A stretch of DNA of 28,552 bases, taken from positions 1 through 28,552 of the IMG/VR virus record IMGVR_UViG_3300046654_000043. The stretch is one strand, 5' to 3'. The notes beneath the pieces are model-generated. The model searched no databases and was not told where the DNA came from. It was given only the letters and a program-made list of their open reading frames with translations. The DNA comes from a virus. The translations under genes were made by a program, and so were the position numbers. This document shows, piece by piece, positions 1 through 28,552 of this stretch (position 1 is the first letter of the stretch; every line of letters starts with the position of its first letter).

Positions 1-45
1 AGTGAGAATGCCAGAGACGATATCAATATATTTACCCGCTGCCAT
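1..45 (-). CDS. Start of a phage protein, cut by the window edge
   Basis: Only the first 15 codons are present, beginning MAAGKYIDIVSGILT. The ATG at 45 is preceded on the minus strand by a strong ribosome binding site (AGAAGGAGG, about 7 bases away). It follows the 170-aa structural gene in the same direction, so it is probably the next late or structural gene. No function can be given from 15 residues. Confidence 0.7.
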   Translation of the reverse strand, partial: MAAGKYIDIVSGILT

Positions 46-59
46 GTGATGCCTCCTTC

Positions 60-572
60 TTAACTCAGGACAATAGGCACACCGATATCGATGTACATAA
101 GTCCTGAGTTTGCCACCCAACCAAGACTAACTAAAACGCCTGTAGTAGGGGCTACTTGGGTGATAGTCCCGGCGGCGCCAAGCCACATTGGACCAGCAAG
201 TAAACCGCTGGTTATAGCTATTTCTCCATGGCTGATTATCTCAACCACAGAAGATATTGGATTATCCGCAATGGTCATCCCAAGAATCGTTGAGCACTTG
301 GTAATATCCGTTGGATCGGCCTTCATGCATGTTACGCCGTCCACATCGTAGACAACGCGAAAATGCTCTATGTGCTCACCGGCTGTTCGATACGACGCAA
401 GGTCGTTCGATATCTGAATGGGCAGTGAGCCGGACGCGCCGGTCACATAAATGACGCCGGTCGGTTGGCCAGAGGCGTCTATGATCTCGATGAAGCCGCC
501 CGTCAGGGTGAGCCCGGCTGTGGCTAACTCCCCCGCCGTCATGCGGTAGGTTGTTGAATACCCGGTGATCAT
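60..572 (-). CDS. Putative virion decoration/structural protein, 170 aa
   Basis: No enzyme motif is visible. The protein is rich in Gly, Thr, Ile and Val, as expected for a beta-rich virion protein. The last 45 residues carry the pattern G-MWLGAAGTITQVAPTTG, then VSLGW, then an alternating hydrophobic end. This resembles the small beta-barrel tails of phage decoration and fibre proteins ('LG-GT-TQ--P--G----G-A'), which is my family-level impression and not a database match. The start is set by GGGGGTG five bases before the ATG. It ends 14 bases before the next gene's ATG and lies in the late operon downstream of other structural genes. The family assignment is uncertain. Confidence 0.75.
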   Translation of the reverse strand: MITGYSTTYRMTAGELATAGLTLTGGFIEIIDASGQPTGVIYVTGASGSLPIQISNDLASYRTAGEHIEHFRVVYDVDGVTCMKADPTDITKCSTILGMTIADNPISSVVEIISHGEIAITSGLLAGPMWLGAAGTITQVAPTTGVLVSLGWVANSGLMYIDIGVPIVLS

Positions 573-583
573 CTCGCACCCCC

Positions 584-1927
584 TTACTGTAGCACAAGTT
601 CAGCGTTTTGTACGAAACCACCGGATAGCCATGTGATCAGAAGGGCGTCTCCCTGGTTGATGACAAGCGACGACGAGAATGGGAGACGTTCCAGGCCGAG
701 TTCGGCGCTTGAATAGACGCCCGCTGGGATAGTGATCGTGGCGGTGGCGCCCGTGTTGATGTTGACCAGCTCCACAACGCAGTCGGTCACCGCAGGCACA
801 CCCACCTCGAATGTCGCAACCGAGTATGTCGCAGGCGCGAGATGGAACACCGCACCGGCGGATGACAGCGTTCTGGCCCGGCCGCGAGCCAGTCCCGGAG
901 ACTGCGCGGCGATGTTGGTTACGGTCTGAATGACCGAGCGCATGTGATAGCCGGAGAGGGTCACCGGCCCCACGCCCTCAACGTCTATCGTGAGGGTCAT
1001 GTTCTGCCAATCCGTTGGGGTCGGCCAGCGGAGGTGGTAGGTCTGCATCGGGTCGCCGAGCGTGACCGGCCCGTTCAGCATCCAATTCGATGGGTCGGAT
1101 GCGCCGGTCAGCGCCTTCCAAGTCCCATCGAGGGCATAATATTGAAGTTGAGTCGTCCGCGAGGCGGTAGCCTTGCGGTACATCAATAGGTCAAGGCCGA
1201 TAGTTGGCGAAGCAAAAGTAAAAATTTCGCCATACCCTGCGTTATAAATGACGTTAGGAACAACGCCAAATACATCATCCGGGGGTGCTTTATTATATAC
1301 GGCGGTTTTATTCTCAAACATGCCGGTAAGGCCCGACATATACATTGTCGACATCTTTGGAGACGTCGTTGAAGCCGAGTAGTTATCAGGTTTGATGACG
1401 ATCCACTTGCGGCTGGCGATGACGCCCGGAACAGGTGAGAACGCAACGCGTGGGATGACTGGGTCGGTCCAGGTCACCTCATATGTGCCGGGGGCCGCGC
1501 GGAAGCCGTTCGAGGGGTCCACGACGCCGGTCAACTGCCGGTTGGCGGTGACGCCATCCGTCGAGTCCCACATGGTTATGCCGCCGCCGGTGCTGCTGGT
1601 CCAGACACCGGACGTGTCCAGTGTGAAGCGGATTCGCGAGCAGAACTCATCCGTCGCCACATAGGCGGAATCGCCCGCCGTAAAATTGGCGTCCGAACTC
1701 CATGGCAAGAACGAGTTCGGGCCGACAAGTCCGGACGCGGCGTTGCTGTAGTCCGTGAAGTAGACATCCGGTCCCACAAGGTCGACGTTGAAAGCGTAAA
1801 CACTTTCAGCGCCTTCAATGTTAGTGTAAACCGAAGTTATAAGCGACTGCGCGACGTTTCCGCGCACAATTCCGTCAGATGCGTTGCCCGCAACTGCGGA
1901 AATCTCCGCCATAGTGATCGTAAACAC
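584..1927 (-). CDS. Putative large beta-rich structural protein, 447 aa
   Basis: This is the longest of the four structural-type genes downstream of the capsid gene. It is rich in Thr, Ser, Val, Gly and Asn, and has no recognisable catalytic motif, signal peptide or membrane segment. The middle part (about residues 95-160) contains FTLDTSGVW and the phrases TYEVTWTDPVIP and RVAFSPVPG, typical of beta-sandwich or fibre-like domains. The predicted start is GTG at 1927, with AAGGGG about nine bases upstream; an in-frame ATG five codons later (1912) is the alternative. Position suggests a tail, fibre or head-decoration role. I do not recognise the family. Confidence 0.75.
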   Translation of the reverse strand: MFTITMAEISAVAGNASDGIVRGNVAQSLITSVYTNIEGAESVYAFNVDLVGPDVYFTDYSNAASGLVGPNSFLPWSSDANFTAGDSAYVATDEFCSRIRFTLDTSGVWTSSTGGGITMWDSTDGVTANRQLTGVVDPSNGFRAAPGTYEVTWTDPVIPRVAFSPVPGVIASRKWIVIKPDNYSASTTSPKMSTMYMSGLTGMFENKTAVYNKAPPDDVFGVVPNVIYNAGYGEIFTFASPTIGLDLLMYRKATASRTTQLQYYALDGTWKALTGASDPSNWMLNGPVTLGDPMQTYHLRWPTPTDWQNMTLTIDVEGVGPVTLSGYHMRSVIQTVTNIAAQSPGLARGRARTLSSAGAVFHLAPATYSVATFEVGVPAVTDCVVELVNINTGATATITIPAGVYSSAELGLERLPFSSSLVINQGDALLITWLSGGFVQNAELVLQ

Positions 1928-1942
1928 TGATCATCCCCTTCG

Positions 1943-2602
1943 TTACCTGCTTGGCGAAGCGTGTTGAGTTACGGTCGCCTTAAGTGAGCCGGTTCCTGAG
2001 TTCAAAACGAACTGAATCATATGGGGCGCCGCTGTCAGCGAGACCTGACCGCTTACGGCAGACGCCGCCAAGGTCGCATCGTTCAGCCACGATATGTTGG
2101 CCATGGGGATAGGAACGCCGAAACCGAACAGGCCGTTAGGGTCATCCTGGCTGGTGCGCATGGTGTAGTTTACTGTTCCGCTCACGATAGCATGGACGAG
2201 GACCGGGGCGAAGCCGAACTGGTCAAGGAAAATAGGCCGCGAATCCGCTACGCCGTTGGTCCCGACTGTAATCGCGGCCGCCGTCGCCGCCGAGGTAGTG
2301 ATGCGGGTCACGGTCGCGAACGAGACACCGAAATCTGCAATGCCGATAGCCGCGCCCGCCACGCTGGCTTGGATCGGCTGGCCGCTCCAGTCCGTGCCGT
2401 AGGCCGTGAATGTGACGGTCGAGTCGTTGCCCGCGCTCGTAATGATGACGTGGCGTGGCAGGTCCAGCACCGCCACGCCAGCCACAACGAGAGCCCCATT
2501 CAGTAGCAGATTTCCCGCACCTGCCGGCGTCTGCGAGGCCCCAATATTCGCTGCATTCGCCGTCGCGAGAGGTCCGACTGTAACCTGAATGAGTCTGCTC
2601 AT
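1943..2602 (-). CDS. Structural protein sharing a domain with the 313-aa protein, 219 aa
   Basis: Ala, Thr, Val and Gly rich, beta-type protein with no membrane helix. Residues about 50-75 (RHVIITSAGNDSTVTFTAYG, followed by TDWSGQP) align with residues about 156-180 of the protein at 3010-3951 (RAVSITAGGTTLAGITFTVV, followed by GYDIYGQP). The similarity continues through an ASVAGAA / AITGPAAG segment, an ITVGTNGV / VSIGTAD turn and a hydrophobic F-P-P stretch. The two are probably paralogous virion proteins or share a repeated domain. The ATG follows GGGGCGGAA. A 20-bp GTTTAAAC palindrome (2636-2655) lies just upstream. Exact role unknown. Confidence 0.78.
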   Translation of the reverse strand: MSRLIQVTVGPLATANAANIGASQTPAGAGNLLLNGALVVAGVAVLDLPRHVIITSAGNDSTVTFTAYGTDWSGQPIQASVAGAAIGIADFGVSFATVTRITTSAATAAAITVGTNGVADSRPIFLDQFGFAPVLVHAIVSGTVNYTMRTSQDDPNGLFGFGVPIPMANISWLNDATLAASAVSGQVSLTAAPHMIQFVLNSGTGSLKATVTQHASPSR

Positions 2603-2635
2603 TTCCGCCCCTGTCTGGTCTTTCTTGAAAAGAAA

Positions 2636-2655
2636 GAGAGCGTTTAAACGCTCTC
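2636..2655. repeat. GTTTAAAC palindrome, 20 bp perfect
   Basis: The arms gagagcgttt and aaacgctctc are exact reverse complements, centred on the PmeI octamer. It sits between the 108-aa gene (ends 2667) and the ATG of the 219-aa gene (2602). It is the only long-arm copy in the late gene block. No T-tract follows on either strand, so it is not a classical intrinsic terminator. Confidence 0.9.
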
Positions 2656-2666
2656 CCCCTCAATCG

Positions 2667-2993
2667 TCAGTTACCGGAATTCTGGCGAAGGGCTTTTCCG
2701 GCCGAGCTGTACGGGTTGCTGTCCGCGCCGCCACCGTTCGCCCGGACCTTGCCGCCGCACTTGCGATCAAGCCGGGCCTTACCGGCAACGCCGCCGATCT
2801 TGCCGATGTTGTGCTTGCTGCTTCCGGCTTCCTTGAGTACGTAGGGGTTGCCGTCTGCCTTTTCGGGCTTGGCCGCTCCACCAGGAATCTTGGCGCTTCC
2901 ACCGCGCTTCAGACCCTTATGCCCCTTGTGACCGACAGGACCGCCGCACTTGCGGTCCTCACGCTCTTCATTCTCTTTTTCGTGCTTCGCCAT
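2667..2993 (-). CDS. Small basic Gly/Lys-rich protein with RKCGG repeats, 108 aa
   Basis: Highly charged, low-complexity protein. The N-terminus is a Lys/Glu/Arg run (MAKHEKENEEREDRKCGG). The middle is His/Lys/Gly-rich (GHKGHKGLKRGG), and a second DRKCGGK copy occurs near residue 78. Cys-Gly-Gly appears twice in the same setting. The ATG has GGAGGG eight bases upstream, so expression is convincing. It lies among structural genes and resembles in composition the 159-aa protein at 9688-10167. A nucleic-acid-binding or internal-virion role is possible from its charge, but this is inference. No known domain is recognised. Confidence 0.75.
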   Translation of the reverse strand: MAKHEKENEEREDRKCGGPVGHKGHKGLKRGGSAKIPGGAAKPEKADGNPYVLKEAGSSKHNIGKIGGVAGKARLDRKCGGKVRANGGGADSNPYSSAGKALRQNSGN

Positions 2994-3009
2994 GGCGAGA
3001 GCCCTCCTA

Positions 3010-3951
3010 TTAAACCGGCGTCACGCCGAACAGGCCGGTAATCATGGCCGCGTTGCTCGTAACGGCGATATTGGCAATTGGGACAGTAATGAACGCGATC
3101 ATCCGCTTTGTCCCGTCCGCCGCGCTCGCCGATGGTGTGAAGGTGCCGCGCACGTCGCCCGTGGTCGTGGTCGCCGGGCTCGTGGTGTCCGCCGCCGTGA
3201 ACTGGGCGGCCACCTGAACGGCGTTATTCCAGAACAGGTTGAGATACGGGAAGCTGGTGACCTTGATCGGGAAGCCGAAAATATCGGCTGTTCCGATGCT
3301 GACCGTCTGCGCCGAGGTCCCGCTCGGGGTCACCGAAGCAATCCACTTCCATGTCTTCTTGCCGTTCACGGTGCCGGCAGCCGGGCCGGTGATGGCCTCG
3401 GTCTGCGGCTGGCCGTAAATGTCGTAGCCGACGACAGTGAAGGTGATGCCTGCAAGCGTGGTGCCGCCCGCCGTAATCGAGACCGCACGAGACCCAAGAG
3501 TGGTCGGGTCCCACACGTCCGCATAGCTCGATGCGCCGGCGGAGAGGCCCGCAGGCTTCGCGCCGATGCGGAGCGCCGTCACGGTGGCGCCGGTGGCGTA
3601 GTTCTTGAACGTGTCGCCCACGGTGACGTCGCCCGCCGTGACCGAAGCCAGGGTGAGGGCGACATTCGCCGTCATGGTCTGAAGAGCCGCGATATTCGCC
3701 GTCGCGGCGATGGCCGGAGCGAAGTCGAGACCGATGATATCCGGCTCTGCCCAGCCGAGAACGGTTGGGGAGTCCGGCGTCTGCCCGGTGTAGAAGGTGT
3801 ACGCCGGGCGCGGATCGAGAATGCTGGTTCCGCCATAGAACATGGAGGGGCCGGCGTCGGGGTTCTGATTAGCGGAACGGGGCGACGTACCTGGAGGGGT
3901 CGCCTCGTTGCCGTAAACAATCAGAGGGCCGCTGATAGTGCTCTTAGCCAT
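3010..3951 (-). CDS. Putative virion structural protein, 313 aa
   Basis: Long Ala/Thr/Gly/Val-rich protein next to the capsid gene, separated from it only by an endonuclease gene. The N-terminus contains GNEATPPGTSPRS and DPRPAYTFYTGQTPDSPTV. The central part (about 86-150) is a domain with TVGDTFKNYATGATVTALRI. The following segment (about 155-215) is homologous to the 219-aa protein at 1943-2602. The C-terminus ends in PIANIAVTSNAAMITGLFGV, similar in flavour to the VPIPMANISWLND part of the 219-aa protein. The ATG follows GGGGAAACCA. Such proteins are usually head or head-tail decoration proteins; the specific role is not determined. Confidence 0.78.
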   Translation of the reverse strand: MAKSTISGPLIVYGNEATPPGTSPRSANQNPDAGPSMFYGGTSILDPRPAYTFYTGQTPDSPTVLGWAEPDIIGLDFAPAIAATANIAALQTMTANVALTLASVTAGDVTVGDTFKNYATGATVTALRIGAKPAGLSAGASSYADVWDPTTLGSRAVSITAGGTTLAGITFTVVGYDIYGQPQTEAITGPAAGTVNGKKTWKWIASVTPSGTSAQTVSIGTADIFGFPIKVTSFPYLNLFWNNAVQVAAQFTAADTTSPATTTTGDVRGTFTPSASAADGTKRMIAFITVPIANIAVTSNAAMITGLFGVTPV

Positions 3952-3962
3952 TGGTTTCCCCG

Positions 3963-4721
3963 CTATCCGACACGAACGAAATTTGGCCGTGCCGCAGTAA
4001 CTGCTTTAACATAGGCTTCATGAGCCAGTTCCTTCGTGTCGTAGATACCGAGATGCACGGCTTTGCCCTCGATATATATTTGGGCTCTGAACCGGGCTCC
4101 GAGAGGCGACACGCCACGCAGGCCGGTCTTATTATTCGCTTTTGGGGCCTCTGAGAGCAGGTCCCGGTTATCTCGCGTCCGTCTTTCGCCAATTTTCGCA
4201 TCCGAATCGACTGATGAATGCTTAAATTCGCCATGCAATTCGTCCGAAGCTTTGCAGTATGCTGCGTATGCTTCTTCTGCGGTGTCGTATAAACCTAGAT
4301 AATAAGGTTTATAGTCCCTGTATATTTGAGCTTTAAATTTACCCTTAAATGGGGTAACGCCTTTAAAGCCTGTTTTACTATCCTGCCGAACAGAAACATT
4401 CTGTTGATTTCTCCCTGATGCTGGGCGGAGATTATCAATTCTGTTATCTGTTTTAATCGTATTCTTATGGTCAAGTTCCCCTGAAGGCCATTTACCATAA
4501 GTATAAAACCAAGCCAATCGATGGGAATAGTAGTGATAGCCATCTATGACTATTACCAAATATTTACCATCCCGTAGCGTCCCCGCCACACTACCAATTT
4601 TAGAGCAGAGGTTATTGCTAGTCGCTACCTTGTAGGTAAACAAACCCGTTTCCGGATCGTAATCAAACCTAAAGCGTAACTCTGCTTGCGTTAACCCCTG
4701 CTCTTTGTCCTTCGCCTTCAT
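3963..4721 (-). CDS. HNH homing endonuclease with two AP2 domains, 252 aa
   Basis: Free-standing mobile endonuclease. An HNH core spans about residues 20-100: the segment SHRLAWFYTYGKWPSGELDH supplies H67 and H85, and N97 lies in DNRIDNLR. Two AP2-type DNA-binding domains follow, about 117-168 (KTGFKGVTPFKGKFKAQIY) and about 198-250 (KTGLRGVSPLGARFRAQIY). HNH-AP2 proteins are known selfish endonucleases of phages that cut a specific DNA site. A clear GGAGG precedes the ATG, and a 14-bp palindrome (4730-4743) lies just upstream. The gene separates the capsid gene from the 313-aa structural gene and is more AT-rich than its neighbours, consistent with recent insertion. Two AP2 units in tandem is less common than one. 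Confidence 0.93.
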   Translation of the reverse strand: MKAKDKEQGLTQAELRFRFDYDPETGLFTYKVATSNNLCSKIGSVAGTLRDGKYLVIVIDGYHYYSHRLAWFYTYGKWPSGELDHKNTIKTDNRIDNLRPASGRNQQNVSVRQDSKTGFKGVTPFKGKFKAQIYRDYKPYYLGLYDTAEEAYAAYCKASDELHGEFKHSSVDSDAKIGERRTRDNRDLLSEAPKANNKTGLRGVSPLGARFRAQIYIEGKAVHLGIYDTKELAHEAYVKAVTAARPNFVRVG

Positions 4722-4729
4722 GATACCTC

Positions 4730-4743
4730 CGTTAGCGCTAACG
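4730..4743. repeat. 14-bp palindrome before the HNH-AP2 gene
   Basis: Perfect palindrome CGTTAGCGCTAACG, directly upstream of the ribosome binding site of the HNH-AP2 gene and in the 106-bp gap after the capsid gene stop. It could be an operator or a scar of the endonuclease insertion. No proof of function. Confidence 0.5.
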
Positions 4744-4827
4744 AACGTGAGGACCCTACCGGAAAAAGACAGTCACTTCAATCTGTTTTTCACTTCCATA
4801 TATACTATGGGAGTTACTTACTATACT

Positions 4828-5757
4828 TTAAGAAGTCGGAAGACTTCCGTACAAACACCTGGGGTCATTGAAGAAAAAGCCCGCCCGCTGGTACCCCTTC
4901 ACAAGTAAATTGTCGGTCATAAAATCCACGTGCATGTCTAATTCAAACGGCACGCGGTCGATGTGGATCAACCCCTCGACGTCCGTCTTGATGAACCAAG
5001 CATAGGACGAAGTCAGGTAGTCGAAAATCTCGAAGTCATGCAGGCCGCCCGACAGCGTGTGAATGGCGTTCGGGTCATTGTCGGTGGTTCCCGGCCGCAG
5101 CTCGGCCTTAATCAAGCGAATGCAGACGTCTTCCAGCGCGATTGGAGCGCAGAGAAGGCGGCCGCGAGCCCGGATTTTCAACCCGGCTTCGTTGACGAAC
5201 CCGGCACGAATCTGCTTGAGACCGGCGATGAGGGTCGCCTCGTTGAGGTCGACGTCAACGCTTGGCCGGTTGCTCCAGGAGCCGCCGACGAACGGCGAAG
5301 TCTCTGTGAGCGGATGCGCGTTGTTGAGCAGCGAGACGCCGTCGCCACCGATGGCCGCATTATACGTGCCGGCGGTGTTGAGGAGGTTCATCGCCTGGAT
5401 TTCCCAGTAGTCCGCAAACGACTTGGCCAACCCGAGGTTCATTGGGTTGAAGTCGTGCTTATACAGGTTGTCGTCAATCGCTTTACGAGTAATGGCGTAG
5501 CCAAGACCCGCTTCGATTGGCTCCATGTTGTAAATCCAACGCTGCCCAGCGTTGTTATCAAACAAGGTCTGCGCGCCTTCTTCCTTCAGCGCGGCAAGTT
5601 GCAGATAACGCGCCTGCACGGTGCGCTCGATCTGCATTTTAGACTGGATAGTACGAAACAGTCGCTTCCACTGCGGCTCGATATTCCGATACTGACCCGT
5701 GATAGCCGCGAGACCTGGAAGTAGAAGGTCGCGTTCGGCTGCGAGATTAATAGCCAT
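4828..5757 (-). CDS. Major capsid protein, 309 aa
   Basis: Forms the icosahedral head shell. The 309-residue length, the position after the scaffold and capsid-associated genes, and the sequence fit an HK97-fold major head protein, most like the Mu gpT-type head subunit group. Features are an amphipathic N-terminal region (RNIEPQWKRLFRTIQSKMQI), a central LGYAITRKAIDDNLYKHDF segment, the substrate-like NNAHPLTETSPF loop and a C-terminal KGYQRAGFFFNDPRCLYGSL. No N-terminal prohead protease delta domain is obvious, in agreement with a separate scaffold. Strong AGAGGAG site before the ATG. A small inverted repeat (gaagtc...gacttc) lies at its 3' end. The family call is firm; the subgroup is not. 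Confidence 0.9.
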   Translation of the reverse strand: MAINLAAERDLLLPGLAAITGQYRNIEPQWKRLFRTIQSKMQIERTVQARYLQLAALKEEGAQTLFDNNAGQRWIYNMEPIEAGLGYAITRKAIDDNLYKHDFNPMNLGLAKSFADYWEIQAMNLLNTAGTYNAAIGGDGVSLLNNAHPLTETSPFVGGSWSNRPSVDVDLNEATLIAGLKQIRAGFVNEAGLKIRARGRLLCAPIALEDVCIRLIKAELRPGTTDNDPNAIHTLSGGLHDFEIFDYLTSSYAWFIKTDVEGLIHIDRVPFELDMHVDFMTDNLLVKGYQRAGFFFNDPRCLYGSLPTS

Positions 5758-5771
5758 TGTTCGCGCTCCTC

Positions 5772-6377
5772 TTAGATACCGGTCATCTGCGCAGTGTTCG
5801 GAGTCACTACGGCCAGATTATATGGGGTTGTATTATCCGTGCCGGGCGCGCCGGCCGGAGCATAATCGGACCACAGGCCAACCACCCGGAACGGGAGGGT
5901 TGCAGTGGTTGTGGGGACGCCGAGCGTGGCGCCGGAGAGGCCGAGCGACCCGCCGAGAATATGGCCGGTTCCCAGGACGATATCCGCGTTCTTCCCGATG
6001 TCGGAAAGAGCGATCGGAGTTGTCGCGCTGCTCGCCTGAATGACGAAAAGCGGGGCTGGGAAACTGTCGCACGGGATCACATAAACGGTCCCGTCCGTCG
6101 AGGCGTCGTTGCCGGGCCAGAAGGTGTTCTGAGTGGTGCGGCCGAGAGCAGACGACAGATATTTTGCCCCCCAGAACACGCCCACGAGGTAGCTCGCTGG
6201 CTGGCCGTTCACCCAATAGTCGGTGTAGCCGGTGTTCAGGCGAATAAGGGGATCACCGCGAAAGAGCTGGTGTGTATTGCCAGCCGCGACTTTCCACGCC
6301 TGGAGCTGAAACGTTGGCTGCGCCGCGCCGTAAATCCCTAGCGGGCGCAAACCGAACGGGGAGTTCGTGTTGGCCAT
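5772..6377 (-). CDS. Capsid-associated (cement/stabilisation-type) protein, 201 aa
   Basis: Begins MANTNSPFGLRPLGIYGAAQ, an N-terminal pattern I associate with phage proteins encoded immediately before the capsid gene. It continues with LFRGDPLIRLNTGY and YLVGVFWGAKYLSS, a beta-rich fold with no catalytic motif. It ends 14 bases before the capsid ATG, and its own ATG has an AGGA site. Likely a head decoration or stabilisation protein made in large amounts with the capsid protein. The role is inferred from position and pattern; there is no enzyme function. Confidence 0.8.
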   Translation of the reverse strand: MANTNSPFGLRPLGIYGAAQPTFQLQAWKVAAGNTHQLFRGDPLIRLNTGYTDYWVNGQPASYLVGVFWGAKYLSSALGRTTQNTFWPGNDASTDGTVYVIPCDSFPAPLFVIQASSATTPIALSDIGKNADIVLGTGHILGGSLGLSGATLGVPTTTATLPFRVVGLWSDYAPAGAPGTDNTTPYNLAVVTPNTAQMTGI

Positions 6378-6410
6378 ATCGTAAAATCCTGGGTTGGGTT
6401 ATCTGGCTTT

Positions 6411-6583
6411 GCTTTCAACGCTCCCCGGCGCGGGGACGGAACGGCTTCACCTGGGTTTTGCGCTTTCAACGCCGAAGCGGAACTGCGCGGTATGCTTATT
6501 TCTCGTCCTCAACGCTGAAGCGGAATAACGAGGTCTGTAAACTTAGGAGGCGTCTGACCTAAAACCAACAAAAGGTCAGACGC
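6411..6583. repeat. Non-coding gap with three hairpin-type repeats and one long stem
   Basis: The 216-bp gap between the 238-aa gene and the capsid-associated gene has no gene. It contains a repeated unit: TCAACGCTGAAGCGGAA at 6509-6525, TCAACGCCGAAGCGGAA at 6466-6482, and a partial copy at 6415-6420 followed by a CCCCGGCGCGGGG-type stem. On the transcribed strand each gives a short GC hairpin followed by GCGTTGA. At 6550-6583 an 11-bp stem (GCGTCTGACCT / AGGTCAGACGC) with a 12-base loop lies directly behind the stop of the 238-aa gene. There is no T-tract, so it may be an mRNA-end or processing structure. Function is inferred only. Confidence 0.55.
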
Positions 6584-6593
6584 TTACGCACTA

Positions 6594-7310
6594 CTAAAAA
6601 TCGTCACCTGAAGCGATTGTGTGTGATGGAGCCCAACTTGGGTCCGACTGCTCACGCACTGCTCGCAAAAGCGTGTCTTTCTGCGCCTGGGGGTGATTTG
6701 TGTCGAAATAATCACCACGTTTCGACTCGACACCCCAATTCCGCTGTCTCATGAGAAGTTGTTCACGAGCACTGTACTGTTCTTCACGCCGTGCCGCATT
6801 CGTTAATTCAATACGGCGCTCCATCAAGATCATCCCATCATGTTGGACGGCTTCATTCTCTTCTCCGGAAAAGACCTCAGGTAGTCTACTGTTCATGACA
6901 GGACGCCACCCACCGTCTCTTTGGAGTCGAGAAATATAAACTCCACGCTCCTCATTGTAGACGAAGCGAGTTTTCCATTCAAGAGTATAACCCTCGTCTA
7001 AAGTGGCCTGAACAAATTCAGGGGGAAGCTCGAACGGATTAGTTGCTGCAAACTGCGCGCGCCGCGTCACGATCTCGCCGTCGCGGCCAACCGCCGTGGT
7101 GACGCCGCTATCCCGCGCCTGTTGCCGCTGAGGCTGGCGCGTCTCGGCGCGCATCTCTTTGCGCTCCTCGGAAACCTTCTTCCCGAGCGCGGTGATCTGC
7201 GCCGCCATGTCTTTTTGAGACGTGGCGACCATCTGCATGAACTGCGCCATCTGAAGCGCAAGGGCTTCGGTGGCGTTGACCTCCTCGGAGGGTTTTGTTT
7301 CTTTCGGCAT
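6594..7310 (-). CDS. Conserved-type phage head-region protein, 238 aa
   Basis: The start is placed at 7310 because GAGGTGG lies just before that ATG; the longer reading would overlap the scaffold gene by 86 bases without a comparable site. The N-terminal half is Lys/Glu/Gln-rich and probably helical or coiled (FMQMVATSQKDMAAQITALG then KKVSEERKE). The C-terminal half has a compact part with TLEWKTRFVYNEERGVYISR and GGWRPVMNSR, followed by an Arg/Glu-rich helix. It lies between scaffold and capsid-associated genes, so it may be an internal head or assembly protein. No enzyme motif; I cannot name the family. Confidence 0.75.
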   Translation of the reverse strand: MPKETKPSEEVNATEALALQMAQFMQMVATSQKDMAAQITALGKKVSEERKEMRAETRQPQRQQARDSGVTTAVGRDGEIVTRRAQFAATNPFELPPEFVQATLDEGYTLEWKTRFVYNEERGVYISRLQRDGGWRPVMNSRLPEVFSGEENEAVQHDGMILMERRIELTNAARREEQYSAREQLLMRQRNWGVESKRGDYFDTNHPQAQKDTLLRAVREQSDPSWAPSHTIASGDDF

Positions 7311-7386
7311 TTCCACCTCAGGATTTGGTTTGGTCAGCTCGATAAGCTCTTTAGCGGGGCGAGTCGTCTTCGCCCTCCATGGACCT

Positions 7387-8463
7387 CTAGACACCGGCCC
7401 CTCCCTTATATTTGTCTCTTGACCAGAGAAGATTGGACTTCCCGCCGTCAATCTCGGCAACCCCGCGCGCATACTTGGCCAGGGCCTCGTGCTCGGGGAG
7501 GTCCGCGTAAAGCTGAGCTGCGGCGCGGCGCTGGTCCTGGGTCAACTGAACCCGGCGGGCGCCGTTCTGCGATGCGCCGAATGTGGAGCGGGCCGGAGGC
7601 GCGGCCGGGGTCTGCGCCTGCCTGGGAGCCGGGGCGGCTCGCTGCTGCCTCCCGCTGTCTATTTCCTTGGTCACGGTTTTATATCCCATCTGCTCGTCGA
7701 TGAAATCGAAGTAATCTTCGGACTCGACCGGGATTCCCTTCAATTGCGCGGTGCGAGCGGCCGCCTCGGCCAGTCCGGCGCGATCAGGCTTCAGATAAAT
7801 GTCGTCCCGGTGCTCGCGTAACCACTGCTGAGTCTTCGGCGGAAACGCCTTGATTTGCGTTTCGAAGTTGTCTTGCGCCGGCTGCTGGTATTGAGACGCG
7901 TCGGGCTGCGGCGCGCTCTCGACGTTCCGCTTAGCTGCCTCCAGGCTTTGGATTTGCGAGGAATTCTCGGTCAGAATGGCGACCGCCCTCGTATGCGTCT
8001 CCCAATCGTTCCGGGACGCCGCCGCCGCCATAGCGGCTTGAGCCTGGGCGATGTTGGACTTCGCCAGGGCAATCGCATTGTCCACTGCGGCAACGGTCGC
8101 CTCGCGGTAATTGCGCTCGCCCTGCGCCGCGATATTGGCGTTGGCGTTGGCGCGGCGCTCGGCCTCGGCGTGTTCGCGCCGGAGCCGCTGCACCTCCGAT
8201 TCGCGCTCTGCGTATTGAGCCTTGAGCTTCGTCAGCGCATCTGACTCGCTAACCCCGCCCGATTCACGATCAAGATCGGGTTCCCGGCCGTAATCGTGGG
8301 TATCTTCGGCGTGCTCGATAATGATCTCATCGGAAGGAGCCGTGACGATCACGGCTCCCCCTTCATCGATAACCTCGAAATCCACATCCGCCGCCGACTC
8401 GCGGGCCGACTCAGCCGTCATCCGGTCAAGTTGCGCCGCTGCTGCTCTTTTTCGCCTGGACAT
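7387..8463 (-). CDS. Putative scaffolding protein, 358 aa
   Basis: Guides capsid assembly and is normally absent from mature heads. The protein is acidic at the N-terminus (residues about 25-80), then has a long helical coiled-coil (about 80-195) rich in Ala, Glu, Arg and Gln, e.g. LKAQYAERESEVQRLRREHA. Two Pro/Gln/Ala-rich linkers occur near 190-205 and 280-305. The C-terminus is basic (LWSRDKYKGG), the usual capsid-binding end in scaffolds. Position three genes upstream of the capsid gene and composition fit the P22/T7-type scaffold pattern. The ATG has AAGGAG. No protease motif is seen. Confidence 0.8.
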   Translation of the reverse strand: MSRRKRAAAAQLDRMTAESARESAADVDFEVIDEGGAVIVTAPSDEIIIEHAEDTHDYGREPDLDRESGGVSESDALTKLKAQYAERESEVQRLRREHAEAERRANANANIAAQGERNYREATVAAVDNAIALAKSNIAQAQAAMAAAASRNDWETHTRAVAILTENSSQIQSLEAAKRNVESAPQPDASQYQQPAQDNFETQIKAFPPKTQQWLREHRDDIYLKPDRAGLAEAAARTAQLKGIPVESEDYFDFIDEQMGYKTVTKEIDSGRQQRAAPAPRQAQTPAAPPARSTFGASQNGARRVQLTQDQRRAAAQLYADLPEHEALAKYARGVAEIDGGKSNLLWSRDKYKGGAGV

Positions 8464-8472
8464 GGCTGCTCC

Positions 8473-8955
8473 TTACAAAATCTCGTGCGGCGCCGTGGTG
8501 ATCATTTTCACGGTGCTGTCGAGACTATACCGGCACGGGACGCCGCGCAGGCCGAACAGCTTTGAATCCGTGGGGAAGTGAACAACCCAATCGCCGACTT
8601 TCGGCGTGTGCTTTTTCGCCCGAACGGTGTAGCTCTTTTTGAGCTTCCCCTCTTCGGTATATTCCTCAGGCTTGGGAGTGACCCATGGGAACGAGCCGCG
8701 AAAGCGGAAAGCATCGGGGCCAGCCTTGATAACGAGGCCGACTTTCGATTGATAGAGGCTTTCTCTAAGCCTCTCGTCCGGCATGATGATGCCGCCCCTG
8801 TTTACTTCCTTCTCAATGAACACAGCCATGATTATATCATTGCCGGTAAGAACGATAGTATCAAGAGAATCACCAAGAGCAGCCATAATAGACGCTGCCT
8901 GATCTTCTGCTTTAGCAAGTTCGCGGATTAACTCCGGCTTAAAAAAGTTACTCAT
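8473..8955 (-). CDS. GroES-like (Cpn10-fold) co-chaperonin, 160 aa
   Basis: The segment 38-83 (GNDIIMAVFIEKEVNRGGII then MPDE, a variable mobile-loop-like stretch, and KVGLVIKAGPDAF) follows the Cpn10 order: a strand, the GGI-(I/L)-P turn, a disordered loop and a 'G-V-A-G' strand. Residues 118-152 (KVGDWVVHFPTDSKLFGLRG) match the second Cpn10 half 'VKVGD-V-F---G---K--G'. An extra 30-residue insert (84-115) and an N-terminal helical extension of about 35 residues make it longer than bacterial GroES (about 97 aa). Phage co-chaperonins such as T4 gp31 replace GroES to fold the capsid protein; the gene sits in the head operon, which supports this. It overlaps the 67-aa gene upstream by ATGA. Confidence 0.82.
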   Translation of the reverse strand: MSNFFKPELIRELAKAEDQAASIMAALGDSLDTIVLTGNDIIMAVFIEKEVNRGGIIMPDERLRESLYQSKVGLVIKAGPDAFRFRGSFPWVTPKPEEYTEEGKLKKSYTVRAKKHTPKVGDWVVHFPTDSKLFGLRGVPCRYSLDSTVKMITTAPHEIL

Positions 8956-9155
8956 GTGCTGGACCTATACTTTTCTTGAAGTTCTTTCGCGATATCTCCC
9001 GCTATCCTCAGACCGTTGAGCTGGCCTACCTGCCTTAGATATTCGTCATACTCTACACCACGGGCAAGTCCTTCAAGAAGTTCAAGACGCTTTGAGTCCA
9101 GGGCCTCCATGAGCTTTTCGAAGAAAACTTCGTCCCAATAGCTTATTTGTACCAT
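8952..9155 (-). CDS. Small conserved-type phage protein, 67 aa
   Basis: A mainly helical protein with the pattern LLEGLARGVEYDEYLRQVGQ followed by LNGLRIAGDI. This resembles a widespread small phage helical protein of unknown function found beside portal or scaffold genes. The start at 9155 lies inside the end of the HAD-like gene (13-base overlap). Its stop overlaps the GroES-like ATG, so the three genes are translationally coupled. No strong ribosome site precedes the ATG, which supports coupling. Confidence 0.75.
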   Translation of the reverse strand: MVQISYWDEVFFEKLMEALDSKRLELLEGLARGVEYDEYLRQVGQLNGLRIAGDIAKELQEKYRSST

Positions 9156-9553
9156 GGTTTAAAGTCGTTAATTTCCTGAACAGCGGGAAAATCCCCCTTA
9201 AACTGAACCGCGCGGTCATCGATGGTGATCCATGCGGCCGGTTTTTCCGTAGGGTATTTGATCGCATTGAGGAACCCTTCAACCTGCTCAGTCAGGTACT
9301 TCGGCGTACTCTCACCGCGAAGCGCATCGAACGCCCACCCCCGGATCGCGCTCTTCATCGCCGCAATGCCGCCGAACTGATTCGATCTGGACGAGAACAC
9401 CGAAACTTCAAGGTTTCCAAGATGATACCCATACATGGCGAAGATAGCGCCAGGGACGGGGCCATCAGCCACAATATCAGCGCCCTGCCATCCCGATGTG
9501 TACGAGTGGATTACGCCGTCAAAGTCAAGACATACTGTTTTCGGAAAAGACAT
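9143..9553 (-). CDS. HAD-superfamily phosphatase-like protein, 136 aa
   Basis: Motif I is plain near the N-terminus (VCLDFDGVIHSYTSG, nucleophile D10 and acid D12). A hydrophobic strand ending in FSSRS (S54/S55) fits motif II. K104 in PTEKPAAWITIDDRAV fits motif III, with the acidic pair D112/D113 as motif IV. All four HAD motifs are present in a short, cap-poor protein, so activity on a phosphorylated small molecule or nucleic-acid end is plausible; the substrate is unknown. AAGGA lies about 10 bases before the ATG. It is embedded in the head-gene operon, where its role is not obvious. Confidence 0.85.
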   Translation of the reverse strand: MSFPKTVCLDFDGVIHSYTSGWQGADIVADGPVPGAIFAMYGYHLGNLEVSVFSSRSNQFGGIAAMKSAIRGWAFDALRGESTPKYLTEQVEGFLNAIKYPTEKPAAWITIDDRAVQFKGDFPAVQEINDFKPWYK

Positions 9554-9574
9554 GCTGGAAATGTCCTTGCTGCG

Positions 9575-9691
9575 TTAGGATAAGTACGAGGCGGCAGTTG
9601 CCGCGATTGCCGCGACAACTAAAATACCGCCGATGAATACGGCAATAAACCGTGAAAGATGACATACGTCATCACAGGGTTTCTTATTCAT
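9575..9691 (-). CDS. Micro-protein with one membrane helix, 38 aa
   Basis: Short gene reading MNKKPCDDVCHLSRFIAVFI and then a Gly/Ala/Val-rich helix of about 20 residues (positions 14-35) ending SYLS. The start overlaps the TGA of the 159-aa gene as ATGA, and GGAG lies five bases before the ATG, so it is well placed for coupled translation. The N-terminus has two cysteines and is probably outside the membrane core. It could be a small lysis-related or membrane accessory protein, but nothing proves this. Confidence 0.6.
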   Translation of the reverse strand: MNKKPCDDVCHLSRFIAVFIGGILVVAAIAATAASYLS

Positions 9692-10167
9692 TTGTCTCCA
9701 TACCATGCGATTTTCTCCTTACGGCCTTTGCCGCTGCCCGCGCCCGCGTGCATGTGAACTCCGCCGCCGCGCTTGCGTGGCAGAGGTCCTGGTCCCGCTG
9801 TTCCGCCGAGCGCACCCACGCCGGCCATCGGGCCACCTGGAGGCATCGGCATTGGCCCAGGCATTGGACGCGGCGGCATGGCGGCAGGTCCGGGCATCGG
9901 GACAGGCATCGGAGCCGGGGCCGCACCCTGCGACGGGTTCACCACGATATTCACCTTGGTGTGCCCCTTACCCTTGTGATGCACGGCGCCGCCGTGGGCG
10001 CGCTTCAACGCTTCCGGTTTCACCATGCCCTTTACCAAGGCGCGGTCCTCGACCACGTCGCTATGGCCGCCATTAGCGTACCCGGCATGCTTCGACGTCG
10101 ATTGAAGGCCCATATGAGCATGACGCTTGGCGTGTGTCGCCTTTGCGTGCGCCTTGATAGTCTTCAT
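9688..10167 (-). CDS. His/Lys-rich protein with a Pro-Met repeat tract, 159 aa
   Basis: Three parts are visible. The N-terminus is basic and His-rich (MKTIKAHAKATHAKRHAHMG). The middle contains HGGAVHHKGKGHTKVNIVV. A low-complexity tract (about 84-117) alternates Pro, Met, Gly and Ala (MPGPMPMPPGGPM). It ends basic (RKRGGG, GSGKGRKEK). It has a good GGAG site. The HK-G phrases resemble the 108-aa protein at 2667-2993. Possibly a virion-internal nucleic-acid-binding protein, but this rests only on composition. The tract is GC-rich and antisense frames there are open by composition, not by function. Confidence 0.75.
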   Translation of the reverse strand: MKTIKAHAKATHAKRHAHMGLQSTSKHAGYANGGHSDVVEDRALVKGMVKPEALKRAHGGAVHHKGKGHTKVNIVVNPSQGAAPAPMPVPMPGPAAMPPRPMPGPMPMPPGGPMAGVGALGGTAGPGPLPRKRGGGVHMHAGAGSGKGRKEKIAWYGDK

Positions 10168-10173
10168 GGCTCG

Positions 10174-10506
10174 TTACTCCGTGGTTTTGTTCAACCCTTC
10201 CTGGTAGAGGCGCTCTCTGAGCAAATACCCCTCCAGAACCCAAATCTGATTCGCGGCGTCTTTGCGGGCGACTGCCTCGCCGATTTCCGGACGATAATTC
10301 TCGAAAGACGCCACCGCCGATTTCCCGATGATCTTGAAACCATTACGCAAAAACAGGACGCAAATCGTAAGTGTCGAGCCCTGATCGTGGATATACTTCT
10401 CATCCACGATAACACTTTCGATATGCTCCGGCGTCAGGCGAGGGGCAGGTCTTACTGCCCCCTCGATCATATCGTTTATGCTGCTCACTGCTGGACCTTT
10501 AGTCAT
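10174..10506 (-). CDS. N4 Gp49 / Sf6 gp66-like protein, 110 aa
   Basis: Matches the pattern of the phage Gp49/66 family (function unknown): VDEKYIHDQGSTLTICVLFL, NGFKIIGKSA, a PEIGEAVARKDA helix and IWVLEGYLLRERL at the C-terminus. The start is placed at 10506, where GGTGGGG lies six bases before the ATG, forming a TAATG overlap with the upstream 110-aa gene; a start four codons earlier is possible. Family members are about 100-120 aa, so this is full length. A second, diverged member is encoded at 10835-11506. Confidence 0.85.
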   Translation of the reverse strand: MTKGPAVSSINDMIEGAVRPAPRLTPEHIESVIVDEKYIHDQGSTLTICVLFLRNGFKIIGKSAVASFENYRPEIGEAVARKDAANQIWVLEGYLLRERLYQEGLNKTTE

Positions 10507-10838
10507 TAGAAACCCCACCGGCTAATGAACTCGCCGAGGGCGCTCCGTTTCTTCTGAACTGACCGGGACGTCACCGGGCGGCCGACGCCCTTGATCGCGC
10601 GGATGTGGCGGATGTCGAGACTACCCCACTTGCCGTCATAGGTCGCGGGCTGCTGGATCAGGTTGCGCGGCTGGGCGAACAGCTTCTTGTCGCCGCGCTG
10701 GCGGAGAAGCAGTTTTCCGCCAGCGGCGAGAAACGCCTCAGCGTTTAAACGGTCTTCGCTGGAGCCCTTGAGCCATCGTTCGGCGTGCTCGACGCTGTCG
10801 TGCTTGGGGTGGCGGGATGCTCTGGGGTGACGGGTCAT
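10506..10838 (-). CDS. Unknown basic protein, 110 aa
   Basis: Arg/Lys/His-rich from the start (MTRHPRASRHPKHDSVEHAE) with LLLRQRGDKKLFAQPRNLIQ in the middle and SVQKKRSALGEFISRWGF at the end. The start overlaps the TGA of the 223-aa gene (ATGA) with a G-rich ribosome site. It contains one of the in-gene GTTTAAAC cores (10742-10751), read as codons for RLN. I do not recognise the family; it is placed between two Gp49-like proteins. Confidence 0.7.
   Translation of the reverse strand: MTRHPRASRHPKHDSVEHAERWLKGSSEDRLNAEAFLAAGGKLLLRQRGDKKLFAQPRNLIQQPATYDGKWGSLDIRHIRAIKGVGRPVTSRSVQKKRSALGEFISRWGF
10742..10751. repeat. GTTTAAAC core inside a late gene
   Basis: CGTTTAAACG within the 110-aa gene at 10506-10838; short arms only. 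Sister in-gene copies lie at 12888-12897 (portal), 15672-15681 (intein part of TerL) and 24625-24632 (junction of the 244-aa and 142-aa genes). In genes the core is coded as ordinary Leu-Asn or Phe-Lys codons. Confidence 0.75.
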
Positions 10839-11506
10839 TCGGTCTCCCCCCCTCTTAGCTCGCTGAGGGAGAGATACTGAACCTCGGCGCGGTCCTCGGG
10901 GCGCTTGATCTCATAGCCGTAGGATTCCCCGGCGGCGATCTTGGCGTGCTCCTCGGCCGTGATCAGCCCGGCTTCCGCAAGCTGCGCGGCTGGTTCGGCG
11001 AGAAGGGCCGCGCCCTCATCGTCATGATTCTTCTGCTCGACGTTCTCGCTATCGCGGCGGGTGGCGGCGTACATGCCCCGGATGACCTCGGCTATATCGG
11101 CCTCGGTCAGGTCGTCCATCGCCGCGCTCATGCTCTCCAGGTCCTCGTCAATAAACCTGACCGCGCCGGGCTTGGGTGGAAAGGCGGGGAGGTCGCCCTT
11201 AACGATGGGAGGGGCGCCGGCGGCCGCGCGATGCTGCTCCTCACGGTAGAGATACACCGCTATCGGCATAAGCCGGTTCATAGCGTCGGCGCGCGCGCCT
11301 TCCTTCCCCTGCTCTTCCTTGAACTCGGAGGGGTCTGGGAAAAAGCTTGAGCCGACTTCGAAATGACCGTGATGCGTGGTCAATAGGCATACAGTCGTCG
11401 CCGTCCCTGGGAACTGATAATAAGCCTCGCTCGCCACCATATCGGTAGCGATCTTGCACATTTTCAGGTGGATGTAGCCGGGGCCTCTATAGCCGTTATC
11501 GGGCAT
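10835..11506 (-). CDS. Gp49-like protein with a C-terminal extension, 223 aa
   Basis: The N-terminal half (about 10-100) follows the Gp49/66 pattern in a diverged form: KMCKIATDMVASEAYYQFPG, TATTVCLLTTHHGHFEVGSS, DPSEFKEEQGKEGARADAMN, RLMPIAVYLYRE. The C-terminal half (about 120-223) is acidic and helical, with no known domain. The same core occurs in the 110-aa protein at 10174-10506, so these are probably duplicated genes. GAGGAAG precedes the ATG. It lies directly downstream of the portal gene. Confidence 0.78.
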   Translation of the reverse strand: MPDNGYRGPGYIHLKMCKIATDMVASEAYYQFPGTATTVCLLTTHHGHFEVGSSFFPDPSEFKEEQGKEGARADAMNRLMPIAVYLYREEQHRAAAGAPPIVKGDLPAFPPKPGAVRFIDEDLESMSAAMDDLTEADIAEVIRGMYAATRRDSENVEQKNHDDEGAALLAEPAAQLAEAGLITAEEHAKIAAGESYGYEIKRPEDRAEVQYLSLSELRGGETE

Positions 11507-11533
11507 CGTTCTTCCTCACTGCTGGACAAGTGA

Positions 11534-13660
11534 TCATATGACGCCAGGGGGTGTTGGGGCCTGTCCCTGGGCGCTTGGTTCTCCGCCGCCGGCGAATATC
11601 TGCGCGGCGAGTGGATGCGTTACAAGATGCTGGACAAGCCGCAGGTATTCAAGCTGTTTATCGCCCTCGATCTTGGCCATTTCCGTTTCCTGGCGAGCCT
11701 GAATATCCGCCATCTTCGTCTGGTTCTGCTGCGCCGCCGCCGCCACCTTGGCTTGATTGGCCTGCATCTGGGCCTGGGTCTTCATCATCTCCGGGTTCGG
11801 CTGGGGCGGCTGGTTCGGGTCGGGCTCGGGCAGAAACAGGTCGTCCGTGTCGTCAATCTGCATCATGTGCAGCACGCGGGCGGCGACCTTCCGCACATTG
11901 AACACGCCGGGCGGCGTCTGCTGGGTCACCGTCCCCAGCGCAATCGCCTTCATCAACCGGTGCGCGTGGCTCGGGGTGTTCGGGTCCGAGCGAGGCACGA
12001 GATTATAGTTGGCGAGCGCATGGATGACCGCGTCCATGGTCCATGCCGGCTGGTCGGGGTCCGGTCTGTACAGGACCTCGGGATGCTGGCGCAGGTGGTC
12101 CACGATCAGCTCAAGCTCGACGCTCTGAGCGTCGTGAAGCCGGGTGTGCACTGCGTTCAGGATTTTCCCGGCCTGCTCGATGGCGGCAAGCATCGTTCCC
12201 ACGGGGACGTCGGCCTTGCCTTCGGACGTCGGAAGCTCCGCCGTCCCGCCCAATTTCTGACCGGCGGCGGCGATGTTCTCGGTCAAGGCGATAAGGGCCT
12301 GCGACGGCTCTTTATAGGGAAGCGGTATGATCGAGTCCGCCAGCTTCACGCCGCCGGGGACGTCCACGGGGGCGCCGCCGCCGGGCGGGACGCGGAACGT
12401 GTTGTTGCTCTGCTTCGCGCCGTTCTTCGCATAGAGGAAGCCTGGGAAGTTACTGAACATCCCGGCGTCGAGAAGCAGACGCCATGCGCCGGTTAGGGCA
12501 GAGGTGGCGTTTCCGAGTATCTGCAAGAGCCCAGTGCAATAAAATCCGAAAGTCGGCGCAAATCCAAAGGGAACAAATGTACGGCGGCGAATGAAATCTT
12601 CGTCTCCTTCGTTCCAATCGCGTCTAATCTCCAATATGGCTCGGCTCGTAAGATCAATTGTAATGCGATAAGGGAGGGGAAGCCCCGTGGGCTTGCCGTC
12701 GAGGTGATGCTCAAACTCGGGTAGGTCGACATCGGCGTAGGTCTCGTAAATTGTGTGAACTTGGTCCTCGGGACGGGTCACGTTGAGGTTCACGCCCTGG
12801 GAGCGCGCCACCGCCGCGTCGAACGCGTTGATATTGGCGTCGGGGAGCTGAATCGGAATGTCCCGGTAGACGCCCAAGAGCTGCATGCGTTTAAACGTCG
12901 TGCGCTGCATCGGGGTAATGTGGGTCACGCGGGGCGCGGTCTGAATGTCCGTGGTGGTGTTGGCCACAACAAGGTGCTCGGCGTCCACCATCTCCGAGAC
13001 CGGGCGGCGCCGCATCGGGCAGAAGTACACTTTTTTAAAGGCCATCCCCGAAAATCCCACCATGAACAGCAATCTGTCGGTGCCTGGGATAAATTCGGTA
13101 GCTTTTTTAATAAGATACCAGTTGATTTCTTGTTCAAGCTTATCCGCAAGCCAGTCTTTCGGGGCGGTCTGGGAGCCGAAAACGGCGATCTTGGCCGGGC
13201 CGTTGCTCGGAATCAGCTCGCGCCGGGCGTTGGCCTGGAAGTGCAGACACGCCTCGCCCAAAAGCGGGTGACGCACCGTCGACATGCCCTCAAGAGGCGC
13301 AGAAGTGCTGGCGAGGTCGGCTCTCGGCTCCTCGACCTTGAACCCGAGCAACTTGATCCCGTTCGCGCGGGTCTGCAACCACTCGGCGAAGCTGCGCCGG
13401 TCCTCCTCGATCCCCTCGATCAGGTCGACGGCGAGGCTATTAAGCGCCGATTCATCGATAAATTCCGCCAAATTGGCGTTGTGATCGTCCGCCGCCTCTT
13501 TCGAGCTGTGATTTCGCGGGCTGAACTCAATCGTGACGCCGCCATCCGGCTCGTCGATGACAAGCGCGTCGTTCTCTTGGGCAAAATGGACACCTTGAGG
13601 ACTATGGAGCGGCTGATCGTCCATATATTTCTTAAAATCGAAGACTTGTGCGGCTGTCAT
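11534..13660 (-). CDS. Portal protein, 708 aa
   Basis: Forms the dodecameric DNA-entry ring at one head vertex. Length (708 aa) and position (between TerL and the scaffold group) match the large portals of podovirus-like phages. Recognisable stretches include DLIEGIEEDRRSFAEWLQTR (early helix), LGEACLHFQANARRELIPSN, TDRLLFMVGFSGMAFKKVYF (core), the DWNEGDEDFIRRRTFVPFGF strand region and, in the stem/clip part, GTAELPTSEGKADVPVGTML. The C-terminal 90 residues are a Gln/Ala-rich barrel-type coiled coil (TQAQMQANQAKVAAAAQQNQ). GGAG lies nine bases before the ATG. It contains a GTTTAAAC core (12888-12897). The call is firm. Confidence 0.9.
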   Translation of the reverse strand: MTAAQVFDFKKYMDDQPLHSPQGVHFAQENDALVIDEPDGGVTIEFSPRNHSSKEAADDHNANLAEFIDESALNSLAVDLIEGIEEDRRSFAEWLQTRANGIKLLGFKVEEPRADLASTSAPLEGMSTVRHPLLGEACLHFQANARRELIPSNGPAKIAVFGSQTAPKDWLADKLEQEINWYLIKKATEFIPGTDRLLFMVGFSGMAFKKVYFCPMRRRPVSEMVDAEHLVVANTTTDIQTAPRVTHITPMQRTTFKRMQLLGVYRDIPIQLPDANINAFDAAVARSQGVNLNVTRPEDQVHTIYETYADVDLPEFEHHLDGKPTGLPLPYRITIDLTSRAILEIRRDWNEGDEDFIRRRTFVPFGFAPTFGFYCTGLLQILGNATSALTGAWRLLLDAGMFSNFPGFLYAKNGAKQSNNTFRVPPGGGAPVDVPGGVKLADSIIPLPYKEPSQALIALTENIAAAGQKLGGTAELPTSEGKADVPVGTMLAAIEQAGKILNAVHTRLHDAQSVELELIVDHLRQHPEVLYRPDPDQPAWTMDAVIHALANYNLVPRSDPNTPSHAHRLMKAIALGTVTQQTPPGVFNVRKVAARVLHMMQIDDTDDLFLPEPDPNQPPQPNPEMMKTQAQMQANQAKVAAAAQQNQTKMADIQARQETEMAKIEGDKQLEYLRLVQHLVTHPLAAQIFAGGGEPSAQGQAPTPPGVI
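12888..12897. repeat. GTTTAAAC core in the portal gene
   Basis: CGTTTAAACG, read on the minus strand within codons for FKRM. Outer arms do not pair. Confidence 0.75.
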
Positions 13661-13674
13661 CGGCGATTACTCCA

Positions 13675-16317
13675 CTACATCGGGTAAAGGGGGACGGAGT
13701 CTATAAAAGCGCTGGAGTTTCCGCCTGTTTCCGGGTCGTTCGCCGCCCTGAGTTCTTCCCGGCGAGCCAACATATTCTGCTGTCGAAACCACCAGAGAGC
13801 ATAACAGGCGGAATCCGTCAAATCGACGTAACGAGCTTTTGGGAATGCCGCCATCTCGTCTTCCACCATAGTAGCCCATGGACGGTCGGGGCGGTAGATC
13901 ATACCGGCGGCCCAGATATGCTGCACCCGGTTCGCCCGGACTTCCTTATCGGCGCGGCCCGGATTGATAAACTCGATCCCGAACTTCTCTTGAAAAAGAA
14001 GACGCTGGAGTTCCTGGACCACCGATATCCCGCTGGCCTTGGCCTCGACGAGCAGACGATCCACGTGGAACCGCTTGCAGGTGTGCCCGATCCACTCGAC
14101 CAGACCCCAGACCTTCTTTTGACGCCCAAGGAACAGCTCGGGCGGCTCGCCCCACTCTTGGACGAGGTCCGGCCCGTGAAGCTGAAGCCACTTGCGCCAC
14201 GCCGCGATCAGGAAGACGCGCGGCGTCCCGTCGTCGGCATAGTTGAGCCCCCACACCGTCATCGCGCTCGGGTCGTTCTCGTCGTGGTGCGTATAGGCCG
14301 GGTCGACCGAGGCCAGGATGAAGTCAAATGGGGGGTAGCGGCCGTCTTCCGGTTCCCAGACGTTCCAGTATTCGTTCTTGAAGATACCGCCGCCGCGCGG
14401 GCTCGGCCGCTGCTGGTATTGGGCGGCAAAGGCGAACTCGCCCAGCTTCAAACATTCCTCGACAGCGGCGGGCGGGAACCGCGCGGGCCAAAAATTCTCG
14501 CCCTCCTCGGTTCGCGGATCGGACCAGCCGAGCCCGGTCACGCAATGAACCCCCTGCTCGTAGAGCATGGAGATCATGAGATGCTCGTAACCAAGCTCCT
14601 CATCGATGATCGTGCCGCTGACGTCGTCCTGATGGACGCGCTGCATAATCACGATAATCGCCGACTTGGTCATGTGGTTCAGGCGGTTAGACATGGCCTC
14701 TTTGAACCAGCGCACCGTCTCTTCCCGGATGGTCTGACTCTCGCCCTCTTTGATGTTGTGAGGATCATCACAGTTTGAAGCCAATATATATTTCTTGCCA
14801 TCAGAAACAAACATGTTATGGTTGCCTTCCACTGTCAAGCAGAAGGTTTCCATAACATGACCGTAACCCTCGACGCCGAGAACGGCCCCGAAGTCTGGAG
14901 AGAAGCCAGCGGCTTCCCTAACTACCTGATTTCCAACTATGGGCGCATCTACAGTAAGCCCCGCACCATCGCCCGCAAGGGAAGCGCCCCGGTCTATACT
15001 GACCGGAACAGGGACTCCACCGCCGCCCACACTATCGCCAGAGACGGGCGCTTCATGAACCCATCGCTCAGTAAGGGATATCCCCGCGTTACGCTGCGGC
15101 GAGATGGACAGACGCATTATGTCTTCGTCCACCAACTCATGATGCTGACATTCATTGGGGCGGTTCCTGAAGGGCAAGAGGTTCGTCACCGCAACGATAG
15201 CCGCGCGGACTGCCGTCTTTCCAATCTCGAATACGGAACTCGGGCGCAGAATATCGCGGATTGCAAAAAGAATGGGGGGTTTCGGAACGGCGCGGCGCAT
15301 CTCACTGACGCCCTCGTCCTGGAGATTTACAACCGGCCGCTCTCTGAAACTGGCGCGTCCCTTGCCGCCGAGTTTGGCGTCCATGTCTCCACGATTTCGG
15401 TTATCCGAAATGGGAAAGCCTGGAAGCATCTTGGCCTTCCTGAACGGAAAATGGTCAGGACCGGCGATAATCACCCGGCCCGACGTGGGGCCGAGAATAT
15501 CCGCCGGAATCCAACCGCGCCCCTCAACCCAGAACCTGTGATCGGGCGTACACCTGACAGAACCGCCGGTATAGTTGACCCGGACAAGGTCTGATCCCGG
15601 ATTGTGCTTCCAGCCGGTAACCGGCCGCAACTCAAGGCGGCCGGTTACCGGACTCCGGCTCCAAACGCGAACGTTTAAACGCTCCCGAACAATGCGACCG
15701 ATAGCAATAGGCCCGCTCTCGGTCGCAACAAGCGTCTCTTCCGGGAAACAAAGAACCCGATCGGCGCGTTCGCCGGTGCCGGTGCCTCGGACCGAAGAGG
15801 CGAATTTCCAACCAAACTTGTTGTTGGAAATCTTTGTCACGCCCTTCTGGCGCATCGTGAACAGATGACCCCAGAGGTCCTGAAACTTCTGGCTCTCGAT
15901 CAGGTCGAGCATCCGCTGATTGTCGCGCTCAGTCAGCAGGGAGGAATACGAGAACGCGATATAGCGCATGCCCGGCTTACCGCAGGCGCTCCACTCCCAG
16001 GCGGGCCAAAAAACGTTTAATAACAAAGACTTCATTGATCCTGGGGGAACGTTTATGAGGAGGCGATTGATAGCTCCGTAGGTCACCGCCTCCAGGTGCA
16101 TGGCCATCGCTTCGAGCGGCCAGCCCTCCACAAACTCCCGGCCGGGCTCGATGGTGTCCCAAAAATATCTGACGAACTCCAGCAACCCGCCGGGGCGGGC
16201 CTGCTTCTCCCGCTCGACGCGCATTCTGAACTCGTGTAACGCCGACGCCAGCAACTCGTGCGTCGTGCGCGGGTCGCCGGTTTTCGCCAGGAGCTGCTGA
16301 AGATCGTGCTCAGCCAT
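13675..16317 (-). CDS. Terminase large subunit interrupted by an intein, 880 aa precursor
   Basis: DNA-packaging motor and nuclease. The ATPase part has Walker A at about 90-97 (VPPGSMKS) and Walker B ADRVL|CDDPHN, which is split by the intein between L189 and C516. The motor continues with KSAIIVIMQRVHQDDVSGTI (coupling region). The nuclease part has acidic residues D672 (LASVDPAY), E758 (LLVEAKASG) and D832/D835 (YVDLTDSACYALWW). Without the 326-residue intein the mature protein would be 554 aa, the usual TerL length. The gene starts four bases after the TerS stop and is followed by the portal gene. Packaging needs splicing because Walker B is rebuilt only after intein removal. Confidence 0.95.
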   Translation of the reverse strand: MAEHDLQQLLAKTGDPRTTHELLASALHEFRMRVEREKQARPGGLLEFVRYFWDTIEPGREFVEGWPLEAMAMHLEAVTYGAINRLLINVPPGSMKSLLLNVFWPAWEWSACGKPGMRYIAFSYSSLLTERDNQRMLDLIESQKFQDLWGHLFTMRQKGVTKISNNKFGWKFASSVRGTGTGERADRVLCFPEETLVATESGPIAIGRIVRERLNVRVWSRSPVTGRLELRPVTGWKHNPGSDLVRVNYTGGSVRCTPDHRFWVEGRGWIPADILGPTSGRVIIAGPDHFPFRKAKMLPGFPISDNRNRGDMDAKLGGKGRASFRERPVVNLQDEGVSEMRRAVPKPPILFAIRDILRPSSVFEIGKTAVRAAIVAVTNLLPFRNRPNECQHHELVDEDIMRLSISPQRNAGISLTERWVHEAPVSGDSVGGGGVPVPVSIDRGASLAGDGAGLTVDAPIVGNQVVREAAGFSPDFGAVLGVEGYGHVMETFCLTVEGNHNMFVSDGKKYILASNCDDPHNIKEGESQTIREETVRWFKEAMSNRLNHMTKSAIIVIMQRVHQDDVSGTIIDEELGYEHLMISMLYEQGVHCVTGLGWSDPRTEEGENFWPARFPPAAVEECLKLGEFAFAAQYQQRPSPRGGGIFKNEYWNVWEPEDGRYPPFDFILASVDPAYTHHDENDPSAMTVWGLNYADDGTPRVFLIAAWRKWLQLHGPDLVQEWGEPPELFLGRQKKVWGLVEWIGHTCKRFHVDRLLVEAKASGISVVQELQRLLFQEKFGIEFINPGRADKEVRANRVQHIWAAGMIYRPDRPWATMVEDEMAAFPKARYVDLTDSACYALWWFRQQNMLARREELRAANDPETGGNSSAFIDSVPLYPM
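14857..15594 (+). CDS. NUMOD4-HNH homing endonuclease encoded antisense inside the intein, 245 aa
   Basis: A NUMOD4 domain is clear at about 10-45 (PEVWREASGFPNYLISNYGR). An HNH core spans about 88-135, with H92 in YVFVHQLMMLTF, H111/N113 in QEVRHRND and N123 in RLSNLEYGTRAQN. A helix-turn-helix follows at about 148-192 (DALVLEIYNR, FGVHVSTISVIRNGKAWKHL). The ATG at 14857 has AGAAGG ten bases upstream; a longer start at 14818 has none. The gene lies wholly within the intein coding sequence on the other strand, with codons exactly opposite intein codons. Its last 40 residues, past the HTH, lie opposite the intein block B region and match no domain, suggesting read-through extension after insertion. 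Probably the mobility enzyme of the intein. Confidence 0.9.
   Translation: MTVTLDAENGPEVWREASGFPNYLISNYGRIYSKPRTIARKGSAPVYTDRNRDSTAAHTIARDGRFMNPSLSKGYPRVTLRRDGQTHYVFVHQLMMLTFIGAVPEGQEVRHRNDSRADCRLSNLEYGTRAQNIADCKKNGGFRNGAAHLTDALVLEIYNRPLSETGASLAAEFGVHVSTISVIRNGKAWKHLGLPERKMVRTGDNHPARRGAENIRRNPTAPLNPEPVIGRTPDRTAGIVDPDKV
15672..15681. repeat. GTTTAAAC core in the intein
   Basis: CGTTTAAACG, in the N-terminal splicing domain (codons for RLNV), just outside the antisense HNH gene. Flanking bases give no longer palindrome. Confidence 0.75.
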
Positions 16318-16320
16318 GGG

Positions 16321-17049
16321 TCACCGTTTCTTGACAGGGGCTTGGTGGCCGCCCTTTGGCGGGAACGCGAAATCCGCGTCCTGGTGATGCTCCGCCTCGA
16401 TCTGGCGCGGCGCCGTGGGCGCGGCGTTCGCCGTCACCTCGACAATGGGGCCGATCTCGCTGTGGACTTTTGAAATGAACTGAAGCAGTTCTTCGTTGCT
16501 CATCCGGGAGATAGACCCCTGAACCGTGATCTCCGCCTTGTCGATCAAGAGACCGTGCAGCTTGGCGAGGCCCATGGTGGCCTGGACCGCCGCGCGGGCG
16601 TCGGACCGCCAGTCCGATCCCTTCGTGTGATCCTTGATCTGCTCGGCTCCAGGAAGAGCGAGTTCGCCGGTCCTGGCGAAATGCCGGTCTTCGAGAAGCA
16701 TCAGCGTCAACCGCTCGATGTTCATCGCGTATTTGTCGGTCATGGCCAGCCGCTGGGCGTTGACCGAAGCCGTCTGCTCCGCCTGAAGCTCGTCTATGCG
16801 TTTCTTGACGGCCGGGCGGTTGGCGAGGCAAATCGCGGCGCGGCGATAACGGCGTGTGAGCTGGTCCTTGGTTTCGCATGTCGCTTCGTTGACCGAGTCA
16901 TAACCCGCCTCCTTATAGGCTTTGACATAATCCCAGCCGCGCACATAGTTCTGGCAGAACTGCTCCTGCTTGGGGTTTATGCCGGTTTTGGGGTCCTTGC
17001 GCCCATATGGGGAGGGCGCCTTCTTTGTCCCCTTGACGCCGCCGGCCAT
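16321..17049 (-). CDS. Terminase small subunit, 242 aa
   Basis: DNA-recognition subunit of the packaging motor, encoded directly before TerL. The N-terminal part has the Terminase_2-type helix-turn-helix pattern NPKQEQFCQNYVRGWDYVKA followed by YKEAGYDS, and a second helix RRAAICLANRPAVKKRIDEL. The middle (about 135-190) is an alpha-helical oligomerisation region and the C-terminus is basic (PKGGHQAPVKKR), fitting TerL or DNA contact. The ATG overlaps the stop of the 156-aa gene (TGATG), so translation is coupled. The call is firm from position plus pattern. Confidence 0.88.
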   Translation of the reverse strand: MAGGVKGTKKAPSPYGRKDPKTGINPKQEQFCQNYVRGWDYVKAYKEAGYDSVNEATCETKDQLTRRYRRAAICLANRPAVKKRIDELQAEQTASVNAQRLAMTDKYAMNIERLTLMLLEDRHFARTGELALPGAEQIKDHTKGSDWRSDARAAVQATMGLAKLHGLLIDKAEITVQGSISRMSNEELLQFISKVHSEIGPIVEVTANAAPTAPRQIEAEHHQDADFAFPPKGGHQAPVKKR

Positions 17050-17519
17050 CAGACTACCTGCGGGTGATCGTTGGCGGCGACGAGGTCGATTTCCTGACCC
17101 GCCGGAAGCGTAGCGCCGGAAGGGGCGGTTTGTTGCGGCGGGAAGGTGGCTACCGGGACCTGGAAGACGTAAATCAGGTTGCCAGCGGCGTCTCCCGCAA
17201 AGGACGGCTGCACTTGACGGGAAACCGGAAAGAGCCGCGTCTGAACAAGAGCCTGCTCGACAAGCTGATTGACGGTTTGCATAAGCGTCTGGAGGGTCGC
17301 CTGAATCCAGATTTTCTTGAGAAGATTCTGGCGGTCGGATTCCGGTACGAGCTTGAATAGAAGCTGATCGTCTTCCGGGGCCATGATATTGATGGTCAAG
17401 ACGCCCTGCATCGCAACGGATGTGCTTATTTCAAGTTCTTCTGCCTTGGCGGGCGCGGCGGATCGCTTCGAAGGGTCAATGATGACCGAGGCCGGTTTGA
17501 TAAAACTAATCGTAGCCAT
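17049..17519 (-). CDS. Unknown protein upstream of terminase, 156 aa
   Basis: Mixed alpha/beta protein with no recognised domain. It has a helical middle (LLKKIWIQATLQTLMQTVNQ then LVEQALVQTRLF) and a C-terminal part with NLIYVFQVPVATFPPQQT. The ATG has GGGAG about nine bases upstream, and its stop overlaps the TerS ATG. Coupled expression with the terminase genes suggests a packaging or early head-assembly role, but nothing in the sequence shows it. Confidence 0.75.
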   Translation of the reverse strand: MATISFIKPASVIIDPSKRSAAPAKAEELEISTSVAMQGVLTINIMAPEDDQLLFKLVPESDRQNLLKKIWIQATLQTLMQTVNQLVEQALVQTRLFPVSRQVQPSFAGDAAGNLIYVFQVPVATFPPQQTAPSGATLPAGQEIDLVAANDHPQVV

Positions 17520-17537
17520 GGGGCTGGACTCCCTTTG

Positions 17538-17795
17538 TTAGTCGTCCCTTATAATACGTCCTTTCATGAGTTCGTCCATAACTTCAAGAGAAATGTCAAT
17601 CCCATCCGCCGCCGCCTCTATTTCAAGAAAGTCGTGCTCAAGGTTCTTCTTCTTCCACTCGTCCCATAGCTTCAGGATGTGATTGAAGTCGCGCCGTTGC
17701 TGGGTATCGGACCATCGGACGGCTCGGGATGGGGGGTTGTGGTAGGTGTCGGCGCGTTGCAGGGAAGCGGCGCTTCGGGCGCGTTTGGGGGTCAT
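17538..17795 (-). CDS. Unknown small protein, 85 aa
   Basis: The start is placed at 17795 (MTPKRARSAASL), where AAGGA precedes the ATG. Longer starts at 17822 and 17849 lie inside a perfect AT-rich inverted repeat and have no ribosome site. The protein is basic at the N-terminus and acidic at the C-terminus (LEHDFLEIEAAADGIDISLE). It lies 18 bases upstream of the 156-aa gene in the same direction and would be the first gene of the terminase operon. No family recognised. Confidence 0.65.
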   Translation of the reverse strand: MTPKRARSAASLQRADTYHNPPSRAVRWSDTQQRRDFNHILKLWDEWKKKNLEHDFLEIEAAADGIDISLEVMDELMKGRIIRDD

Positions 17796-17819
17796 GTCGT
17801 CCTTGGGTGCTGGAATGGT

Positions 17820-17850
17820 CATGTGTAAAAAATGCAGTTTTTTACACATG
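17820..17850. repeat. Perfect AT-rich inverted repeat, 13-bp arms
   Basis: The arms catgtgtaaaaaa and ttttttacacatg surround a 5-base loop (tgcag). It lies between the 85-aa gene and the stop of the 200-aa nuclease-like gene. The TGTAAAA...TTTTACA symmetry recurs in the repeat at 18633-18656 on the other side of the nuclease gene. It could be an operator, or a bidirectional AT-rich hairpin with T-runs on both strands. It is not GC-rich like a standard terminator. Confidence 0.7.
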
Positions 17851-17888
17851 ACGTCAAGGACATGGGTAAGAAATCGACATTTTGGGGC

Positions 17889-18491
17889 TTATCGGTTCAA
17901 GATGGGCCATAGGAACCGATTACCCTTCAATTTCGGCTCTGGCGCTTTCTTCCCGGTGCGCTGCTCGCGCTCGGCGTAATAGCGAAGCTGATCGACGTGA
18001 ACGCGCAAGTTTCTCCGCTGCTCGGATTGTGTCGCCCAGCGGACGTTGCCCGGCGCATAGTCGCCGAAGGGGTCGATCCGATCCACCGTATGGAGCGAGG
18101 TCGGCGGCTCGCCGATATAGTCGTAGAAGGCTTGGAAGTCATTGCGCCAGACGTCGGCTACTTTGACGCCGAGCGCGCCATGATAGCGGTACGACTTCTC
18201 GGCCTTCTCGTTGTAGCAGCGGGTCTTCATCGCCAGCCAGCGACGGTAAACCAGGGACCGGCTTCTGCCATGCTTCGTTATAACCGTCTCAATGACGACT
18301 TTCGATGAGCATTTACGACAGGATTTCGAACGTCCGGACGTTAAGTTATATGATTCTACTTTCTTTTCTACGCCGCAGGTGCAAACGCAGTTCCAATATT
18401 GCTTGTTGGAGTTGTTGGCGTGGGAGAAGCCAAGCACGCGCCATTCGTGGAACGTGTGGCCGGTCAGCTCGCGCTGTCTGGTAATTCGCAT
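17889..18491 (-). CDS. Zn-binding HNH-like endonuclease of the DRID type, 200 aa
   Basis: The N-terminal part starts LTGHTFHEWRVLGFSHANN and carries a Cys cluster CVCTCG (C35, C37, C39) with SCRKC (C58, C61), the layout of phage 'LTG-F--L-V' zinc-binding proteins. The C-terminal part has YRRWLAMKTRCYNEKAEKSY, VWRNDFQAFYDYIGEPP and the signature VDRIDPFGDYAPGNVRWATQ. This is a known phage homing-endonuclease-like family (HNH/His-Me type), although catalytic residues are less certain than in the other two. AT-rich inverted repeats lie on both sides (17820-17850, 18633-18656). Probably selfish and inserted upstream of the terminase genes. Confidence 0.83.
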   Translation of the reverse strand: MRITRQRELTGHTFHEWRVLGFSHANNSNKQYWNCVCTCGVEKKVESYNLTSGRSKSCRKCSSKVVIETVITKHGRSRSLVYRRWLAMKTRCYNEKAEKSYRYHGALGVKVADVWRNDFQAFYDYIGEPPTSLHTVDRIDPFGDYAPGNVRWATQSEQRRNLRVHVDQLRYYAEREQRTGKKAPEPKLKGNRFLWPILNR

Positions 18492-18632
18492 AACATTGGT
18501 TTAACAGGACTGCGTAATTCGCACAACAATTATTTTATGGGTGATTTGGGCCGTCTGGAAAATTTCGAAAAAATTTTTGCTCGGCCCTTAGCTGGGGCTC
18601 GGGCCTGAGCATGGGCCCCTCCCCCCGGTCGG

Positions 18633-18656
18633 CTGTAAAACATTTTTGTTTTACAG
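18633..18656. repeat. Perfect inverted repeat CTGTAAAACA / TGTTTTACAG
   Basis: Ten-base arms around tttt, giving a 24-bp near-palindrome. It shares the TGTAAAA...TTTTACA half-site with 17820-17850, and the two flank the 200-aa nuclease gene. It is a candidate operator for a repressor, or a hairpin; not tested. Confidence 0.65.
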
Positions 18657-18746
18657 ACCTCGGTCCTGGGAGCTGGGTATTCAAACATACGAATAAACCT
18701 AAGTGATTGATAACACTAGCCTTTCTGCGATGCGACACTGGGCGCA

Positions 18747-18774
18747 AGCTCAGAGCGTTTAAACGCTCTGAGCT
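18747..18774. repeat. GTTTAAAC palindrome, 28 bp perfect
   Basis: Arms agctcagagcgttt and aaacgctctgagct, the longest perfect copy of the family. It lies 15 bases beyond the stop of the 90-aa gene, in the position where a transcript end or processing structure would be. No T-tract follows. Confidence 0.93.
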
Positions 18775-18789
18775 GGTAACCCATTGATA

Positions 18790-19062
18790 TCATTTGGCTT
18801 TCTTCGCTCGCTTGGCGTCATGCATGCGCCGCGACCACGCTCGCTTGTCACTGGCTGCCGTCCACGCTGCGATCACTTCAGGCGTTGTTGCCTCAATCAC
18901 CGCTTGGCGCTTCAAGCGCTCACACTCCCAGTAAAGCGCCTCAGCATGCCACAGATCTTCAGTGAGCGCTATGTCCCTAGCCTCACGGGGCTTGGCCAGT
19001 CTGGGGGCTTCTGTGGGCGCCTGATACCATGAACCAAACGCCCAGCTTACCAGTTTGAACAT
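18790..19062 (-). CDS. Unknown small basic protein, 90 aa
   Basis: The start is placed at 19062 (MFKLVSWAFGSWYQAP) because AGGGA precedes it; a start six codons earlier lacks a site. The N-terminus is hydrophobic and aromatic. The rest is helical and Ala/Arg/Lys-rich, ending RRMHDAKRAKKAK, and resembles a short coiled region binding nucleic acid or a partner. It is bracketed by two long GTTTAAAC palindromes (18747-18774 and 19126-19151). No family recognised. Confidence 0.65.
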   Translation of the reverse strand: MFKLVSWAFGSWYQAPTEAPRLAKPREARDIALTEDLWHAEALYWECERLKRQAVIEATTPEVIAAWTAASDKRAWSRRMHDAKRAKKAK

Positions 19063-19125
19063 GCTCGTCCCTATTCGCATAAGTTTGATTGTACTCGCGT
19101 GTAAGACATATTATGGAAAGTCAGA

Positions 19126-19151
19126 GCTGAGAGCGTTTAAACGCTCTCAGC
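19126..19151. repeat. GTTTAAAC palindrome, 26 bp perfect
   Basis: Arms gctgagagcgttt and aaacgctctcagc. It lies 8 bases beyond the stop of the SprT-like gene and upstream of the 90-aa gene. The arm sequence differs from 18747-18774 but pairs fully, so symmetry rather than exact sequence is kept outside the core. Confidence 0.93.
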
Positions 19152-19159
19152 CTCACGCC

Positions 19160-19735
19160 CTACGCCGCGACAACCATCTGCTCTTTGTGAACTGGACAGT
19201 CAGGCAATCCTGCCTCGTCAATCCACTTTTGCGAGATTCTGAAAGTATAGTCACAGCAAGGGCATATGGCTTTTATTAGCCTCGTTCCCTGCTTCTTTGG
19301 TCCAGAGCTAATAGAGTCCATATTGAGCATATGATGGGGATAGGTTGGGAGGTCGAGCGTTTCAAAGTGGGCGAGCAATTCCGAGCTTTCTTCAGTAGCT
19401 GTCATCTTTCCAGTAAGACCAACTTTGGTTGCTAGATTCTTGAATACTTCGCCGTGTTTCTTGTCAATACCTACTGCGACATGAACTAATTCATGGACTA
19501 ACACGCCAAGGGCTTTCGCCTGTAATAAACTTGGATGGATAAAGATTTCGAAGACGTTTCCGGCAGAAGATATATCTGACCATACTTGGCCTATTGCTTT
19601 TTCCCCCCCTCTTGAGGTGAAACCAACTGTGACTCGTATGTTCTGAGGGAGTGGCGCGCCATGGCGCTTAAAGAGAGGCCAAAGCTTCTCAATCGCCAAT
19701 TCCAGCCAGCCTTCCCGCGTAAGTTTTGCAAGCAT
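19160..19735 (-). CDS. SprT-like zinc metalloprotease, 191 aa
   Basis: SprT/Spartan-type protein. The zincin motif HELVH is at 81-85, inside LGVLVHELVHVAVGIDKKHG, with H94 as the likely third ligand. A C-terminal zinc-ribbon-like part has C158-P-C-C161 (AICPCCDYTFRISQ) and C180-P-V-H183. The order 'SprT domain then C-terminal zinc ribbon' matches bacterial SprT. Eukaryotic Spartan cleaves DNA-protein crosslinks; a phage homologue could act in DNA metabolism or on host DNA-bound proteins, which is inference. GGGGA before the ATG. A GTTTAAAC palindrome lies on each side, and it is the gene nearest the divergent control region on the minus side, so it is probably early. Confidence 0.88.
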   Translation of the reverse strand: MLAKLTREGWLELAIEKLWPLFKRHGAPLPQNIRVTVGFTSRGGEKAIGQVWSDISSAGNVFEIFIHPSLLQAKALGVLVHELVHVAVGIDKKHGEVFKNLATKVGLTGKMTATEESSELLAHFETLDLPTYPHHMLNMDSISSGPKKQGTRLIKAICPCCDYTFRISQKWIDEAGLPDCPVHKEQMVVAA

Positions 19736-20138
19736 GTCCGTATTCCCCTTTGTTTCAATTCACTCTCTATAGATATGAAACGACATGTTGCGTTTAAACG
19801 CAATGAGTTTTTATGGTTGTAAAGATATTTCTTCACAACCACATTTTTATGGTTGCGTCGATGCTCTATGTTGTGTTTATATGAGTTCAAGGCAGGGTTG
19901 ACTTGCTGAGGCGCTAACAGGAAAGGAAGCTAAATGATTCTCTTGATTGGACTTTGACCCTTCATGACTCCCTTGGGCTTAGCCGCCCTTTGCGTAGTCG
20001 CTGGCATTGCTCTTTGACATTGTGAATCGATCTTTCAGCCTGCGGTGCGATTGTGGGTTGTGAGACATACACCTTAGGGTAGCAGTCTTGTCTCTTGGCA
20101 AGCGCTCTCAAAGTGAGAGTGTTTATTAAGGGGGAAGA
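19736..20138. promoter_or_regulatory. Divergent control region, about 400 bp
   Basis: It separates leftward genes (SprT) from the rightward operon. It contains the GTTTAAAC palindrome 19788-19803, and a direct repeat of TTTTTATGGTTG (19808-19819 and 19844-19855). An inverted repeat GGTTGT...ACAACC (19815-19840) overlaps the first copy. A small CTCTCA-AAG-TGAGAG hairpin (20105-20119) lies just before the first plus gene. Promoter-like pieces such as TTGACT (near 19899) and TTGACA (near 20015) exist, but none has a good -10 at the right spacing. A short ATG frame with a strong ribosome site (19934) encodes a hydrophobic peptide broken by one TGA; see findings. The promoter role is inferred from divergence. 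Confidence 0.5.
19788..19803. repeat. GTTTAAAC palindrome, 16 bp perfect
   Basis: TTGCGTTTAAACGCAA. It lies about 50 bases upstream of the SprT-like start, in the divergent region, so unlike most copies it could act as an operator rather than an mRNA-end structure. Confidence 0.85.
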
Positions 20139-20327
20139 ATGTTCGAAGATTTGAAATTGATCGCGTCAATACTGGCGCGTGCTCCGAAGTGGAGGCCGGT
20201 AGGCAACCACGGGGAGATTATAGAGGCTGTAAGCATCATGCGCCGCGCTGGCGAGTATAGTGTCGCCCGTTACTATCTGGCACAAGCGCGCGCCATTAGG
20301 TTGCGTGAGTTGGGGAGGGTTAACTAA
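20139..20327 (+). CDS. First gene of the rightward operon, unknown, 62 aa
   Basis: Small basic helical protein (MFEDLKLIASILARAPKWRP, then EAVSIMRRAGEYSVARYYLA and a final RLRELGRVN). A strong AAGGGGGAAG site precedes the ATG. It is the first gene after the divergent control region and overlaps the next gene by one base. A regulatory or host-takeover role is typical for such early proteins, but no family is recognised. Confidence 0.7.
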   Translation: MFEDLKLIASILARAPKWRPVGNHGEIIEAVSIMRRAGEYSVARYYLAQARAIRLRELGRVN

Positions 20328-20587
20328 TGTTGTTAGGTTTTATGACAACTAATGAAACTGATTGGATGGTAGAAAACGGTTATTGGGTTGATAACCGTTA
20401 CGAAACACCATACGAACGCGACCAAAATCAAGAGAGTGACGAATATCTTAATGCTGAGGCGAAAGCCTATGCTGAGGAACAAATAATCTTTGAACAGGAC
20501 GCAATAGAAGCAAGGCAAGGCCCAGAACCGCGCCCATACTATTTGCCTGACTTTGGCAAAACTTGGGATGAAGAAATTCAATTTTAG
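20327..20587 (+). CDS. Strongly acidic small protein, 86 aa
   Basis: About 21 Asp/Glu against six Arg/Lys in 86 residues, with many Tyr and Trp (NGYWVDNRYETPYERDQNQE and so on). The ATG overlaps the stop of the first gene; a second ATG five codons later (20342) is also usable. The strong acidity is reminiscent of DNA-mimic inhibitors such as T7 Ocr, but length and sequence do not match any I know. The analogy is weak inference. A GTTTAAAC palindrome follows 10 bases after the stop. Confidence 0.7.
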   Translation: MLLGFMTTNETDWMVENGYWVDNRYETPYERDQNQESDEYLNAEAKAYAEEQIIFEQDAIEARQGPEPRPYYLPDFGKTWDEEIQF

Positions 20588-20597
20588 TGTGCTGAGT

Positions 20598-20627
20598 ATA
20601 CAGAGAGTGTTTAAACGCTCTCTGTAT
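20598..20627. repeat. GTTTAAAC palindrome, 30 bp with one mismatch
   Basis: Arms atacagagagtgttt and aaacgctctctgtat. The single mismatch is T opposite G, which would be a G-U pair in RNA. It lies between the 86-aa and 99-aa plus-strand genes. Retention of pairing through a wobble hints at an RNA structure. Confidence 0.9.
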
Positions 20628-20654
20628 CTATCAACACATGAGAAAGGAAAGAAC

Positions 20655-20954
20655 ATGACAGAAAAGACACTTGGCCAAGTCATAGCTGATTTGGAGAGCT
20701 GCGAACGCCTCTTGGCGGATACTCATAGAGCGAGGGACAGGGTTGAAATTCTCTTAGCTCGATTGATTGGCAATCGCGCCAATGGGAACGTGACGGGGAT
20801 GGATGACGCCTATAGGGCGCATCTCGAAACGTCCTTTCGTGAGCACACAGATAACATTCACAAAACTAGGTTGTTGATAGCTCACTATACGCTTGAGGCG
20901 TACTCAGTAGGTGGCGCAACCGCCGCCAACGTCCAATGGATGGAGGAAGTATAA
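20655..20954 (+). CDS. Unknown early protein, 99 aa
   Basis: Starts at 20655 (MTEKTLGQVIADLESCERLL), with AAAGGAAAG before the ATG. Mainly helical, with a long amphipathic stretch (RVEILLARLIGNRANG) and a C-terminal helix (TRLLIAHYTLEAYSVGG). It looks like a short coiled-coil protein. Its stop shares bases with the next gene's ATG (TATAATG), so the pair is coupled. No family recognised. Confidence 0.7.
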   Translation: MTEKTLGQVIADLESCERLLADTHRARDRVEILLARLIGNRANGNVTGMDDAYRAHLETSFREHTDNIHKTRLLIAHYTLEAYSVGGATAANVQWMEEV

Positions 20955-21226
20955 TGCAATATATACTAACAATAACCCATGATGACACAGCAAGCATATG
21001 GCCAGATTTAGCAGATTATAACGATATAAGTTTTTCAAAAGTCAATAATGCCAAGTTTGCTTTGAATAAAGCCGCGTATGAGGCTATTAAAGGCCGCTCT
21101 CTACTTGATAGACCGGCCGGAAGGAAGTTTCATAACTGGGCTTCCATGATAGACTTAAAGAGTAAGTCTGAACACGTGTATATATTCGCGGGGCTTACTT
21201 TCAAAATGGAAGTAAAAGACGATTGA
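20954..21226 (+). CDS. Unknown early protein, 90 aa
   Basis: The start is placed at 20954 (MQYILTITHDDTASIWPDLA), where GGAGGAAGT sits three bases before the ATG; six codons of upstream reading frame are less likely. Mixed alpha/beta with a C-terminal strand pair (EHVYIFAGLTFKMEVKDD). A GC hairpin (21235-21259) follows nine bases later. More AT-rich than the late genes. Unknown function. Confidence 0.7.
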   Translation: MQYILTITHDDTASIWPDLADYNDISFSKVNNAKFALNKAAYEAIKGRSLLDRPAGRKFHNWASMIDLKSKSEHVYIFAGLTFKMEVKDD

Positions 21227-21234
21227 ATTCAGCG

Positions 21235-21259
21235 ATAAGCCCCTAGGGTAGGGGCTTAT
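21235..21259. repeat. Intercistronic GC hairpin, 11-bp perfect stem
   Basis: Arms ATAAGCCCCTA and TAGGGGCTTAT around ggg, immediately behind the 90-aa gene. It lacks a following T-run. It may be a weak terminator or an mRNA-stabilising end; similar hairpins follow other genes in this operon. Confidence 0.65.
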
Positions 21260-21273
21260 TATGAGTGCAATGC

Positions 21274-21281
21274 GTTTAAAC
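21274..21281. repeat. GTTTAAAC core without matching arms
   Basis: Octamer copy between the hairpin 21235-21259 and the 220-aa gene. The base 5' of the core (tgC) is kept as in the family, but the right flank (AGTG) does not pair, so it looks like a half-degenerate member. Confidence 0.7.
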
Positions 21282-21295
21282 AGTGTGAGGGTGAA

Positions 21296-21958
21296 ATGAC
21301 TAACCGGAGCAAGTGGATTGCTAAGATTATCGAAATATCGCATGGCTTACCTAACGTGTGTCCTGACTTGCGTGTTGCATACGGCTATGCCGAATCTGGA
21401 TATGATACGCCAAATTCGGGGATTATCGTGTTGGCGAATTGGAGTAGCCACAAGTATAATAGTAAAGACAAAGCGGACAATACAATGCCACGTTTGGCAA
21501 AGCTTTTAGAATACTTTGGCGCGTCTCTGGAATGGATTGATGAATGGTTTGTGTGTAATTGTGGGAAGTGTGTGCGTGTGCTCCCAAACAGTTATGATTG
21601 GAAGTCATCCTCATGGATATCAGATGGGGAAGTGATTTGTCGCGAGTGTGTACTTGAGAATCCAGATGACTATCTTGGATATCTTCAGGGTAATGAAAGA
21701 GCTGCTTTGACGCTTGATATTGATCTGGCGGCTTACGGCTATATGAAACACAAGGCCGGTTGTAAGACTGGCTTTCACTATGGGCAAAATGATAGTCCGG
21801 TAGAAATAGCCAAATCTCTCCGCAGTATGGGCGTTGAAAACTTCATTTTCGAGATAGACGAGGCTCAACAGTTCACTGTCGTGTGGTCCGTGTGGATACA
21901 CAAAGACGAGTTGAGACGAGTTAAATCATATGAACGCAAGCAAAGGCTTGCTGCGTAG
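21296..21958 (+). CDS. Unknown protein with a zinc-finger-like Cys cluster, 220 aa
   Basis: The middle carries CNCGKC (C87, C89, C92) and CREC (C115, C118), a likely zinc site. The region before it (DLRVAYGYAESGYDTPNSGI followed by IVLANWSSHKY) and after it (TLDIDLAAYGYMKHKAGCKT) looks like a mixed alpha/beta scaffold. The part FHYGQNDSPVEIAKSLRSMG followed by VENFIFEIDE resembles phage proteins of unknown function. GAGGGTGAA precedes the ATG. Preceded by a hairpin and followed by a 24-bp palindrome. No enzyme motif seen. Confidence 0.75.
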   Translation: MTNRSKWIAKIIEISHGLPNVCPDLRVAYGYAESGYDTPNSGIIVLANWSSHKYNSKDKADNTMPRLAKLLEYFGASLEWIDEWFVCNCGKCVRVLPNSYDWKSSSWISDGEVICRECVLENPDDYLGYLQGNERAALTLDIDLAAYGYMKHKAGCKTGFHYGQNDSPVEIAKSLRSMGVENFIFEIDEAQQFTVVWSVWIHKDELRRVKSYERKQRLAA

Positions 21959-21968
21959 AGGACAATTC

Positions 21969-21992
21969 CATAGAGCGTTTAAACGCTCTATG
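21969..21992. repeat. GTTTAAAC palindrome, 24 bp perfect
   Basis: Arms catagagcgttt and aaacgctctatg, 10 bases after the stop of the 220-aa gene and 35 bases before the next ATG. The outer arm sequence is unlike other copies but pairs fully. Confidence 0.92.
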
Positions 21993-22027
21993 CGGTTGTT
22001 TACTATAGCAAAAGAGGGAAAATACAG

Positions 22028-22858
22028 ATGATTACATTCAAGATTATCCAGAGTCCTGACAACGAGTCGCATGAACTTATTGACACAGAAGGCCATGCTT
22101 ACTCTGTTGAGATAGGTAAGCACACTTACTTCTTTGTCGCGCACAAATCGAAATATGACACGCTTAGGTTGAGTCATTACAACTCAGGGTATTTGGTCGT
22201 TCGCGCTCTGGACGGATGGACTGGCACAGAAGCCCAGAAGGTAGGCCGGGCATTGCGCCGGATTGTGAACAGAACCGGTATCAAGAAATTCGTGGAAGTC
22301 ATAAGCGCGGCGCCGGTCATAAATGCGGGGGAGCCGGAAACGTTCATGGTCGCGACAATCGCGCCAGAACCCAAGGCAGAAGCCCCCAAAGAAGGGGAGG
22401 GGGGAGACGCGATTTGCGGTTGTGTGACGTGTAAGGGGACAGGCAAAAGCGCCTCGGAATTTGGGGCAGAACATGATCTTCCTTGTCGCGTTTGTAATGG
22501 GCTTGGCGCATACCGCCATGCGAACAAAACAGAACTAGACCGCGTACTTTTCCTGATCATATCCCAGCAAGGAAAGACGAAAGGGCGCATCAAATCAAAT
22601 TGGAGTTGGGCGAAAGAGAAAACATTGACTGGCCATGATCGCATGACGTTCAACCGTGCTTACTACGTATGGAGGTGGGCACGGTTCCACGGTGGGGAAG
22701 ATGTGACGTTGCCGTTCAACGCTAATTTCATCGGTGGAAGTGACCCTTGCAGAGCAACGTTGGATCGTTGGTCTGAAATAGTGGCCAAACGTGCTTTTGG
22801 TTCTGATCTAGCGGGCGCAAAACGTTGGCACGACGCTTTCTATGGTGCAACAAGCTAA
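22028..22858 (+). CDS. Unknown protein with a DnaJ-type zinc-finger segment, 276 aa
   Basis: Two CxxCxGxG-type motifs occur in the middle: CVTCKGTGKS (C132, C135) and CRVCNGLGAY (C153, C156), the DnaJ/RNA-processing zinc fold. The N-terminal part (TYFFVAHKSKYDTLRLSHYN and VVRALDGWTGTEAQKVGRAL) looks like a small alpha/beta domain. The linker (105-130) is Pro/Glu/Lys-rich. The C-terminal third is basic and Trp-rich (KSNWSWAKEKTLTGHDRMTF, VWRWARFHGGEDVTL). Suggests a nucleic-acid or protein-binding role. AGAGGG precedes the ATG. A perfect hairpin (22865-22889) follows the stop. Confidence 0.75.
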   Translation: MITFKIIQSPDNESHELIDTEGHAYSVEIGKHTYFFVAHKSKYDTLRLSHYNSGYLVVRALDGWTGTEAQKVGRALRRIVNRTGIKKFVEVISAAPVINAGEPETFMVATIAPEPKAEAPKEGEGGDAICGCVTCKGTGKSASEFGAEHDLPCRVCNGLGAYRHANKTELDRVLFLIISQQGKTKGRIKSNWSWAKEKTLTGHDRMTFNRAYYVWRWARFHGGEDVTLPFNANFIGGSDPCRATLDRWSEIVAKRAFGSDLAGAKRWHDAFYGATS

Positions 22859-22864
22859 CAATAC

Positions 22865-22889
22865 AGTAAGGCGATTTATTCGCCTTACT
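22865..22889. repeat. Intercistronic hairpin, 10-bp perfect stem
   Basis: Arms AGTAAGGCGA and TCGCCTTACT around ttttat-like loop bases (tttat), seven bases after the 276-aa gene. No T-run. Same kind of position as 21235-21259. Confidence 0.65.
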
Positions 22890-22915
22890 ATGTGGTTAAC
22901 TTGAAAGGGAAGAAA

Positions 22916-23056
22916 ATGCTTTATAGTCATTTTGATGCTACGGCAGAAGACAGTGTTAAAATAACCTTTGAGCGAGTAACGTTGTGTGACGACTGCTTAG
23001 ATGAACCTCAAGAAAGAGACGAAGGGATAAGTGAAGAGCGTGTGCAAGACTCATAA
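22916..23056 (+). CDS. Small acidic protein with a CxxC pair, 46 aa
   Basis: Gene with a strong AAAGGGAAG site before the ATG: MLYSHFDATAEDSVKITFER then VTLCDDCLDEPQERDEG. The CDDC pair could bind zinc or be redox-active. It ends 20 bases before the GTG of the next gene. Too short for a family call, but site, spacing and operon position support it as real. Confidence 0.65.
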   Translation: MLYSHFDATAEDSVKITFERVTLCDDCLDEPQERDEGISEERVQDS

Positions 23057-23075
23057 TTTATGGAGGGGCAAAGCA

Positions 23076-23375
23076 GTGAAGCCACAACTTAAAGAAGTAT
23101 CCGGCCCCTATGGTGCGCCGATGGGGCGGCCGAACGTCGGCCCGATTGACCCTGATAACCCCACGAAATGGTATCTCTCGCGCATACCCCTCAATCACCA
23201 GGGATATGATTCGGGCGGCGCATATTGGGGGACGGGGCGGCCTTTGTTCTGGGCGTTGCAAAGCAATCCGGCGGATGGAGAGGCGGCGGAAGAACTGTTT
23301 TTCCGAGCGGTAGATCGGGCGGCGGCAAAAGAACACATCCTGAGTTTGAACCCAAACTCCAAATTTTTACGGTAA
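23076..23375 (+). CDS. Phage protein with YDSGGAYWG motif, 99 aa
   Basis: The start is placed at GTG 23076, seven bases after GGAGGGG; the longer frame from 23031 overlaps the 46-aa gene and has a weaker site. The core PTKWYLSRIPLNHQGYDSGG, AYWGTGRPLFWAL and a helix FFRAVDRAAAKEHILSL form a compact domain. The YDSGGAYWG-G phrase recurs in small phage proteins of unknown function as far as I know. Operon member; no enzyme motif. Confidence 0.72.
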   Translation: MKPQLKEVSGPYGAPMGRPNVGPIDPDNPTKWYLSRIPLNHQGYDSGGAYWGTGRPLFWALQSNPADGEAAEELFFRAVDRAAAKEHILSLNPNSKFLR

Positions 23376-23410
23376 ATCTTAAGGCGGCGGAAGAAATCCC
23401 GCCCCTCTCG

Positions 23411-23442
23411 TAAATCTGTTAACAATTGTGTTGACAGATTTA
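23411..23442. repeat. Inverted repeat upstream of the 149-aa gene, 14-base arms, one mismatch
   Basis: Arms TAAATCTGTTAACA and TGTTGACAGATTTA around attg, 14 bases upstream of the next ATG. The right arm contains TTGACA. It could be an operator overlapping a promoter or a hairpin at a transcript end; no good -10 is seen at 17 bases from TTGACA. Confidence 0.55.
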
Positions 23443-23456
23443 TTAGGGGTAGTGAA

Positions 23457-23906
23457 ATGTCGACAAACATTATTTATGAACCTACGGAAAAAGAGCTTGA
23501 GATGCTAAACTATTACCAGGAATTGATTGGGTTTCGCTGGAAATCAAAAATTCTGGGTTATTGGAAATTGAACCCTATCCCCGCAGTGGCTTATGCACCC
23601 CAACTTCGTTCCCTCCGCAATGTGGCCAATGAGGCATGGCTGAAAAAGTTCTCTCTCGACAAAGCGAACGCAAAGGCATCGGCGGAAAAACCTCCGGTTG
23701 TTGTTACATTCCAAGTTGTGTGTACGGGAGATGCATTCGCGGAAGGAGGTATTCACCAGCTTCTCACCCTATTCAATGCAGCAGCGAAAAGCGTAGCGGG
23801 TTATTATAATGTGTCGTCTCTTGACGGCCATGAAGTAAAGCTCTCGGACGAGAACGGAAATATTTGCGCGTCACTTACGGCAAAGCGGGTGGAAAATGAA
23901 GCCTAA
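23457..23906 (+). CDS. Unknown early protein, 149 aa
   Basis: The helical N-terminal half (EKELEMLNYYQELIGFRWKS, LRSLRNVANEAWLKKFSLDK) is followed by a beta-rich half (PPVVVTFQVVCTGDAFAEGG, SVAGYYNVSSLDGHEVKLSD). AGGGGTAG site before the ATG. Its last 11 bases overlap the start of the 244-aa gene, so the two are coupled. No family recognised. Confidence 0.7.
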   Translation: MSTNIIYEPTEKELEMLNYYQELIGFRWKSKILGYWKLNPIPAVAYAPQLRSLRNVANEAWLKKFSLDKANAKASAEKPPVVVTFQVVCTGDAFAEGGIHQLLTLFNAAAKSVAGYYNVSSLDGHEVKLSDENGNICASLTAKRVENEA

Positions 23907-24630
23907 ATATCTCTTCACCTATCATGACCGTGATAACTGTAGGACATATTATAGGCTTCGTACGCCAAGCCAAACTTACTGCATACAAAATGACGGAAGT
24001 TGGGGTACAGACAAGTTTGTGTTTTATGTGTGCTCCAGAGATGGAGAACCGTCATACGCAACTACTATGCCGAAACCGGAAGAATTTGATAAATTCGTTC
24101 TCCCAAACCACGCGTTGGATAAAATGGCCAAAATTAAAATCTCGGATATGGGGTGGGCACTTTATCAAGCGCTCGTTTCCCAAAAAGAGCAGGAGCCCGA
24201 GGAAAGCCGGGATGGTTCTGTCTGGCAGCTCGTCTATCTCGACAACGCCACCGCTGAATTGAACCCCAGACCGGATGGGCGGCACCTCAGCAATCTGTTT
24301 GCCCAGCTCACGCGGGAAGGGCTTTACAAATGCGAGGATAACGAATTTCGTGGCGCGTGGGGGAGCGTGCGAATCGCCCCTGAGCCGATCCGGATCGACT
24401 CGGAGCGGGAAATGACCAGGCTGTGCAGTGGCTGCAAATTCTACTCGGAAATCAGCCCGGCAGACGAAGATTGTAACGTTTCCAAGGGGTTATGCTGTAT
24501 ACAGGATGACCGCTTGCCCCTGTGGGTGAAGGACGCCGAGGCAACATGTCTTGTTGACGGCGATTGGGCGGATTGCCCCTTGTGGACGAAACCTGAAAAC
24601 CATGATGAAAAAACCAATGAGACTGTTTAA
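23896..24630 (+). CDS. Unknown protein with a Cys-rich C-terminal domain, 244 aa
   Basis: The N-terminal region (MKPKYLFTYHDRDNCRTYYR and SWGTDKFVFYVCSRDGEPSY) is mixed alpha/beta. A Trp/Leu-rich helical part lies about 85-140. The last 70 residues have LCSGCKF (C177, C180), DCNVSKGLCC (C193, C200, C201), TCLVDGDWADC (C218, C227), a zinc-site or disulphide layout. The stop TAA is supplied by the core of a GTTTAAAC copy (24625-24632). GGTGGAAA precedes the ATG. Function unknown. Confidence 0.72.
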   Translation: MKPKYLFTYHDRDNCRTYYRLRTPSQTYCIQNDGSWGTDKFVFYVCSRDGEPSYATTMPKPEEFDKFVLPNHALDKMAKIKISDMGWALYQALVSQKEQEPEESRDGSVWQLVYLDNATAELNPRPDGRHLSNLFAQLTREGLYKCEDNEFRGAWGSVRIAPEPIRIDSEREMTRLCSGCKFYSEISPADEDCNVSKGLCCIQDDRLPLWVKDAEATCLVDGDWADCPLWTKPENHDEKTNETV

Positions 24631-25033
24631 ACGCTTTTGGGGGAAGGGGGCTGCGAAAGCGGCCTCCACAGCCTCTCAGGAGGCCGTACAGGCCCCTGAA
24701 GATTTTCAGGCCGTCACCGTCACCCAAACGAGAGAGGCCGCCACACGGCCTTCTGAGCTTGAGGAAGAGCGTCTTTGGCAGCTCTTCGGTCGGGCGATCC
24801 TGATCGAGGTGTGCAAAAGACCGGAAATTTTCGGCCTCAAGTCGGAATCCTCGTCGCTTTTGGAGCTGTACACGGTTGCGCGCGGCCTACAGCGGAGTTT
24901 CTGGGAAACTCTGAAGTTAGCCGAGGGTGACCTTTCCATGGCCGTGGACCCAACGTTGCCCGTGTGGCGGACGGCAGCAAGGCTCACGGAACTTGATTGG
25001 AAGCGGGTGGAAGCGGAGGCGGGCGGAAAATGA
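24605..25033 (+). CDS. Unknown basic-start protein, 142 aa
   Basis: The start is at 24605 (or 24602), reading MKKPMRLFKRFWGKGAAKAA, a strongly basic and aromatic N-terminus that could bind nucleic acid or membrane. The ribosome site is weak, and 26 bases overlap the previous gene, suggesting re-initiation. The C-terminal two-thirds are helical (WQLFGRAILIEVCKRPEIFG and ELYTVARGLQRSFWETLKLA). The GTTTAAAC core is read here as codons for LFKR. No family recognised. Confidence 0.65.
   Translation: MKKPMRLFKRFWGKGAAKAASTASQEAVQAPEDFQAVTVTQTREAATRPSELEEERLWQLFGRAILIEVCKRPEIFGLKSESSSLLELYTVARGLQRSFWETLKLAEGDLSMAVDPTLPVWRTAARLTELDWKRVEAEAGGK
24625..24632. repeat. GTTTAAAC core at a gene junction
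   Basis: The core holds the TAA stop of the 244-aa gene and is also coded within the overlapping 142-aa gene. No long arms. Confidence 0.75.
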
Positions 25034-25275
25034 ACGACGAAACCGTGAATTTGGATCATGTGGCGGAGCGGCTCGAAAAGCGGGCAAATTCGATCTGTTG
25101 CTGCTTTCGCTCGCAGACCCCGGCAGATGACCGCCGGGCGCTCGCTCAATTCGTGCGGCTTCTCCGCCAGCGGGCAGCGGTACTGCGGAAATGGCGCAAG
25201 TTCGCCCTCGACGGGAAAAATCTTCCGTTGAATTGGAAAGCGGAAATGGCGGAGGCGGAAAACCTTGCTGAATAA
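25030..25275 (+). CDS. Unknown small helical protein, 81 aa
   Basis: Starts MNDETVNLDHVAERLEKRAN at an ATGA overlap with the previous gene. The middle has SICCCFRSQTPADDRRALAQ with three adjacent cysteines, then a basic helix FVRLLRQRAAVLRKWRKFAL. It has the look of a short DNA- or partner-binding helical protein. Coupled translation supports it; function unknown. Confidence 0.65.
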   Translation: MNDETVNLDHVAERLEKRANSICCCFRSQTPADDRRALAQFVRLLRQRAAVLRKWRKFALDGKNLPLNWKAEMAEAENLAE

Positions 25276-25351
25276 TTTCTGGAAATGGCTAGCCGCTCAG
25301 CGGGAGCGGAGATTCCTGGAGCGGGCGCAGAACGAGCGGAAACTTTGGTGA
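25265..25351 (+). CDS. Micro-protein, 28 aa, TTG start
   Basis: TTG start nine bases after GGAGG, overlapping the 81-aa gene by 11 bases. It reads (M)LNNFWKWLAAQRERRFLE and then RAQNERKLW, an amphipathic basic helix rich in Trp and Arg. Good site and operon position, but it is very short and has a non-ATG start, so confidence is moderate. Confidence 0.45.
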   Translation: MLNNFWKWLAAQRERRFLERAQNERKLW

Positions 25352-25362
25352 AAGGATATACC

Positions 25363-25461
25363 ATGGCGAAAAAACCGAGAAGTGAAGGGAAACCGGGCTC
25401 AAAGGGGCCGAAAGCCCCCTGGCCAAAACCAACACCCCCCAGACCGAAACCCTCAAAATAG
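25363..25461 (+). CDS. Lys/Pro-rich basic micro-protein, 32 aa, last gene of the operon
   Basis: AAAGGA lies six bases before the ATG. The sequence is MAKKPRSEGKPGSKGPKAPW followed by PKPTPPRPKPSK: almost only Lys, Pro, Gly, Arg and Ser. It ends five bases before the strong terminator. An extended Pro/Lys peptide could bind nucleic acid, ribosome or a membrane; no homologue known to me. Confidence 0.55.
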   Translation: MAKKPRSEGKPGSKGPKAPWPKPTPPRPKPSK

Positions 25462-25465
25462 AAAA

Positions 25466-25499
25466 ACCCCCTGGCTGAAAAGTCAGGGGGTAATTTTTT
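25466..25499. terminator. Intrinsic terminator, usable on both strands
   Basis: Stem CCCCCTGGCT / AGTCAGGGGG around gaaa with one internal mismatch, followed on the plus strand by a T-tract (TAATTTTTT) and on the minus strand by TTTTTC. It lies between the end of the rightward operon and the end of the leftward 68-aa gene, so it separates converging transcripts. Confidence 0.9.
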
Positions 25500-25514
25500 G
25501 TCTCGCTTCTGAAA

Positions 25515-25721
25515 TCAAAGGGTCGGGCGGCTTCTGATCGCCTTGGCGGCCTTGGCCAGGGCGTCTCGGGCGTCGAAGTCCATGGACGGGGTGATTAAGG
25601 CGTCGATCTCCTTCGCGCACGCCTCCCGCTCCAGCAGGACGAGTTCAATCGCGGATTCGCCGATCTCGGTCAGAGCGGAGCTGAAACGGTCGGCGGCGGC
25701 TTTTTCGTAGTCTGCGGTCAA
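25515..25721 (-). CDS. Unknown small acidic helical protein, 68 aa
   Basis: TTG start overlapping the TGA of the antirepressor gene (TTGA), with GGAGAT about six bases upstream, so it is translated with it. The protein (TADYEKAAADRFSSALTEIG, LVLLEREACAKEIDALITP) is helical. Probably a small partner or an unrelated moron gene; no family recognised. Confidence 0.65.
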   Translation of the reverse strand: MTADYEKAAADRFSSALTEIGESAIELVLLEREACAKEIDALITPSMDFDARDALAKAAKAIRSRPTL

Positions 25722-26638
25722 ACTCTGATCTCCTGTCGGGCGCGGATCAGCGCGGGCGCATCTGGTTTCGGGTGATCGGCGTATTGCAAAATCCGAACCA
25801 TCCCGGCCGGGGTAACCTCAACATCGCGGAAAATATAAAAAATGTTTGGGTCCACAAAACCCATCTCCGGGGTGAGAAGAACCGGCGCTGCCGAGTTATC
25901 CTTCGGACGGATGAACTGCTTATCTCCAAGCCAGCCCTTTGCGATAGCGGTCGCGTGCGGCTTCCATCGACCGGAGCGGGATTTCGAGCGGTAAATCCAC
26001 CCGCCTTTTTTGAAAAGCCACTCGTTAAATTCATGCTGGGGTTGTTCGAGCTGGTTCGCGGCGTCCCGGAGCGGGATACTTTCTTGAGAACCAAGAAGGG
26101 CAGTCAGAAGGGAAACACCATTCGCGGCCAGGGTCGCAATTCCCTTCGTCGTGTGCAGCTCCTGGGAAAGCCCGATGTTTTGATTCCCGAGGTCCGCGAC
26201 CTGCTTCGCGAAGGACAGGCGGGCGGCTTCCGATGCTTCCGCGCGGTTCTCGGCGTCGATCACCATCTGGGCGAGTTCACGGACGCTGGGGAGCTTTGCC
26301 GGTTCTCGGTTCCTGAGAGCCGCCTCCATGGCGTCAAAAGCCTGGATATAGGCGATCTTCCATTTGATAGCAGCGGCGCCAGTAAATCCCATGGCGAGAA
26401 GGGTGAACCCCATCCGGTCCATAAAAATACACCGATGTTGCTGCTGTCCGGTATTTTGCAACCTGTAGTACCCATCTCCAAAATTGGAGATGGTCTCTGG
26501 AGCCGACGAGCGTAAATCATCGATAGCGCGCAATACATGCGCGTGCTGCTTACTAAACTTTTCCGAAACCTCCAGAGAGGAAGCGCGGGCGATGCCGTCA
26601 TCGCCGCGAATAAGAACAGGTGAATTCGGGTTGTTCAT
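25718..26638 (-). CDS. Rha-type antirepressor with a KilAC domain, 306 aa
   Basis: The N-terminal Rha domain (about 18-108) is recognised by SSLEVSEKFSKQHAHVLRAI and MDRMGFTLLAMGFTGAAAIK with WKIAYIQAFDAM. A helical linker (about 120-165) includes SEAARLSFAKQVADLGNQ. The C-terminal KilAC-type phage antirepressor domain (about 175-285) has IPLRDAANQLEQPQHEFNEW, LFKKGGWIYRSKSRSGRWKP and HATAIAKGWLGDKQF. These domains act in phage lysis/lysogeny control. GGAAAGG before the ATG. A promoter-like repeat lies about 100 bases upstream. Function is inferred from domains. Confidence 0.88.
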   Translation of the reverse strand: MNNPNSPVLIRGDDGIARASSLEVSEKFSKQHAHVLRAIDDLRSSAPETISNFGDGYYRLQNTGQQQHRCIFMDRMGFTLLAMGFTGAAAIKWKIAYIQAFDAMEAALRNREPAKLPSVRELAQMVIDAENRAEASEAARLSFAKQVADLGNQNIGLSQELHTTKGIATLAANGVSLLTALLGSQESIPLRDAANQLEQPQHEFNEWLFKKGGWIYRSKSRSGRWKPHATAIAKGWLGDKQFIRPKDNSAAPVLLTPEMGFVDPNIFYIFRDVEVTPAGMVRILQYADHPKPDAPALIRARQEIRV

Positions 26639-26735
26639 GTGAACAGCCTTTCCTTGCTGTTGAGGGTTTTCCTTGGGGGTATCCGCGTGGAGCGCCGGAG
26701 GAAAGGCCGGTGTTTCGGATTCGAGGTCCTATCCA

Positions 26736-26822
26736 CGCCAGTTACCGATAACCGCTAAACGGCTATCGCGTCAAGGGGGATGGAACGCCCCCTTCCGGGA
26801 TAATTTTAGTCTGGGGGTGGAA
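26736..26822 (-). promoter_or_regulatory. Repeat element R1: hairpin plus TTGACG promoter-like unit upstream of Rha/KilAC
   Basis: It aligns with R2 (27862-27953). On the minus strand it reads a BRO-type remnant (PQTKIIPEGG), a GGGGG...CCCCC hairpin (26775-26792), TTGACG (26769-26774), a 17-base spacer with an imperfect inverted repeat CGATAGCCG / CGGTTATCG, and TTATCG at the -10 position. The -10 is poor, so the promoter is a suggestion. The inverted repeat between -35 and -10 would be a natural operator. Confidence 0.5.
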
Positions 26823-27144
26823 GGGATAACCTCATTAAACCACCAATCCTGAATTTCGACGGCGGCCGGAAGACGGGAACGGGAAATAAGCCGGTTTACG
26901 TCTCCCTCCGGAATTATAAGCGTCCGGTGATGCAACCCTAGCGTTTCCCGGCAAAACGCCGGTAAACTCATAGGTTGTGCGTATTTACAGTGCTTACGAA
27001 CCGCGTCGTCGCCATCCAAATAACCAGGGCTTTAGCTGTTTCCGTGGCCGGAAACCAGTGACCGCCGTTGGCGTCAATGATGGCGGAAATCTCCACCGTG
27101 TATCTGGTGGATAGAGTACGCGTAAATTTTTGGATTGAGTTCAT
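26771..27144 (-). pseudogene. BRO-N antirepressor gene with a frameshift
   Basis: Frame one begins at 27144 (MNSIQKFTRTLSTRYTVEIS, ANGGHWFPATETAKAL), with AAAGG before the ATG. It loses the BRO pattern near 27023-27028 and would stop soon after. The next frame continues it exactly: GYLDGDDAVRKHCKYAQPMS, then LIIPEGDVNRLISRSRLPAA and WWFNEVIPS, typical BRO-N C-terminal sequence. Adding one G in the CCTGG run restores a single frame. The end is fused to repeat R1, and its TGA lies inside the TTGACG. Either a decayed gene, a programmed shift or an assembly error. Confidence 0.75.
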
Positions 27145-27241
27145 TATCAGCCTTTCTGCGCTGCTTTCTGAAGAGGTGAGCGTGGCGGCGGTGCAGAAAG
27201 TCACCGTGTTCAGCCGCTAAACCTAGCCACGCAAATCCGTC

Positions 27242-27772
27242 TTAGCCGAAAAACACGGGCCCCGTCAAGAAGATGTTCCTTTGCAATTCCTGATTCCCGA
27301 GGTCCGCGACCTGCTTCGCGAAGGACAGGCGGGCGGCTTCCGACGCTTCCGCGCGTTCTTCGGCGTCAGCCCAGTTACGGGCGAGCTCGGCTCGACTGAG
27401 CGTCTTCTCCGGTTCCCGGCGCCCATACCCTCCTGTCTTGCGGATCGAAGGGAGGACTTCAGCGGTCACCCATTTGCGGAAACGATGCGCGACAGAACCG
27501 TGGTTTGTTGCATATCGACATCGCAAAATGACCGTATAGAGGCCGCCTTCGGTAACCATGGTGACTGACTGGTTTCCGCCAGGGGTAGGGGTTGAACCCT
27601 GACCCTTTTCGTCTTCATCAAGACTTCTGGCGGTCGAAGAAACATCCGCTAAATTAAGAACCGCGCAGACATCGGAAAGTACAAACCATGGATTGCCCAT
27701 GGCGTCAACCGTATGCCGGACGGCGCGTCCTTCGAACTGGAAACAGGCGGGTAAATTTTGGGGGTTTTGCAT
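27242..27772 (-). CDS. BRO-N antirepressor-type protein, short, 176 aa
   Basis: The BRO-N domain (about 10-112) shows FQFEGRAVRHTVDAMGNPWF, VLSDVCAVLNLADVSS, SVTMVTEGGLYTVILRCRYA and FRKWVTAEVLPSIRKTGGYG. It is followed by a helical linker (125-160) that is nearly identical to the linker of the Rha/KilAC protein. Then it stops after ELQRNIFLTGPVFFG, with no C-terminal effector domain. The start at 27772 has GAGAGG 11 bases before; a longer frame runs into repeat R2. Probably truncated by recombination, yet still able to give a DNA-binding BRO-N module. Confidence 0.82.
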   Translation of the reverse strand: MQNPQNLPACFQFEGRAVRHTVDAMGNPWFVLSDVCAVLNLADVSSTARSLDEDEKGQGSTPTPGGNQSVTMVTEGGLYTVILRCRYATNHGSVAHRFRKWVTAEVLPSIRKTGGYGRREPEKTLSRAELARNWADAEERAEASEAARLSFAKQVADLGNQELQRNIFLTGPVFFG

Positions 27773-27861
27773 TCGCGCGGAACCTCTCTGCGCTTGGAAC
27801 CTTGAGGAGAAAAACGCGGAAGCCGGAGGTTCACCCGGCGGTCGGGAGCAACCCCCATCCG

Positions 27862-27953
27862 CGCTAGTTACCGATAGCCGGAGACCGGATATTACGTCAA
27901 GGGGCAATATCCGATATTGCCCCCTCGGGGATAATTTTAGTCTGAGGGTGGAA
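27862..27953 (-). promoter_or_regulatory. Repeat element R2: hairpin plus TTGACG promoter-like unit upstream of the BRO gene
   Basis: Counterpart of R1. It has a perfect 11-bp-arm inverted repeat (GGGGCAATATC / GATATTGCCCC at 27901-27923), TTGACG at 27895-27900, an internal inverted repeat with ATATCCGG / CCGGCTAT, and CTATCG at the -10 position with 17-base spacing. Flanks (GTTACCGATA, GGGGATAATTTTAGTCTG) match R1, whereas the stem bases differ, so structure is kept while sequence has changed. Confidence 0.5.
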
Positions 27954-28028
27954 ACCTGAGTACGGCGTTTCACCGTGGTTTACTAGAAGTTGTGCGAACT
28001 TACAATGCACGCTAACCGCGCCAAAGTC
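27892..28028 (-). pseudogene. Relic of a BRO-N gene, C-terminal fragment
   Basis: No start codon, but the minus-strand frame reads DFGAVSVHCKFAQLLVNHGE, then PQTKIIPEGGNIGYCPLT and stop. AV--HCK-AQ and KIIPEG match the BRO-N C-terminal pattern, as in the frameshifted gene at 26771-27144 (AVRKHCKYAQ ... IIPEGDVNRLI). The fragment breaks off after KIIPEG, where the hairpin and TTGACG unit begin. It shows that R2 is made partly of BRO coding sequence. Confidence 0.6.
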
Positions 28029-28060
28029 TTATCGCCGGACTCCGGCGCCGTTGTCAATCC

Positions 28061-28138
28061 TCACTTCGAGCCCATCAACAGCATGACCGCGACGACCACC
28101 AGGACGCCGAGCCAAATCCAAGTGACCTGATTGCTCAT
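28061..28138 (-). CDS. Micro-protein with one membrane helix, 25 aa (copy 1)
   Basis: Reads MSNQVTWIWLGVLVVVAVML followed by LMGSK, a single hydrophobic helix with a short polar end. The start overlaps the TGA of the zinc-finger gene (ATGA), and GGAGGTCGAGGA precedes it. It pairs with 28319-28402, which has the same arrangement. Confidence 0.6.
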   Translation of the reverse strand: MSNQVTWIWLGVLVVVAVMLLMGSK

Positions 28139-28317
28139 TCCTCGACCTCCGCCGATCCGGCCCCGCCACAGGACGGACAGCTCACGAAACCGCCTCCTGA
28201 ACAACAAGGGCAGGGCTTCAAGCCATCGTCCTCGGGGTGACCCCAGCCGTCGCAACTCTGGCAACGGACGAGGCCGCCGCCCGCGCACGCCGGGCATATT
28301 TTCCGTTTTCCCGCCAT
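28135..28317 (-). CDS. DnaJ-type zinc-finger micro-protein, 60 aa (copy 1)
   Basis: Four CxxC pairs (CPAC, CQSC, CPCC, CPSC), each followed by Gly-rich turns (AGGGLV, DGWGHPEDD, SGGGFV, GGAGSAE), the DnaJ central-domain layout, with no J domain. Starts MAGKRKICPACAGGG with a GAGGGACTGAC site before the ATG. Probably a small zinc-binding protein. Coupled to the membrane micro-gene downstream. It has a partial homologue upstream (28402-28552). Confidence 0.75.
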   Translation of the reverse strand: MAGKRKICPACAGGGLVRCQSCDGWGHPEDDGLKPCPCCSGGGFVSCPSCGGAGSAEVEE

Positions 28318-28318
28318 G

Positions 28319-28402
28319 TCAGTCCCTCGCCGTCAACGCGAACAGGAAGAAAATCGCCGCCAGAAGCAGCGAGACCCCCGGGACTTTATCAAAACCCAGC
28401 AT
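28319..28402 (-). CDS. Micro-protein with one membrane helix, 27 aa (copy 2)
   Basis: Reads MLGFDKVPGVSLLLAAIFFL followed by FALTARD, a single membrane helix with Pro near the N-terminus. GAGGAAAAACTG lies before the ATG, which overlaps the TGA of the upstream zinc-finger gene by one base. It forms the second zinc-finger plus membrane-helix pair. Confidence 0.6.
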   Translation of the reverse strand: MLGFDKVPGVSLLLAAIFFLFALTARD

Positions 28403-28552
28403 CAGTTTTTCCTCGTCTCGATATGGCCGCGCCCATCGCAGACCTGACAATCCTCGTACCCGTAGCCGCCGCAGGACGGGCATTTCCCGCCGTGGGCGTC
28501 CCGGCCGGAGCCTCCCGCGCATCCGCTGCACTGTTGGGTTCCTGAACCTTCA
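28402..28552 (-). CDS. DnaJ-type zinc-finger protein, C-terminal part (copy 2), cut by window edge
   Basis: No start in the window. The minus-strand frame reads QQCSGCAGGSGRDAHGGKCP then SCGGYGYEDCQVCDGRGHIE and ends TRKN. The pairs CSGC, CPSC and CQVC with Gly-rich turns match the 60-aa copy downstream. The gene continues beyond the right edge. Confidence 0.7.
   Translation of the reverse strand, partial: EGSGTQQCSGCAGGSGRDAHGGKCPSCGGYGYEDCQVCDGRGHIETRKN

Follow-up and report, generated by a model that had tools for sequence, protein, structure and literature searches.

A phage terminase intein with an HNH homing-endonuclease-like gene nested on the opposite strand

Results

In the virus studied here, the gene for the large terminase subunit (terL) is interrupted by an intein, and a complete NUMOD4-HNH-HTH gene lies within that intein on the opposite strand, with both reading frames under separate purifying selection, in complementary stretches. 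This architecture and the dual selection are documented below. We hold it probable (about 0.86) that the insert is a mobile intein in which the same DNA holds two separate genes, one of which would splice while the other, expressed on its own, would cut and promote homing, the whole having arisen by gene capture. The window, that is the whole stretch analysed, is a 28,552-bp IMG/VR virus record; the features concerned are as follows.

Minus strand
16321-17049: TerS
13675-16317: terL precursor gene, N-extein, intein and C-extein, 880 aa (open reading frame and profiles)
15751-16317: TerL N-extein, ending ...ERADRVL ahead of the Walker-B residues
14773-15750: intein of 326 aa, from C1 to N326; the C-extein then begins with C+1
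15442-15750: Hint N-part, intein aa 1-103, block A C1 and block B TPDH (AF2 pLDDT about 93, dN/dS about 0.1-0.2)
14905-15441: intein linker, aa 104-282, the antisense translation of HNH aa 17-195 (pLDDT about 26, no family match)
14773-14904: Hint C-part, intein aa 283-326, with Cys304, block F NHN and N326
13675-14772: TerL C-extein, opening CDDPHN (Walker B), stop included
11534-13660: portal

Plus strand
14795-14822: weak promoter-like TTGCCA-16-TATGGT upstream of the HNH start, its -10 on conserved block F codons
14841-14846: Shine-Dalgarno-like AGAAGG, 10 nt ahead of the HNH ATG
14857-15594: nested HNH homing-endonuclease-like gene, 245 codons plus stop (ATG at 14857, stop ending at 15594)
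14890-15099: NUMOD4 motif, HNH aa 12-81 (Pfam)
15124-15252: HNH_3 catalytic domain, aa 90-132, with H92, H111, N123 and N132 (Pfam)
15307-15411: helix-turn-helix DNA-binding module, aa 151-185 (predicted helices)
15460-15591: passive C-terminal tail of the HNH frame, aa 202-245, antisense to Hint-N (pLDDT about 43, substitution pattern flips)

The TerL intein

The 880-aa protein matched the terminase large subunit family PHROG 38 (E 5e-72) and is split at Walker B, between ...ERADRVL and CDDPHN..., a conserved motif of an essential protein that carries the insertion in every allele. Splicing blocks had been predicted at C190, TPDH, the NHN of block F and N515/C516; they proved correct, and two NCBIfam models exceeded their cut-offs, intein_Nterm with 32.1 bits against 24.5 (TerL aa 190-263) and intein_Cterm with 19.0 against 15.6 (aa 490-507). 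C1, T68, H71, N326 and C+1, the residues of a class 1 intein, were invariant in 17 aligned inteins, and from its sequence the minus-strand insert is best described as class-1-like. Cys304 (block F position 4, FCLTV; alignment A3) was invariant along with C1 and C+1; class 3 inteins characteristically have a Cys in this place, and the TerL inteins here retain C1. The penultimate residue is Ser, as in NpuDnaE. After block B, the window reads IPADILGPTSG where its relatives read VEARLLKAGDV, so that splicing of this particular copy could be weakened.

A conventional large intein would carry its nuclease in frame. Here, as anticipated, the middle of the intein gave no Pfam nuclease match; it lacked any family match, had dN/dS of 1 or more in most pairs and was predicted to be disordered.

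The nested HNH gene

On the plus strand, the 245-aa protein passed the Pfam cut-offs for HNH_3 (43 bits) and NUMOD4 (41 bits), and matched the HNH family PHROG 59 (E 8e-42). With NUMOD4, an HNH domain with catalytic His and Asn residues and a helix-turn-helix, it has the domains of an I-HmuI-type homing endonuclease; H111, N123 and N132 were invariant in 17 HNH sequences, and H92 was displaced by one residue in two of them. The original prediction of a full NUMOD4-HNH-HTH gene with its own AGAAGG-ATG start was thus upheld, and the profile signals on which it had been staked, HNH/NUMOD4 in the plus frame and Hint in the minus frame, were both present. The gene lies wholly within the intein. As had also been claimed, the codons of the two genes are exactly aligned, because both frames stand at coordinate 1 modulo 3; intein residue i opposes HNH residue 299-i.

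Shine-Dalgarno-like equivalents precede most of the nested HNH starts found in other phages. The promoter-like site scored 8.5 versus 5.8, a score that we dropped as evidence because its -10 sits on conserved block F codons, of which the site could be a by-product. Expression of the splicing domain and the nuclease at different times, as first proposed, is plausible from the promoter-like and ribosome-binding-like sites. About 20 nt beyond the HNH stop, within Hint-N codons, positions 15614-15651 form a strong GC-rich inverted repeat (GCCGGTAACCGGCCGC / GCGGCCGGTTACCGG) with no T-run, which could affect the end of a plus-strand transcript. The window has two further HNH genes, both on the minus strand: one for an HNH-AP2 protein (3963-4721), among the genes downstream of portal, and one near the small terminase gene (17889-18491, PHROG 374).

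Predicted structures

AlphaFold, run on the 17-sequence intein alignment, placed aa 1-103 plus 283-327 confidently in a Hint fold, and gave a pLDDT of about 26 for aa 104-282. The top Foldseek match of this model was the splicing domain of the Mtu RecA intein (3e-6). For the HNH protein, the NUMOD4, HNH and HTH parts were predicted with confidence, with a weaker loop near aa 41-60 and a disordered tail at aa 202-245. Its top Foldseek match was I-HmuI (8.7e-7), a match that came from the fold search, the sequence search of the PDB having returned none. By the pairing of intein residue i with HNH residue 299-i, what is disordered in one protein lies almost exactly antisense to what is folded in the other.

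Purifying selection on both frames

A 376-aa antisense frame (13648-14778) adjoins the nested gene in the same phase, and such frames are common in this GC-rich genome, so that an open antisense frame alone is weak evidence. We consider the nested gene real because of the profile matches, its recurrence in 22 loci and the selection tests that follow.

Pairwise dN/dS was calculated by the Nei-Gojobori method in both frames across homologues, as the original prediction had proposed. For codons of the HNH core, it was 0.07-0.22 in the HNH frame and about 1.2-1.6 when read as intein, in most pairs. Hint codons gave about 0.1-0.2 when read as intein and about 1.1 on the antisense strand. A few divergent pairs were saturated or out of range, and these values are therefore indicative rather than tests of adaptive evolution. 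In the HNH core, the third position of HNH codons was the most variable, and the reverse held for the tail, which is antisense to Hint-N.

The codons TTA, CTA and TCA in the HNH gene are stops in the intein frame. None was found in the nested HNH genes of 18 loci, where extein codon usage predicts 80, nor in four further nested loci (30 expected); as the loci are related and hence non-independent, no exact pooled p is given. In L125, a contig of 29% GC, there were again none versus 16.6 expected (p 4e-13). The intein frame is thus protected from stops. Free-standing HNH relatives use these codons freely when AT-rich.

Recurrence in other phages

With tblastn and local HMM screens, the same antisense layout, whose search in other phage terminases had been suggested, was found in at least 22 distinct loci, with phase and TerL Walker-B site identical throughout, down to about 25-30% HNH identity. 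Besides the window, they include the IMG/VR contigs L004, L005, L006, L007, L011, L012, L026, L101, L102, L104, L107, L109, L112, L113, L115, L155, L166, L172 and L196, the Clostridia genome contig L125 and the isolated E. coli phage BUCT618 (L094). AT-rich Clostridia-type phages are among the carriers. In 18 tabulated loci, the HNH start lay 78-96 nt from the C-end of the intein and the stop 159-261 nt from its N-end. Wherever an HNH gene stood between opposite-strand Hint halves, the intein frame was unbroken; likewise, the plus frame was never broken where the intein was kept, the outcome on which the original prediction depended.

Among 127 further NUMOD4-HNH loci, some fetched twice, none had an antisense HNH in a host gene other than TerL, and a scan of genome contigs for nested HNH genes returned L125 as the sole case. 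In BUCT618 (OM735461.1), the antisense HNH of the TerL intein (L094:1314-1982, minus) is without GenBank annotation; no close relative of its terL was present in 5,426 E. coli genomes. Candidates in phages RHph_N65, EBPR siphovirus 3, Mae-Yong1326-1 and Poludnitsa were discarded, their HNH genes having turned out to be free-standing.

Distribution and probable origin

The antisense-intein state, mapped on a tree of 103 TerLs, requires nine or more changes, six of them forced by supported branches. This patchy tree was used in place of Hint versus extein identity, which as proof of transfer is confounded by different rates. Between the window and L004, the exteins are 97-100% identical and both frames are intact, while the HTH end of the HNH differs. 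As read from the sequences, this segment difference alters the DNA-recognition module; one HTH is present in the window and two in L004-L006. A single clade of nested HNH proteins was rejected (AU p 0.003), so that several captures or exchanges are possible.

Some close free-standing relatives of the nested HNH proteins adjoin intein-less terL genes (L110:3995-4594, L114, L116, L171, L103), mostly in divergent orientation and less than 100 nt from the 5' end. The divergent arrangement at the 5' end was seen in L110, L114 and L116, and L103 has its HNH gene convergent at the 3' end. These observations suggest that a resident mini-intein captured free-standing homing genes adjacent to terL. The most likely origin is that a mini-intein took in a free-standing HNH homing gene in reverse, its own frame being kept open.

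A sense +1 layout at the same site

In five contigs (L029:5593-6606, L057:4414-5442, L127:2902-3933, L129:3863-4900 and L130:1177-2055, all plus), the TerL Walker-B intein contains a Zn-finger HNH gene on the same strand, in the +1 frame. It matched PHROG 1271 (E 3e-22 for L029, 3e-26 for L057). In the comparison of L057 with L127, the HNH frame had a dN/dS of 0.16 and the in-frame intein middle one of 1.09; by this one pair, the middle appears to be an unselected shadow. These inteins resemble that of the window in their TerL site, the kept Hint domain, the out-of-frame nuclease and, for that one pair, the dN/dS split; they differ in strand, frame and HNH family. As both the antisense and the +1 layouts occur there, out-of-frame homing genes are a recurrent solution at the Walker-B site. 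The recurrence of the antisense layout as a family, the +1 layout at the same site, and the recognition of the last 44 or so HNH codons as a passive tail antisense to Hint all go beyond the original prediction.

By eye, the Walker-A TerL inteins (L017, L036, L089 and the first of L107) look conventional, with in-frame nuclease-like middles. In L107 (2801-6553, minus), a single TerL carries two inteins, one with an in-frame nuclease-like middle at Walker A and one with an antisense HNH at Walker B. In L018 (110-2653, minus), an NrdJ-like ribonucleotide reductase holds, also by eye, an intein of the conventional kind with its HNH in frame.

Discussion

In the mechanism that we propose, the minus-strand TerL precursor would be translated straight through the insert, the two Hint halves (aa 1-103 and 283-326) would co-fold, release the intein and join the two exteins of TerL across the Walker-B motif, and the middle of about 180 aa would be a meaningless, disordered antisense translation tolerated by the Hint domain. 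The plus strand of this linker would give, from its own start, a free I-HmuI-type NUMOD4-HNH-HTH endonuclease. This enzyme would cut or nick intein-less terL alleles, and repair would then copy the insert in.

HNH proteins of the HK97 gp74 type work with terminase, and the nested protein might be a packaging or regulatory nuclease of this kind, domesticated inside the intein rather than acting in homing. The confinement of nested HNH genes to terL and the position of free-standing relatives next to terL fit such a role. We nevertheless judge it improbable, in view of the NUMOD4 and HTH DNA-binding modules, the I-HmuI fold match, the patchy distribution among TerLs, with many phages without the HNH having an uninterrupted TerL, and the HTH-end segment that differs between near-identical phages. 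Slightly less probable still is that the gene is a relic, once active and now a spacer retained since its deletion would disturb the intein. Homing enzymes often decay after fixation, and the single HTH of the window, where L004-L006 have two, might be read as a sign of such decay; yet dN/dS in the HNH frame is about 0.1-0.2, catalytic residues are retained, and not one of the at least 22 loci has a broken copy.

It is very unlikely that an antisense homing gene sits here in an RNA intron instead of an intein. Such genes do exist in nuclear group I introns (PMC9548176), but Rfam returned no intron match here, the protein frame is open across the insert in all cases, and Hint profiles, Hint fold and splice residues are present. 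Finally, long antisense frames in the same phase, such as 13648-14778, are common in this genome, and a chance frame of a GC-rich gene might come to resemble an HNH protein. This explanation is refuted by two Pfam domains past their cut-offs, by the I-HmuI fold match and by further cases in contigs with 29-39% GC, whose antisense frames would be expected to abound in stops. A mobile intein of two separate genes remains our preferred reading.

The nearest published case that we found is the methylase insert of ShiLan, described in 2025, a same-strand, out-of-frame HNH with no splicing domain (PMC11855218). As in the window, an HNH is concealed in another frame of an insertion that is open in the host frame, the distribution is patchy, and the host-frame translation is poorly structured by prediction. 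In ShiLan, however, the HNH lies on the same strand in the third frame and is flanked by zinc fingers, whereas in the window it is antisense, has its own ribosome-binding-like site and lies within a recognisable intein with a Hint domain. I-DsqI and Dir.S956-2 are likewise antisense to the host gene within a self-splicing element (PMC9548176); being in RNA introns, they do not need the insert to be translated, while in the window the protein frame on the opposite strand has to remain open. With the I-HmuI / NUMOD4-HNH family (1u3e) the nested protein shares the NUMOD, HNH and HTH architecture and the predicted fold, but known members are intron-encoded or free-standing, and none lies within an intein as far as we found. 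The literature searched held no antisense endonuclease in an intein; priority is uncertain, since a 2025 preprint on non-canonical actinobacteriophage inteins may overlap.

On balance, we lean towards the view that inteins can carry a homing enzyme in a second, overlooked manner, through an overlapping gene with expression of its own, either antisense (NUMOD4-HNH) or sense +1 (Zn-finger HNH), the intein linker then being a translated, meaningless shadow. It would have arisen more than once at the TerL site by capture of terL-adjacent free-standing genes, uncoupling the timing of the nuclease from synthesis of the host protein. This offers a testable path from a free-standing homing gene to an intein-borne one. 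The case is also a clear long antisense overlap, in which the folded part of each protein faces the disordered part of the other, with codon-level support for both. Annotation pipelines miss such nucleases, as in BUCT618, and natural inteins that apparently tolerate arbitrary linkers of about 180 aa should be useful for protein engineering.

In textbook large inteins, the splicing and homing domains are fused in one polypeptide, and so are co-expressed and co-evolve. In those with an in-frame endonuclease (PI-SceI; the Walker-A inteins of L017, L036 and L089; L018), Hint is likewise split by the endonuclease coding sequence, but the nuclease forms part of the intein polypeptide as one of its domains; in the window it is a separate antisense gene, and the splicing and homing functions share the same DNA, yet belong to separate genes on opposite strands.
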